Below, in pieces: positions 1-64,000 of a DNA stretch of 64,000 bases. Position 1 is the first letter of the stretch. Each line of letters opens with the position of its first letter. Where the stretch lies: positions 1-64,000 of the forward strand of contig JAVBXY010000002.1 in NCBI GenBank assembly GCA_030824275.1, written 5' to 3'. The notes under the pieces are model-generated. The model made no database searches and was not told the origin of the DNA. It saw nothing but the letters and a program-made list of their open reading frames with translations. A program made the position numbers and the translations under genes. This DNA comes from Rhodocyclaceae bacterium. Lineage in GTDB: Bacteria; Pseudomonadota; Gammaproteobacteria; Burkholderiales; Rhodocyclaceae.

Positions 1-206
1 TAGAATGACCACCGACTTTCCCACCGCGCCGTCCGCCTACGGTCTAGAGGGACCTTCGGCACCCGTCACCGTGGAAAAGTCTCCGAGCGCCTCACACACA
101 GAAATTCTGACACTCCCCGTCTGGCCGGTTCCACGTGCAGACCAGTCGTACCAGAGGCCACTTCTCGGCGGAATCAAGTTTCCGCTCTTGGCCGAAAGCA
201 GAAACC
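1..206. other. unassigned left edge
   Basis: No gene can be supported in this stretch. Short open frames exist on both strands, but they have no recognisable domain and no clear ribosome-binding site, and they run into the DUF188 gene. The base composition is like the surroundings. It may hold the 3' end or intergenic tail of a gene outside the window. Confidence 0.4.
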
Positions 207-653
207 CTACCGCCGCTTCGCCAGTAACCTGTCGACCTGATTGGCGAAGGCCTGTCGATCAGCGTTGGAGAGGGCCGCCGGGCCGCCTGTCTCAACGCCG
301 CTGCTGCGGAGTCCATCCATGAAATTTCTCAAGGTGAGGCGTTCCTGGATATTGGCCTCGGTCAGCAATTCACCCCTCGGGTCAATGACACATGCGCCCT
401 TGGCGATGACTTGGGCCGCCAGCGGAATATCGGCCGTGATCACCAGGTCGCCCGCTTCCACCTCTTGCGCGATGCGTTGATCCGCGACATCGAAGCCTCC
501 GGGGACTTGGAGGGCTTTGATCCAGGGGGATGGCGGCACGCGCAACATCTGGTTGGCGACCAGGGTCAGCATGATCTGGGTACGGCTGGCGACGCGGTAC
601 AGGATTTCCTTGATGACTACGGGACAGGCGTCCGCGTCAACCCAAATTTTCAT
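207..653 (-). CDS. DUF188 / YaiI-YqxD family protein
   Basis: This 148-residue protein opens with [20 protein letters not shown], the hallmark N-terminus of the UPF0178 (YaiI/YqxD, DUF188) family. The acidic DADACP motif at residues 6-11 and a later ITADIPLA motif are typical of the family and resemble a PIN-like nuclease fold. No biochemical function is firmly established for the family. The start was chosen at the ATG before KIWVDADAC; an in-frame upstream extension would add 24 non-homologous residues. It lies 25 bases downstream of the TPM gene on the same strand and could be the last gene of that transcript. Confidence 0.9.
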
Positions 654-678
654 GGCGATGGTTTTCCATCTGTCGGGT

Positions 679-1176
679 TCAGAGCACCACCGGTGCGTCC
701 GGCAATTCGTTGGGGTTGGCGTCACCCGCAGGGAAATGTGTGGTCAGCAACTCGCCGGCGCGCGCCACCGCCGCCAATGCGCCTTCGCGCCATTGCCCGG
801 CGCGGAAGGCCGACTCCATGCCACGACAGATCGCATCCCATTCCGCCTGCGGCACGCGCTCGGCAATGCCACGGTCGGCGAGAATTTCGACGCGACGATC
901 CACCAGTTGCACATAGATCAGGATGCCGCTGGCCTCGGCCGTGCGATCCACGCCCAACTGGGTGAACAATTGGGCGGCACGTTCGCGAGGTGGCAGATCG
1001 CGCCATAGGGCACGCAGCGGCAGCGGCCCTTCGATGGCGACGCGCAGTTCGCCGCGATGCCGCGTTTCGGTCGCCGTCACCGCCTCGGCGATAGCGACCA
1101 GATCGGCGCGGCGAAAGGCGCGCAGCGCCCACCAGCGGGGCGTCGACAGGTGTTTGAAAAGGCGTTGTGGATTCAT
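679..1176 (-). CDS. TPM-domain protein, short cytoplasmic-type
   Basis: This 165-residue protein has a TPM (YgcG-like) domain filling most of its length, with the typical segment [20 protein letters not shown] followed by an E.W..I...M stretch. It lacks a signal peptide and the glycine-rich tail of its upstream neighbour, so it looks like the soluble partner of the pair. The ATG lies one base beyond the stop of the larger TPM gene, behind a GGGGGAC-type ribosome site, which implies coupled translation. A longer in-frame version would run backwards through the glycine-rich coding of the neighbour and was rejected. Function is unknown; TPM proteins are linked to membrane maintenance, and one plant member aids photosystem II repair. 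Confidence 0.85.
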
Positions 1177-1177
1177 C

Positions 1178-2020
1178 TCACCAGTCCCCCGAGGCGCCGC
1201 CGCCGCCAAAGCTGCCGCCCCCGCCGGAGAATCCGCCGCCGGAGGAAAAGCCCCCGCCGCCACTGCTCCAGCCACCGCCGCCCGACCCGAAGCGGCCGAA
1301 GGAGAACACAAAGACGATGACCGCCGCGATGATCGCCGCAATCATGGAACCGAACATCGAAAACGCCAGCCAGGCGCCGACCGCCGAGGCAATCACGGAA
1401 CCGAAAATGCCGAACAGGCTGCGCAGGATGCCGGCAACGAACAGCAGGCCAAACAGCCAGGGCGTCCAGTCCCGCTCTTCGGCGGCGCTCTGCGATTGCG
1501 CCGCAGCTTGGGGCGCAAACTCGCCGCTGCCGCCCAGCGCCGCGTCCACCGCCTCGACCGCTGCAACCAGGCCGCCGGCGAAGTCGCCCTGCTTGAAGCG
1601 CGGCCCCATGCGCTCGGCGACGATGCGCTTGGCCACCGCGTCGGGAATCACGCCCTCCAGTCCGTAGCCGACCTCGATGCGCATCTTGCGGTCGTTCTTG
1701 GCGACGATAATGATGAGGCCGTCGTCCTTGCCTTTATGACCAATCTTCCATGCCCCGGCGAGACGGATGCCGAACTGCTCCATGGTCTCGGGCTGCACGC
1801 TCGGCAGCAGCAGGATCGCGAGCTGCGCGCCACGCGTGCTCTCGATGCCGGCGAGCAGGCTGTCGAGGTGCGCCTGCTGCGTGGCGTCGAGGGTGGCGGT
1901 GAGATCGGTGACGCGCGCCTTGAGCGCCGGGACCGGCACCTCGGCGCCGGCCACTGGCGGCAACAGCGCCAGCCAGAGCGCGGCGAGAAAGCCAGCCCAC
2001 CGAGCCCGACAAGGCATCAT
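1178..2020 (-). CDS. TPM-domain membrane protein, YgcG-like, Gly-rich tail
   Basis: This 280-residue exported membrane protein has a signal peptide at residues 1-26 (cleavage near VAGA-EV), then a TPM domain at about 31-160 with the conserved IEVGYGLEG motif near 116-124. Hydrophobic segments occupy 188-240, and the tail from 245 is almost pure Gly/Ser and ends in GDW. This is the standard build of YgcG-type proteins. It follows lemA by nine bases and precedes the short TPM gene by one. The lemA-TPM-TPM arrangement is common in proteobacteria and suggests an envelope complex, but its activity is not established. Confidence 0.9.
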   Translation of the reverse strand: MMPCRARWAGFLAALWLALLPPVAGAEVPVPALKARVTDLTATLDATQQAHLDSLLAGIESTRGAQLAILLLPSVQPETMEQFGIRLAGAWKIGHKGKDDGLIIIVAKNDRKMRIEVGYGLEGVIPDAVAKRIVAERMGPRFKQGDFAGGLVAAVEAVDAALGGSGEFAPQAAAQSQSAAEERDWTPWLFGLLFVAGILRSLFGIFGSVIASAVGAWLAFSMFGSMIAAIIAAVIVFVFSFGRFGSGGGGWSSGGGGFSSGGGFSGGGGSFGGGGASGDW

Positions 2021-2029
2021 TGCGATCGC

Positions 2030-2665
2030 TCAATAGCCGGCGGAAGTTGCACTCTGCGCTGGCGCAGCGGCGGGTGCCGCGTTGAACTTGATGGCCGGCG
2101 GCGTGGACACCGCCTTCTCGTCCTCGACCGTGAAATTGGCCTTGGTCTTCCAGCCCATCACGCCCGCCGTCAGGCTGTTGGGGAAGGTGCGCACCGAGAC
2201 GTTGTATTCCTGCACGGTCTTGATGTAGCGGTTGCGCGCCACGGTGATGCGGTTCTCGGTGCCCTCGACCTGAGCCTGCAAGTCGCGGAAATTGGCATCG
2301 GCCTTGAGCTGCGGATAGTTCTCCGCCACCACCAGCAGCCGCGACAGGGCGCCGCCGAGATCGCCCTGGGCCTTCTGGAACTTGGCAAAGGCGGCCGGAT
2401 CGTTCACCAGCTCCGGCGTCGCCTTCAGCCCGGCGACATTGGCGCGGGCCTCGGTGACGCGGGTCAGCACGTCCTTCTCGTGGCTGGCGTAGCCCTGCAC
2501 CACGGAGACGAGGTTGGGGATCAGGTCGGCGCGGCGCTTGTATTGGTTGAGCACTTCGGACCAGGCGGCATTCACCGCCTCGTCGTTGATCTGGATCTGG
2601 TTGTAGCCGCAGCCCGAGAGCAGCGTGGCGGCAAAGGCGAGGACGGCGAGCAGACGCAAACGCAT
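2030..2665 (-). CDS. lemA: LemA family lipoprotein
   Basis: This 211-residue LemA protein has a lipoprotein signal with lipobox LLSGC (Cys19), then the LemA helical domain: the RRADLIPNLVSVVQGYASHE block, the YPQLKADANFRDLQAQVEGT block and the ARNRYIKTVQEYN block. The start was set at the ATG giving MRLRLLAVLAF, which has GGAG seven bases upstream; the longer open frame upstream adds no homologous sequence. It heads a lemA-TPM-TPM operon. LemA proteins are membrane-associated coiled-coil proteins of unclear role. The Ala-rich C-terminal 20 residues are low complexity. Confidence 0.93.
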   Translation of the reverse strand: MRLRLLAVLAFAATLLSGCGYNQIQINDEAVNAAWSEVLNQYKRRADLIPNLVSVVQGYASHEKDVLTRVTEARANVAGLKATPELVNDPAAFAKFQKAQGDLGGALSRLLVVAENYPQLKADANFRDLQAQVEGTENRITVARNRYIKTVQEYNVSVRTFPNSLTAGVMGWKTKANFTVEDEKAVSTPPAIKFNAAPAAAPAQSATSAGY

Positions 2666-2733
2666 GACGATCTCCATCGAAGGGGGAAACACGCCCAATA
2701 TGGCGGTGGCAAAGGGGAATTGCAAGTGTCGTC

Positions 2734-2757
2734 GCCGTGGCGCCATGGCCGACTTTT
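2734..2757 (-). repeat. dispersed 24-bp element, copy 1 (divergent)
   Basis: This intergenic copy lies between lemA and the TerB-like gene. It keeps the full GCCGACTTTT end and the opposite GCCGT end, with four or five mismatches in the middle (G at three inner positions and TG for GC). The element's T-rich end points right. Confidence 0.55.
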
Positions 2758-2805
2758 CGCGGCGGACTACAATGGCCGCCTCCCGCCGCCACACCGCAGA
2801 CCGCC

Positions 2806-3294
2806 ATGATTGCCAGCATCAAGGACTTCTTCAGCCAGTTCATCGAACCGGGTACGCAACACGGAACGCCGCAGCATGCCGCCGCCGGCGTGCACGCGCT
2901 GCAAGTTGCCACCGCCGCGCTGCTGCTGGAAATGATGCGTATGGACGAGCGCATCACCGAGGCCGAACGCCAGTCCGTCACCAACACCCTGCAACGCCAT
3001 TTCAGCCTCGACGCCGCCCAGCTCGACACCCTGATCGTGCTGGCCGAACGGGAAGCGCAGCAGGCCAGCGGCTATTACGAATTCACCTCGCGGATCAACC
3101 AGGCCTGCGATGCCGCGCAGAAAGTCCGCATCGTCGAATACCTCTGGCAGGTGGCCCTCGCCGACGGCCATCTCGACGCCCATGAACTGCACCTGATGCG
3201 CAAGATCACCGACCTGCTGCACGTCTCCCATGCCGACAACGCCGCCGCCAAGCAGCGGGCGCGGGAAACCACCGGGGTACCACCGGCGCGATAG
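2806..3294 (+). CDS. TerB-like tellurite-resistance-family protein
   Basis: This 162-residue soluble protein is all-helical and resembles the TerB/DjlA-N family. The central part carries the family pattern of a helix with MMRMDERITEAERQ, a linker, then VALADGHLDAHELHLMRKI near residues 120-138. The repeated D-x-x-I/L-x-x-x-E acidic positions are the proposed metal-binding signature. The start was taken at the ATG giving MIASIKDFFSQF. It is divergent from lemA and stands alone. A TerB-type protein outside a ter operon is usually annotated only by domain, and tellurite resistance should not be inferred. Confidence 0.85.
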   Translation: MIASIKDFFSQFIEPGTQHGTPQHAAAGVHALQVATAALLLEMMRMDERITEAERQSVTNTLQRHFSLDAAQLDTLIVLAEREAQQASGYYEFTSRINQACDAAQKVRIVEYLWQVALADGHLDAHELHLMRKITDLLHVSHADNAAAKQRARETTGVPPAR

Positions 3295-3319
3295 TCGGGC
3301 CGCAATGGCGACCAATGTC

Positions 3320-3343
3320 GCCGTGGTGCCGGCGCCGACTTTT
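3320..3343 (-). repeat. dispersed 24-bp element, copy 2 (divergent)
   Basis: This intergenic copy lies 26 bases after the TerB-like stop codon. It has GCCGT at one end and an exact GCGCCGACTTTT at the other, with four mismatches from the consensus between them. Confidence 0.7.
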
Positions 3344-3456
3344 CAGCGCCGTCAGGGGAGTTCAGCGGCGGGGAGAATACGGAGGGTGGTCATGCGAGGA
3401 ATTGTGAAAAAACCGGGCAAATGCCCATGCTAGAATTACAGGAAGCACACAATAAC

Positions 3457-3486
3457 TTATTGTTTATTATGATCAATAAACAATAA
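3457..3486. promoter_or_regulatory. perfect AT-rich inverted repeat upstream of exported-protein genes
   Basis: The arms TTATTGTTTATT (3457-3468) and AATAAACAATAA (3475-3486) are perfect reverse complements around a 6-base centre. The repeat sits 20 bases before the beta-barrel start codon in an unusually AT-rich patch. It could be an operator, a site for a DNA-bending protein or a 5' leader hairpin. No T-run terminator follows it. Confidence 0.6.
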
Positions 3487-3506
3487 CATCATATCAAGAG
3501 GCCCTT

Positions 3507-4316
3507 ATGGCTGTAACACTGAAGATCCTGGGCCTCGCACTTGCGCTGGCTTGCGCCACCACCCATGCCGCTGACGACTGGAGCGTCTCCGGCGGTTTGA
3601 CATTGCGCCAGGCCCGCTCCACCCAGCCCGGTGCCGAAAGTACCGACAAGGGCACATCCGCCAATGCCATGGTGACCAAGCAGGTGGATGAATGGACGCT
3701 CGGCGGCGGCCTCAGTTACTCGCTCAGTACCACGGATGCGGCCGCCGGCACTGGTCGCTACCGTCCGTCCTCCACCTCGGCGGTGGCCATGGCTTCCCGT
3801 GATATCGGGGGTGGCCGTTCCGTATCGGCCACGCTGGGTTATGGCAACAGTGCCGTCAACAGTTCCCAGGTCAGCGGCGGCACCACGACCACCTATACGT
3901 CGAAGAGCGACTTCCTGTCCTCTTCCATCGGCCTGACCCAGGCCATCACCCTGAGCCGGCGCTCCCTGATCATCCTGTCGGCCCGCTACACGAATGTCGG
4001 CAGCCGCAGCCACACGTACACCAATAGTGCCGGTACCCGGACGCAGGGCTCGGACAGCGCCTTCGGCTTCTATTCGCTCGGCGCCGGTTACAGCCATCGC
4101 TTCGGCCGCACCACCGCCTTCGTGCAGACGGACTGGAACACCGCCAGCAAGGAATTCGTCGGCGGCACCGGCGACAAGGACTATTTCAGCATCAACACCG
4201 GGCTCAACTACCGGCTGGACGCCAAGACCAATCTCGGCCTGTCCTTCTCCACCATCGCCGGCAAGGCCCATTCCCGCGACAACAGCATCGGCGTCAACGT
4301 GCGTTACGCATTTTGA
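3507..4316 (+). CDS. outer-membrane beta-barrel protein (exported)
   Basis: This 269-residue protein has a signal peptide at residues 1-21 (cleavage near THA-ADD). The rest is made of alternating short amphipathic strands rich in Ser, Thr, Gly and Tyr, and the last residue is Phe, as required by outer-membrane assembly machinery (final residues VNVRYAF). The pattern of about twelve strands resembles the autotransporter-type or OmpA-like barrel families, but I recognise no specific member. It is the first of three consecutive genes for exported proteins on this strand, and the AT-rich inverted repeat lies just upstream. A small porin or an export barrel for the next two products are both possible. 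Confidence 0.75.
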   Translation: MAVTLKILGLALALACATTHAADDWSVSGGLTLRQARSTQPGAESTDKGTSANAMVTKQVDEWTLGGGLSYSLSTTDAAAGTGRYRPSSTSAVAMASRDIGGGRSVSATLGYGNSAVNSSQVSGGTTTTYTSKSDFLSSSIGLTQAITLSRRSLIILSARYTNVGSRSHTYTNSAGTRTQGSDSAFGFYSLGAGYSHRFGRTTAFVQTDWNTASKEFVGGTGDKDYFSINTGLNYRLDAKTNLGLSFSTIAGKAHSRDNSIGVNVRYAF

Positions 4317-4358
4317 AAGCGCATTGGGCCAGCTCAATCGTCAAGCAAGGAATTGATC

Positions 4359-5366
4359 ATGAAACTTAGTAAATCCCTCACCCTGTGGATGATGGCTTTT
4401 TTGTTCGCCACGGTGACGGCGGCCACCCCGGCGCATGCCGCCGCCATCACGCCGGCCGGCAAACAGGAACTCGTGGCCCTCTATATAACAATGTTTGGCC
4501 GTGCGCCAACCACAGCGCAATTGGCGGAAATGGTTACGGCAAGGGAAGGGGGCAGTAGCTTAGTGCAGGTGGCAACGACGCTGTCATCGGACGCGGGTTT
4601 CGCGCTCGTGGCCTCTAAGGATGTGGACTCTTTCGCGTTGTATTTGGCGAATGCACTGTTGGCCAGCGACGCACCGGCTGAAGCCAGGGACTGGGCAATA
4701 AATTGGACAGTGACCCAACTTCAAGGGACAACGACGAAAGCACAGGTAATTGCGGAAGCCGTGCAAGCTATGTGGGCCACAACTAATCCAATGTTTACCT
4801 CGTCCCAGACGGAACTTTTGGCCGATGTAACAGCTGCGCTAGCCGCCTTGGACTCACCCGTACCGACGGCCAAGGCCCTAAACGACATCCTGAAGGATCT
4901 GGACGAACTCACCGAAGACCTCAAGATCGAGGAAGAGGACAACAGCAACGACTACCAGCAGGCCAAGAACCGCATCGATAGCCAGAAGGGGGAGAAAGGC
5001 AAGAATGGCAAAAAGGACGAGCCGGATCTGAAAGACAAAACCGCCTCGCCGGCCACCCTGTTCAAGGACGTACAGGATTTGAAAGCCTCCCTCGAGAAAG
5101 ACGGCAGCGATGCGAACCGCGAGAAGGTTGCTAAGGCCATCGTCACCCTCCAGGCCAAGACCGCCATCTGGACGGCCAACTTTGGCGGCAACTGGACATC
5201 GGGCGGAACGGGGCCGGAGCACACCTTGCAAATGAAGGAAAGCCTGACGGCCATCAACGACCGCGTTACCACCAACATCCAGAACACCATACGCGGCGCC
5301 ACGACGTGTCGAACGGTCTACGATTCCGGGACGCACACCTACGTGACGAGATGCACGTCGAGTTGA
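4359..5366 (+). CDS. exported protein with DUF4214-like segment and acidic coiled coil
   Basis: This 335-residue protein has a signal peptide at about 1-27 (AHA-AAI). Residues 35-60 (ELVALYITMFGRAPTTAQLA) resemble the repeat unit of DUF4214-type surface proteins, which start with LY...FGRxP. A charged helix with DLDELTEDLKIEEEDN follows near 188-205, then a Lys/Gly-rich low-complexity stretch, and finally a tail with two Cys about 15 residues apart (TCRTVYD...VTRC). The ATG with AAGG eight bases upstream was preferred over a TTG two codons earlier. The part from about 4480 to 4870 is less GC-rich than the rest. No enzymatic motif is visible; function unknown. Confidence 0.7.
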   Translation: MKLSKSLTLWMMAFLFATVTAATPAHAAAITPAGKQELVALYITMFGRAPTTAQLAEMVTAREGGSSLVQVATTLSSDAGFALVASKDVDSFALYLANALLASDAPAEARDWAINWTVTQLQGTTTKAQVIAEAVQAMWATTNPMFTSSQTELLADVTAALAALDSPVPTAKALNDILKDLDELTEDLKIEEEDNSNDYQQAKNRIDSQKGEKGKNGKKDEPDLKDKTASPATLFKDVQDLKASLEKDGSDANREKVAKAIVTLQAKTAIWTANFGGNWTSGGTGPEHTLQMKESLTAINDRVTTNIQNTIRGATTCRTVYDSGTHTYVTRCTSS

Positions 5367-5379
5367 TGACCGGCCGTTG

Positions 5380-5403
5380 AAAAGTCGGCGCTGGCGGGAC
5401 GGC
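5380..5403 (+). repeat. dispersed 24-bp element, copy 3 (consensus)
   Basis: This intergenic copy matches the working consensus exactly and lies 13 bases after the stop of the preceding gene and 19 bases before the next start. The A-rich end points left (AAAAGTCGGCGC first). There is no inverted partner, so it does not form a terminator hairpin by itself. Confidence 0.9.
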
Positions 5404-5422
5404 TCATGAAAGGAAAATCGGG

Positions 5423-6436
5423 ATGGGTGTACTCAAATTGACTCGCAAGATGCTGATGATTGCCATCACGACCATCTTCGTCGTTCCGTTGCTGGCCAGT
5501 GCCGCCGCTCCTTTGTGGAACATCACACCATCCACACCCCTCCCGCAGGAGGTGGGCAAGGGTGAGCTTGTGACGATCAAATACACCGTTACCAACCAAT
5601 CGAGCAAACCCCACACGCTGGAAATGAAGGACATCCAGGGCGTCACCGTAACACCCGCCTCATGCGCTTTGAGCAAAGGCCAATCCTGCGAACTGACCCT
5701 GGTTATTGATGGCGCGAAGCTTGGCCCCAATGGCATTGCAGGCGGTCCCGTCGTCTGCCAACAGGGGAATAACAACCAGTGTTACCAACCGTCCAGCGTC
5801 AATCAGCTGAAAATTTCCCCGAAAGCGCCTCCGGCTCCGGCCAGTACCGCAACACCTGCGCCTGCGACTACGACCCAGGCAACCACGACTGGCAGCACAC
5901 TGTCCGACGACGACGCCCTGAAAGAGCTGAAAGCCCTGATCGAGGATCTGGAGATTGAAATCGAGGATGGCACGGGCTCGAAACCCCATTCGCTGACCAA
6001 CACCCTGCTGCAATTCGACCCGAGGATCGGCGAGTGGCATCCGCATTACGAACATGAACTGCCCAGGGGCCAAACCACTACTGCCAAGGATGCGCCGCAC
6101 GCCGCGCTGGTCTGGCTGAAGCGGCTGGTGAATTCCATCGAAGGCTACATGATCTCGGTCAAAAATCCGACCAACAGTGAAAGCGCCCGATCCAACATAT
6201 CCAGATCCTTGCAAAGCCAGATCAACAAGGCCGCATCCATCGTGAACGCGATTTCGCCCAAGACCACCACGACCGCAGGACAGGGTGGGGGCGGCACTCC
6301 GGTTGGCGCACAACAGGCCATCGACGACGCCACGCGCCGCGCCATGCAGACATCCATCCCCAGCCCCGCCGCCACGCCAACGCCTGCGCCCGCCAAGACT
6401 TGCTACAAGGTCGGCGAAGTAACCATGTGCCATTGA
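5423..6436 (+). CDS. exported protein with Ig-like domain and C-terminal Cys pair
   Basis: This 337-residue protein has a signal peptide at about 1-28 (ASA-AAP). An Ig-like beta domain covers about 30-130: a KYTVTNQSSKPHTL strand, a disulphide-prone CALSKGQSCELTL, and CQQGNNNQCYQPSSVNQLKI. This resembles the N-terminal module of some secreted Legionella-type proteins (family recollection only). A Pro/Ala/Thr linker leads to the acidic helix LKELKALIEDLEIEIEDG, which looks like the helix in the preceding gene. The protein ends TCYKVGEVTMCH, again a two-Cys tail. The start ATG has AAGGAAA upstream. The function is not known, and the pair looks like related cell-surface or secreted components. 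Confidence 0.7.
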   Translation: MGVLKLTRKMLMIAITTIFVVPLLASAAAPLWNITPSTPLPQEVGKGELVTIKYTVTNQSSKPHTLEMKDIQGVTVTPASCALSKGQSCELTLVIDGAKLGPNGIAGGPVVCQQGNNNQCYQPSSVNQLKISPKAPPAPASTATPAPATTTQATTTGSTLSDDDALKELKALIEDLEIEIEDGTGSKPHSLTNTLLQFDPRIGEWHPHYEHELPRGQTTTAKDAPHAALVWLKRLVNSIEGYMISVKNPTNSESARSNISRSLQSQINKAASIVNAISPKTTTTAGQGGGGTPVGAQQAIDDATRRAMQTSIPSPAATPTPAPAKTCYKVGEVTMCH

Positions 6437-6540
6437 GTCGCGGCTGGCTTTCCCACGCCCGCCGCAGGGCTTTGATGCCACTGCCCTGTTGCGCCGCAAT
6501 GGCCTAAAATGCACGGCCCGGCTCACTGGTGTCTGCTCGC

Positions 6541-9500
6541 ATGTCCGCCCGCCTGCGCGAAATCCCCTACAACTACACCTCCTTCTCCGACCGCGAGATC
6601 GTCATCCGCCTGCTCGGCCCCGAGGCCTGGGAGACGCTGACGGAATTGCGGGCGGAGCGCGTCACCGGCCGTTCGGCGCGCATGCTCTACGAAGTGCTGG
6701 GTGATATCTGGGTGGTGCGACGCAATCCCTATCTGGAAGACGACCTGCTGGGCAACCGGGAGCGGCGCGAGGCGCTGGTGGATGCGCTGCGTCACCGCCT
6801 CAACGAAATCGAGAAACGCCGCGAGGGCAATGATCGCGTGGCCCTGCTGCTGGCGGCGGCACGCAAGGCGGTGGCCGCCTTCGAGCAGTGGTTCCTCGAC
6901 ACCCGCGCCCTGCGCAAGAAGGTGCAGAAGACCCTGCTGCGCCACACCCGCAAGGACAACATCTGCTTCGACGGCCTGGCCCGCGTTTCGCACGTCACCG
7001 ACGCGACGGACTGGCGCGTGGAATATCCCTTCGTCGTCCTCACGCCGGATACCGAAGAAGAGATCGCACCGCTGGTGCGGGGCTGCATCGAACTGGGCCT
7101 GACCATCATCCCGCGCGGCGGCGGCACCGGCTACACCGGCGGCGCCGTGCCGCTGGATGCCATGTCGGTGGTGATCAATACCGAAAAACTGATCGACCTC
7201 GGCAGCGTGGAAACCGTGCGTCTGCCGGGCACGAACAAGGATTACGCCACCGTCCGCACCGGCGCCGGCCTGGTGACGCGACGGGTGATGGAAGCAGCGG
7301 AAAACGCCGGCCTCGTCTTCGCCTGCGACCCGACCTCGGCCGACGCCTCCTGCATCGGCGGCAACATCGCCATGAATGCCGGCGGCAAGAAGGCGGTGCT
7401 CTGGGGCACGGCCCTGGACAATCTGGCTTCGTGGAAGATGGTGACATCGGACGGCTGCTGGCTGCTGGTGGAACGCCTGAACCACAACTTCGGCAAGATC
7501 CACGATCAGGAGTCCGTGTCCTTCCGCCTGACCCGTTTCGACGAGACGGGCAACAAAAAACTCGGCGAGGAAACCATCACCGCGCCGGGTGCCAGCTTCC
7601 GCAAGGAAGGCCTCGGCAAGGACGTCACCGACAAGTTCCTCTCCGGCGTGCCCGGCGTGCAGAAAGAAGGTTGCGACGGCCTGATCACCTCGGCCGTGTG
7701 GGTGCTGCACAAGATGCCGCCGGTGACGCGTACGGTCTGCCTCGAATTCTTCGGCCAGGTGCGCGATGCCGTGCCGTCCATCGTCGAGATCACCGATTAC
7801 CTGAAGACCCAGCCGGGCGGCGCGATCCTCGCCGGCCTCGAACATCTGGACGAGCGCTATGTGCGCGCCGTCGGCTACGCCACGAAAGCCAAACGCCACG
7901 GCCGGCCCAAGATGGTGCTGATCGGCGACATCGTCGGCGAGGACGAAACCGCCGTGATGACGGCCACCTCGGCCGTCGTGCGCATGGCCAACGCCCGTGG
8001 CGGCGAAGGCTTCATCGCCGTCTCACCCGAGACGCGCAAGAAGTTCTGGCTCGACCGTGGCCGCACGGCGGCGATCTCGCGCCACACCAACGCCTTCAAG
8101 GTGAACGAGGACGTGGTGATCCCGCTGCCACGCATGGGCGACTATTGCGACGGCATCGAGCGTTTCAACATCGAACTCTCCATCGCCAACAAGATCGAGC
8201 TGTGCGACACGCTGCGCGAGTTCCTCCAGGGCGAGTTGCCGCTGCACACGGGCGACGCCAACATCGACAAGGAAGAACTGCTGGGCGATCGCCGCGAACG
8301 GGCGCTGGATGCGATTGCCGAGGTGAAGGCTCGCTGGCAGGGCTACGTGAATGATCTCGACACCCATTTCCACTCGCTGCAGGACTATCAACTGCGAGTG
8401 TCGTGGAAGACCGAACTCAAGGCGCCGCTGGAAACCCTGTTCGATGGTTCCGCCTACCGGCCCATCCTCGACCGCATCAACGCGATCCACAAGGACGTGC
8501 TGCGCGGCCGCGTCTTTGTCGCCCTGCACATGCATGCTGGCGACGGCAACGTGCATACCAACATCCCGGTGAATTCCGACCATTACGCGATGCTGCAAAC
8601 CGCGTACAAGACCGTGGACCGCATCATGGCCCTGGCCAAGTCCCTGGGCGGCGTGATCTCCGGCGAGCACGGTATCGGCATCACCAAGCTGGAATACCTT
8701 ACCGATGACGAGATCCGTCCCTTCCGCGACTACAAGCAGAAGGTGGACCCGGAAGGTCGCTTCAATCGCGGCAAGCTGATGAATTTGCCGCACATGCGCG
8801 GCGACCTCTCCAACGCCTATACGCCCTCCTTCGCGCTGCTCGGCGTCGAATCGCTGATCATGGAGCAATCGGAGGTCGGCAAGATTTCCGACTCGATCAA
8901 GAACTGCCTGCGCTGCGGCAAGTGCAAGCCTGTTTGCTCTACCCACGTTCCGCGCGCCAACCTGTTGTATTCGCCGCGCAACAAGATTCTCGGCACCTCG
9001 CTGCTGATCGAAGCCTTCCTCTATGAAGAGCAGACCCGGCGCGGCATCTCGCTGCAACACTTCGACGAGTTCTCCGACGTGGCCGACCATTGCACCGTCT
9101 GCCACAAGTGCGTGACGCCCTGCCCGGTGGACATCGACTTCGGCGACGTGTCGATTGCCATGCGCAATTTCCTCCGCCGTCAGGGCAAGAAGAAGTTCAA
9201 TCCGGGCACGGCGGCGGCCATGGCCTATCTCAACGCCACCGATCCAACCACCATCAAGCTGATCCGCGCCGGCATGATCCAGCTCGGCTACAAGGCGCAG
9301 CGTTTCGGTTACGCCATCGGCAAGTCGCTGGGCCTGATCCAGGAATCGGTCAAGCATCCGCCGGCGACCCTGGGCCGACCCGACATCAAGACCCAGGTGA
9401 TCCACTTCATCAACAAGCCCATGCCGAAGAACGTGCCCATGCGCACGGCGCGGGGCCTGCTCGACGTGGAGGACGACACGCAGATTCCGGTGATCCGCAA

Positions 9501-10329
9501 TCCGCAGATCGCCGCCGAGGATTCGGAAGCGGTGTTCTATTTTCCCGGCTGCGGTTCGGAGCGCCTGTTCTCGCAAGTCGGGCTGGCGACTCAGGCCATG
9601 CTCTGGCACGCCGGGGCAACCACGGTGCTGCCGCCGGGCTACCTGTGCTGCGGCTATCCGCAGACCTCCAGCGGCGACGAAGAAAAGGGCCAGGCCATCA
9701 CCACCTCGAACCGGGTGCTGTTCCACCGCGTCGCCAACACGCTGAACTATCTCGACATCAAGACGGTGGTGGTCTCCTGCGGCACCTGCATGGACCAGTT
9801 GCTGAAGTACCAGTTCGACAAGATCTTCCCCGGCTGCCGGCTGGTGGATATCCACGAATGGCTGTACGAGAAGGGCATCAAGCTCGATGGCGTGAAGGGG
9901 GTTCAGTACATGTACCACGAGCCCTGCCACACGCCGATGAAACATCACTCGGGCATCAAGGTTGCCAATGCCCTGATGGGCCAGCGCGTCGATCTCAATG
10001 ATCGTTGCTGCGGCGAATCCGGCACGCTGGCCGTGACGCGGCCGGACGTATCTACCCAGGTGCGCTTCCGCAAGCAGGAAGAGATGGAGAAGGGTGCAGC
10101 AGTATTGCGTGCATCGGAAAAAGTCGGCGCTGGTGGTACGGCGAGCGAAGTGAAAATCCTCACCTCCTGCCCGTCCTGCCTGCAAGGCCTGTCCCGCTAC
10201 AACGACGACGCCAATGTGACCGCCGACTACATCGTGGTCGAAATGGCGAAAGCCATCCTCGGCCCGGACTGGTTGCAGGATTACGTCAAGACCGCCACCA
10301 ACGGCGGCATCGAAAGGGTGTTGCTGTGA
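6541..10329 (+). CDS. DUF3683 FAD-linked dehydrogenase with Fe-S and CCG domains
   Basis: This 1262-residue multidomain oxidoreductase has an N-terminal DUF3683 region (about 1-140), then a GlcD-type FAD domain with [11 protein letters not shown] at 191-201. The FAD-oxidase C-terminal domain includes [12 protein letters not shown] near 670. Two ferredoxin-type clusters follow ([11 protein letters not shown] from Cys789 and [12 protein letters not shown] from Cys851). Two CCG repeats end the protein (CCGYPQ near 1036 and CCGESG near 1158). This combines D-2-hydroxyacid dehydrogenase and glycolate-oxidase iron-sulphur functions in one chain, probably passing electrons from a D-hydroxyacid to the quinone pool. 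Long fused forms of this type are common in betaproteobacteria. The ATG at 6541 is preferred to a GTG four codons earlier. One dispersed element lies inside, encoding KVGAGGTA in the CCG region. Confidence 0.9.
10119..10142 (+). repeat. dispersed 24-bp element, copy 4 (in dehydrogenase gene)
   Basis: This copy lies within the coding sequence. It is exact at AAAAGTCGGCGCTGG and at the ACGGC end, with two differences between. It is read in the frame that gives KVGAGGTA, between two CCG-domain blocks. Confidence 0.9.
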
Positions 10330-10940
10330 CGCTGACGGACAACGTCGAGGCACCGGCGCGCAAGCTGTCGCGCACGCCCTTCTACTGGACCCTGGGCATC
10401 CTCGGCTTCATGGTCGCCGTCGTGCTGACTTTCCAGTTCGCCGGCAACCAGAAGTTGCACAACACAGCCCTGTGGCAGCGCTACCACCCGGTGACCATGG
10501 TGTCGCCGCCGCAGACCGCGACGCCGGTGGAAGTGCAGGACACACGCCGCCTGGCCTATGTCATCGCGCAGACCGAGAAGGGACTCTACTTCCTCACCGG
10601 CGCCAAATACGTGCCGGCTGCCGGCTCGAAAGTGGTGGTACAGAGCAATGACCGCTGGGATCTGTTCCTCTGTGCCGAGGACGGCAGCCGCTGCATGAGC
10701 ATCCATTCCTTCTGCGCCGACGCAGTCTGGCCTAAGGTCAAGCGCGACGAACAGGGACGCATGGAAGGCTGCTATGCACCCCGCGCGCTGGATACGCCGA
10801 TTCCCGCGCCCTCGGAGGTCAAGCCGCTGACAGCCGTCCCCGGCGGCATGGGCAAGAGCAAGCGGGCGCCGCCGGCCGTCGGCCTGTCCCATCCGCGCGA
10901 ATGGGCCTGGCGCATGGGCCTGCCGGCGGGATCGCGCTAG
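10326..10940 (+). CDS. single-span membrane protein, unknown function
   Basis: This 204-residue protein starts with a GTG overlapping the stop of the dehydrogenase gene (GTGA), which implies translational coupling. One transmembrane helix spans about residues 21-40. The remaining domain, probably periplasmic, contains four cysteines (116, 123, 130, 149) with the pattern C-x6-C-x6-C followed by GCY. No family is recognised. Its coupling to the 1262-residue dehydrogenase suggests a membrane anchor or assembly partner; this is inference from context only. The last 40 residues are Pro- and basic-rich. Confidence 0.75.
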
Positions 10941-10953
10941 GCACTGATTCGCC

Positions 10954-10979
10954 GACAAGGGGGTAATATCCCTCTTGTC
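10954..10979. promoter_or_regulatory. inverted repeat before response-regulator gene
   Basis: The arms GACAAGGGGG and CCCTCTTGTC flank TAATAT. As RNA they pair over ten bases with one G-U wobble. No T-run follows, so it is a poor terminator. The central TAATAT could be a -10 element 34 bases before the GTG start, which would make the arms an operator-like palindrome. Confidence 0.4.
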
Positions 10980-11002
10980 ATTATCAGTTTCTGATTCGCC
11001 CC

Positions 11003-11614
11003 GTGATCCGACTCGTCGTTGCCGAAGACCACCCCATCGTTCGCGATGGCCTGCGCCTGATTCTTTCCGCCCAGCCGGACATCGAACTCGTCGCCGAAAT
11101 TGCCGATGGTGCCGATGTCGTTGCGACGACGCGGCGGCTCCGCCCGGATGTCCTGCTGCTTGACCTCGGCCTGCCGAACATGGATGGGCTGGCCATCATG
11201 CAAGCCCTCGCCGGCGAGCAACTGCCCACCCGTGTGCTGGTGGTGACGGCACGCACGGATGCGGCCTCGGTGCGTACCTGTTTCACCCTTGGCGCCACCG
11301 GTTACCTGACCAAGGGCGAGCCCAGCGAGGCCATGCTCGCCGCGATCCGCCGCGTGGCCGAGGACGAGCATTTCGTCAGTGCCGACATCGCCGGCAATTT
11401 CCGCGCGGAGGAAACACCCCGCGACGTCCTGACCGAACGCGAGCAGGAAGTGCTGCGCGAAGTGGGCGGCGGTCTGTCGAGCAAGGAGATCGCGCGCAAG
11501 CTGGGCATCTCCGACCTGACGGTGAAGAAGCATCGGGAGAACCTGTGCCACAAGCTGAAGCTGCGCAACGGCGCCGAGCTGGTCGCCTTCGCCGCCCGCA
11601 GCGCCCTGGCCTGA
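11003..11614 (+). CDS. NarL/FixJ-family response regulator
   Basis: This 203-residue response regulator has a receiver domain at 1-120 with acidic pocket E8-D9, phospho-acceptor Asp54 in LLLDLGLPNMDG, and the switch Thr in VVTARTD. A LuxR-type helix-turn-helix lies at about 140-200 (LTEREQEVLREVGGGLSSKE, then SDLTVKKHRENLCHKL). It starts with GTG. The partner kinase begins seven bases after its stop, so the two form an operon. No target is evident from the sequence; the inverted repeat just upstream could be an autoregulatory site. Confidence 0.92.
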   Translation: MIRLVVAEDHPIVRDGLRLILSAQPDIELVAEIADGADVVATTRRLRPDVLLLDLGLPNMDGLAIMQALAGEQLPTRVLVVTARTDAASVRTCFTLGATGYLTKGEPSEAMLAAIRRVAEDEHFVSADIAGNFRAEETPRDVLTEREQEVLREVGGGLSSKEIARKLGISDLTVKKHRENLCHKLKLRNGAELVAFAARSALA

Positions 11615-11621
11615 TGCCGGC

Positions 11622-12983
11622 ATGACGGGCATCGCAACGGGCATCGATCCAGAACTGGAACAACGCCGGGCATTGGCCGCGCTGTTCCTCGACCAGATGC
11701 GACCGGCGGTGATTGCGCATTTCCTCGCCGCTGGCGGTATCGCCACGGTCGGCTGGATGCGCACCGAGTCCTTGCTGCCCTGGGTCTGGTATGCCGGGCT
11801 CGTACTGATCCTCACTGGTCGCATGTTCCTTGCGCGCCGGCATCGCGGACGGGTGGAGAGCGCCGACGCGTCGGCCCTGACACACATCGAAAACGGCCAG
11901 GCACTGTTCGCCGGGCTGACCGGCATCGGCTGGGGCGGCTTCGTCTGGTTCGCCCATCCGGCGGGCGACCTGCCGCTCGACGCCCTTGCCTCGGCCCTGA
12001 TCATGAGCAACAACGGCATCGCCATTTCCTCGCTGGCCGCCATCGCTCGCGCCTTCCCCGCCTTTGCCTGGGGCAGTCTGATACCGATCGCGCTCAAGGG
12101 TTTTGTCATCGGCGACAACATCAACCTGACCGCAGCGGTGGCGATGTTCTTCGCTGGCGCGGCGATGACCGCCTTCAATCGCTCGACCCACCGGGCCATC
12201 GTCGAAACCATCCGCCTGCGCTACGAAAAATCACAACTCGTCGAGCAACTACAGGCGGAAAAGGCGGCCGCCGAGGAGGCCTATCGGGTGAAGTCCCTGT
12301 TCCTCGCTGGCGTCAGCCACGACCTGCGCCATCCGCTGCACGCCCTGCAACTCTATCTGGGCTACCTGAAGGGATTGCCGGCGGACCAACCCGCCGGACC
12401 CGGCCTCGCCCCGGCGATGCCCGGCATGGAGGGCGCCCTGTCCGGCATGAGCGGCCTGCTCGCCCGATTGCTCGATCTGTCGCGCCTGGAAGCCGGGGAA
12501 TACCAGGCCCGGCTGGTCACCGTTTCCATCAATGACTGCTTCCGCGCCTGCGCCGCCAGCTTCAGCGCCAAAGCCGAGGCCAAACAGCTACGCCTGTGTC
12601 TGCCGCCGACCCGGCACGCCATCCATACCGATCCCCAGGTTTTGCAATCCATCGTGGACAACCTGGTGGACAACGCCATTCGCCACACCGGCACCGACAC
12701 CGACACCGGCAGCGTATTGGTCACCCTGCGCGGTGAAGGCAAAGGACTTCGCCTCGATGTGCGGGACAGTGGCAGTGGTATCGCACCGGCACACCAGCTC
12801 CACCTGTTCGAGGCCTACCGGCGTTTCGACGACAGTGCCCGCGAGCGCAGCAACGGTTATGGTCTCGGACTCGCTCTGGTACGCAAGCAATGCGACCTGC
12901 TCGGCTATCGCATCAGCCTGCGTTCAGCAATCGGCTGCGGCAGCACCTTCAGCGTCCATATTCCGGCGACGAGTCTGCGCTGA
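11622..12983 (+). CDS. membrane sensor histidine kinase
   Basis: This 453-residue kinase has about six hydrophobic segments between residues 28 and 180 and no extracytoplasmic sensor domain between them. A short coiled linker follows, then the HisKA dimerisation helix with His233 in SHDLRHPLHAL. The HATPase domain has an N box (VDNLVDNAIRHTG), a G1 box (DVRDSGSGIAP) and a G2 box (GYGLGLALVRKQ). The SHDLRHPL variant is typical of kinases paired with LuxR-type regulators. The signal is unknown; the membrane region may sense an envelope or small-molecule cue. It lies directly after its regulator. Confidence 0.92.
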   Translation: MTGIATGIDPELEQRRALAALFLDQMRPAVIAHFLAAGGIATVGWMRTESLLPWVWYAGLVLILTGRMFLARRHRGRVESADASALTHIENGQALFAGLTGIGWGGFVWFAHPAGDLPLDALASALIMSNNGIAISSLAAIARAFPAFAWGSLIPIALKGFVIGDNINLTAAVAMFFAGAAMTAFNRSTHRAIVETIRLRYEKSQLVEQLQAEKAAAEEAYRVKSLFLAGVSHDLRHPLHALQLYLGYLKGLPADQPAGPGLAPAMPGMEGALSGMSGLLARLLDLSRLEAGEYQARLVTVSINDCFRACAASFSAKAEAKQLRLCLPPTRHAIHTDPQVLQSIVDNLVDNAIRHTGTDTDTGSVLVTLRGEGKGLRLDVRDSGSGIAPAHQLHLFEAYRRFDDSARERSNGYGLGLALVRKQCDLLGYRISLRSAIGCGSTFSVHIPATSLR

Positions 12984-13123
12984 TCCCGGGCCGGCTTTCT
13001 CGCACCGCTGCGGTGCGATCTGGCACTGTTGAAGGGCGCTTTTCCCGAAGACAATTTCGGCAGCATATCCGGATGTCGAAAGTTTTCCTTTTAAAAACAA
13101 TAAGCTGAAAATTTCAGTCGAAC

Positions 13124-13138
13124 TGGCACAAGTCTCGC
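13124..13138 (+). promoter_or_regulatory. sigma54-type promoter for the atz/ABC operon
   Basis: TGGCAC, five bases, then TCGC matches the -24/-12 consensus (TGGCAC-N5-TTGC) with one mismatch and the correct GG-to-GC spacing. It lies 36 bases before the atzF ATG. A small inverted repeat, CTGAAA-A-TTTCAG (13105-13117), lies just upstream. Nitrogen-regulated transcription fits a urea-type amidohydrolase operon. The remainder of the 191-base gap shows nothing else. Confidence 0.6.
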
Positions 13139-13174
13139 TTTCTTGAGTTCAATCTTGTATCCAAGACAAAACCC

Positions 13175-14995
13175 ATGGACACCCTGCCTCTCACACTGAC
13201 ATTCTCCGATCTGCGCGACCGTTACCGTCGCGGCGAGATCACACCGCAATCACTTGCCGAGCAGATGCTGATTCGGCTCAGCGATTGCCCGCCGGAAGTC
13301 TTCATCAGCCGTGTCGATGCGACCGCCCTGCTCGCCCGTGCGCGGGAATTGACCGATGCCTTGCAACGCAACCCGGCCTTGCTTGAGCAGCAGCCTCTGT
13401 TCGGCATTCCGTTCGCCGTCAAGGACAACATCGACGTTGCGGGAATGCCGACCACCTGCGCCTGTCCAGCATTCGCCTACGCCCCGGCGCGCTCTGCGGA
13501 AGTGGTCGAGCGCCTGCAGGCCGGCGGCGCCATGTTGGTGGGCAAGACCAATCTCGACCAGTTCGCCACCGGGCTGGTCGGTACCCGCTCGCCCTACGGT
13601 GAAGTGAAAAATCCCTTCAATCCCGACTATGTTTCCGGTGGCTCCAGTTCCGGTTCGGCCGCCGCCGTGGCCCTCGGCCTGGCTGCCTTCGCCCTGGGCA
13701 CCGACACCGCTGGCTCGGGTCGGGTGCCGGCAGGTTTCTGCAATCTCGTCGGCATCAAGCCGACACCGGGGCTGGTCAGCAGTCGCGGCGTCTTTCCCGC
13801 CTGCAAGAGCCTCGATTGCGTCTCCATCCTCAGCCACACCGTCGCCGACGGCTGGGAGGTGCTCGCAGCGATAGCGGGGCCGGATGCCGGCGATGCCTAC
13901 TCGCGCCCCATAACCGCCCTCGGCCCGGTGACCCGGCAAGTCCGCATCGGCATCCCGACGCCGCTGGACTTTCGCGGCGATGCGCTCGCCGAGGCAGCCT
14001 TCCACACCGCTGTGGCCGCGCTGAAGGCAGATCCGGCCTTCGTCTTCAGCGAAGTGCCGTTCGCGCTCTTCGCCGAGGTCGCCGCCTTGCTTTATGACGG
14101 CCCCTGGGTCGCCGAACGCCGTCTCGCCATCGCCGACTTTTACGAACATCACGCGGCAGACATGAACCCGACGGTGCGTATCGTGATCGGCAAGGCCACG
14201 GGCAAGACTGCCGTCGATGCTTTCGCCGCCGCCTACCAACTGGAAGCTGGGAAGCGCATGGCCGAAGGCGTTTTCGCCGACATCGACCTGATGCTGGTGC
14301 CCACCTCACCGACCCATCACACACGGGCCGCCGTGGCCGCCGACCCGGTGGCGAAGAACAGCGACTTCGGCCTCTATACCAATTTCGTGAACCTGCTCGG
14401 CATGAGCGCGCTGGCCCTGCCCGGTCCCTTCCGCAGCGATGATCTGCCGGCCGGCATCACCTTGATCGCGGCAACGGGCGGTGACCATCGCCTGGCCGAG
14501 TTCGCCCGTCGCATCGAGCATCGCTTGCACAGCCGCCTTGGTCGGGGTCGGGAGGAACCGCCGCGCGCCCTGGCAGCCCTGTCGCCCCTGCCCGCCGATG
14601 AGCCCATGGTCACGGTTGCCGTGGTCGGTGCCCATCTGTCCGGCATGCCGCTCAACTGGCAGCTCACCGAGCGCGGCGGTCGTCTGCTGCGCACCGCCCG
14701 CACAGCGCCCCGCTATCGCTTCTTCGCCCTGCCCGGCACGGTGCCGCCCAAACCAGGCCTGATCCAGGTCGAGCGGGACGGCGCCGCCATCGACCTCGAA
14801 CTCTGGCAATTGCCGGCACGCCATTACGGCAGCTTCGTCGCCGCGATTCCCGCGCCGCTGGGCATCGGCACCCTGACGCTCGACGACGGCCACGACGTGC
14901 AGGGCTTCCTGTGCGAGGCCCTCGCCACCATCGGCGCCGAGGACATTTCCCGCTTTGGCGGCTGGCGCTCCTACCTGGCCAACTGCAACACCTGA
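13175..14995 (+). CDS. atzF: allophanate hydrolase (AtzF type)
   Basis: This 606-residue protein is an amidase-signature hydrolase splitting allophanate to ammonia and carbon dioxide. The catalytic triad is visible: Lys83 in PFAVKDNID, the cis-Ser in GGSSSGS (about Ser157), and the nucleophile Ser181 in GTDTAGSGRVPA. The residues from about 460 form the C-terminal domain found in AtzF/allophanate hydrolases. It opens the operon behind the sigma54-like promoter. No urea carboxylase gene is adjacent, so the substrate probably comes from the AtzE/AtzH steps encoded downstream. One element copy lies inside (peptide RRLAIADFY). Confidence 0.92.
   Translation: MDTLPLTLTFSDLRDRYRRGEITPQSLAEQMLIRLSDCPPEVFISRVDATALLARARELTDALQRNPALLEQQPLFGIPFAVKDNIDVAGMPTTCACPAFAYAPARSAEVVERLQAGGAMLVGKTNLDQFATGLVGTRSPYGEVKNPFNPDYVSGGSSSGSAAAVALGLAAFALGTDTAGSGRVPAGFCNLVGIKPTPGLVSSRGVFPACKSLDCVSILSHTVADGWEVLAAIAGPDAGDAYSRPITALGPVTRQVRIGIPTPLDFRGDALAEAAFHTAVAALKADPAFVFSEVPFALFAEVAALLYDGPWVAERRLAIADFYEHHAADMNPTVRIVIGKATGKTAVDAFAAAYQLEAGKRMAEGVFADIDLMLVPTSPTHHTRAAVAADPVAKNSDFGLYTNFVNLLGMSALALPGPFRSDDLPAGITLIAATGGDHRLAEFARRIEHRLHSRLGRGREEPPRALAALSPLPADEPMVTVAVVGAHLSGMPLNWQLTERGGRLLRTARTAPRYRFFALPGTVPPKPGLIQVERDGAAIDLELWQLPARHYGSFVAAIPAPLGIGTLTLDDGHDVQGFLCEALATIGAEDISRFGGWRSYLANCNT
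14118..14141 (-). repeat. dispersed 24-bp element, copy 5 (in atzF)
   Basis: This intragenic copy differs from consensus only at two variable positions (T for C at position 7, T for G at 13) and has an intact GCCGACTTTT end. It is read as RRLAIADF. Confidence 0.85.
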
Positions 14996-15032
14996 TTGCC
15001 ACACCCAAACCCTTTCCCCGAGGAGGATCACC

Positions 15033-16631
15033 ATGAAGTCCCGTACCCTGCTTTGCGCCACATCCATCCTGCTGGCCTGCGTGCCCGCCCTGTCCCACGC
15101 CCAGGACAAGAAGGCGGAAACCCTGATCGTCGCCAATGAAACCGGGCCCAACATGCTCGACATCCACGGCGTCGGCGCCAATCGCCCGTCCTACGGCGTG
15201 GCCTGGCTGGCCTACGACCGGCTGATGACCTATGGCAGGAAGAAGCTCGCCAACGGCGTCATGAGCTACGACTTCGCCAAGCTGGAACCGGAACTGGCCG
15301 AGAGCTGGCAGGTCGCCAAGGACGGCATGTCGGTCACCTTCAAGCTGCGCAAGGGTGCCAAGTTCCACGACGGCACGCCCGTCACCGCCAAGGACGTGAA
15401 GTGGTCCTACGACCGTGCCCTGGCCATGGGCGGCTTCCCTGCCTTCCAGATGAAGGCCGGTTCGCTGGAGAAACCCGAGCAGTTCGAAGCCATTGACGAC
15501 AGCACCTTCAAAGTGACTTTCCTGCGCAAGGACAAGATGACCATGCCCGACATGGCCGTGCCCGTGGCCTCGATCTACAACTCGGCACTGGCCCTGAAGA
15601 ACGCGACCAAGGAAGACCCCTGGGCGGCCACCTGGCTGAAGAACAACACCGCCGGCGGCGGCGCCTACAAGGTCGCCAGCTACAAGCCCGGCCAGGAGAT
15701 CGTCTATGAGCGCTTCGACGACTGGAAGAGCGGTCCGCTGCCCAAGATCAAGCGCGTGATCCAGCGCGAGGTACCTTCCGCCGGCAACCGCCGCGCCCTG
15801 CTGGCCAAGGGTGATATCGACATGACCTACGAAATGCCACCCAAGGATTTCGCCGAGATGTCGCAGGAGAAAGGCAACGTCAAGGTCGCCAGCGTGCCCG
15901 CCGAAAACTCGATGATCTACGTCGGCATGAACGTCACCAAGCCGCCCTTCGACAATGCCAAGGTTCGTCAGGCAGTGGCCTATGTGCTGCCCTACGACAA
16001 GATGATGCAGAACGCGGCCTATGGTCGCGGTATGCCGCTGTTCGGCGCCAAGAAGCCGGTCACCGGCAACGACTGGCCCACCGCCACGCCTTACGTCACC
16101 GACCTCGCCAAGGCCAAGGCCCTGATGAAGGAGGCCGGCATGGAAGCGGGCTTCGAGACCACGCTGTCCTTCGACCTCGGCCAGGGCACCGTCTCCGAAC
16201 CGATGGCGATTCTGGCGCAGGAGGCGCTGGCCCAGCTCAACATCAAGGTCGCCATCAACAAGGTGCCGGGGGCCAACTGGCGTGCCGCCCTGCTGAAGAA
16301 GGACATGCCGATGACCATCAACCGCTTTGGTGGCTGGCTCAACTACCCGGAATACTTCTTCCTCTGGACCTACCATGGTCAGAACGCCGTGTTCAACACC
16401 ATGAGCTACCAGAACCCGGCGGTCGACAAGCTGGTGGATGCGGCCCGCTTTGAAGGCGACAAGAAGAAGTACGCGCAGGACGTGAAGGGCTTCATCGACA
16501 TCGCCTACAAGGAAGTGCCGCGCATCCCGGTGGTGCAACCGATGGTGGACGTGGCGATGCAGAAGAACGTGCAGGGCTACACCTACTGGTTCCATCTGCA
16601 ACCTGACTATCGTCAGATTTCGAAGCAGTAA
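15033..16631 (+). CDS. ABC transporter substrate-binding protein, family 5
   Basis: This 532-residue protein is a periplasmic binding protein of the peptide/opine/nickel class (SBP_bac_5). It has a signal peptide at 1-24 (SHA-QDK). The family pattern FKLRKGAKFHDGTPVTAKDV appears near residue 110, as in DppA/OppA. The start has a strong AGGAGG seven bases upstream. Operon partners are two permeases and two ATPases directly downstream and atzF directly upstream, so the likely ligand is a nitrogen-rich ureide or amide rather than a peptide. That assignment is inferred from context. Confidence 0.9.
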   Translation: MKSRTLLCATSILLACVPALSHAQDKKAETLIVANETGPNMLDIHGVGANRPSYGVAWLAYDRLMTYGRKKLANGVMSYDFAKLEPELAESWQVAKDGMSVTFKLRKGAKFHDGTPVTAKDVKWSYDRALAMGGFPAFQMKAGSLEKPEQFEAIDDSTFKVTFLRKDKMTMPDMAVPVASIYNSALALKNATKEDPWAATWLKNNTAGGGAYKVASYKPGQEIVYERFDDWKSGPLPKIKRVIQREVPSAGNRRALLAKGDIDMTYEMPPKDFAEMSQEKGNVKVASVPAENSMIYVGMNVTKPPFDNAKVRQAVAYVLPYDKMMQNAAYGRGMPLFGAKKPVTGNDWPTATPYVTDLAKAKALMKEAGMEAGFETTLSFDLGQGTVSEPMAILAQEALAQLNIKVAINKVPGANWRAALLKKDMPMTINRFGGWLNYPEYFFLWTYHGQNAVFNTMSYQNPAVDKLVDAARFEGDKKKYAQDVKGFIDIAYKEVPRIPVVQPMVDVAMQKNVQGYTYWFHLQPDYRQISKQ

Positions 16632-16640
16632 GGACGCACG

Positions 16641-17654
16641 GTGCTGGCGACGATCCTCAAACGCTTGCTGGGTGCGATCCCGAATCTGATCGGGGTGATC
16701 GTCGTCACCTTCCTGCTCACCCGCGCCCTGCCCGGCGACCCGGCGGCCTTCTTCGCCGGGCCGGCGGGCACTGCCGAAGCGGTGGAAGAAATTCGGGTGA
16801 AACTCGGGCTGAACAAATCCCTGCCCGAGCAATTTCTTCTGTATGTGCGCGATCTGTCCAGGGGCGACTGGGGCAATTCCCTCGCCACCGGCCAGTCCGT
16901 GCTCACCGAACTGACCACGCGCCTGCCGGCCTCGCTGGAACTGACTCTGTGCGGGCTCGTCCTTGCCGTCGTCATTGCCATTCCGCTCGGCATCCTCGCC
17001 GCGACGCGGCCCGGATCGTGGATCGACCATCTGTGTCGTGGCATCGCCACCGCCGGTGTGTCACTGCCGACTTTTTTCACCGGCCTGCTGCTGGCCTACA
17101 TCTTCTACTTCCTGCTTGGCTGGGCGCCTTCGCCTTTGGGCCGGCTCGATCCCTATCTCTCCAGTCCGCCAACGGTGACCGGCTTTTACCTGATCGACAG
17201 CCTGCTGGTCGGTGATCTGGACGTCTTCGTCGGCGCCGCCAAGCAACTGATCCTGCCCGCCGTGACCCTGGCGCTCTTTGTCCTCGCACCCCTGGCGCGC
17301 ATGACGCGCGCCGCCATGCTCGGCGTGCTCTCCGCCGACTTCATCCGTACCGCCCGTGCCGCCGGCCTCGCGCCGACCACGGTGCTGTTCACCTACGCCT
17401 TCCGCAACGCCCTGCTGCCGGTGATGACCACCCTGGGCATGGTCTTCTCCTTTCTGCTCGGTTCCAACGTGCTGGTGGAAAAGGTCTTCGCCTGGCCCGG
17501 CATCGGCTCCTTCGCCATCGAGGCGCTGGTGGCGTCGGACTACGCGCCGGTGCAGGGCTTCGTCCTGACCATGGCCCTGCTCTATGTCTTCCTCAACCTC
17601 GCCATCGACATCGCCTACGGCCTCGTCGATCCGCGCATGCGCATCGACCAATGA
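16641..17654 (+). CDS. ABC transporter permease, DppB/OppB family
   Basis: This 337-residue inner-membrane permease begins MLATILKRLLGAIPNLIGVI, the classic DppB start, with GTG as initiator behind AAGGAC. About six membrane spans are visible, and the cytoplasmic EAA loop reads RTARAAGLAPTTVLFTYAFR near residue 235. It forms the transmembrane channel with the DppC-type permease that follows by seven bases. Together with the ATPases it belongs to the peptide/nickel importer class. Confidence 0.93.
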   Translation: MLATILKRLLGAIPNLIGVIVVTFLLTRALPGDPAAFFAGPAGTAEAVEEIRVKLGLNKSLPEQFLLYVRDLSRGDWGNSLATGQSVLTELTTRLPASLELTLCGLVLAVVIAIPLGILAATRPGSWIDHLCRGIATAGVSLPTFFTGLLLAYIFYFLLGWAPSPLGRLDPYLSSPPTVTGFYLIDSLLVGDLDVFVGAAKQLILPAVTLALFVLAPLARMTRAAMLGVLSADFIRTARAAGLAPTTVLFTYAFRNALLPVMTTLGMVFSFLLGSNVLVEKVFAWPGIGSFAIEALVASDYAPVQGFVLTMALLYVFLNLAIDIAYGLVDPRMRIDQ

Positions 17655-17661
17655 GGACGCC

Positions 17662-18543
17662 ATGACCAAAGCGACCCCAACGCTAACCCTCTCGCCGTGG
17701 CCGAAACGCTGGGCCACGCTGCGCTACGTGGTAGCGGAGAACCCACTCTCGCTGGCCGCCTTCCTGCTCTTCGCCCTCCTCGTCCTGCTGGCCCTGGTCG
17801 GTCCCTGGCTGGCGCCCTTCGATGCCCTCGCCTCGAACGTCGGCGCACCGCTCTCACCACCGTCGGGCGCCCACTGGTTCGGCACCGATGCCCTCGGCCG
17901 CGACATCCTTTCCCGCGTTATGGTGGCAGCCCGCCTTGACCTCGGCATCGCCGTCGCCGCCGTCGGTCTCTCCTGTGTTCTCGGCGGCCTCGGCGGTGCC
18001 TGCGCCGGCTACTTCGGTGGCTGGACCGAACGCATCGTCGGCCGCATCTCCGACACCATCATGGCCTTTCCACTCTTCGTGCTGGCCATGGGCATCGTCG
18101 CCGCGCTGGGCAATACAGTGGCCAACATCGTGCTGGCCACCGCCATCATCAACCTGCCCTTCTACATCCGCGTCGCCCGCGCCGAATCCGCCGTGCTGCG
18201 CAATGCCGGCTTCGTCGAGGCAGCGCGGCTGGCCGGCAACAGCGAGGCACGGCTGCTGTTCCACCACATCATTCCCAACATCCTGCCGCCGATGACGGTG
18301 CAGATTTCGCTGAACATGGGTTGGGCCATCCTCAACGCCGCCGGTCTGTCCTTCATCGGCCTCGGCGTACGACCACCCGCCGCCGAGTGGGGCATCATGG
18401 TCGCCGAAGGTGCCCAGTACATCGTCTCCGGCGAATGGTGGATCGCGCTCTTCCCCGGCGCCGTACTGATGTTGGCCGTGTTCTGCTTCAACCTGCTCGG
18501 CGATTCGCTGCGCGATCTCGTCGATCCCCGGAGGCGGACATGA
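17662..18543 (+). CDS. ABC transporter permease, DppC/OppC family
   Basis: This 293-residue permease has the DppC-type N-terminal segment (first span at about 32-55) and the marker HWFGTDALGRDILSRVM at about 72-88. The EAA loop is EAARLAGNSEARLLFHHIIP near residue 190. The start ATG follows GAGGACGCC; longer in-frame extensions overlap the DppB gene and were rejected. Its stop overlaps the next ATPase start (ATGA), a sign of tightly coupled synthesis. Confidence 0.93.
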   Translation: MTKATPTLTLSPWPKRWATLRYVVAENPLSLAAFLLFALLVLLALVGPWLAPFDALASNVGAPLSPPSGAHWFGTDALGRDILSRVMVAARLDLGIAVAAVGLSCVLGGLGGACAGYFGGWTERIVGRISDTIMAFPLFVLAMGIVAALGNTVANIVLATAIINLPFYIRVARAESAVLRNAGFVEAARLAGNSEARLLFHHIIPNILPPMTVQISLNMGWAILNAAGLSFIGLGVRPPAAEWGIMVAEGAQYIVSGEWWIALFPGAVLMLAVFCFNLLGDSLRDLVDPRRRT

Positions 18544-19514
18544 GTTTGCTCGCCGTTGAGAATCTTTCCCTCGAATTCCGCACCCGTAGCGGCATCGTCC
18601 GCGCCCTGGAAAACGTCAGCCTTGAACTGCCGGAGGGCGGCTCCCTCGGACTGGTGGGCGAAAGCGGTTCCGGCAAGTCGGTGCTGTCCTTCGCCATCCT
18701 CGGCATCCAGGACGCAGCGGCGCGCATCACCGCCGGCCGCATCCGCTTCGCCGGCCAGGATCTGCTGGCCAACGAAGGCCGCGCCATGAAGGCACTGCGC
18801 GGGCGCGAACTGGCGATGATTTTCCAGAACCCCCGCGTCGCGCTGAACCCGATCCGCCAGGTCGGCCAGCAGATCGAGGACGTATTGCGTCGGCATACCG
18901 ATCTGCGCGGCAAGACCCTGCGTGCCCGCGCCATCGAGTGTCTGGCGGAAGTGCGCATCCCCGACCCCGAGCGGCGCTACGCCGCCTATCCCTTCGAGCT
19001 TTCCGGCGGCATGTGCCAGCGCGTGATGATCGCCATCGCCCTGGCCTGCCGGCCGCGTCTGCTGATTGCCGACGAACCGACCACCGGCCTGGACGTGACG
19101 ACACAGGCGGCGATCATGCGCCTGATCCGCGACCTGGGTCACGAGAAGGGCATGGCCACGCTGCTGATCACCCACGACCTCGGCCTCGCCCGCGAATTCT
19201 GCGACAAGCTGGCAGTCATGCACGCCGGGCACATCGTCGAGACGGGGCCGACCGAAGCGGTCTTTCGCACTCCCGCCCACCCCTATGCCGCGCAACTCAC
19301 CCGCGCCACGCCGGTGGGCCAGGACCGTTTGGAAAATCTCGCCGCCATTCCCGGCAACCTGCCCGACCTGCGCCGCACAGATCTGCCCGCCTGCCGTTTC
19401 GCCGAACGCTGCGAACGACGCGCCGACGACTGTGCGATTCCGCTGCCGCGCTACGAAGTCGGCGCTGGCCACACGGCGTTCTGCCATCACCCGACCCGCC
19501 TGGAGGCCGCATGA
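18540..19514 (+). CDS. ABC transporter ATPase, DppD/OppD family
   Basis: This 324-residue ATPase has Walker A GESGSGKS near residue 40, the ABC signature LSGGMCQR near 155, and Walker [11 protein letters not shown] near 178. A C-terminal oligopeptide-transporter extension carries the Cys-rich stretch [14 protein letters not shown], which can bind an Fe-S cluster in some homologues. It starts by ATGA overlap with the permease. An element-like copy lies near the C-terminus and encodes VGAGHTA. Confidence 0.93.
19454..19477 (+). repeat. dispersed 24-bp element, copy 6 (partial)
   Basis: AAGTCGGCGCTGG and ACGGC are retained, but the A-run is broken and two inner bases differ. It is read as VGAGHTA, in the same frame as the copies in the dehydrogenase and outer-membrane factor genes. 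It may be a decayed copy or a chance match. Confidence 0.45.
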
Positions 19515-20476
19515 GCCAGCTCATCGAAGCCATCGACCTGGTCAAACATTTTCCGGTCGGCAAAAAACTGCTGCACGCAGTGGACGGTCTCAATTTCCAT
19601 ATCGACAGCGGCGAGACCGTCGGCCTGGTGGGTGAATCCGGTTGCGGCAAATCCACCCTGGTGCGACTGCTGACGCGCACGCTGGACATCACCGATGGCC
19701 ACATCCGTTTCCACGGCAACGGCATCGGCCTGATCCCCGCCCGCGCCATGGCCGAGCACCCGCTACGGCGCGAAATCCAGATGGTCTTCCAGGATCCGAC
19801 GGACAGTCTCAATCCGCGCTACACGGCTCGCGACACCATCGGCGAATCTGCTCGCCTGCTGACCGAGACGCGGGATGCCAACGAGATACGCCGGATGGTG
19901 GAAGAAGCCGCCGACCATGTCGGCCTGCCCCGCGAGCTGCTCGACCGCTACCCGCACCAGCTTTCCGGTGGCCAGAAAGCCCGCGTCGGCATCGCCCGCG
20001 CCATCGTCGTCAAGCCGCGCCTGCTGATCCTCGACGAACCGACTGCCGCGCTGGATGTCTCGGTGCAGGCGGTGATCCTGCAACTGCTGGACCGCCTCAA
20101 GCGCGAGATGGGCATGAGCTTCCTGTTCGTCTCCCACGACCTCAACGTGGTGCGCCTGCTCTGCGACCGGGTGATGGTCATGTACCTGGGTCAGATCGTC
20201 GAGACTGGAAAGGCGGCGGAAGTTTTTGCGCGCCCCCTGCATCCCTACACACGCGCCATGATCGCTTCTCTACCCGGAGGTTTGACGGGTGGTCAGGCAA
20301 GCGACGCTGACCTGCTGATTGGCGGCGATCCGCAAAGCCCCATCGATCCCGATCCGAATCGCTGCCGCCTGCTCGGCCGCTGTCCCCGTGGCACCGACCT
20401 TTGCGCCAATTCGGCACCGCTGCTGCAAACCTGGGCCGATGGTCGCAGCGCCGCCTGCCACTTCGTCACGCCATGA
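19511..20476 (+). CDS. ABC transporter ATPase, DppF/OppF family
   Basis: This 321-residue ATPase is the second of the heterodimeric motor. Walker A is GESGCGKST near residue 43, the signature LSGGQKARVGIARA is near 152, and Walker B is LLILDEPTAA near 174. The C-terminal extension has RCRLLGRCPRGTDLC, again Cys-rich. It starts by ATGA overlap with the DppD gene and ends by ATGA overlap with atzG, so transporter and amidohydrolase genes are one translational chain. Confidence 0.93.
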   Translation: MSQLIEAIDLVKHFPVGKKLLHAVDGLNFHIDSGETVGLVGESGCGKSTLVRLLTRTLDITDGHIRFHGNGIGLIPARAMAEHPLRREIQMVFQDPTDSLNPRYTARDTIGESARLLTETRDANEIRRMVEEAADHVGLPRELLDRYPHQLSGGQKARVGIARAIVVKPRLLILDEPTAALDVSVQAVILQLLDRLKREMGMSFLFVSHDLNVVRLLCDRVMVMYLGQIVETGKAAEVFARPLHPYTRAMIASLPGGLTGGQASDADLLIGGDPQSPIDPDPNRCRLLGRCPRGTDLCANSAPLLQTWADGRSAACHFVTP

Positions 20477-20649
20477 AGGACATTGCCGCTTACGTCGATG
20501 CCACGTTGGCAATGCAGGGACTGAACCCGACGGCGGAGCGCCGGGCCGAAATACTGCGCACCTTCGAGCTGCTGACCGAAATGGCTCGACGGGTGGATGC
20601 CGTAGCCCTGCCGACGCAGAGCGAACCGGCGCCGGTGTATCGGCCATGA
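20473..20649 (+). CDS. atzG: AtzG-like small subunit (DUF4089)
   Basis: This 58-residue protein matches the AtzG/DUF4089 build: a helix near the N-terminus (VDATLAMQGLNP), a helix with RRAEILRTFELLTEMARRV, and the closing segment EPAPVYRP. In the known cyanuric acid pathway AtzG is a GatC-like partner that stabilises AtzE, the 1-carboxybiuret hydrolase. It sits directly before atzE, with ATGA overlaps on both sides, which supports one-to-one production. The start was fixed by the overlap with the preceding stop. Confidence 0.85.
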   Translation: MKDIAAYVDATLAMQGLNPTAERRAEILRTFELLTEMARRVDAVALPTQSEPAPVYRP

Positions 20650-22049
20650 GTACGCTGCCGCAAACCGCCACGGCAATTGCCGCCGCCTTTGCCGCTGGCG
20701 AGGTGTCGGCCAGGGAAATCGCCAGCGCCACCCTGGAACGCATCGCAGACCGCAACCCGCTGCTCAATGCCTACACCGAGGTCACCTCGGGTCGGGCCCT
20801 GGTCGAAGCCGAGGCACTGGACGCGGCAAGGGCTCGCGGCGATGCGATACGTCCGCTGGCCGCCGTGCCCTACGCGGTGAAGAACCTGTTCGACATCGCC
20901 GGCATCACCACGCTGGCCGGGGCACGACTGCTCGCCGCCAATCCGCCGGCGGAAGCGGATGCCATGCTGGTGCAACGCCTGCACAAGGCCGGCGGCCTGC
21001 TCACCGGCGCCCTGAACATGGATGCGCTGGCTTACGGGTTCACTACCGAGAACACCCACTACGGCGTCACGCGCAATCCTCACGATACCGCGCGCACCGC
21101 CGGTGGTTCCTCGGGCGGATCAGGCGCAGCAGTGGCCGCCGGACTGGTGCCGCTGGCCCTGGGCTCGGACACCAACGGTTCCATCCGCGTACCGGCCTCG
21201 CTGTGCGGCATCTACGGCCTCAAGCCCACCTACGGCCGCCTGTCGCGCAGCGGCAGTTTCCCTTTCGTACACAGCTTCGACCACCTGGGTCCGCTGGCCG
21301 CCTGCACCGAGGATCTGGCGCTGGCCTACGATGCCATGCAGGGCACCGATGCCGCCGATCCGGCCTGCGCCCAACGTCCACCGGAACCCTGCCTCGATCA
21401 ATTGGCGCGCGGCCTCGATGGCCTGCGCGTGGCGAGGCTGGGCGGCTACTTCGACGACAACGCCGGCCCGCTGGCCAGGGCAGCCTCACGCTATGCGGCG
21501 CAAGTGCTGGGCAGTAGCGGCGATATCGAGCTTCCAGAGGTGGCTGCCGCCCGCGCTGCCGCCTTCATCATTACTGCGGCAGAAGGCGGCGCCCTGCACC
21601 TCGACGCCCTGCGCGAAAGGCCTGATGATTTTGAACCTTTGTCCCGCGAGCGTCTGACCGCCGGCGCCTTGCTGCCGGCCACCTGGGTGACGCGAGCGCA
21701 GCGCCTGCGCGCCTGGTTCCGCGAACAGGCCCTGGCCGCCTTCCGCGATGTCGATCTACTGATCGCGCCGGCGACGCCCGTCACCGCCACCCTGCTCGGT
21801 CAGGAGACCGTAGACATCAATGGCCGAATGCTGCCGACGCGCCCCAACATGGGCCTGCTGACCCAACCAATTTCCTTCATTGGCCTGCCGGTGGCCGTGG
21901 CACCGCTGTGGCTGGAGGGCAGCGCCCTGCCCATCGGCGTGCAACTGATCGCACCACCCTGGCGCGAAGACATCTGCCTGCGCGCGGCCTGGGCCTTGCA
22001 GCAAATCGCCGTGTCGCCAGCGCCGACTTTTCCGGGGACGAAACCATGA
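20646..22049 (+). CDS. atzE: AtzE-type amidase (1-carboxybiuret hydrolase family)
   Basis: This 467-residue amidase-signature enzyme has Lys79 in [10 protein letters not shown], the GGSSGGS loop (cis-Ser155) and nucleophile Ser179 in [13 protein letters not shown]. With AtzG it should remove an amide from a carboxybiuret-like substrate. In the established pathway it yields 1,3-dicarboxyurea, which AtzH converts to allophanate for AtzF. The usual first enzyme, the ring-opening AtzD, is not found in this cluster. A near-consensus dispersed element forms the last codons (SPAPTFPG). Confidence 0.88.
22008..22031 (-). repeat. dispersed 24-bp element, copy 7 (end of atzE)
   Basis: This copy lies at the 3' end of atzE. 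It departs from the leading consensus only at positions 6-7 (GT for CC). The reading frame gives [10 protein letters not shown]. Confidence 0.9.
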
Positions 22050-22429
22050 TCGAGGCGCAAGACATCAACCGACCCGAGGTGGTGGCGGACATTACGGCAG
22101 CCTTTCAGCGCTATGAAGCCGCCCTGACCAGCAATGACGTTGCAACGCTCGACGAGTTGTTCTGGGACAGCGGGTTCACGCTACGCTACGGCACCGGCGA
22201 AAGCCTCTATGGTATCGACGCGATTCGCGCCTTTCGCCAGGCCCGCAACCCCAATGGACTTGCCCGCAGCTTGCACAACACCGTGATCACCACTTTCGGC
22301 ACCGACTTCGCCACCGCCAACACCGAATTCCAGCGCGCCAACCAGCCCGCCGGACGCCAGAGCCAGACGTGGGTACGCTTGCCGCAAGGCTGGCGCGTGG
22401 TGGCCGCCCATGTGAGTTTCACCCACTGA
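22046..22429 (+). CDS. atzH: AtzH/HpxZ-like protein (DUF3225, SnoaL fold)
   Basis: This 127-residue protein has the SnoaL-like alpha+beta pattern of DUF3225: a helix with [20 protein letters not shown], then [20 protein letters not shown], and an end with [12 protein letters not shown]. AtzH in the cyanuric acid operon is thought to convert 1,3-dicarboxyurea to allophanate, and HpxZ is the counterpart in oxalurate use. The start overlaps the atzE stop (ATGA). Gene neighbours and fold agree, while the exact reaction is inferred. Confidence 0.85.
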
Positions 22430-22430
22430 C

Positions 22431-23120
22431 ATGGCCGAACCCAAAGCCCATACCCGTCTTTCCGAAACCGTTTATGACCGGGTGAAGCAGGATATTTTCG
22501 ACTTTCGCCTGCTGCCGGGCGACCGCCTCACGGAAACCGAGCTGGCGGAAACCCTGAAGGTCAGTCGCACGCCAGTACGCCAGGCCCTGCATCGGCTGGA
22601 ACAGGAGGGTTACCTTAAGCTCGCCTTCCGCAACGGCTGGAACGTGCTGCCCTTCGACTTCGACCGCTTCGAGCAACTCTATGATCTGCGCATCATTCTC
22701 GAACTCGCCGCCGTGCAACAGATTTGCGACGCTGAAGCCGCCGCCGATCTGACGGCACTGGCAGCGATCTGGCTGGTCCCCGAGAATGAACGACTGCGGG
22801 ATGCCCGTGTCGTCTCGGAAAACGACGAAGCCTTCCATCAGGATCTGGTGATCGCCACCGGCAATGCCGAGATGGCCCGCGTGCATCGCGACATCTCGGA
22901 AAAGATCCGCATCATCCGCCGGCTGGATTTCACCAAGGGCGAACGCATCAACGCCACCTACGACGAGCATGCCCAGATCCTGCGTCTGCTGACACAACGC
23001 AAGGCCGCGCAGGCATCGATCCTGTTGCGCTCGCATATCTCCGCAAGCAAGGCCGAAGTGCGCAAGATCACCTTGCACATGCTGCACATGGCGAGCCGGG
23101 GCAGTCGGTCGGTAGAGTAG
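22431..23120 (+). CDS. GntR-family regulator (FadR/FCD type)
   Basis: This 229-residue regulator has an N-terminal winged helix (ETELAETLKVSRTPVRQALH with LEQEGYLKL) at about 10-75 and a C-terminal helical FCD ligand-binding domain from about 85 to 215. The FCD pattern shows a central D...E.FHQ.L stretch and a late H. It starts one base after the atzH stop, so it is the last gene of the operon and probably controls the operon in response to a pathway acid. Its operator was not found. Confidence 0.92.
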   Translation: MAEPKAHTRLSETVYDRVKQDIFDFRLLPGDRLTETELAETLKVSRTPVRQALHRLEQEGYLKLAFRNGWNVLPFDFDRFEQLYDLRIILELAAVQQICDAEAAADLTALAAIWLVPENERLRDARVVSENDEAFHQDLVIATGNAEMARVHRDISEKIRIIRRLDFTKGERINATYDEHAQILRLLTQRKAAQASILLRSHISASKAEVRKITLHMLHMASRGSRSVE

Positions 23121-23243
23121 TTCCACGGTAACCCGCCCTTACATTCCCGCATCACAGGCGCGGTATTTGGCGCTATCCTTGGTCATGCATATCCGATCCG
23201 ACTGCGCCAACGCAGTGCGCACTACTTGCCGAGTCCACGCCCC

Positions 23244-24878
23244 ATGAGCGCCATGAGTTTCGAACTCCATCCCACCGGCACCGAACAGCCGCCCGCCTTC
23301 CTCACGCCGGTCGCCTGTGAGGACTGGATCAGCAGCGTCCCGCTGGCCAACGCAGTGCAGGCGCAGTCGATGTTCCTCAAGCAGCTCACCCTGCTGCATC
23401 GCTACAGCCTGCACGCCGCCGAGCGCTTCGCCATCCTGGAAACCCTGCGCGGCCCGGTCAGCGATGCTCAGGAGGACGTGGCGAAGAAATTCGCCGGCCG
23501 CCCCCTGCCCTTCTCACCGCCCGAGCAGGCCGCGCTGGACAGCACCCTGGCGGTCTGGCACGCGCTGGCGCTGGGCTATCTGCGCTGTTTCGAGCAGGCC
23601 CGTAGCGGCGATGCCGGCCTCGCGGCGCAAGTCGCCAAGGTGGCGCAGCGACTGCTGTCGGTGTTTGCCGATTGGCAAGTGGATTTGTGTCGCGGCGAAC
23701 AACTGCCCGACGCCGCCTACTGGAAACAGTTGCATCAGACCTTTGCCGCCGTCGAATCCATGGGCATCGCCGGCGCGGCGGTCAACGATCCGGTGCGTCA
23801 CGGCAACATGCCGGTCAGCCCGCTGGGCGCCTATGCCGAATGTCATTTGCTGCACACCGCCAGCACCTACGAGCTACCGGCCCGGCACCTGGCCTGGGTG
23901 GCGCGCTGGGCACGGCGCTGGGGCGTCAAGCTGTCGCTGATCAAGGCACCGCCCGAGGACATCCGCAACCGGGCCGTGCCGCTCTGGGTCGATATCGAAT
24001 CCGACCGTCCGGCCGGTTATCTGCCCCGTCCTTCTGCCGGCAGCCGCTGGCTGGAAACCACAGCTTTGCGCACCAGCATCGCCGCCCGCATCGCCCTGCT
24101 CGAACAGGGCCGGGCGCCGGCAGAAATGCAACTGGGCGACGACGTCACCCAACCGGCAGCCGGCCAGTTGTTGGCCCGCGTGCTCCAGCGCTGGTGCAAG
24201 GGCGGTGCCGCGCGACGCAGTGAACGGCGGCCCGCCAACGGTTCCTGCACTTTCATCGCCGGCTTCGACGCCGTGCATTTTCATCTCTCGGGGAAAAAAG
24301 CCTTCCACCGCGCCACCAAGGATGACGCCACGCTGCGTCGGGAACGCGAGGAAATGGAAACCTTCGGCCAGCATAGCCATCGTCGTGCCGAGGCCGACGC
24401 TGAAGCCGCCAACGACAATTCGAGCATCGAGCAGTGGGAAATCATGGACGATTGGCAGTTGCTCGATGAATCCGCCACCGGCTTGCGCATCACCCGGCCG
24501 CTCAAGGAAGGCGTGCGCATCGGTGCCGGCCTGCTGGTTGCCGCACAGCTTGCCGGCAGCGACGGCTACGTGCTCGGCAGCGTGCGCTGGGCGCTACGCG
24601 AAGGCAACAATGCCCTGGCCGCCGGCATCCAGCTGTTCCCCGGCGTACCACGCACGGTATCCGCCCGCCCCGTGGAGCCGGGTAGCCTTTATCGTCAGGC
24701 GTTTCTGCTGCCGCCATTGACGGACTCGAAGGAGCCGGCAAGCGTGATCCTGTCCGTCGGCAGCTTCCGCATCGGCCGCAGCGTCGAGATCATGGTGGAT
24801 GACAAGACACAGATCCTCAAGCTGGTCCATGTGCTGGATCGCGGCAACGAATTCGAGCGCTGCGCCTACGAAATCTGA
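23244..24878 (+). CDS. unrecognised protein with PilZ-like C-terminus
   Basis: This 544-residue soluble protein has a helical N-terminal region (about 1-330) with no motif I recognise. At about 410-500 it has WQLLDESATGLRI, then IGAGLLVAAQL, then VLGSVRWALREGNN, then LAAGIQLFPG. The (D/N)xSxxG motif and strand pattern of DESATG resemble PilZ domains that bind cyclic di-GMP, although a convincing RxxxR switch is not seen in the usual place. I chose the ATG giving MSAMSFELHP over a TTG six codons upstream. The tail overlaps the convergent phoR gene by 13 bases. The gap of 123 bases before it shows nothing notable. Confidence 0.75.
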   Translation: MSAMSFELHPTGTEQPPAFLTPVACEDWISSVPLANAVQAQSMFLKQLTLLHRYSLHAAERFAILETLRGPVSDAQEDVAKKFAGRPLPFSPPEQAALDSTLAVWHALALGYLRCFEQARSGDAGLAAQVAKVAQRLLSVFADWQVDLCRGEQLPDAAYWKQLHQTFAAVESMGIAGAAVNDPVRHGNMPVSPLGAYAECHLLHTASTYELPARHLAWVARWARRWGVKLSLIKAPPEDIRNRAVPLWVDIESDRPAGYLPRPSAGSRWLETTALRTSIAARIALLEQGRAPAEMQLGDDVTQPAAGQLLARVLQRWCKGGAARRSERRPANGSCTFIAGFDAVHFHLSGKKAFHRATKDDATLRREREEMETFGQHSHRRAEADAEAANDNSSIEQWEIMDDWQLLDESATGLRITRPLKEGVRIGAGLLVAAQLAGSDGYVLGSVRWALREGNNALAAGIQLFPGVPRTVSARPVEPGSLYRQAFLLPPLTDSKEPASVILSVGSFRIGRSVEIMVDDKTQILKLVHVLDRGNEFERCAYEI

Positions 24879-26173
24879 AGCCGATGCGGTGGGAACACCG
24901 CACTGAAGGTGGAGCCGACGCCCGACTCGCTGTCCACCTGGAGAACCGCCTGGTGACGCTCCAGCACATGCTTGACGATGGCCAGGCCGAGGCCCGTGCC
25001 GCCGGCATCGCGGGAACGCCCGCGATCCACGCGATAGAAGCGTTCGGTGAGACGGGAAAGATGCTGGGGGGCGATGCCGATGCCGGTGTCACGCACCGAA
25101 TAGCGCCCGCCGCCCGAGGCATCGATGTGCCAGCGCAAGGTGATCTCGCCGCCGTCCGGCGTGTAGCGCACCGCATTGATGGCGAGGTTGGCGAAGGCCG
25201 AATGCAGTTCCCGCGTGCTGCCCAGCAACTTCGCCGGGCCGTCGATTTCCAGCGTGATGCGATGCCGCCCGGCGGATAGCGCCGTCGCCTCCTGGCGCAC
25301 TTCGGCCATCAGGGCGGCACCATCGACGGGTTCTTCCAGCGGTGGCGGCGAATCGGTTTCGAGTGATGACAACGTCAGCAAATCCTCGATCAGCTGCTGC
25401 ATGCGCCGCGCCTGCTCGGCGGCGGTTTGCAGATAGTGCGCCAGCTCCTCCGGTGGCGTGTCGGGAAGCGCGTCGAGGGCGGTTTCGACAAAACCCAAGG
25501 TCACGGTGAGCGGCGTCTTCAATTCGTGGGAGACGTTGGCGACAAAATCGCGGCGCATGGTGGCAAGCTTCTGTAACTGCGTCACATCGCGCACCAAGAG
25601 CAGAGTACGACCGGCGGCGAAGGGCGCGGCCTGGATTTGCAAGGTGCGGCCGGGGTTGCGCTGAGTGGCGAGTTCCAGCGGCGCACCCCGATGATCCGGG
25701 CTATCGAGATAGTCGAGGAACTCCGGTTCGCGTAGCAGGTTGGTGACGCGACTGCCCGTATCGACAGCGGCCTTGAGTCCCAGACAAGCTTCAGCGTGCA
25801 TGTTCATCCACTCGATGGCGCGATGGCCATCAAGGATCAGTACACCATCGGGCAGGGCTTCGGCGGCACGGCGAAAGCGCACCAACTCTTCAGTGGCCTG
25901 GTCGCGGGCGGCGGCGGACAAACGACCGCGCCGGTGCAAAGCCTCGAACACCGCACCCCAGACACCGCGCGCACTCGGCGTCGGCGTACCCAGTGGCGCG
26001 GTAGTCCAGCGGATCAGCTTGAGGGCCATCCATAGCTGGCGCGCGAAGAAAAAGGCGACGATGCCGAAGAGCATCAATTCCATGCCCCGCACCCCGCCCA
26101 GGGAGTAGCCAATGATGGCGCCCAATGCGGCGAGAGCGGCAGCGGTCAGCAGTTCGGCCAGGGCCGCGTTCAT
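24866..26173 (-). CDS. phoR: phosphate-regulon sensor kinase PhoR
   Basis: This 435-residue kinase has two N-terminal membrane spans (about 5-25 and 30-50), a linker, and a PAS domain (about 95-200). HisKA follows with His217 in VANVSHELKTPLT, then HATPase with an N box near SAFANLAINAVRY and the G boxes DTGIGI and GTGLGLAIVKH. This is the PhoR arrangement. It follows phoB by seven bases; the ATG just after the phoB stop was chosen instead of a GTG inside phoB. It controls PhoB phosphorylation in response to the phosphate transport state. Confidence 0.92.
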   Translation of the reverse strand: MNAALAELLTAAALAALGAIIGYSLGGVRGMELMLFGIVAFFFARQLWMALKLIRWTTAPLGTPTPSARGVWGAVFEALHRRGRLSAAARDQATEELVRFRRAAEALPDGVLILDGHRAIEWMNMHAEACLGLKAAVDTGSRVTNLLREPEFLDYLDSPDHRGAPLELATQRNPGRTLQIQAAPFAAGRTLLLVRDVTQLQKLATMRRDFVANVSHELKTPLTVTLGFVETALDALPDTPPEELAHYLQTAAEQARRMQQLIEDLLTLSSLETDSPPPLEEPVDGAALMAEVRQEATALSAGRHRITLEIDGPAKLLGSTRELHSAFANLAINAVRYTPDGGEITLRWHIDASGGGRYSVRDTGIGIAPQHLSRLTERFYRVDRGRSRDAGGTGLGLAIVKHVLERHQAVLQVDSESGVGSTFSAVFPPHRLQIS

Positions 26174-26180
26174 GTTTCGC

Positions 26181-26867
26181 TTACGCCGCCGAGAAACGGT
26201 AGCCACTACCGCGCACGGTCTGGATCAGCCCGTCATGATGCGTGGCTTCGAGGGCGGCGCGCAGGCGACGGATATGCACGTCTACCGTCCGCTCCTCGAC
26301 GAAGACGTGATCGCCCCAAACCTGATCGAGCAATTGCGAGCGGCTGTGTACGCGCTCCGGATGGGTCATCAGGAAATGCAACAGGCGGAACTCGGTGGGG
26401 CCGAGGCTGATTTCGTCGCGACCGTCAGTGATGCGATGGGTGACCGGGTCGAGACGCAGGCCGCCCAGCTCGACCGCGTCCTCGGTGGACTGCGGTGCAT
26501 GGCGGCGCAGCACGGCCTTGATGCGCGCAGTCAGTTCGCGGGGGCTGAAGGGCTTGGTGACATAGTCGTCGGCACCGATCTCGAGGCCCTCGATCTTGTC
26601 ACGCTCCTCGGCGCGGGCCGTGAGCATGATGATGGGCAGTTGGCGGGTACGCGAGTCGCCGCGCAGCTGGCGGGCGAAGTCGATGCCGCTCATGCCAGGC
26701 AACATCCAGTCCAGCAGCACCATGTCGGGCAGGGCCGCCTGCACCTGGCGGCGGGCGGATTCCGCATCGGCGGCGAGGATGACCTCATGACCGGCGCGGC
26801 GCAAGTTCACTTCGATCAGCGCCTGGATGGCGGGTTCGTCTTCGACAACAAGTATCGTGGCGGGCAT
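26181..26867 (-). CDS. phoB: phosphate-regulon response regulator PhoB
   Basis: This 228-residue OmpR-class regulator has Asp53 in LLDWMLPG, the switch Thr in IIMLTARAEE and the Lys in ADDYVTKPFSP. Its winged helix has LGPTEFRLLHFLMTHPERVH, the recognition segment ERTVDVHIRRLR and the end TVRGSGYRFSA. It is the first gene of phoBR, with a Pho box 45 bases upstream, so autoregulation is likely. It switches on phosphate-scavenging genes in phosphate shortage. Confidence 0.95.
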   Translation of the reverse strand: MPATILVVEDEPAIQALIEVNLRRAGHEVILAADAESARRQVQAALPDMVLLDWMLPGMSGIDFARQLRGDSRTRQLPIIMLTARAEERDKIEGLEIGADDYVTKPFSPRELTARIKAVLRRHAPQSTEDAVELGGLRLDPVTHRITDGRDEISLGPTEFRLLHFLMTHPERVHSRSQLLDQVWGDHVFVEERTVDVHIRRLRAALEATHHDGLIQTVRGSGYRFSAA

Positions 26868-26911
26868 GGCGTAGACCGGCTAAGGGACGAGATCGAGTCT
26901 ATTGCAGCAGG

Positions 26912-26928
26912 ATGACGGTTCTGTGACA
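26912..26928 (-). promoter_or_regulatory. Pho box upstream of phoB
   Basis: Read on the minus strand it is TGTCAC-AGAAC-CGTCAT: two PhoB half-sites of TGTCA type 11 bases apart, the spacing of a canonical Pho box. It faces phoB. The other side of the same gap leads to the DUF971 gene. Confidence 0.7.
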
Positions 26929-26985
26929 CCGTGCGTCGGGGATTGCCTGCGCTATGATAGCCGCCCAACCTGGAGTTCCGACGCC

Positions 26986-27411
26986 ATGCCCGGCCTTGAC
27001 CGCGACACCCCGATCCCCACCGAGATCACCCTCCACAAAAAATCCTGCATGCTGGAGCTGCGCTTCGACGACGACAGCCATTTTCAGCTACCGGCCGAAT
27101 TCCTGCGTGTCTACAGCCCTTCCGCCGAAGTGCGCGGTCACGGCGCGGGGCAGGAAACCCTGCAAACCGGCAAGCGCAATGTTGAAATCACGGCCCTCGA
27201 AGCCGTCGGCAACTATGCGGTACAGCCGACCTTCTCCGACGGCCATAGCAGCGGCATCTATTCCTGGGACGTGCTGCACTACCTCGGCGCCAACCATGAC
27301 GCCCTCTGGGCCGATTACCTGGCGCGGCTTGAAAAGGCCGGCGCCAGCCGCGATATAGACTCGACTACCTTGCCGCCGAAATCGGGCGGCGGCTGCGGAC
27401 ACAATCACTAA
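26986..27411 (+). CDS. DUF971 protein
   Basis: This 141-residue protein has the DUF971 (gamma-butyrobetaine hydroxylase-like N-terminal) domain: [19 protein letters not shown], then [19 protein letters not shown], then [20 protein letters not shown]. It ends GGGCGHNH, a possible metal-binding tail. In betaproteobacteria this gene often precedes ubiE, as here with a ten-base gap. The domain often occurs with iron-sulphur or quinone genes; no reaction is established. The ATG was chosen for the TGGAG upstream. Confidence 0.88.
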
Positions 27412-27421
27412 TGGCACGCTG

Positions 27422-28165
27422 ATGGCAGACACCCACTTCGGCTACGAAACCGTCGACGAGCGCGAGAAGGCCCAGCGCGTCGCCGGCGTTTTCTCGTCGG
27501 TCGCGCAGAAGTACGACGTGATGAACGATCTCATGTCCGCCGGCCTGCATCGCATCTGGAAGAAGTTCGCCATCGAGATCGCCGCGCCACGTCCCGGTGA
27601 GCGGGTGCTGGATGTTGCGGGCGGCACCGCCGATCTTTCGTCGGCTTTCGCCAAGCGCGTCGGCGCGTTTGACAAAACCGGAGGCCAGGTCTGGCTCACC
27701 GACATCAACAACGCCATGCTCAGCGTCGGTCGTGATCGTTTGCTCGATGAGGGCGTGATCGCCCCCACGGCCCAGTGCGATGCCGAGAAGCTGCCCTTTC
27801 CCGATAATCATTTCGACATCGTCACCGTCGCCTTCGGCCTGCGCAACATGACGCACAAGGACAAGGCCCTGGCCGAGATGCATCGTGTGCTGCGTCCCGG
27901 CGGCCGGCTGCTGGTGCTGGAATTCTCGAAAGTATGGAAACCGCTGGAAAAGGCCTACGATGTCTATTCCTTCAAGCTGCTGCCCTGGCTGGGGCAGAAG
28001 ATCGCCGGCGACGCCGATTCCTACCGCTACCTCGCCGAATCCATCCGCATGCACCCGGACCAGGCCACGCTCAAGGCCATGATGGAACAAGCCGGCCTCG
28101 AACGGGTCGACGTATTCAATCTGACGGCGGGCGTGGTCGCCCTCCATCGCGGCTACAAGTTCTGA
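27422..28165 (+). CDS. ubiE: ubiquinone/menaquinone methyltransferase UbiE
   Basis: This 247-residue C-methyltransferase of quinone synthesis acts on the 2-octaprenyl-6-methoxybenzoquinol intermediate. The N-terminal motif [19 protein letters not shown] is diagnostic. The SAM site [12 protein letters not shown] is near residue 63. [18 protein letters not shown] and the closing [13 protein letters not shown] are typical of the family. It follows the DUF971 gene and precedes a Tim44-like gene and ubiJ, the usual quinone cluster. Confidence 0.96.
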
Positions 28166-28184
28166 CCAGGAGACACATACCCAT

Positions 28185-29072
28185 ATGAAACGTATCGTAA
28201 TCGCCGCTTTCGCGGCCGTAGTCGGACTCGGCATGATGGCCCAAGACGCTGAAGCCAAGCGCCTGGGTGGCAGCGGGTCCTTTGGCATGCGCCGCGACGC
28301 CGGCGCCATGAAAGCTCCCGCCTCGCCCCCGCCCAAGCAAGCCCAGCAGGCCGCTCCTGCTTCTCCGGCCGCAGCTCCCGCTGCAGCGGCCGCACCCAAG
28401 TCCGGCATGAGCCGCTGGCTCGGCCCCCTGGCCGGCCTCGCTGCCGGTATCGGCCTCGCCGCCTTGCTCTCCCATTTCGGCATGGGCGAAGGCGTCGCCA
28501 ACTTCCTGATGATCGCGCTGGCCGTGATGGCCGTGATCTTCGTCGTGCGCCTGATCTTCCGCAAGAAGCAGCCCGAGTCGGGCATGCAGTACGCGGGTGC
28601 CACAGCGGGTGCGAATGCGCCGGCCAATTTCCAGCCGGCACGTTTCGAGCCATCTGTTGTTGGTGGCGGTGCCTCAGCGGCCACAGCGAACAGCGGTGAC
28701 ATTCCCGCCGACTTCGATGTCGAAGGTTTCGTGCGCCAGGCCAAGCTCAATTTCGTCCGCATGCAGGCCGCCAACGACCGGGGCGACATGGACGACATCC
28801 GCGAATTCACGTCGCCGGAAGTCTTCGCCGAAATCCAGATGCAGTACCAGGAGCGCGGCAAATCGGCGCAGCAGACCGACGTGGTGGTGCTCAACGCCGA
28901 ACTGCTCGACCTCGCCACGGAAGACCAGCGCCACATCGCCAGCGTGCGTTTCTTCGGCCAGTTGCGCGAAGATACGAACAGCACACCGGAAGCCTTCAGT
29001 GAGCTCTGGCACCTGACCAAGCCGGTGGACGGTGGTCGCGGCTGGCGTGTGGACGGCATCCAGCAGGCCTGA
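28185..29072 (+). CDS. Tim44-like domain protein
   Basis: This 295-residue exported or membrane-anchored protein has a signal-like N-terminus (1-24), a Pro/Ala-rich linker, a hydrophobic pair of segments at about 80-125 (WLGPLAGLAAGIGLAALLSH and FLMIALAVMAVIFVVRLIF), and a Tim44/MRPL45-like domain from about 180 to 295 (FVRQAKLNFVRMQAANDRGD, FTSPEVFAEIQMQ). This order, with ubiE upstream and ubiJ downstream, is common in betaproteobacteria. A role in respiratory-complex or quinone-enzyme assembly is often supposed but not proven. Confidence 0.88.
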   Translation: MKRIVIAAFAAVVGLGMMAQDAEAKRLGGSGSFGMRRDAGAMKAPASPPPKQAQQAAPASPAAAPAAAAAPKSGMSRWLGPLAGLAAGIGLAALLSHFGMGEGVANFLMIALAVMAVIFVVRLIFRKKQPESGMQYAGATAGANAPANFQPARFEPSVVGGGASAATANSGDIPADFDVEGFVRQAKLNFVRMQAANDRGDMDDIREFTSPEVFAEIQMQYQERGKSAQQTDVVVLNAELLDLATEDQRHIASVRFFGQLREDTNSTPEAFSELWHLTKPVDGGRGWRVDGIQQA

Positions 29073-29089
29073 TCCCCTTCGTTACCATC

Positions 29090-29662
29090 ATGCAAGCCCT
29101 GCCCACGCCCGCCATCCTCGCCGTCAATCACCTGCTCGGCCAGGCGACGTGGGCGCGGGAAAAACTGGCGCCCTTCGCCGGCCACACGGCACGCATTTCC
29201 ATGCCGCCGCTGGACGCGGCCTTCGTCATCCTCGACGACGGCCGCATCACGGCGCCGAATCCGGAAGCGGAACCCGAAGTCAGCATCACCCTGCCCGCCA
29301 CGGCACCGCTGCTGGCCCTGCAAGGCAACGACGCAGTGATGCGTGCGGCGCGGCTCGAAGGTTCGGCGGAGTTCGCCGAGGCCCTGGGCTTCGTCATCCG
29401 CAATCTGCGCTGGGATGCCGAGGAAGACCTCTCGAAAGTGGTCGGCGACATCGCCGCCCACCGCATTGTCGATACCGCGCAGAAAGTCGTCGGCTGGCAG
29501 CAGCGGGCGGCACAAAGCGTGGCCGAGAACCTTGCCGAATACCTCACTGAAGAGCAGCCGATGATTGCTCGCCGTGTCGCCATCGCCGACTTTTCGCGCG
29601 ACATCGATACCCTGCGCGACGACGTGGCGCGACTGGAAAAACGCCTCCAGCGGCTCGGCTGA
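29090..29662 (+). CDS. ubiJ: ubiquinone biosynthesis accessory factor UbiJ
   Basis: This 190-residue protein has an SCP2 sterol-carrier-type fold at about 15-120 (AFVILDDGRITAP, EVSITLPATAPLLALQGND, and a long loop) and a C-terminal coiled segment (DIDTLRDDVARLEKRLQRL). UbiJ binds quinone precursors within the Ubi complex. The ubiE-Tim44-ubiJ context supports this. UbiB, usually the next gene, is not seen here. One dispersed element lies in the C-terminal part (RRVAIADFS). Confidence 0.88.
   Translation: MQALPTPAILAVNHLLGQATWAREKLAPFAGHTARISMPPLDAAFVILDDGRITAPNPEAEPEVSITLPATAPLLALQGNDAVMRAARLEGSAEFAEALGFVIRNLRWDAEEDLSKVVGDIAAHRIVDTAQKVVGWQQRAAQSVAENLAEYLTEEQPMIARRVAIADFSRDIDTLRDDVARLEKRLQRLG
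29571..29594 (-). repeat. dispersed 24-bp element, copy 8 (in ubiJ)
   Basis: It differs from the atzE-end copy at a single base (T for G at position 13). The GCCGACTTTT end is intact. It is read as RRVAIADF. Confidence 0.85.
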
Positions 29663-29743
29663 TACGCCGTTCAAATACTTCTATTTGCGCCGCCACCGTC
29701 CAGCGCCGAGAATCGGCTTCCCGATCTCGCAGGAGTATTTAAC

Positions 29744-30316
29744 ATGAAGAAATCCCTACTGGCCGGCCTGGTCCTGGTCACCAGCTTGGCCACCTCGCTG
29801 ACCCACGCCGATGACGCCGCACTGATCGCCGAAACCAAAAAGACCGCGCTGGGCATTCCACCCAAGCTGCTGGAAATGGTGCGCGAGGAAATGGACAAGG
29901 GTGGCTTCCACGGCGCCATCGCCGCCTGCAACGACAAGGCACCGAAGATGGCCGCCGCCGCATCGCAGCAGACCGGCTGGGCGATCCGTCGCGTCAGCCT
30001 GAAAAACCGCAACCCCAAGGCCGTACCCGACGCTTGGGAAAAGACCGTACTGGAAGACTTCGACCGCCGCCAGGCCGCTGGCGAAGATCCGGCGACGCTG
30101 GAAAAGGTCGAGATCATCGCCGAAGGCGACAAACGAACCCTGCGCTACATGAAGGCGCTGCCGACGCAAAAACTCTGTGTCAGCTGCCACGGCACCGAGG
30201 ATCAGTTGAAGCCAGAAGTGAAGGCCAAGCTCACCGAGCTTTACCCGAAGGATCTCGCCACCGGCTACAAGGAAGGCCAGATTCGCGGCGCGCTGACGGT
30301 CAAGCGCCCGCTGTAA
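29744..30316 (+). CDS. DUF3365 haem-binding periplasmic protein
   Basis: This 190-residue protein has a signal peptide at about 1-22 (THA-DDA). One c-type haem motif, CVSCH, lies near residue 146, preceded by TLRYMKALPTQKL as in the DUF3365 (Tll0287-like) family. A further IAACNDKAP motif is near 65. The family holds a haem-bound sensor or electron-transfer fold, often fused to kinases. Here it is a free-standing periplasmic protein after ubiJ, behind a GGAG ribosome site. Its partner is unknown. Confidence 0.85.
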   Translation: MKKSLLAGLVLVTSLATSLTHADDAALIAETKKTALGIPPKLLEMVREEMDKGGFHGAIAACNDKAPKMAAAASQQTGWAIRRVSLKNRNPKAVPDAWEKTVLEDFDRRQAAGEDPATLEKVEIIAEGDKRTLRYMKALPTQKLCVSCHGTEDQLKPEVKAKLTELYPKDLATGYKEGQIRGALTVKRPL

Positions 30317-30327
30317 TCACGCAGGTA

Positions 30328-30774
30328 TCAATACCGCATCGGCGTCGCCAATACCGCCATGGTGACGCGGGAAACGCAGACCAGTTTGTCCCGTTCGTCG
30401 GTGATGCGCACGTCCCAGACGTGGCTGCTGCGCCCCAGGTGCAGCGGCCGCGCGATGCCATAGACCCAGCCTTCGGCCGCAGCGCGAACGTGGTTGGCAT
30501 TGATCTCCTGGCCGACGCAGTGGTACTTCGCCGGATCGACGACGCAGGCCGCGCCCCAGGAGGCGAGGGTTTCCGCCAGCACCACGGAGACGCCGCCGTG
30601 CAGCACGCCAGCGGGCTGGCGCGTGCGCTGATCCACCGGCATGCGGCCTTTGAGGTAGTCCTTGCCGGCTTCGATCAGTTCGATGCCGAGGTGGCCGTTG
30701 GCGCAATTGGCGCCGCGCCGGTTGGCTTCGTCCAGCGGGAATTCCTTGAACCAAATATTGCCACTGCGGCTCAC
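30328..30774 (-). CDS. hotdog-fold thioesterase (PaaI/MenI-like)
   Basis: This 148-residue protein has the acyl-CoA thioesterase pattern: RQPAGVLHGGVSVVLAETLA near residue 60, then VGQEINANHVRAAAEGWV, and DVRITDERDKLVCVSRVTM. Its start overlaps the stop of the outer-membrane factor gene (ATGA), so it is translated as the last member of the RND efflux operon. A thioesterase in such an operon suggests that the efflux substrate has an acyl or aryl-CoA link. This is inference. Confidence 0.85.
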   Translation of the reverse strand: MSRSGNIWFKEFPLDEANRRGANCANGHLGIELIEAGKDYLKGRMPVDQRTRQPAGVLHGGVSVVLAETLASWGAACVVDPAKYHCVGQEINANHVRAAAEGWVYGIARPLHLGRSSHVWDVRITDERDKLVCVSRVTMAVLATPMRY

Positions 30775-32171
30775 GACTCGAGACCTCCCAGCGCCTTGTA
30801 CAGCGAGGCGAGGCTGGCCAGCCAGGCGCGCCGTGCCGCCAGCGCCGACTGCTGAGCGCTAAAGCTTTCGCGCTGGGCATCGAGCAGTTCGAGCTGGCTG
30901 GACACACCGGCGGAATAGCGGGCCTCGACGCGCTTGAGGCGCTCGGCCTGGGCCGTCGCGGCGGCTTCCAGCGCGGTGGCCTGTTCGGCGTAATGCTCGC
31001 GGGCGGCGAGCAGGTCGGCCACTTCGCGGAAGGCCTGCTGGATCGCCTTTTCGTATTCGGCGACGGCGACGTTCTTGCGCGCCACGGCGAGGTCCACGTT
31101 GTCCGAACTGCGGCCGGCGTCGAACAGCGGCCACTTCAGCAGCGGCGCGAAACTCCAGGCACCGCTGCCGGCGTCGAACAGGCCGGCCAGGGCCTTGCTG
31201 GCACTACCGGCGGTGGCGGTGAGCAGGATTTTCGGCAGGAAGGCGGCGCGGGCGGCGCCGATGTTGGCATTGGCGGCGAGCAGTTTCTGTTCGGCGGCCA
31301 GCACGTCGGGGCGCGTGAGCAGTACATCAGCGGGCAAGCCGACGGGCACGTCGCTGGTCAAATTTTGCGCAGCAAGACCGGCACCGGGGTTCAGGTCGGC
31401 GTTCATGCCCACCAGCAGCCGCAGGGCGTTTTCCGCCGCGCCGCGCTGGCGCAGGAGATTCGCCGCTTCGGCGCGGGCGCTTTGATAGGCACCGTCGGCC
31501 GCCAGATAGTCAAGGTCGGAGGCGAGGCCCACTTCGCGGCGCTTGCCGATCAGGCGGCGCGTCTCGTCGCGACTCAGGGCGGTCGCAGTGGCCAGCGCCG
31601 CACGCTCCGAAGTTTCCAGCAGCGTGAAATAGGCGCCGGCTACATCGGCGATCAAGGACAGGCGGAAAGCCCGATGGGCGTAATCGCTGGCGAGGAAACT
31701 GGCCCGCGCCGCGTCGTCGAGACTCTTCACGCGGCCCCAGAAATCCAGCTCGAAGGCGGCGATGCCGAGATTGGCGTCGTAGCGCTGGGTATTCAACTGA
31801 CGACCGGTGGCGGAGAGGTCGGGTGGCGTCAACGAGGCCTGGCGCTGCACATTGACATCGACGGTCGGGAAGCGATCCGCGCGGGCGAGGCCAGCCAGGG
31901 CGCGCGCCTCATCCACACGACCGACGGCGATGCGCAGGTCGCGGTTGTGTTCGAGGGCGGCGGCGATCAGGCTTTGCAGGCGGGCGTCAGTGAACAGCGT
32001 GCGCCAGTCGTTGATCTTTTTCGCCGCCGAATTTGCCGTATCGCCAGCGCCGACTTTTCCGGCCTGTTGTGGCCAGTCGGCCGGCACCGGCGCGGCGGGT
32101 CGCTGGTAATCCGGCATCAGCGAGCAGCCGGCCATGGCAAGCGCGGCAACCAGAGGGAGCAACTTAGTCAT
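30771..32171 (-). CDS. outer-membrane factor lipoprotein, TolC/NodT family
   Basis: This 466-residue efflux outer-membrane protein has lipobox MAGC (Cys15) and two TolC-type repeats with coiled-coil helices. Family stretches seen are DWRTLFTDARLQSLIAAALE, AAFELDFWGRVKSLDDAAR, VGLPADVLLTRPDVLAAEQK and FAPLLKWPLFDAGRS. It forms the exit duct of the RND pump. It overlaps the RND gene by eight bases at its start. It contains two element copies, one near the N-terminus (GKVGAGDTA) and one partial near the C-terminus. Confidence 0.92.
   Translation of the reverse strand: MTKLLPLVAALAMAGCSLMPDYQRPAAPVPADWPQQAGKVGAGDTANSAAKKINDWRTLFTDARLQSLIAAALEHNRDLRIAVGRVDEARALAGLARADRFPTVDVNVQRQASLTPPDLSATGRQLNTQRYDANLGIAAFELDFWGRVKSLDDAARASFLASDYAHRAFRLSLIADVAGAYFTLLETSERAALATATALSRDETRRLIGKRREVGLASDLDYLAADGAYQSARAEAANLLRQRGAAENALRLLVGMNADLNPGAGLAAQNLTSDVPVGLPADVLLTRPDVLAAEQKLLAANANIGAARAAFLPKILLTATAGSASKALAGLFDAGSGAWSFAPLLKWPLFDAGRSSDNVDLAVARKNVAVAEYEKAIQQAFREVADLLAAREHYAEQATALEAAATAQAERLKRVEARYSAGVSSQLELLDAQRESFSAQQSALAARRAWLASLASLYKALGGLES
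30830..30853 (-). repeat. dispersed 24-bp element, copy 9 (partial)
   Basis: GCCGTGCCGCCA and GCGCCGACT are retained, but the terminal T-run is GCT. It is located near the C-terminus of the outer-membrane factor gene. It differs from consensus at the T-run and one variable base. Confidence 0.6.
32035..32058 (-). repeat. dispersed 24-bp element, copy 10 (in outer-membrane factor gene)
   Basis: This intragenic copy matches at every position except two variable ones (A and T at 6-7). The gene strand reads it as GKVGAGDTA just after the mature N-terminus. Confidence 0.9.
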
Positions 32172-35100
32172 GATGAGTCTCCTCGTGGTGGCGTGAATGG
32201 CCGGGGAAGATGCGCCTCACCACAACGAAAAATACGGGAACGAGGAAGACCGCCAGCACGGTAGCAGCGATCATGCCGCCCATGACGCCGGTACCGATGG
32301 CGTGGCGGCTGTTGGCGCCGGCGCCGGTGGAAATGGCCAGCGGCAGCACGCCGACGACGAAGGCGATGGAGGTCATCAGGATCGGACGGAAGCGCAGGCG
32401 GCAGGCTTCGAGTGTGGCCTCGACCAGTTCCTTGCCCTGCTCCTGCAACTCGCGGGCAAACTCGATGATCAGGATCGCGTTCTTCGCTGAGAGGCCGATG
32501 ATGGCGATCAAGCCGACCTTGAAGTACACGTCGTTGGGCAGGCCGCGCATCGTGACGGCCAGCACGGCGCCGAAGATGCCCAGCGGCACGACCAGCATCA
32601 CCGAGAAGGGAATTGACCAGCTCTCGTACAGCGCGGCGAGGCAGAGGAAGACCACGATCAGCGAGATTCCGAAGAGGAAAGGTGCCTGGCTGCCGGACAG
32701 CCGCTCTTCCAGCGAGGTGCCCGACCATTCAAAGCCAACACCGAGCGGCAACTTCTTCGCCACGTCCTCCATGGCGGCCATGGCTTCGCCCGTCGAGCGG
32801 CCCGGCGCAGCACTGCCGGAAATCTTCATTGCCGGCAGGCCGTTGTAGCGGTCCAGCTTGGGCGATCCGACGATCCATTTTGCCGTCGCCACTTCGGCCA
32901 GCGGAATCATGTCGCCGCGACCATTGCGGATCGGTATGCGCAGGATGTCTTCCGGCGTACGGCGGGTGTCGGCCTCGGCCTGCATCTGCACGCGCAGGAT
33001 GCGGCCTTCGCGGACGAAGTCGTTGATGTAGGCAACGCCCAGCGAGGCTTGTAGTGTCTCGTTCAGTTCGCCGAGGTCGATGCCGAGGGCGCGGGCCTTG
33101 AGACGATCCACGTCGAGAAATATCTGCGGACCGGCTTCCTGACCTTCGGGTCGCACCCCCACCAGCGCCGGGTTCTGTCCGGCCATACCGAGGGCCATGT
33201 TGCGCGCTTCGAGCAGCTTGTCGCGACCAAGGCCGCCGCGATCCTGCAAGCGGAAGTCGAAGCCGCCAACCGCTGCCAATTCGGGAATCGGCGGTACGTT
33301 GATGGCGAAGATCATCGCCTGCTTGATGCGGAAGAAAGCCATGTTGGCGCGCTGAACCACAGAGCCAGCAGAGTTTTCCTTATTCGGCCGCTCGTCCCAG
33401 CTCTTCAGGCGGACGAAGGTGATGGCCGCGTTCTGGCCACGACCGAAGAAGGAGAAGCCGGCGACGCCGATGACGTGCTCGACTTCCTTCTGCTTCAGGT
33501 AGTGCTGCTCGACGGTGGACAGCACTTCCAGCGTACGTTCGCGGGTGGCGCCCGGCGGCAGTTGCACTACGCTGATGAAATAGCCCTGGTCTTCCTCGGG
33601 CAAAAAGCTGCCCGGCAGCTTGGTGAACAACCAGCCGGTGGCCAACAGGATGACACCGTAGATGATCAGCCAGCGTCCTGGGCGGCCGAGGATGCGGCGC
33701 GTGGTCTTCACGTAGCTGGTGGTGGTCGCGGCAAACTTGCGATTGAACCAGCCGAAGAAGCCGGTGGAGGGCAGCACGTCGTCCTTGCCTGCTTCGTGTT
33801 TGAGCAATGTCGCGCACAAGGCCGGCGTCAGGGTCAGCGCCATCAATGCCGAAAAGCCCATGGTCAGCACCAGGGTCACGGCGAACTGGCGATAGATGGC
33901 GCCGGTGGAACCGCCGAAGAAGGCCATGGGAATGAACACGGCGGAGAGCACCACGGTGATGGCGATGATGGCACCGACGATCTGGTCCATGGCCTTGCGC
34001 GTGGCGTCGCGAGGCGACAAGCCCTCTTCACTCATGATGCGTTCGACGTTCTCCACCACCACGATGGCGTCGTCCACCACGATGCCGATGGCCAGCACCA
34101 TGGCAAAGAGGGTCAATACGTTGATCGAGTAGCCAAAGAGGTAGAGGCCGACGGTGGCGCCGACCAAGGCGATGGGCACAACGATGGCCGGAATGAAGGT
34201 GGCCCGCACGTTCTCGAGGAACAGGTACATCACCAGCACCACCAGGATCATGGCTTCGGCGAGCGTCTTCAACACCTCCTTGATGGAGATTTCGACGAAC
34301 TTGGACGTGTCGTAGGGCACCACCCAGTCGATGCCCTTGGGAAAGTATTTGGCCAGCTCTGCCAAGCGATTGTTCACCGCCTTTGCCGTGTCCAGGGCGT
34401 TGGCGCCGGGCGACATGCGGATGGCGATGGCGGCCGTGGGCTGGCCATCGATGCGAGCGGCGATGGAATAGTCCTGCGCGCCCAGCTCGACGCGGGCGAT
34501 GTCCTTGACCCGCACCGTGGCGCCGCGAGCGTCGCTCTTGATGATGACTTCGCCGAACTCGGCCGGAGTCGCCAGTCGGCTGCGCGTCACGATCACCGCG
34601 TTGTATTGCTGGCCTTCGGCAGCCGGCAGCTGGCCGAGTTCGCCGGCGGCGAGCTGGTTGTTCTGCGCCCGCACCGCTTTCGACACATCGGCAGGCGTCA
34701 GACCAAAAGCCTGGAGCCGGTCCGGCCGCAGCCACAGGCGCATTGAATATTCGGTACCAAACAGAATCGCCTCGCCGACGCCCGGCGTGCGGCGAATGCT
34801 TTCCAGAATGTTGGCCGCCGCGTAGCTGCCCAAGGCCACGTTGTCCTTGCTCTTGTCCGGCGAGAACAGGGAAATGAACATCAGGTAGTTGCGCGCCGAC
34901 TTGGCCACGGTAACGCCGAGACGGCGCACGTCTTCCGGCAGTCGCGCCTCGACCCGCTTGATGCGGTTCTGGGTTTCCACCGAGGCGAGGTCCAGGTTGG
35001 TACCAGCCTGGAAGGTCAGGGTCACGGTGCCGATGCCGAGTTCGGACGACGAATCCATGTAGAGCAGGCGGTCGATGCCGTTCATTTCCTGCTCGATCAG

Positions 35101-35292
35101 GGCCACCGCCGTTTCCTCGACCACCTGGGCCGACGCACCGGGATAGTTGACGGTGATGGACAGAGCGGGTGGTGCCACCGCCGGATAGCTCGCCACCGGC
35201 AATTGGCGCAGCGCAAGGCCGCCGCCGAGCAGAATGATGAGCGCGATGACCCAGGCGAAGATGGGTCGGTCGATGAAGAATTTAGCGAACAT
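32164..35292 (-). CDS. RND multidrug efflux permease, HAE1/AcrB type
   Basis: This 1042-residue inner-membrane pump starts MFAKFFIDRPIFAWVIALII. The proton-relay pair Asp407-Asp408 is in IGIVVDDAIVVVENVERIM, and the second-half counterpart block VGLIAIIGLSAKNAILIIEF is present. Length and twelve-span layout match AcrB/MexB/TtgB. It exports hydrophobic drugs or aromatics in a tripartite complex with the adaptor and outer-membrane factor encoded by its operon neighbours. Three bases separate it from the adaptor gene. Confidence 0.95.
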   Translation of the reverse strand: MFAKFFIDRPIFAWVIALIILLGGGLALRQLPVASYPAVAPPALSITVNYPGASAQVVEETAVALIEQEMNGIDRLLYMDSSSELGIGTVTLTFQAGTNLDLASVETQNRIKRVEARLPEDVRRLGVTVAKSARNYLMFISLFSPDKSKDNVALGSYAAANILESIRRTPGVGEAILFGTEYSMRLWLRPDRLQAFGLTPADVSKAVRAQNNQLAAGELGQLPAAEGQQYNAVIVTRSRLATPAEFGEVIIKSDARGATVRVKDIARVELGAQDYSIAARIDGQPTAAIAIRMSPGANALDTAKAVNNRLAELAKYFPKGIDWVVPYDTSKFVEISIKEVLKTLAEAMILVVLVMYLFLENVRATFIPAIVVPIALVGATVGLYLFGYSINVLTLFAMVLAIGIVVDDAIVVVENVERIMSEEGLSPRDATRKAMDQIVGAIIAITVVLSAVFIPMAFFGGSTGAIYRQFAVTLVLTMGFSALMALTLTPALCATLLKHEAGKDDVLPSTGFFGWFNRKFAATTTSYVKTTRRILGRPGRWLIIYGVILLATGWLFTKLPGSFLPEEDQGYFISVVQLPPGATRERTLEVLSTVEQHYLKQKEVEHVIGVAGFSFFGRGQNAAITFVRLKSWDERPNKENSAGSVVQRANMAFFRIKQAMIFAINVPPIPELAAVGGFDFRLQDRGGLGRDKLLEARNMALGMAGQNPALVGVRPEGQEAGPQIFLDVDRLKARALGIDLGELNETLQASLGVAYINDFVREGRILRVQMQAEADTRRTPEDILRIPIRNGRGDMIPLAEVATAKWIVGSPKLDRYNGLPAMKISGSAAPGRSTGEAMAAMEDVAKKLPLGVGFEWSGTSLEERLSGSQAPFLFGISLIVVFLCLAALYESWSIPFSVMLVVPLGIFGAVLAVTMRGLPNDVYFKVGLIAIIGLSAKNAILIIEFARELQEQGKELVEATLEACRLRFRPILMTSIAFVVGVLPLAISTGAGANSRHAIGTGVMGGMIAATVLAVFLVPVFFVVVRRIFPGHSRHHEETHHD

Positions 35293-35295
35293 GGC

Positions 35296-36495
35296 TTACT
35301 TCTTCTCGGCAGGCTTGGCGTCGGCGGGCTTCGCCATTGGTGGGGCGGTTGGCGCGGCACCTGGCGCGGCGGGACCCGTCGGCGCCCCCATGATGGGCGC
35401 ACCCGGCGTCCAGGGCACAGGTTTGACGACGCTGCCCGGTCGCGCTTTTTGCAGGCCGTTGACGATCACCAGGTCGCCAGCCTTGAGGCCATCGGCAACG
35501 ACGAAATCGCTGCCGGACATGGCGCTGGTCTTGATCGGGCGCGGCGCCACTTTGCCTTCGGCATCCACCGTCATGACGATCTGACCTTGGGCGCTGCCCT
35601 GCACGGCGCGCTGGGGCACGCGGATGGCGTCGTCGAGTTGCGCCTGCGGGAAACGTACGCGGACGAAGGTACCCGGCAACAGCTCGCGACGAGGATTCGG
35701 GAATTCGGCGCGCAGCACCACGGCACCACTGCTCGGGTCCACCGCCAGATCGGTAAATTGGAGACGGCCCTTTTCGGCGTAGAGCGAGCCGTCTTCCAGC
35801 AGCAGCTCCACCTTGGCGCCGTCGGCCTTCTTCTGCTTGCCGGCTTTCACCGCCTGTTGCAGCCGCAGCAGGTCGGAATAGGACTGGGAGAACTCGACGC
35901 GGATCGGGTCGAGCTGTTCGATGGTCACCAGATGGGTCGCTTCGCCCTTGCCCACCAAGGCACCTTCCGTCACCAGCGCACGGCCGACACGGCCGGAAAT
36001 CGGCGCTGGCGGGACGGCGTTTTCGAGGTCAAGCCTGGCCTTGGCAAAGGCCGCTTCGGCCTGCTTGAAGCGGGCCTGGGCCGCATCGAATTCCTGCTGG
36101 CTGACAGCCTTGATGTCGAGCAGGGGCTTGTAGCGATCAAAGGTCGCCTTGGCGGCGGCGAGGTCGGCTTCGGCAGCATCGGCCTGGGCCTGATAGGTGC
36201 GTGCATCGATGCGGAACAGGGGTGTGCCGGCGGCAATATCGGTGCCCTCGGCAAACAACCGCTTTTCCACCACGCCTTCGACGCGAGCCCTTACTTGCGC
36301 GGAACGCACCGCTTGAAGGCGACCAGGAAGATCCTGAGTGATGGTGGCGCTCCCCGGCGCGATGGTAATCACATCCACTTCGGCGGGCGGCATGCCGGCG
36401 CCGGCCGCGCCACCGGGCGCTTTCTTGTCGCCTTCGCCGCAGGCGGCCAGCAGGGCCAGAAGCGTAAGGGGAAGGAGGGGCAGGATTTTTCTCAT
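35296..36495 (-). CDS. RND periplasmic adaptor lipoprotein
   Basis: This 399-residue membrane-fusion protein has lipobox LLAAC (Cys18). Barrel and lipoyl-type parts are seen in PGRLQAVRSAQVRARVEGVV and GTPLFRIDARTYQ. A coiled-coil hairpin spans about residues 100-160. The C-terminal domain ends in a Pro/Ala/Lys-rich tail. The ATG with GGAGC upstream was chosen; a longer frame would read back into tetR. One partial element copy lies inside. Confidence 0.93.
   Translation of the reverse strand: MRKILPLLPLTLLALLAACGEGDKKAPGGAAGAGMPPAEVDVITIAPGSATITQDLPGRLQAVRSAQVRARVEGVVEKRLFAEGTDIAAGTPLFRIDARTYQAQADAAEADLAAAKATFDRYKPLLDIKAVSQQEFDAAQARFKQAEAAFAKARLDLENAVPPAPISGRVGRALVTEGALVGKGEATHLVTIEQLDPIRVEFSQSYSDLLRLQQAVKAGKQKKADGAKVELLLEDGSLYAEKGRLQFTDLAVDPSSGAVVLRAEFPNPRRELLPGTFVRVRFPQAQLDDAIRVPQRAVQGSAQGQIVMTVDAEGKVAPRPIKTSAMSGSDFVVADGLKAGDLVIVNGLQKARPGSVVKPVPWTPGAPIMGAPTGPAAPGAAPTAPPMAKPADAKPAEKK
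35995..36018 (+). repeat. dispersed 24-bp element, copy 11 (partial)
   Basis: TCGGCGCTGGCGGGACGGC is exact; the leading AAAAG is changed to GGAAA. It lies in the adaptor gene and is read on the gene strand as AVPPAPISG. Confidence 0.6.
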
Positions 36496-36518
36496 GGGGT
36501 GCTCCGTGGGGGCGAGGA

Positions 36519-37130
36519 TTATTGTTTGGGTGTATCGGGACCGAAGGCACGCAGGTAGGCGTCGATGATCTCGCCCACCAGAACCGGGTCGCTCTCCGGC
36601 GGCGTTTCGCCGGAGAAAAGGTATTGGATGCGGTCGGCGCCAACCAGCATGGACAGCAGCATCTTGGTGGCGAAGTCCGGGTCCGCCGAGCGCAGTTCGC
36701 CCCGGCGCATGGCGGCATCGATCAGCTCTCGCAGGCGGTAGGCCGTCTGCAACGAGCATGTGTTGTAGAAATTGGCGACCAGCTCCGGGAAGCGCGTGGA
36801 TTCAGAGACCAGGGCACGGAAGAAGCCTAGGCCGACGCTGCTGAGAACGCCACTGCGATAGGCGATGCCGAATCGGAGCAAGCGCTCACACAGCGTGTGG
36901 CCCTCGCCATCCAGCGTCAGCAATAGCGTGGCGGTGGCATCGCGAACGGCTTCGCTAAAGAGTTCGGCCTTGGATTCGAAGTGATTGTAGAGGGTCTGGC
37001 GCGCGACGCCGGCCCGGGTGGCGATGCTGTCGATGCTGGCCCGGTAGCCTTCTTCGGCGAAGATTTCCGTGGCAGCCCGCAGAAGCCGCTGGCGGCAATC
37101 GGCATGATCGGTGTCGGGGCAGGCAACCAT
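36519..37130 (-). CDS. TetR-family repressor of the efflux operon
   Basis: This 203-residue regulator has an N-terminal HTH (ASIDSIATRAGVARQTLYNH, then FESKAELF) at about 30-65 and a helical ligand-binding C-terminal part. It is the first gene of the unit, 23 bases before the adaptor gene and on the same strand. A perfect 21-base palindrome overlaps the promoter just upstream, so it probably represses itself and the pump genes. Pumps of this kind are induced by toxic aromatics or drugs; the inducer here is unknown. Confidence 0.92.
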   Translation of the reverse strand: MVACPDTDHADCRQRLLRAATEIFAEEGYRASIDSIATRAGVARQTLYNHFESKAELFSEAVRDATATLLLTLDGEGHTLCERLLRFGIAYRSGVLSSVGLGFFRALVSESTRFPELVANFYNTCSLQTAYRLRELIDAAMRRGELRSADPDFATKMLLSMLVGADRIQYLFSGETPPESDPVLVGEIIDAYLRAFGPDTPKQ

Positions 37131-37148
37131 GGATGGCGGACGAGACAG

Positions 37149-37192
37149 TAGACTGGACAGTCCAGTCTAATTGCCCATTTTGCCGATTGCAA
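37149..37192 (-). promoter_or_regulatory. TetR operator and promoter
   Basis: A perfect palindrome with half-site TAGACTGGAC around a central base covers 37149-37169. On the minus strand a -35 TTGCAA (37187-37192) and a -10 TAGACT (37164-37169) have a 17-base spacer. The -10 lies inside the palindrome, so a bound repressor would block initiation. The start codon follows 19 bases beyond the palindrome. Confidence 0.8.
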
Positions 37193-37212
37193 GTGCTTTT
37201 ACCTAAGCTTAC

Positions 37213-37236
37213 AAAAGTCGGCGCTGGCGAGACGGC
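37213..37236 (+). repeat. dispersed 24-bp element, copy 12 (intergenic)
   Basis: This copy lies between the tetR promoter and the atp terminator. It has one difference from the consensus (A for G at a variable base). It has no inverted partner. Confidence 0.9.
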
Positions 37237-37242
37237 GATATA

Positions 37243-37268
37243 AAAAGGGCAGCCGAAGCTGCCCTTTT
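37243..37268 (-). terminator. Rho-independent terminator of the atp operon
   Basis: An 11-base stem AAAAGGGCAGC / GCTGCCCTTTT closes a TTCG loop as read on the minus strand. A T-rich tail follows, 17 bases beyond the atpC stop. Confidence 0.9.
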
Positions 37269-37285
37269 GCCGAGTCGGAAAAGAC

Positions 37286-37708
37286 TCAGTGATTACCCTT
37301 GCGCAAGCGATCGATGGCAGCGAGCTGGGCGATGGCTTCCGCCAGCTCGACCTGGGCACGGGCATAGTCGAGTTCGGAGCTGCGATTGTTCAGCGCCTCC
37401 TCGGCCTTCTGCTTCGCGTCCAGTGCCTTGGCCTGATCGAGGTCGGCACCGCGGATCGCGGTGTCGGCCAATACGGTGACCAGGCCCGGTTGCACTTCCA
37501 GCAGCCCGCCGGCAACGAAGATCAGCTCTTCCTTGTTGTCGGGCAGCTTGACGCGCACGGCACCCGGCTTGATGCGGGTCATCAGCGGCATGTGGCCGGG
37601 CATGATGCCCAGTTCGCCTGCCTCGCCGGGCAGGACGACGAACTCCGCCAGACCCGAGAAGATGGACTCCTCGGCACTGACGACGTCGACATGAATGGTC
37701 ATGGCCAT
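37286..37708 (-). CDS. atpC: ATP synthase epsilon subunit
   Basis: This 140-residue epsilon subunit has the N-terminal beta-sandwich ([39 protein letters not shown]) and a C-terminal helical hairpin that can inhibit the enzyme. It is the last gene of the ATP synthase operon, with the terminator next. The first of two in-frame ATGs (MAMTIH) has AAGGAAG in place and was chosen. Confidence 0.96.
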
Positions 37709-37732
37709 GATGGCTTCCTTTCCGCGGATGGC

Positions 37733-40034
<2,302 letters not shown>

Positions 40035-40068
40035 GATCGCCCCTCGTTATCTGTTTAGGAGTATGCGA

Positions 40069-41604
<1,536 letters not shown>

Positions 41605-41632
41605 GGAAATTACTCCTGGTTCTATGGCGCGC

Positions 41633-42178
41633 TTAGTGTTGCAGCGCGGTGGCCATGGCAGCAAGCTTGCCGCGGACGGAGGCGTCGATCACTTCATCAC
41701 CAACGGCGATTTTCACGCCACCGATGAGTTCGGCATCGACCTTGACGGTCGCCTGGATCTTGCACCCGAACTTGCGTTCGAGGTCGGCCACGAGGTTCTT
41801 CAGCATGGTGTCGTCGAGGGCGAAGGCCGAAGTAATTTCGGCATCCTGAATTCCCTCGTGACCATGCTTGAGCTCATCGAAGAGCGCGGAAATCTCGGGC
41901 AGGACCGTCAGGCGGTCGTTGTCCACCAATACACGGACGAAGTTTTGCTGATCAGCCGACAAAGCCGCATTTCCATTGCCGGCCACGTCGATGCAGAGCT
42001 GAGTCAACTGAGCGGGCTGGAAGCGGGGGTTGCCGATGCACTCTTCCATTTCGGGAGAAGTGGCGACGGCAGCCAGACGCGACAGCGCACTGGACCACGC
42101 CGGCAAAGCACCGGCAGTCTTGGCAAGTTGAAACGCGGCTTCGGCGTAAGGACGCGCAAGGGTGACGTTTTCGGCCAT
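41633..42178 (-). CDS. atpH: ATP synthase delta subunit
   Basis: This 181-residue delta subunit joins F1 to the peripheral stalk. The N-terminal six-helix part starts [19 protein letters not shown]. The C-terminal part has [20 protein letters not shown], a family hallmark. It follows atpF by six bases. Confidence 0.96.
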
Positions 42179-42184
42179 GGCGGA

Positions 42185-42655
42185 TCAGAGCTCCGACTTG
42201 AGTTGCGTCAGCAGCTCGGCGTGGGCGGCGGCGTTGATCTCCTTGCGGAGGATCTTCTCGGCACCGGCAACAGCGAGTTGCGCCACATGCTCGCGCAGGG
42301 CTTCCTTGGCGCGCTGGGAGGCGGCGGCAGCTTCGGTTTCGGCAGCTGCGCGGGCAGCGGCAACCAGACGGGCACCCTCGGTACGGGCCTCCTCGATCAG
42401 TTGCGCAGCCTGCTTCTCGGCACCGGAGCGGAATTCAGCAGCAGACTCGCGAGCACTACGCAGCTCGTCAGTCGCCTTCTTTTCCGCATGGGCCAGATCA
42501 GCCTTTGCCTTGTCCGCAGCCGCAAGCCCGTCAGCGATCTTTTGCGCACGCTCGTCAAGTGCCTTCATGATGGGCGGCCACACGAATTTCATCGTGAACC
42601 ACGCCAGAATGAAGAACACAACCAGCTGGGCAAACAGCGTTGCGTTCAGATTCAC
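42185..42655 (-). CDS. atpF: ATP synthase b subunit
   Basis: This 156-residue subunit has one N-terminal membrane span ([19 protein letters not shown]) and a long Ala/Glu/Lys-rich helix that forms the peripheral stalk dimer. The domain order and length match the proteobacterial b subunit. Confidence 0.96.
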
Positions 42656-42687
42656 GGTAGTCGCTCCTTAATAAGCGTAGGAGTCGA

Positions 42688-42957
<270 letters not shown>

Positions 42958-43008
42958 TTAAGGTTGAGGTTGATTAAAGACTACAAGGTAAAACGAAATC
43001 GAAACGGG

Positions 43009-43833
43009 TCAGTGACCTTCGTGCGCCTGGCCGATATACACCAGAGTCAGCATCATGAAGATGAAGGCTTGGAGGACGACGATCAGGATGTGGAAGATGG
43101 CCCAGATGGAACCGGCGACCACATGGCCAAAGAAACCGGCGACAGTGGCGGTGCTACCCATCAGACCAATCAGCATGAACACCAGCTCACCCGCATACAT
43201 GTTGCCGAACAGTCGCATACCGTGGGAGACGGTCTTGGCCGTGAACTCGATCATCTGCATCGCGAAGTTGACCGGATAGAGCAAAGGGTGATTACCAAAC
43301 GGGGCAGTGAAAAGCTCATGTATCCAGCCGCCAAAACCTTTGACCTTGACGTTGTAGTAGAGACAGAGCAGCAGCACGCCAAGGGACATGCCCAAGGTGC
43401 CGTTCAGGTCGGCGGTCGGTACGACGCGCTGATAGTGGATACCGAAAAGTTCGCCGATGCGCGGCAAGGAATCCACCGGCAGGAAGTCCATGGCATTCAT
43501 GAACAGAACCCAGACGAACACCGTGAGGGCCACCGGTGCGATGAAGCTGCGGTCGCCATGAACGATGGACTTGGATTGGGATTCAACCATCTCGACCAGA
43601 ATCTCGACGGCGGCCTGGAAACGGCCCGGCACGCCGGAAGTGGCGCTCTTCGCGGCGCGCATGAGCAGGAAGATGCCCAGCAGGCCCATGGTAATGGACC
43701 AGAAGAGTGTGTCGACGTTGAGCACCGACCAGTCGATCACCGAGGCTTGTTTGTGCCCGGTACTGGTCAGATGCGTAAGGTGGTGGCCGATGTATTCACC
43801 AGCGGTCGGAGCGTGTTCAGTACCGGATGCCAT
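43009..43833 (-). CDS. atpB: ATP synthase a subunit
   Basis: This 274-residue membrane subunit provides the proton half-channels. The essential Arg is in SHGMRLFGNMYAGELVFMLI. Six or so spans are visible. The ATG giving MASGTEHAPTAGEYIGHHL was chosen; the longer frame would overlap atpI. It lies two bases after the atpI stop. Confidence 0.96.
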   Translation of the reverse strand: MASGTEHAPTAGEYIGHHLTHLTSTGHKQASVIDWSVLNVDTLFWSITMGLLGIFLLMRAAKSATSGVPGRFQAAVEILVEMVESQSKSIVHGDRSFIAPVALTVFVWVLFMNAMDFLPVDSLPRIGELFGIHYQRVVPTADLNGTLGMSLGVLLLCLYYNVKVKGFGGWIHELFTAPFGNHPLLYPVNFAMQMIEFTAKTVSHGMRLFGNMYAGELVFMLIGLMGSTATVAGFFGHVVAGSIWAIFHILIVVLQAFIFMMLTLVYIGQAHEGH

Positions 43834-43835
43834 AG

Positions 43836-44171
43836 TCAGGTCTTCAACAAGAACGCAAACAGGTTCGCTTTCAAAGCCGCAAACAGCCCAACGAGCATTG
43901 CTAGCCAATGCACGTCATAGAACCGTTGTGCAGCCGCCAAAATAACAATCGTAGCGAGAATCTTGACCAGCTCGCCGACAAAGAACGTCGCCGTACTGGC
44001 TTGGCCGCGTTTGGACGCCGCCGCAAGTCGCACCACGAACAGCAGGTTGGGAAGGATATATGCCGTACCGCCCAACGCCGCCGAAACCGCGCCGCGCGGC
44101 CCTACCCAGAGGCCCGCCACTACTGCCACGACCAAGGTCGCAGCTAGTTGCAGAAGCACGATCCGAAACAT
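43836..44171 (-). CDS. atpI: ATP synthase accessory protein AtpI
   Basis: This 111-residue protein has four hydrophobic segments, of the AtpI type that helps assemble the c ring. A conserved pattern, GPRGAVSAALGGTAYILPNL, is visible. It is the first gene of the atp operon, behind a near-consensus sigma70 promoter. Confidence 0.9.
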   Translation of the reverse strand: MFRIVLLQLAATLVVAVVAGLWVGPRGAVSAALGGTAYILPNLLFVVRLAAASKRGQASTATFFVGELVKILATIVILAAAQRFYDVHWLAMLVGLFAALKANLFAFLLKT

Positions 44172-44203
44172 CTAGAAGACCGCCTTCCGCGCAAAACCCG
44201 GCG

Positions 44204-44232
44204 AATATAAGCCCTTGATCATGTGATGTCAA
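44204..44232 (-). promoter_or_regulatory. sigma70 promoter of the atp operon
   Basis: On the minus strand TTGACA (44227-44232), a 17-base spacer and TATATT (44204-44209) lie 33 bases before the atpI ATG. The -35 is perfect and the -10 has one mismatch. Confidence 0.85.
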
Positions 44233-44314
44233 ACATTCCCTGCTGCGCCGCGACAAAAAAATTCCCTGGGTGAAACACCATCCAGATAATCTCGAGAAAG
44301 CTCGGAAAGCGCTG

Positions 44315-45163
44315 TCAGTTCAGACGCGCCAGCAGACCGTCGAGCTGGTCGAGACTGCCGAAACGGATGGTCAGGCTGCCGGCGCCCTTGCGGTTGGCGG
44401 AGATCTTCACGGTGGCGCCCACGCGATCGGAAAGCTCCTCTTCCAGGCGCAGCAAATCCCGGTCGGGCTTTTGTTCGCCACCCTTCTTCTGCGGCGGATT
44501 GAGTTCCCGGGCCACGATCTTTTCGGCCTCGCGAACGGAAAATCCCTTGTCCACGATCATGGCGGCAAAACGCCCCTGCTCGGCCTTGGACAGCGGCAGC
44601 AGCGCACGGGCATGGCCCATCTCGATGTCGCCAGCCATCAGCATGTCCTGCGCCGGCTTGGCGAGTTGCAACAGGCGCAACAGGTTGGTAGCCGCCGAGC
44701 GGGAACGGCCGACGGCATCGGCCGCCTGCTGATGGGTCATCTGGAATTCGTCGATCAGGCGCTGGATGCCGGCTGCCTCTTCCAGCGGATTGAGATCCTC
44801 GCGCTGGATGTTCTCGATCAGCGACATGGCTAGGGCCGCATCGTCCGGAATCTCGCGGATCAGCACCGGCACTTCGTGCAGACCGGCAATTTGCGAGGCC
44901 CGCCAGCGGCGCTCACCAGCGATGATTTCATAGCGACCGCCACCAACCGGGCGCACGGAAATCGGCTGGATCAGGCCCTGGGCCTTTATCGAGGCTGCCA
45001 GTTCTTCCAACGAACCGGGATCCATGCGGGTGCGCGGCTGGTACTTGCCGGGCTGGAGCTGGCCCACCGGCAAGGTGTCCTGACGCTGGGATTCCGAGGT
45101 GTTGTTGGCGGCCAGCAAGGCATCGAGCCCGCGGCCCAGGCCTCTTTGTTTTGGCGGATTCAT
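44315..45163 (-). CDS. parB: chromosome-partitioning protein ParB
   Basis: This 282-residue ParB begins with a Lys/Arg-rich GLGRGLDALL motif. The CTP/parS domain is seen in GKYQPRTRMDPGSLEELAAS and IIAGERRWRAS, then the GERR-type pocket and ENIQREDLNPLEEA. The HTH is in MTHQQAADAVGRSRSAATNL, and a dimerisation tail follows. It overlaps the parA stop by ATGA. Two parS sites lie 3.4 kb away. Confidence 0.96.
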   Translation of the reverse strand: MNPPKQRGLGRGLDALLAANNTSESQRQDTLPVGQLQPGKYQPRTRMDPGSLEELAASIKAQGLIQPISVRPVGGGRYEIIAGERRWRASQIAGLHEVPVLIREIPDDAALAMSLIENIQREDLNPLEEAAGIQRLIDEFQMTHQQAADAVGRSRSAATNLLRLLQLAKPAQDMLMAGDIEMGHARALLPLSKAEQGRFAAMIVDKGFSVREAEKIVARELNPPQKKGGEQKPDRDLLRLEEELSDRVGATVKISANRKGAGSLTIRFGSLDQLDGLLARLN

Positions 45164-45939
45164 ACTTCGTTCTCCCATTGCTTGACGCGCTCGATTAGTT
45201 CGGTGGCGAAGGCCAGATAGGCCAAAGCACCCTTGGCGGCCTTGTCGAAAAGCACGCCGGGAATGCCATGGCTGGGCGCTTCGGCCAGGCGCACGTTGCG
45301 CGGCACGATGGTCTGGAACACCTTGTCGCCGAAGTGTTGTTCCAGTTGTGCCGAGACTTGGTTGGACAGGGTGCTGCGCGGGTCGAACATCACCCGCAGC
45401 AGACCGATGATCTTGAGGTCGCGATTCAGGTTGGCGTGTACCTTCTTGATGGTGTTCACCAGATCGGACAGCCCCTCCAGCGCGTAGTACTCGCACTGCA
45501 TTGGGATGATGACGCCGTGAGCGGCGCAGAGACCGTTCAGAGTCAGCATCGACAGGGATGGCGGGCAGTCGATGAGGACGAAATCGTAATCGTTGCGATG
45601 TTCGTGCAGGGCACCCTTGAGCCGCATCTCGCGCAGATCGAGATCGACCAATTCCACCTCGGCACCCGCGAGATCGCGATTGGCCGGCAGCACGTCGAAG
45701 CCACCCGTGGGCGACGGCGCCCTCGTCTCTTCCAGCGTCGCCATCTGCAACAGCACGTGATAAACGGACTGCTTGAGGTTCCGCTTATCCACTCCGCAGC
45801 CCATGGTGGCATTGCCCTGAGGGTCCAGATCGACCAACAAAGTACGCTGGCCGCTGGCAGCCAGGGCGGCGGCAAGGTTGACGGAGGTGGTGGTCTTCCC
45901 TACCCCACCCTTCTGGTTGGCAATCGCAAAGATGTGCAT
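45160..45939 (-). CDS. parA: chromosome-partitioning ATPase ParA/Soj
   Basis: This 259-residue ParA-type ATPase has the deviant Walker A KGGVGKTT at 10-17 and Walker B FVLIDCPPSLS near 115. It works with ParB to move the origin region. The start MHIFAIANQK is homologous and follows the rsmG stop by one base. Confidence 0.96.
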   Translation of the reverse strand: MHIFAIANQKGGVGKTTTSVNLAAALAASGQRTLLVDLDPQGNATMGCGVDKRNLKQSVYHVLLQMATLEETRAPSPTGGFDVLPANRDLAGAEVELVDLDLREMRLKGALHEHRNDYDFVLIDCPPSLSMLTLNGLCAAHGVIIPMQCEYYALEGLSDLVNTIKKVHANLNRDLKIIGLLRVMFDPRSTLSNQVSAQLEQHFGDKVFQTIVPRNVRLAEAPSHGIPGVLFDKAAKGALAYLAFATELIERVKQWENEV

Positions 45940-45940
45940 G

Positions 45941-46576
45941 TCAGACCTTCTCAAGAACAATCAGGTGACGCCGGGCATCCAGCCCCGGCACCGTCAGCGG
46001 CAAAACCTCGGCAACCCGCCAGCCAGCAGGCAGACGGGCAATTTCATCCTCGGGCAGTTGGCCCTTCATGGCATACAGCCGGTCCGCCAGATGGCCGGCC
46101 AGATTCGCGAAATCTGCCAGCTCGGCAAAGGCCCGTGAGATCACGGCATCGAAGCCGCCGGCAGGCAAGGCCTCGACCCGGCCACCGACGACCTCCAAAT
46201 TCACCAGACCGAGTTCGATCTTGGCCTGACGCTGGAAGGCGGTCTTCTTGTCCACCGTGTCGATCAGTGTCACATGCAATTCAGGCCAGGCAATGGCCAG
46301 GGGGATGCCCGGCAGACCGGCACCGCTGCCCACATCCGCCAATCGACGCAAATCCCGCCGTCCCGCCAGCGCCGACTTTTTCAGGAATGACAGGACGGAC
46401 AGCGAATCGAGCAGATGCTGGGTCAGCATCTCGTTCTCGTCGCGAATCGCCGTCAGGTTGTAGGTTTTGTTCCACTTCTTGAGCAGATCCAGATAGGCCA
46501 GCAGCCGTGCAGGCGCGTCAGCCGGCAGCGTCAGGCCAAGGGCGGCAATGCCATCGCTGAGACGCGTTGCCAGCAT
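45941..46576 (-). CDS. rsmG: 16S rRNA (G527) methyltransferase RsmG
   Basis: This 211-residue methyltransferase acts on 16S rRNA G527. The SAM site [17 protein letters not shown] is near residue 80, and [11 protein letters not shown] lies near the C-terminal part. Between [10 protein letters not shown] and the SAM motif sits the element-encoded KKSALAGRR, in a loop that is short in my memory of the E. coli protein. It overlaps mnmG by one base. Confidence 0.95.
46357..46380 (-). repeat. dispersed 24-bp element, copy 13 (in rsmG, consensus)
   Basis: This copy matches the consensus exactly inside rsmG. The gene reads KKSALAGRR through it. Confidence 0.92.
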
Positions 46577-48453
46577 CAGGCGGCCCGGAGTCGCTTGAGA
46601 TGCACGAGCAACAGCGAGATCGCCGCCGGCGTCACGCCTTGCACGCGCGAGGCCTGGCCCAGGGTCTGGGGTTTGGCCTGTACCAGTCGCTGGCGCACCT
46701 CGATGGAGAGGCCATGCACTTGGCTGTAGTCAAGATCATCCGGTAGGGCCAGCGATTCCTGGGAGAGGCTCTTCTCGACCTCTTCCTTCTGGCGCTCGAT
46801 GTAGCCCTGATACTTGGCCTGGATTTCCACCTGCTCGATGGCATCCGGGGCAGCAATGCCCTCCCCCGCACCAGGCAAGGTGAGCAGGGCCGAGTAGCCC
46901 ACCTCGGGCCGACGCAACAAATCAAAGAGCCGGTATTCGCGCTCCATGGTCATGCCCAGCACCCGATGGGCGTCGGTCACGGAAACCATCCTCGGATTGA
47001 CCCAGGTCGACTTAAGGCGCTCGACCTCTGCCGCCACCAGATCGCGCTTGCGGTTAAAGACATCCCAACGGGCATCATCCACCAGCCCCAGTTCACGACC
47101 CGCTTCCGTCAGACGCAGGTCCGCATTGTCCTCGCGCAGGGACAAACGATACTCGGCGCGACTGGTGAACATGCGATAGGGCTCGGAGACGCCTCGAGTG
47201 ACCAGATCATCCACCAGCACGCCCAGATAGGCCTGATCCCGGCGTGGCGCCCACGCCTCCTTGTCCAGTGCTGCCCGTGCCGCATTGAGTCCGGCCAGCA
47301 AGCCCTGGGCGGCCGCCTCTTCATAGCCGGTGGTGCCATTGATCTGACCAGCGAAGAACAAACCGGCAATGGACTTGGTTTCCAGGCTGGCCTTGAGGTT
47401 GCGCGGATCGAAGTAGTCGTACTCGATGGCGTAGCCAGGGCGGGTGATATGCACACTCTCCAGCCCGCGCATGGAACGCAGCAGACCAAGCTGGATATCG
47501 AAGGGCAGACTCGTAGACACGCCCTGCGGATAAATTTCGTGGGTATCCAGACCCTCGGGTTCGAGAAAGACCTGATGCGAATCCTTGCCGGCGAAACGAT
47601 GGATCTTGTCTTCAATGGACGGGCAGTAGCGGGGGCCGACACCCTCAATCACCCCGGTGAACATCGGCGAGCGATCCAGGCCGGAACGGATGATGTCGTG
47701 GGTGCGCTCATTGGTATGAGCGATCCAACAGGGCACCTGGCGCGGGTGCTGGCTCGCCGAGCCAAGGAAGGAAAACACCGGCACCGGATCGTCACCCGGC
47801 TGACACTGAAGCACCGAGTAATCGATGCTGCGCCCATCGAGGCGGGGCGGCGTACCGGTCTTCAGGCGCCCCACCGGCAACTTGAGCTCGCGCAGACGCT
47901 CGGCCAGAGATATCGCCGCCGGATCGCCAAAGCGCCCGGCCCGGTAGCTCTCCAGGCCCACATGTACCAGACCATTGAGGAATGTTCCAGCGGTGAGCAC
48001 CACCGTCGGCGCTTCGAAGCGAATGCCCAACTGACTGACGACACCGGTGACACGATCACCGACGACACTGATGTCGTCCGCCGCCTGCTGGAACAGGGTC
48101 AGATTCGGCTGGTTTTCCAAGCGACCACGAATGGCTTGTTTGTAGAGCTGACGATCAGCCTGGGCACGGGTGGCACGCACCGCCGGTCCCTTGGACGCAT
48201 TGAGGATACGAAATTGGATGCCCGACTCATCGGTCGCTGCAGCCATGGCACCCCCCAGCGCATCCACCTCTTTGACCAAGTGCCCCTTGCCGATCCCGCC
48301 AATGGACGGATTGCATGACATGGCACCCAGAGTTTCGATGTTGTGCGTCAGTAGCAGCGTTTTCGCGCCGGACCGCGCAGCAGCCAGCGCCGCCTCGGTG
48401 CCAGCATGGCCGCCGCCGATCACGATCACATCAAACTTGGTGGGGAATTGCAC
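46576..48453 (-). CDS. mnmG: tRNA uridine-34 modification enzyme MnmG (GidA)
   Basis: This 625-residue FAD enzyme forms the cmnm5 or nm5 group on tRNA wobble uridine with MnmE (also in this window). FAD motif [17 protein letters not shown] is at about 10-27, [15 protein letters not shown] near 48, and [20 protein letters not shown] near 270. I chose the GTG giving [16 protein letters not shown], where homologues begin. A TTG ten codons upstream has a better AGAGG spacing but lies within a terminator-like hairpin. Confidence 0.93.
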
Positions 48454-48465
48454 TCTGGGAGAACC

Positions 48466-48495
48466 AAAGAAAAAGAGGCGCAATCATACGCCTCT
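48466..48495 (-). terminator. terminator-like hairpin between the liv operon and mnmG
   Basis: On the minus strand AGAGGCG and CGCCTCT form a seven-base stem with an eight-base loop followed by TTTTTCTTT. It ends the liv transcript just before the mnmG GTG. It may also act as a 5' leader hairpin of mnmG. Confidence 0.65.
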
Positions 48496-48521
48496 CGTTT
48501 CCAAAACAGAATTACTAGCAG

Positions 48522-48537
48522 TGTTTCACGTGGAACA
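48522..48537. promoter_or_regulatory. parS site 1
   Basis: TGTTTCACGTGGAACA matches the canonical ParB site TGTTTCACGTGAAACA with one change. It is 10 bases from its inverted twin. Confidence 0.9.
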
Positions 48538-48547
48538 CATGAGCTGA

Positions 48548-48563
48548 TGTTCCACGTGAAACA
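48548..48563. promoter_or_regulatory. parS site 2
   Basis: TGTTCCACGTGAAACA is the exact reverse complement of site 1. It ends at the base next to the livF stop codon. Confidence 0.9.
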
Positions 48564-49304
48564 TCAGTGCTTACCACCCAAGCCGAGATAGGACTCGACT
48601 ACCTTGGGATCGTCAATCAGCTTGTCGCTCGGGCCTTCAAGAGCAACCTCACCAGTCTCCAGCACATAGCCGTAATCGGCCACCTGCAAGGCAGCGCGGG
48701 CGTTCTGCTCCACCAACAGGATGGAGACACCAGTCTTCTTTAGGTCGGAGATGATGTGGAAGATCTCCCGAACGATCAGCGGTGCCAGACCCAGGCTCGG
48801 CTCGTCCAGCATCAGCAGCTTGGGCTTGGCCATCAGCGCCCGACCCACCGCCAGCATCTGCCGCTCGCCACCCGACAGCGTGCCAGCCTGCTGGGCACGA
48901 CGCTCCTTGAGGCGCGGGAAGATGGTGAAAACTTCTTCCATGGTCTGGGCATGGTCGCGATGACCCAGGCGGTGGCGCATGAAGGCGCCGAGCAGGAGAT
49001 TGTCCTCAACGCTCATCTCGCCGAAGAGGGCGCGGGACTCGGGAACCAGATTCATGCCCCGAGCCACCATATCCTCGACTTCGGCGTCGCCCAGCTCTTC
49101 ACCTAGAAAACGCACGCTACCCTTGGTATGTGGCAGCACACCCATGATCGAGGACAGCATGGTCGTCTTGCCGGCGCCGTTGGGGCCGATCACGGTGACG
49201 ATCTGCCCTTCGCCCACCTTGATGTTGGCGTGATGCAAGGCCTCAACCTTGCCGTAGGAGACACAGAGGTCATCGACCTCGAGAACCAGTTTCTGATCAC
49301 TCAT
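48564..49304 (-). CDS. livF: branched-chain amino acid ABC ATPase LivF
   Basis: This 246-residue ATPase has Walker A GPNGAGKT near residue 40, the signature LSGGERQMLAVGRALM near 145 and Walker B LLMLDEPSLGL near 165, the LivF form. It closes the liv operon, and its stop touches parS site 2. Its start overlaps the stop of the fused LivM-LivG gene (TAATG). Confidence 0.94.
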   Translation of the reverse strand: MSDQKLVLEVDDLCVSYGKVEALHHANIKVGEGQIVTVIGPNGAGKTTMLSSIMGVLPHTKGSVRFLGEELGDAEVEDMVARGMNLVPESRALFGEMSVEDNLLLGAFMRHRLGHRDHAQTMEEVFTIFPRLKERRAQQAGTLSGGERQMLAVGRALMAKPKLLMLDEPSLGLAPLIVREIFHIISDLKKTGVSILLVEQNARAALQVADYGYVLETGEVALEGPSDKLIDDPKVVESYLGLGGKH

Positions 49305-51064
49305 TATTCCACCCCCCCGAGATAGGCTTCCAGCACCGCCGGATCGCGCTGCACTTCCTCGGGCAAGCCCTCGGCAATCTTCTCGCCGAATTCCATCACC
49401 ACCACGCGATCGGCCAAGCCCATCACGAAGTCCATGTCGTGCTCCACCAGCAGGATGCCCATGCCTTCACCGCGCAGCCTGCGCAGCAGATCGGCCAGGG
49501 CCTGCTTTTCCAGATAGCGCAGACCGGCCGCCGGCTCGTCGAGCAACAGCAGACAGGGATCAGCCGCCAGAGCACGAGCGATTTCGAGAATGCGCTGCTG
49601 CCCCAGGGCCAGACTGCCAGCTTGCTCGAACATGTGCTCCTTGAGACCCACCCGCTCAATCTGACGCGCCGCCTCGGCCAGCAGGCGCTGCTCCTCGGCC
49701 CGCTCCAGATGCAGCATGGCCGGTAGCACACCCTTGTCACCGCGCATATGGGCACCGATGGCGACGTTCTCCAGCACCGTCATGGTCGATAGCAGGCGCA
49801 CATGCTGGAAGGTACGACTCATGCCTTGGCGAGCGATCTGCCGGGAATTCAGCCCGGCCACACTCTTGCCAAGGAACAGCACCTCGCCTTCGGTCGGCGA
49901 ATTGACCCCGGAAACACAGTTGAACATGGTGGACTTGCCGGCGCCATTGGGGCCGATCAGGGCCATCACCTCACCTGCCTTCACAGTCAGATTCATGTTG
50001 TTGTTGGCCACCAGACCACCAAAACGCTTGACAACGTTCTTGGCCTCGAGAATGACCTCACCGGACTGGGGCATGCTGCGCTTGGGCATGGCCTCCGCCT
50101 GCGGCGCCTCGCGCTTGCCTCCTCGCTGTGGCACGAAACGGGTCAGGATGGGCCACAAACCATCGCGAGCACGTTGCAGCACGATGATCATCATGACGCC
50201 GAAGACGATGATCTCGAAGTTGCCGGAAGCCCCGAAAAGCTTGGGCAGCAGATCCTGCAACCACTGCTTGAGCACGGTGATGAGGCCGGCACCAACTACC
50301 GCACCCCAGACGTGGGCAGCACCGCCGACCACCGCCATGAACAGGTACTCGATACCGATATGCAGACCAAAGGGTGTCGGATTGACGAAGCGCTGAAGGT
50401 GGGCATAGAGCCAGCCTGAAACACAGGCGAACAGCGCGGCAACCAGAAAGGCCACAACCTTGGAGCGCGCGGTATCCACGCCCATAGCCTCGGCCATGAC
50501 AGTGCCGCCCTTCAGTGCCCGGATCGCACGACCCTCGCGGGAGTCGAGCAGGTTCTGGGTCAACCAGACCGCACCGAGCACTACCGCCCAGATCAGGTAG
50601 TAGAAATAGCGCCCTTCCTTCAGATCGATGCCAAAGATACCCAGAGCCGGAATGCCGGTCATGCCGGTATGCCCGCCAAGGAACTCCAGGTTACCGAACA
50701 GATAATAAAGACTGATGCCCCAAGCGATGGTCCCCAGCGGCAAGTAGTGACCCGACAGGCGCAGGGTCATGAAACCCAGGATCAGGGCAACCGCGCCGGT
50801 CAACACCAGCCCGGCCGGCAGCGCCAGCCAGGGCGACACACCATGGGCAGTGGTGAGCCAGGCCGTGGTGTAGGCGCCAAGACCGACGAAGGCCGCCTGA
50901 CCAAAAGAGGTCAGACCCGCCACACCGGTCAGCAACACCAGGCCGAGGGCAACAATGGCATAGAGGCCGATGTAGTTGAGCAGCGTAATGTAGAACTCCG
51001 GCACGATCTGCGGAGCGACGCCAAGAAGAAGAACAAATGCGGCAAGCAGAATACGCGGCGACAT
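49304..51064 (-). CDS. fused LivM permease and LivG ATPase
   Basis: This 586-residue protein joins a LivM-type permease (about 1-320, with multiple spans and [20 protein letters not shown]) to a LivG-type ATPase (about 340-586: Walker [10 protein letters not shown], signature [16 protein letters not shown], Walker [12 protein letters not shown]). A short linker rich in Arg, Ala and Met lies between. Fused permease-ATPase genes occur in some betaproteobacteria. The ATG overlaps the livH stop (TGATG). Confidence 0.92.
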
Positions 51065-52101
51065 CACTCATCCTCCTCAACGTGATGCGTCGTCAAGGAA
51101 CGCCAGAGCAGCACCGGAATAATCAGGGTAAACACGATGACTTCCTTGAAGGCCGAAGCCCAGAACGAGGAGAAGGCCTCCAGCAGGCCGACCAGCACGG
51201 CACCCGCCGCCGCAATCGGATAACTGGCCAGACCGCCGACGATGGCGCCGACGAAGCCCTTGAGGCCAATCAGGAAGCCGGTGTCGTAGTAAATGGTGGT
51301 GATGGGCGCGATCAGGATGCCGGAGAGGGCACCGATCAATGCCGCCAACAGGAAGGACAGCTTGCCGGCCATGACCGTCGAGATGCCCATCAGACGGGCA
51401 CCGGTGCGGTTGATGGCGGTGGCACGCAGGGCCTTGCCGTAGATGGTGCGCTCGAAGAACTGATAGAGCACGGCGATCAGCGCAATGCTGGCACCCACCA
51501 CCCACAAGGTCTGGCCATTGACCGTGACCATGCCCAGATCGAAGCTGGCATCGGAGAAGGCCGGAGTCCGCGAACCCTCAGCACCAAAGAAGAACAGACC
51601 GAGGCCGACCAGGGCAAAATGCACCGCCACGGCGACAATCAGCAGGACCAAGGAAGACGCTTCCGCCAACGGCTGAAATGCCAGGCGATACATCATCGGC
51701 CCGAGAGGCACCACCAGGGCCAGTGACAAGACCACCTGAGCCAGCAGCGGCAGCCCGGTAGGCTTGAGCAATAGAACGATAGCGGCCAGCACAGCCGGAT
51801 AGACGATGTTCCAGCCGAGAATCTGCGGCAGACGCTTCATCTTGCCGGCACGGGCAGCAGCTACCAGATCCACGATGGCGGTGATGACACCGGCGCCGAT
51901 CAACAGCCACAGCGTGCCCGGCGTCTTGCCGGCCTGGAAGCTGGCCAGCGTCAAGGCACCGAAAGCGACGTACTCTCCCTGGGGAATGAAAATGACACGG
52001 GTGACGGCGAATACCAGCACCAATGCCAAGGACAACAACGCATAGATAGCGCCGTTGGTAATGCCATCCTGACTGAGCAGGAGTGCGATTTGCAGATCCA
52101 T
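51064..52101 (-). CDS. livH: branched-chain amino acid permease LivH
   Basis: This 345-residue LivH-type permease has about eight spans. Typical segments are [20 protein letters not shown] at the start and [20 protein letters not shown] in the cytoplasmic loop. The ATG giving [13 protein letters not shown] was chosen. It follows a 212-base gap after the binding-protein gene and has its own weak promoter. Confidence 0.93.
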
Positions 52102-52261
52102 TGAACCGTTCTCTAAGTGAAATCGGGGTGCCCTGAAACTCCCGAGCACCCCTGAACTTCCAACCTATCTCCCCGCAGCCACCTCAAGAGATAGCCCCGG
52201 CACCCACCGGAATTTTCATTTAAGCATGAAATATTTTTTGTAAAACAACCCGGCGGGGCCG

Positions 52262-52290
52262 ATTCTTCTTAATTTGAGCCTTGCTGTCAA
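52262..52290 (-). promoter_or_regulatory. possible internal promoter of livH
   Basis: On the minus strand TTGACA (52285-52290), a 17-base spacer and AAGAAT (52262-52267). It lies between the binding-protein gene and livH. The gap also has a small inverted repeat (52214-52231) that does not end in a T-run on this strand. Confidence 0.5.
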
Positions 52291-52313
52291 GAATTACCGC
52301 TTGTCGGCGGTGA

Positions 52314-53459
52314 TTACTTGGCCAGCTTCCAGGCACCGTTTTCGACCTGCACCATGACACGGGCGCGATTGTCGAAGCCAAGGTGGTCACCGGCGCTCAT
52401 ATTGAAGATGCCGTGGGCGCCCGCGACGTTCTTGGTGGCCTCCAGCGCATCGCGCAGGGCGGCACGAAACTCCTTGGAGCCAGGCTGGGCCTTCTTCAGC
52501 GCGACCGGCACGGCAGCCTGCAACAGCAGACCAGCATCCCAGGCGTGACCACCAAAGGTGGCAACGCTGCCCTTGCCGTGAGCGGCTTCATACTTGGCGA
52601 TGTACTCGTTGGCGGACTTCTTCACCGGGTTGCTGTCGGGCAGCTGGGAGGCCACCAGCATCGGGCCAGCCGGCAGGAAGGTGCCTTCGACATTCTTGCC
52701 ACCAACGCGCAGGAAGTCATTGTTGGCGACACCGTGAGTCTGATAGTACTTGCCGGTGTAGCCCTTCTCCTTCAGCGTCGCCTGGGGCAGCGCCGCCGGG
52801 GTGCCGGAACCGGCCACCAGCACAGCATCGGGCTTGACCGACATCAGCTTCAGAACCTGGCCGGTGACAGAAGTGTCGGCTCGGTTGTAACGCTCGCTGG
52901 CGGCAATCTTGATGCCCTTCTTCTCAGCAGCCTGGACGAAGACCTGATACCAGCCCTCGCCGTAGGCATCATTGAAGCCGATGAAACCGACGGTCTTCAC
53001 ACCAGCGGCGGTCATGTGATCGGCAATCGCGGCAGCCATCAGGCCATCGTTCTGTGGCGTCTTGAAAACCCACTTGGTCTTCGGGTTGGCGGGGTCGATG
53101 ATCTTGGCCGAAGCGGCCAGCGAGATATTCGGCGTCTCGCCTTCCGACACCACGTCCACCATCGCCAGGGAGTTCGGCGTGATGGTGGAGCCGATGATGA
53201 TGTCAACCTTGTCTTCCGAGATCAGCTTGCGAACGTTCTTGACGGCAGTAGTAGTGTCCGAGGCATCGTCGAGAACGATGTAATGCACCTTCTGGCCGCC
53301 GATACTGGTGGGCAACAGCGCGATGGTGTTCTTCTCGGGAATGCCGAGCGACGCGGCCGGGCCGGTGGCCGACAGGGTCACACCAACATTGATGTCCGCC
53401 TGGGCGGCAAAAGCGGCAACGGCACCGATGACGGCAACAGCTATTTTTTTGACTTGCAT
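52314..53459 (-). CDS. branched-chain amino acid ABC substrate-binding protein
   Basis: This 381-residue periplasmic protein of the LivJ/LivK class has a signal peptide at 1-21 (AQA-DIN). The fold pattern starts DINVGVTLSATGPAASLGIP and continues IIGSTITPNSLAMVDVVSEG. The start has a strong AGGAGG-type site (AGGAGGAGACCCTC). It heads the liv operon. The exact ligand, branched-chain amino acid or an aromatic acid, cannot be set from sequence. Confidence 0.92.
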   Translation of the reverse strand: MQVKKIAVAVIGAVAAFAAQADINVGVTLSATGPAASLGIPEKNTIALLPTSIGGQKVHYIVLDDASDTTTAVKNVRKLISEDKVDIIIGSTITPNSLAMVDVVSEGETPNISLAASAKIIDPANPKTKWVFKTPQNDGLMAAAIADHMTAAGVKTVGFIGFNDAYGEGWYQVFVQAAEKKGIKIAASERYNRADTSVTGQVLKLMSVKPDAVLVAGSGTPAALPQATLKEKGYTGKYYQTHGVANNDFLRVGGKNVEGTFLPAGPMLVASQLPDSNPVKKSANEYIAKYEAAHGKGSVATFGGHAWDAGLLLQAAVPVALKKAQPGSKEFRAALRDALEATKNVAGAHGIFNMSAGDHLGFDNRARVMVQVENGAWKLAK

Positions 53460-53600
53460 GAGGGTCTCCTCCTGTGAATTACAAAATGAACAACTCGTTA
53501 TGTTTAGATAAATCAGACATAAACCATTCCATGATACATATTGCCCAAATGGATGTCGAATGTTTGAATCACATCAATCGGCACACCCATCAGCAAGCAC

Positions 53601-54365
53601 TTACGCCAGCGTATCGTAGCCGAAGCGCAGTACCAGTGCCGAAGCAACGGCAATGAAGATCCAGCGCACAAAACCGCTGCCATGGCGGATCGCCATGCGG
53701 GCGCCGATCTGGGCGCCGAGAATGTTGAACACCGCCATGCCACAGGCCGTGACCCAGAGCACATGACCGCTGGGCGCGAAGTAGACCAGCGCCGCCGCAT
53801 TGGTCGCCAGATTGACGATCTTGGCCACGCCGGACGCATGCAGGAAATCCAGGCGGAAGAAGCGCACGAAGGCGAAGATCAGGAAGCTGCCGGTACCGGG
53901 ACCGAAAAAGCCGTCGTAGAAACCAAGGATCGCCCCCACCAGCAAAGCCAGCCGGCGGGCAAAAGTCGGCGCTGGCGGGACGCCGGTGGCGACGCCGAAA
54001 TCCGGCTTGGCCAGCGTATAGGCCAGCACCGCCACCAGCAGCACCAACACCACCGGCCGCATCACGTCCTTGGGCAGCCAGGCCACCGCCGCCGCACCGA
54101 AGAAAGAAAAGACGAAGGCCGCCAGCGCCGCCGGCAAGGCGATACCCCAGGGCATGACGATGCGGCGGGCGTAGCGCAGGGCCGCATTGCCGGTACCGAA
54201 GACACTGGCCAGCTTGTTGGTGCCGAAGATTGTCGCCGGCGATTCGCCGGGCAGCGCGGTGAGCAGCGCCGGCACCTGGATCAGGCCACCGCCACCGGCC
54301 ACCGCATCAACGAAGCCGGCGAACAATGCGACTGCCAACAGCCAGGCGAGATCGACCTCGATCAA
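53601..54365 (-). CDS. TauE/SafE-family permease
   Basis: This 254-residue membrane protein has the TauE/SafE (YfcA-like) pattern: GFVDAVAGGGGLIQVPALL near residue 20, an internal repeat FYDGFFGPGTGSFLIFAFV near 150, and several spans. The family moves sulphite or organosulphur anions. No ATG precedes the homology, so a TTG five bases after the mnmE stop is the most likely start; this is not proven. One dispersed element codes for GVPPAPTFA in a loop between spans. Confidence 0.8.
   Translation of the reverse strand: MIEVDLAWLLAVALFAGFVDAVAGGGGLIQVPALLTALPGESPATIFGTNKLASVFGTGNAALRYARRIVMPWGIALPAALAAFVFSFFGAAAVAWLPKDVMRPVVLVLLVAVLAYTLAKPDFGVATGVPPAPTFARRLALLVGAILGFYDGFFGPGTGSFLIFAFVRFFRLDFLHASGVAKIVNLATNAAALVYFAPSGHVLWVTACGMAVFNILGAQIGARMAIRHGSGFVRWIFIAVASALVLRFGYDTLA
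53961..53984 (+). repeat. dispersed 24-bp element, copy 14 (in permease gene)
   Basis: It matches consensus except for one base in the last triplet (GCC for GGC). The gene reads GVPPAPTFA. Confidence 0.9.
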
Positions 54366-54369
54366 GACG

Positions 54370-55728
54370 CTACTTGCCGATGCAGAAGCGGGAGAAGATT
54401 TCCCCCAGCAGGTCGTCGGCGGTGAATTCGCCGGTGATGCGCGCCAGGGCCTCCTGGGCCAGACGCAACTCCTCGGCGCAGAGTTCCACCTGTCCCAATT
54501 GCCGTGCCGCCAGCGCCGACTTTTCCGCAGCGAGGTCCAGCGCTTCCAGATGTCGCTCGCGGGCCAGCACCACATCCTCGCCATGACCTCGCCAACCGGC
54601 GACGCGCAGCAATTCGTCGTGCAGCAATTCCATGCCCTCGCCGCTCTTCGCCGACAGCCGCAGATGCACCTTGCCCTGCGTCTCGAGCCGGCCGGCGGCG
54701 ATGCCCGCCAGATCGCACTTGTTCTCCACCACTATGCGCTCAATGGCTGCCGGCAGCCTCACCGCCACCGCGTGATCGGCCGGCGTCTCGCCGGTACGCG
54801 CGTCGACGAGTTGCAGCACCACATCGGCCCGCTCGATCTCGCGCCAGGTGCGTTCGATGCCGATCTTCTCCACCAGGTCGTCGGTCTCGCGCAAACCCGC
54901 AGTGTCGATGATGTGCAGCGGGATGCCTTCTATTTGTATGGTCTCGCGCACCGCGTCGCGGGTGGTACCGGCAATCTCGGTGACGATGGCCCGCTCCTCG
55001 CCGGCAAGCCGGTTGAGCAAAGAACTCTTGCCGACGTTAGGCAGGCCCGCCAGCACCACATGCAAGCCGGAGCGCAATAGGCTGCCAGCCTTGGCGCGAC
55101 CACGCAGAGCATTGAGTTCGGTACGCAGCTTGTCCAATCGCGCGGCTGCATCGGTGTCGCGCAACACGTCGATTTCCTCTTCCGGGAAATCCAGGGTCGC
55201 TTCAACCAGCATGCGCAACTCGGTGAGCTGGGCGACCAGCTCATGAACCTGGCGCGAAAACTCGCCCGACAAGGAGCGCAGCGCCGAACGCGCCGCCGCC
55301 GTGGTGGTCGCCTCGATCAGATCGGCCACCGCCTCGGCCTGGGCCAGATCCATCTTGTCATTGAGGAAAGCACGGCGGGAGAACTCCCCCGGCGCCGCCA
55401 GCCGCGCGCCCAATTCAAGGCAACGCGCCAGCAACATCTGCATCACCACCGGGCCGCCGTGACCTTGCAACTCCAGCACATCCTCGCCGGTGAAGGAATG
55501 GGGCGCCGGGAAATACAGCAGCAGGCCGTGGTCGATGACCCGGCCGGCAGCATCGAAAAAGTCGGCGCTGGTGGCACGGCGAGGCTGGATGGATTCAGGC
55601 CGCTTGCCCGTCAGGGCTTCGGCGAAGGGCAGTAAACCGCTGCCCGAGACCCGCACGACGCCGATGCCACCACGCCCGGGCGCGGTGGCAACGGCGGCTA
55701 TCGTGTCTTCAGGCCTTCTTGCCGTCAC
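54370..55728 (-). CDS. mnmE: tRNA modification GTPase MnmE (TrmE)
   Basis: This 452-residue GTPase works with MnmG on wobble uridine. G-domain motifs are GLPNVGKSS (about 225), DTAGLRE (about 270) and NKCD (about 340). The C-terminal CIGK is canonical. The N-terminal tetrahydrofolate-binding domain has [14 protein letters not shown]. It starts with GTG inside the end of yidC. It holds two dispersed elements, read as [10 protein letters not shown] and EKSALAARQ, at places where the protein length agrees with the E. coli enzyme as I recall it. Confidence 0.95.
54501..54524 (-). repeat. dispersed 24-bp element, copy 15 (in mnmE)
   Basis: This copy is exact apart from the variable base at position 6. 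The gene reads [10 protein letters not shown] through it. Confidence 0.92.
55557..55580 (+). repeat. dispersed 24-bp element, copy 16 (in mnmE)
   Basis: AAAAGTCGGCGCTGG and ACGGC are exact, with two inner differences. The gene reads RRATSADFF, the opposite element orientation to copy 15 in the same gene. Confidence 0.9.
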
Positions 55729-57349
55729 CGGATTCGATCATCCGGTTGATCTGCCACTGCTGGGCGATCGACAGCACGTTGTTGACGGTCCAGTACAACA
55801 CCAGACCGGCGGGGAAGAACAGGAACATGCCGGTGAACATGATTGGCATGAACAGCATCACCTTGGCCTGCAAGGGATCGGGCGGCGTCGGATTCAGCTT
55901 GGTCTGGATGAACATGGTGGCGCCCATGATCAGCGGCAGCACGTAGAACGGATCCTTGACCGACAGGTCGGTGATCCAGCCCAGCCAGGGCGCATTGCGC
56001 ATTTCCACCGAGGCCAGCAGCGTCCAGTAGAGAGCGATGAAGACGGGAATCTGCACCAGCACCGGCAGGCAGCCGCCGAGGGGATTCACCTTCTCCTTCT
56101 TGTACATCTCCATCATTTCCTGGTTCAGCCGCGCCTTGTCGTCGCCGTAGGTTTCCTTCAGCTTGGTCAGCTTCGGCGTCAGCAGCTTCATCTTGGCCAT
56201 GGACTTGTAGCTGGCGGCCGAAAGCGGGAAGAAGGCCCCCTTGAGCAGCATCGTCAGGCCGATGATGGCCCAGCCCCAGTTGCCGGTGATCTTGTGGATC
56301 AGACCCAACACCCAGAACAGCGGCGCCGCGATCACCGTCAGCCAGCCGTAGTCCACCACCAGTTCCAGACCGGGGGCGACCTTCTCCAGCTTGTCCTGTT
56401 CCTGCGGACCGGCATAGAGCGACACGGCGTTCTTGCCGTCGGCACCCACCGGCAGGATCACGCCGGCCGAAAAGAGATCCTCACCCACCTTGCGCATGTA
56501 GAACTCGCGCTCGGCTTTTTCGGCCGGCAGCCAGGCTGCGACGAAGTAATGCTGCACCATAGCCAGCCAGCCGTTGTCGGCCTTCTTGGCGAACTTGGCC
56601 TTGTCCTTGGTGATGTCGGCGAAATCGACTTTCTGGAATTTCTCGGCCTCGGTGTAGACGGCCGGCCCGGTGAAGGTCGTGGCGCCCATCATCAGCGGGT
56701 TGCTGCCCTGGTCGCCAGCCGCCTTGCCATCGCGGGTGATCTGGTAATAGACATGGGCGCCCGGCGTCAGGCCTTCGTGGCGCACCGTCACCTGGTAGCT
56801 GCCACGGGTGAAGACATAGGTCTTGACCACCTTGGCACCATTGGCGCCAGCCGCCTCCATGCGCAGTTCAAGGGTGTTCTCGCCGTCCTTCAGCACATGC
56901 TCGCCGGCGGCCAGCTTCCATTCGCTCTTGTGGTTCGGCAAGCCCTCGCCAATGGCGCCGGACTGGCCAAGATAAAGATGCTTGCCTCCGTTATCGAAGA
57001 GCACGAAGTTCTTCTTCTTGTCGTCCGTATCCGGATGACGTACCAACTCCAAGCGGGTGATGTCGCCACCAAGGGAGGAGATTTCCGCCACATAAAGATC
57101 AGTGCGGACCACAGCCTTCTCACCACTACGGGGAGCAACGGTCGCAATTCCGGGAACCGCACCGGCGGCAGCCGGCACAGCGGAGGCCGTCGGTGTCGGC
57201 ACGGTGCCTGCCGCCTGCGGTGCAGCGACCCCGGCCACTGCGGCCACGGGAGTACCAGGTTTCGGCAGGGCCTGTTTCTGCCAGGCGTCCCAAAGCATGA
57301 TCAGCGAAAAGCTGAACACCAGAAGCAGGATCAATCGTCGGTTATCCAT
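55709..57349 (-). CDS. yidC: membrane protein insertase YidC
   Basis: This 546-residue insertase has an N-terminal span ([20 protein letters not shown]) and a linker rich in Ala, Pro and Val. A large periplasmic beta-domain covers about 60-340. The conserved five-span core from about 345 includes [20 protein letters not shown] and [20 protein letters not shown]. The ATG giving [12 protein letters not shown] was chosen over a longer frame. It follows yidD by 41 bases. Confidence 0.95.
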
Positions 57350-57390
57350 CGCGGTCTTTGCAATGACGTCAGTCAAGGTTGGGGAAAATT

Positions 57391-57612
57391 TCAGGGAACC
57401 GGATCATACCCGCCCGGATGCCATGGATGGCAACGCCCGATCCGGCGCACCGCCAGCCATAGACCCTTGAACAGTCCATGGCGTTCCAGTGCATCGATGG
57501 CATATTCCGAACAACTCGGATGAAAGCGGCAGCGACTGCCCAGCCAAGGACTGATGGCCAGACGGTAAAACCGTATCAACAGCACCAGCGGGAACGTCAC
57601 CCAGGTTTTCAT
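57391..57612 (-). CDS. yidD: membrane insertion efficiency factor YidD
   Basis: This 73-residue protein has the YidD signature [20 protein letters not shown], then [16 protein letters not shown], then [13 protein letters not shown]. It starts by an ATGA overlap with the rnpA stop. It helps YidC function. Confidence 0.95.
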
Positions 57613-58061
57613 GGCTTACCGGGATTGCTTGTCGGCAGACGCTTGAAAAGGGACTCGATTTCCGCCCGCCAGGCAATCTTCTGGGCTTCATCCCGGGCAA
57701 TCACACCCTTGATCGGACGCGCCAAGCGAAGGACAAGATCACCCGCCGGGAGTGTCGACGACAACAGCCGGAAAGCCTCCCGGCCCTGACGCTTGATGGC
57801 ATTGCGCAGACTGGATGCCTTGGCGAGCCGCTTCGGCACAATCAAGCCCAGTCGCGACAAGCCGCCGGAAACACTGGATAACCGGTAATGCAAATCGAAG
57901 CGTTCGCCGCGGATCACCCAGCGATTGGCCAGAACGGAGGAAAACTCCTCCGGACGGTGCAGGCGTCGCTCGAACCCAAACCCATACCCCGTGCCTGCCG
58001 GTTTACAGGCTGGGGTACAAACGGGAATATCAGACTGCGAGGCGATGACGACCCTTGGCAC
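57609..58061 (-). CDS. rnpA: ribonuclease P protein component
   Basis: The C-terminal 120 residues carry the RnpA pattern: [40 protein letters not shown] with [10 protein letters not shown]. This subunit binds the RNase P RNA and speeds tRNA 5' processing. No ATG, GTG or TTG lies in frame between the end of rpmH and the homologous region. The only standard start is a GTG inside rpmH, giving 150 residues and a 32-base overlap; a non-standard ATT start is the other option. The N-terminus is therefore uncertain. Confidence 0.85.
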
Positions 58062-58164
58062 GGCGCGCGCGGATCACGGCACGGCCGCCACGGGTGCGCT
58101 GGCGCACGAGGAAGCCGTGGGTACGCTTGCGGCGCACAACTGAAGGCTGGTAAGTGCGTTTCAT
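58030..58164 (-). CDS. rpmH: ribosomal protein L34
   Basis: This 44-residue ribosomal protein is very short and clear: [20 protein letters not shown] at the start, then a basic middle ([20 protein letters not shown]) and AV at the end. It is the first gene of the rpmH-rnpA-yidD-yidC-mnmE unit. The ATG follows GGGGAAAC. A near-consensus promoter lies 30 bases upstream. Confidence 0.97.
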
Positions 58165-58194
58165 GGTGTTTCCCCTGATTCAAGAAAACCGGGG

Positions 58195-58223
58195 ATTACA
58201 TCGTTTCAGGGGCTTCTTGTCAA
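58195..58223 (-). promoter_or_regulatory. promoter of rpmH
   Basis: On the minus strand TTGACA (58218-58223), a 17-base spacer and TGTAAT (58195-58200). It lies 30 bases before the rpmH ATG. Confidence 0.8.
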
Positions 58224-58253
58224 GTCCTGCCTGGCGTCGCCACCCACCCGATC

Positions 58254-58284
58254 TGTGGATAACTTTTAGTGAAACGGCTAGAAT
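58254..58284 (+). promoter_or_regulatory. dnaA promoter region with DnaA box
   Basis: TGTGGATAA (58254-58262) is a perfect DnaA box on the strand shown. TAGAAT (58279-58284) is a likely -10, and the box covers the position of its -35. DnaA would thus repress its own gene. The dnaA ATG is 112 bases further on. Confidence 0.65.
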
Positions 58285-58396
58285 GCGACTCCACCCAAAC
58301 GGGCGGTCCGACAACAACAACACAGAACAATACCTGTCCGACACGCTGTTCGATACACCCCGTCAGATCCCATCTTCTCTTTTAGAAATCCGCGCA

Positions 58397-59773
58397 ATGA
58401 GTGAATTCTGGTCCGTTTGTCTGAACCGCTTCGAGCAGGAACTTCCTGCCCAGCAGTTCAACACATGGATCAAGGGCCTGCGTCTGGAAGACAGCGAAGA
58501 TGGTGGCTTCCGCCTCATCGCCCCGAACCGCTTCGTCATGCAATGGGTGCGTGAGCGCTACCTGAGCCAGATCGAAACCCTCGGCCGCGAATTCTTCTCC
58601 CGTCCCGTCAGCATCAGCCTCGGCGTCAGCGGCAACAACGCCGAACTACCGCCCCCCGCTGCAACAACCACGGCGGACGAGCTTTCAGCAAACTCCGCCG
58701 AACCCGTAGCCGCAGTTGTCGCCCAGGTCCGCTCCGGCGATCCGGCCTACGAAAAAACCCGGCTCAATGCCGAATTCACCTTCGACACCCTGGTCACTGG
58801 CCGCGCCAACGACCTCGCCCGCGCCGCCGCCCAGCAGGTGGCCATGAACCCCGGGGTCTCCTACAACCCCCTGTTCGTCTATGGCGGCGTCGGTCTCGGC
58901 AAGACCCACCTGATCCACGCCATCGGCAACGCCATCTACGCCGCCAACCCGGCCATGGAAGTCCGCTACGTCCATGCCGAAGACTATTTCTCCGACGTCG
59001 TCCGCGCCTTCCAGCAGAACTCCCGCGACGCCTTCAAGCGCTACTACCGTTCGCTCGACCTGCTGCTGATCGACGACATCCAGTTCTTCAACCGCAAGGA
59101 CCGCACCCAGGAAGAATTCTTCTACGCCTTCAATGCACTGATCGAGGCCAAGAAGCAGATCATCATCACCAGCGACACCTATCCCAAGGACATCCAGGGT
59201 CTCGAAGACCGACTGGTGTCCCGCTTCGACTGCGGCCTCACCGTCGCCATCGAACCGCCGGAACTCGAAATGCGCATCGCCATCCTGAAAAAGAAGGCCG
59301 AAGCCGAGCGCATCGACATTTCCGACGAAGTCGCCTTCCTCATCGCCAAGAACCTGCGCTCCAACGTCCGCGAACTCGAAGGCGCCCTCAACCGCGTCGT
59401 CGCCTACGCCCGCTTCCACGGCCGCGACATCAACCTCGACGTCGCCCGCGAAGCCCTCCGCGACATTATCGGCGCCACCAACCGGCAGATATCCCTCGAA
59501 CTCGTCCAGAAGACCGTTTCCGACTTCTACAAGATCAAGGTCACCGACATGTACTCCCAGAAGCGCACCCGGGCCATCGCTCGACCGCGCCAGGTGGCCA
59601 TGTGGCTGTCCCGCGAACTCACCTCCCATAGCCTGCCCGAGATCGGCGAGGCCTTCGGCGGCCGCGACCACACCACGGTCATGCACGCCTGCCGTACCGT
59701 TGGCGACTTGCGCAGCAAGGACAGCCGCCTCAACAACGACCTGCACGTACTCGTGCAAACCATCAAAGGTTGA
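58397..59773 (+). CDS. dnaA: replication initiator DnaA
   Basis: This 458-residue initiator has domain I ([20 protein letters not shown]), a short variable domain II, and AAA+ domain III with Walker [11 protein letters not shown] near residue 160 and Walker [11 protein letters not shown] near 220. Domain IV has the signature [15 protein letters not shown] near 430. The ATG giving [20 protein letters not shown] matches homologues; a longer open frame reaching back toward rpmH is rejected. Confidence 0.97.
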
Positions 59774-59981
59774 GCTGTGGATAACCCCACCACCAAAAAC
59801 GTGCACGCTTTGTGGATAAACCGGTCAAAAACCGTTTCCCCGAAAACCATCCACAATTGCCCACAGCGAAACCAGCGGGTTTTCAACCGGCTTATCCACG
59901 GCTTAATCAACTGAAATTTCACGAAAATAGTGACTTGTCCACAGAAACCAGCTCTCCCTATTAATCATTGGAGATTTATAT
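59774..59981. other. likely replication origin oriC
   Basis: The 208-base gap between dnaA and dnaN has two perfect DnaA boxes of TGTGGATAA type (59776-59784 and 59811-59819). It also has several near matches: CCATCCACA (59847), TTGCCCACA (59857), TTATCCACG (59892) and TTGTCCACA (59935). AT-rich sequence (59901-59980) before dnaN could be the unwinding element. This placement is typical for the group. Confidence 0.8.
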
Positions 59982-61085
59982 ATGCTCCTATTTAAAGGTC
60001 CTCGCGATCAACTGTTGTCCCCCTTGCAGTCCGTCTGCGGCATCGTGGAAAAACGGCATACCCTGCCCATCCTTTCCAACGTGCTCATGGAAAAGGACGG
60101 CGAAAAGCTAACCCTGCTGGCGACGGACATCGAAATCCAGATCACCACGCAGACCCCGACCATCGGCGCCGACAAGGCTGCCATGACCGTGGGTGCCCGC
60201 AAGCTTCAGGACATCCTGCGTTCCCTGCCGGAAAGCGCCGAAGTCAGCCTCGATCTGGACGACAAACGTCTCCAGCTCAAGGCGGGCAAGAGCCGCTTCA
60301 ATCTGCAAACCCTGCCGGCCGAGGATTTTCCGCGCATGTCCGTCGCCGACGGCCAGCCGACCAAGCTCACCGTCAGCCAGAAGCAGATGAAACGCCTGCT
60401 TGCCCTGGTGCAGTACGCCATGGCCCAGCAGGACATCCGCTACTACCTCAACGGCCTCCTGCTGGTCGCCAAGGGCAGCGAGCTGCGCGTCGTCGCCACC
60501 GACGGCCATCGCCTCGCCTATGCCGCCGAGGTGCTGCCGGAAACCCCGGCGCCTATCGAAGTCATCCTGCCGCGCAAGACCGTTCTCGAACTGTCGCGCC
60601 AGCTGTCGGACAACGATGATCCGCTCGAGATCACCCTCACTCCGACGCAGGCCCGCTTCAACTTCGGCAGCATCGAACTGGTCTCCAAGCTCATCGACGG
60701 CAAGTTCCCCGACTACGAGCGTGTGATCCCGCAGCACCACAGCAAGATCATCAAGCTCTCCCGCGAGGTCCTGCTGCACTCCCTGCTGCGTGCCGCCATC
60801 CTGACCAACGAGAAGTTCCGTGGCGTGCGCATCGTGCTGGCGCCGAGCAGCCTGAAGATCATCTCCAGCAATGCCGAACAGGAAGAGGCTCAGGAAGAGA
60901 TCGAGATCGACTACAACGCCGAAGCGCTCGATGTCGGTTTCAACGTCACCTACCTGCTCGACGTGCTCAACAACGTCTCTAACGAAAACATCGAGCTGCA
61001 TCTTGCGGATGCCAATTCCAGCGCCCTCTTCGTGCTGCCGGGCAATGAGACGTTCAAATACGTCGTCATGCCCATGCGTATCTGA
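59982..61085 (+). CDS. dnaN: DNA polymerase III beta clamp
   Basis: This 367-residue sliding clamp has three similar domains. Typical runs are CGIVEKRHTLPILSNVLMEK near residue 20, the VATDGHRLAYA strand and the end FKYVVMPMRI. The start has GGAG upstream. It lies between oriC and gyrB, the usual order. Confidence 0.97.
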   Translation: MLLFKGPRDQLLSPLQSVCGIVEKRHTLPILSNVLMEKDGEKLTLLATDIEIQITTQTPTIGADKAAMTVGARKLQDILRSLPESAEVSLDLDDKRLQLKAGKSRFNLQTLPAEDFPRMSVADGQPTKLTVSQKQMKRLLALVQYAMAQQDIRYYLNGLLLVAKGSELRVVATDGHRLAYAAEVLPETPAPIEVILPRKTVLELSRQLSDNDDPLEITLTPTQARFNFGSIELVSKLIDGKFPDYERVIPQHHSKIIKLSREVLLHSLLRAAILTNEKFRGVRIVLAPSSLKIISSNAEQEEAQEEIEIDYNAEALDVGFNVTYLLDVLNNVSNENIELHLADANSSALFVLPGNETFKYVVMPMRI

Positions 61086-61105
61086 ACCACCAAGTGATCC
61101 ACTAA

Positions 61106-63586
<2,481 letters not shown>

Positions 63587-63611
63587 CGTTTGTAGGTGTA
63601 GGTTCTCAGAA

Positions 63612-63673
63612 TTCGTGAAACTTTTCTCACGAAAATGAAACAAAAAGGCCCCTGATCTGGGGCCTTTTGTTTT
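63612..63673 (+). terminator. gyrB terminator with preceding stem-loop
   Basis: A first small hairpin has arms TTCGTGA (63612-63618) and TCACGAA (63627-63633). The main one has a 10-base stem AAAAGGCCCC / GGGGCCTTTT (63643-63652 and 63659-63668) with a six-base loop and a T-run (to 63673). It is a clear Rho-independent terminator. Confidence 0.9.
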
Positions 63674-63956
63674 GGGATTTGGCGGCCGCTGGAGGCAGCG
63701 GGAATGGCTGTCATGAGATCGAAGACCCGTCATCTTTCTTCCACCGCCTTGCATGTCGAGAGAATTTCCGCGGCATGCGGGGTGCGAGAGTTAGCCTTTT
63801 CGGTGGCATAAACTGCTAACGCCGCATCCATTAGATCACCCCTCTCAATAGAACTATTGGTAGCTGCCGAGGGTGTAAAACCAGCGAAGATTTGATTAAT
63901 ATTATCGAGTTTATATTTTATTTGTAAATCAAGAAAATTTAATATAACCTACTGCA
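63674..63956. other. AT-rich region before next gene
   Basis: About 280 bases with no firm gene. The last 150 bases are markedly AT-rich against the GC-rich surroundings. A 35-codon frame starts at 63704 behind GGAGG but shows no recognisable content. The AT-rich end is a plausible promoter for the gene that starts at 63957. Confidence 0.5.
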
Positions 63957-64000
63957 ATGGACCCAATCAATAATCCCTACGCCCCCGGCGCGGGTACGCC
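63957..64000 (+). CDS. start of a probable AAA-type ATPase (partial)
   Basis: Only about 14 residues are in the window: MDPINNPYAPGAGTP. The NPYxPGAGTPP opening recalls a widespread class of AAA ATP-binding proteins. The gene continues beyond the edge. It lies after an AT-rich boundary, so it could belong to an accessory region. The identity is a guess from the first residues. Confidence 0.5.
   Translation, partial: MDPINNPYAPGAGT

Follow-up and report, generated by a model that had tools for sequence, protein, structure and literature searches.

A passenger-less 12-stranded barrel and its tailed exported partners: a possible surface display system in a Rhodocyclaceae bacterium

In a Rhodocyclaceae bacterium, three closely spaced co-directional genes (ORF1-ORF2-ORF3; 3507-6436, + strand) encode a predicted outer-membrane beta-barrel and two exported proteins, and judged from their sequences they may constitute a small undescribed system for displaying interchangeable proteins on the cell surface. 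The reading that we put first, with a probability of roughly one in three (0.35), is that the cluster is an outer-membrane export or anchoring/display unit that would work in a Fap-like manner without being Fap. The genes lie in a 64,000-nt stretch of DNA, here called the window, and are separated by gaps of 42 nt (ORF1/ORF2) and 56 nt (ORF2/ORF3), with a purine-rich stretch ahead of each of the three starts. The adjacency of three genes for exported proteins, which an earlier note on this DNA had reported, is borne out (Table 1); for ORF2, the ATG at 4359 is taken as the start, and the listing of open reading frames gives an upstream TTG at 4353. The cluster is flanked by a TerB-family gene upstream and by a DUF3683/FAD-linked oxidase gene downstream. 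The TerB-family gene (2809-3294) is on the other strand from a pair at 1178-2794 (-) that consists of a gene for a LemA-like lipoprotein (by inspection) and a TPM-domain gene (PF04536).

Table 1. Features of the cluster and of the DNA ahead of it (window positions)
Feature	Coordinates	Strand	Description
Promoter-like stretch	3415..3437	+	...CAAATGCCCATGCTAGAAT, extended -10 resemblance; by-eye comparison with second locus, weak
AT-rich inverted repeat	3457..3486	.	TTATTGTTTATT-ATGATC-AATAAACAATAA, between promoter-like stretch and ORF1
ORF1	3507..4316	+	269-aa predicted outer-membrane beta-barrel; signal peptide, 12 strands, C-terminal Phe
ORF2	4359..5366	+	335-aa exported protein; signal peptide, divergent DUF4214 region, acidic helix, helical region, Cys hairpin
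ORF2 front module (DUF4214-like)	4440..4871	+	profile versus shuffles; GC3 permutation
ORF2 acidic helix	4878..4946	+	LNDILKDLDELTEDLKIEEEDNS; conserved in second genome
ORF2 C-terminal tail	5304..5363	+	TCRTVYDSGTHTYVTRCTSS; predicted beta-hairpin, C317/C332 near strand ends
ORF3	5423..6436	+	337-aa exported protein; signal peptide, Legionella-type Ig-like domain, acidic helix, uncharacterised region, Cys-x8-Cys end
ORF3 front module (Ig-like)	5510..5830	+	sequence relatives in Legionella plasmids and G379
ORF3 C-terminal tail	6398..6433	+	TCYKVGEVTMCH; from sequence

The AlphaFold model of ORF1 (pLDDT 81) has 12 strands, which begin at residue 25, a few residues past the signal peptide, and the last of which ends with the C-terminal Phe; there is no passenger, pore helix, plug or periplasmic domain in the model. 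The best structural matches are autotransporter translocators (NalP, EspP, BrkA and AIDA-I; Foldseek 2e-16 to 4e-12, Z 23-25), with values for NalP (1uyn) of Foldseek 2.1e-16 and Z 24.7 at 2.7 A over 239 residues, and FapF, a 12-stranded polypeptide exporter, is matched with Z 20.5. The family PF03797 (Autotransporter) gives 1.3e-5 with ORF1, just below the cut-off, and is above the cut-off for both barrel relatives described below (5.8e-7 for the relative P0002). The predicted fold makes ORF1 a 12-stranded barrel of the autotransporter type without a passenger, which would reside in the outer membrane, in agreement with the outer-membrane barrel that had been proposed. Its third-position GC is 0.82.

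The DUF4214-like segment that had been noticed in ORF2 is there in a divergent form. PF13946 (DUF4214) does not reach E 1 with ORF2 itself, whereas with the collinear part of the relative in the second genome it gives 2.4e-16 (60 bits, curated cut-off 23.2), and against a small DUF4214 profile ORF2 scores 18.5 bits, the maximum among 2000 shuffles being 11.7. Further matches of the ORF2 front (E 3e-4 and 1e-3) are to DUF4214 regions at the C-termini of RTX-like proteins in G017, a relative from the family, where L006 and L008 are long RTX-like repeat proteins of this make-up. The low GC3 of the front module (0.60 vs 0.81 in the rest of the gene; permutation p 0.0001) suggests that the module may have been acquired separately or swapped in; no such contrast between front and back is present in the ORF2 relative of the second genome (p 0.34). 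At the other end of the protein, the sole two cysteines, C317 and C332 (spacing x14), both fall within the last 21 residues, as they do in 0.3% of shuffles of the protein's own composition. The structure prediction of ORF2 is poor (pLDDT 45), which is why the C-terminal hairpin alone (strands 316-322 and 327-333, low confidence) is quoted from it, as a hint that the tail may be a beta-hairpin that bears both cysteines.

In the case of ORF3, residues about 25-130 share 38-49% identity with proteins of three Legionella plasmids, including 49% over 100 aa with a Legionella lytica plasmid protein, and in one of the plasmids the protein is of the 'sialidase family' and has the domain close to its start. 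The domain has two Cys pairs and includes the stretch GPVVCQQ...QCYQPS. A genome of the same class (G379) has six copies of this Legionella-type domain (L041, L049, L051, L053, L054 and L055), of which the in-frame ones in L054 and L055 stand directly past a signal peptide, one in-frame copy preceding an unrelated body. What had been called an Ig-like domain is thus supported by sequence relatives of the Legionella-type domain, with no fold behind the label. For the back half of ORF3 no relative could be recognised, nor does it contain a catalytic domain, and the protein ends with C327-x8-C336.

Both exported proteins do carry an acidic helix, as had been claimed: residues 175-196 of ORF2 and 163-184 of ORF3 are identical at 12 of 22 positions (two-sequence E 5e-4), and both segments fit a heptad pattern. 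Of 2000 shuffles, 6 score as high as the alignment of the two C-terminal halves, and this signal vanishes once the helix is removed (802/2000 shuffles equally good), so a homology of the back halves beyond the helix is not supported by the shuffle test. The tails, described as similar in the earlier note, have in common that a Cys pair ends both proteins, and their likeness is limited to that pair (793/2000 shuffles equally good).

A barrel gene followed by a gene for an exported partner is also found outside this genome. In 'Candidatus Nitricoxidireducens bremensis' (G029), a Sterolibacteriaceae MAG from a nitric-oxide enrichment (PMC10390337) that belongs to another genus, a barrel with 75% identity to ORF1 precedes an ORF2 relative with 42% identity overall and 54% in the back half. 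In the helix, all 14 consecutive residues of ELTEDLKIEEEDNS are identical, with synonymous changes in the DNA, and in the tail HTYVTRCTS is identical, the last 15 residues shown agreeing at 11 positions, as compared to mostly 20-60% identity per 15-residue window outside these motifs; on this comparison, no other parts of ORF2 are as constrained as helix and tail. A third and distant barrel (36% identity) is encoded in another genus (G165), and 20 nt past it follows the gene of an exported lipoprotein, the body of which is non-homologous to ORF2 and the end of which, CRRVYSMALHQFVCL (last residues GGGGCRRVYSMALHQFVCL), resembles the CRTVYDSGTHTYVTRC of ORF2. None of 2000 shuffles of the tail gives as good a match, and 11 of 2000 do so when the whole protein is shuffled; no significant likeness is seen between the G165 and G029 tails (130/2000 shuffles). 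As the lipoprotein is Cys-rich throughout (13 Cys), with a tail Cys pair in 30% of shuffles of its own composition, its Cys pair alone is not taken as evidence. The flanking genes differ between the three loci (terB and FAD oxidase here, hemerythrin and gcvT in G029, lolA and rarA in G165; gcvT, lolA and rarA assigned by inspection), and the barrel-partner linkage is therefore not simply inherited synteny. The combination of a barrel with a tailed exported partner thus recurs, as far as sequences can tell, at three loci in three different neighbourhoods. A fourth barrel is a fragment in G044 (L062 8028-8447) that adjoins an htpG-like gene, has no tailed neighbour, and is probably a decayed copy. 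For ORF3, a search of the second genome gave nothing at E<=0.01, and the other barrel loci likewise lack a relative of it. Co-occurrence in other genomes, which had been set beforehand as the check on the cluster, therefore holds for barrel and ORF2, which are together in another genus, and does not hold for the three-gene set, which does not recur.

The number of such loci is small. Beyond the three loci and the G044 fragment, searches of about 400 family genomes, of 330 genomes of the order and of plasmid and viral collections turned up no further relatives. In assembled genome contigs, the barrel had no match and the C-terminal half of ORF2 matched the second genome alone; viral contigs matched neither the barrel nor the ORF2 C-half, plasmids matched neither the barrels nor ORF2, the G165 partner or the isolated tail, and phages had no match to ORF3. 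A sequence search of solved structures gave nothing relevant, PHROGs gave no match, and the only PADLOC match was that of ORF2 with PbeC at 12.9 bits without a significant stretch, which does not point to anti-phage defence. Weak matches of the ORF2 C-half in genus g48 and other relatives were, where examined, to low-complexity Ala/Lys/Pro-rich or wrong-frame sequences and were set aside as chance; weak barrel matches (E 1e-4 to 1e-2) were inside large unrelated ORFs or in the wrong frame, and a crude count of proteins ending in a Cys pair contained mostly wrong-frame ORFs and was not used as a background rate.

Upstream of ORF1, an inverted repeat with 12-bp arms (3457-3468 and 3475-3486; 100% complementary, 6-nt spacer) has no second copy in the window, where shuffles lead one to expect 0. 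It had been described as a perfect AT-rich palindrome, which is right for the arms, the AT-richness and the position ahead of the set; as a whole it is an inverted repeat with a spacer. It may be a candidate operator, possibly a local one, or a 5'UTR hairpin. At the second locus (G029) the repeat is absent, the one short element common to both upstream regions being 'ATGCTAGAAT' (by eye; weak), and the repeat does not define the system. The promoter-like stretch ahead of it was not flagged in a consensus scan.

If the cluster is an export or display unit, ORF2 and ORF3 would cross the inner membrane by means of their Sec signal peptides, and their front domains, DUF4214-like and Ig-like, would be exchangeable surface modules. 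The back halves would carry the element that is recognised by the barrel or a partner, namely the acidic heptad helix and the C-terminal hairpin; the hairpin, closed by a disulphide formed in the periplasm, could serve for recognition or anchoring (docking), and the helix may replace the coiled coil that FapF bears on its own chain. The barrel would then either be the exit for ORF2 and ORF3, as FapF is for FapB, FapC and FapE, or keep them attached to the membrane through their tails. In favour of this reading are the barrel-ORF2 adjacency in a second genus, the conservation of helix and tail, the tail likeness in G165, the differing neighbours of the three loci, and the match to autotransporter translocators and to FapF. 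Against it stand the small number of full barrel loci, just three, plus the G044 fragment, which has no tailed neighbour; the lack of ORF3 relatives at the other loci; the Cys-richness of the G165 partner and the lack of significant likeness between its tail and that of G029; and the good match of ORF1 to porins.

Many small 12-stranded barrels are porins, and a slightly less probable alternative is that ORF1 is a porin for small molecules or oligosaccharides, with ORF2 and ORF3 as binding proteins, in the periplasm or on the surface, that belong to its uptake pathway and whose Cys tails merely stabilise the C-terminal hairpin. KdgM (Z 22.4) and NanC (Z 21.2) match ORF1 well, and a model without a plug or periplasmic domain would suit a porin, but the genes immediately around the three loci include none recognisable as coding for a transporter, a catabolic enzyme or a regulator, and in the sampled relatives the DUF4214 and Ig-like domains are in RTX-like or secreted proteins, not in solute-binding ones. 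A split autotransporter-like system, in which the barrel would recognise separately made Sec-exported proteins in trans by their C-terminal disulphide hairpin, with swappable front domains, appears unlikely, to the same degree as a pairing of ORF2 and ORF3 as surface or matrix proteins via their heptad helices, with the barrel as a mere anchor or an unrelated operon partner. Such a pairing would agree with the likeness and the equal heptad spacing of the two helices and with the C-terminal position of DUF4214 in RTX-like proteins of a relative, but at the second locus the helix is fully conserved despite the missing ORF3, so the ORF2 helix must serve something other than ORF3, and all three loci retain the linkage of barrel and exported protein. 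That three lineage-specific exported genes are adjacent by chance, their Cys pairs being fortuitous and the acidic helix of low complexity, would fit with the sequence difference between the ORF2 and ORF3 tails, the ease with which acidic helices match and the few loci, but is more improbable still, given the barrel-ORF2 linkage across genera in differing neighbourhoods, the strong conservation of precisely these motifs, and the tail likeness at the third locus.

The 'undescribed surface or secretion system' of the earlier note is thus partly supported and stays plausible. A barrel with a tailed partner recurs at three loci; the three-gene set does not, and the likeness of ORF3 to ORF2 consists of one short helix and a Cys pair. 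Because of the few loci and the lack of ORF3 relatives, it is with modest confidence that we regard the cluster as a rare lineage-specific betaproteobacterial envelope set in which the linkage of barrel and partner is reproducible and the common tail suggestive. Should the tail serve the barrel as a signal for docking or export, the cluster would be a minimal outer-membrane export or display device of one barrel and tagged cargo, and this would bear on the substrate choice by Fap-type barrels; for FapC, no targeting sequence was known at the time of a 2018 review (PMC6173800). If the export or display reading is false, a rare, lineage-specific envelope gene set is still at hand.

Among the known systems, type Va autotransporters (NalP, EspP, BrkA, AIDA-I) have the 12-stranded C-terminal translocator barrel in common with ORF1, but carry passenger and pore helix in the same chain, whereas the 269-aa ORF1 has neither; without a passenger, the cluster as modelled falls outside the type Va definition. 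Type Vb two-partner systems have a 16-stranded TpsB/Omp85 barrel with POTRA domains and a TpsA with a TPS domain, in contrast to the 12 predicted strands of ORF1 and its lack of periplasmic domains, and no TPS domain is among the Pfam matches of the cluster. With regard to the exported proteins, the G029 relative is a DUF4214 (PF13946) protein above the curated cut-off, whereas the region of ORF2 is divergent and, unlike the DUF4214 regions at the C-terminus of the long repeat proteins of G017, directly follows the signal peptide; ORF3 has the N-terminal Ig-like domain in common with Legionella-type exported proteins, and its remainder is unlike any of them. In the Fap system, FapF is a passenger-less 12-stranded barrel that exports the partner proteins FapB, FapC and FapE (PMC5557850, PMC6173800), and FapC has a conserved CxxC motif (PMC6173800). 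Common to Fap and the cluster are the operon, the passenger-less 12-stranded barrel, often annotated as autotransporter, and the several Sec-exported partners. Fap differs in that FapF needs an N-terminal periplasmic coiled coil, for which ORF1 has no residues between signal peptide and barrel, and in that its operon includes the FapD (C39) protease, which has no equivalent among the neighbouring window genes (TerB-like, FAD oxidase). These two missing components, which also speak against the export unit, are the reason why the cluster is not filed as Fap. Furthermore, FapB and FapC have amyloid repeats, none of which were recognised by eye in ORF2 or ORF3, and the partners in the cluster carry DUF4214-like or Ig-like domains and Cys spacings of x14 or x8. 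As a precedent for the export of several partners by a passenger-less 12-stranded barrel, Fap nevertheless comes closest.
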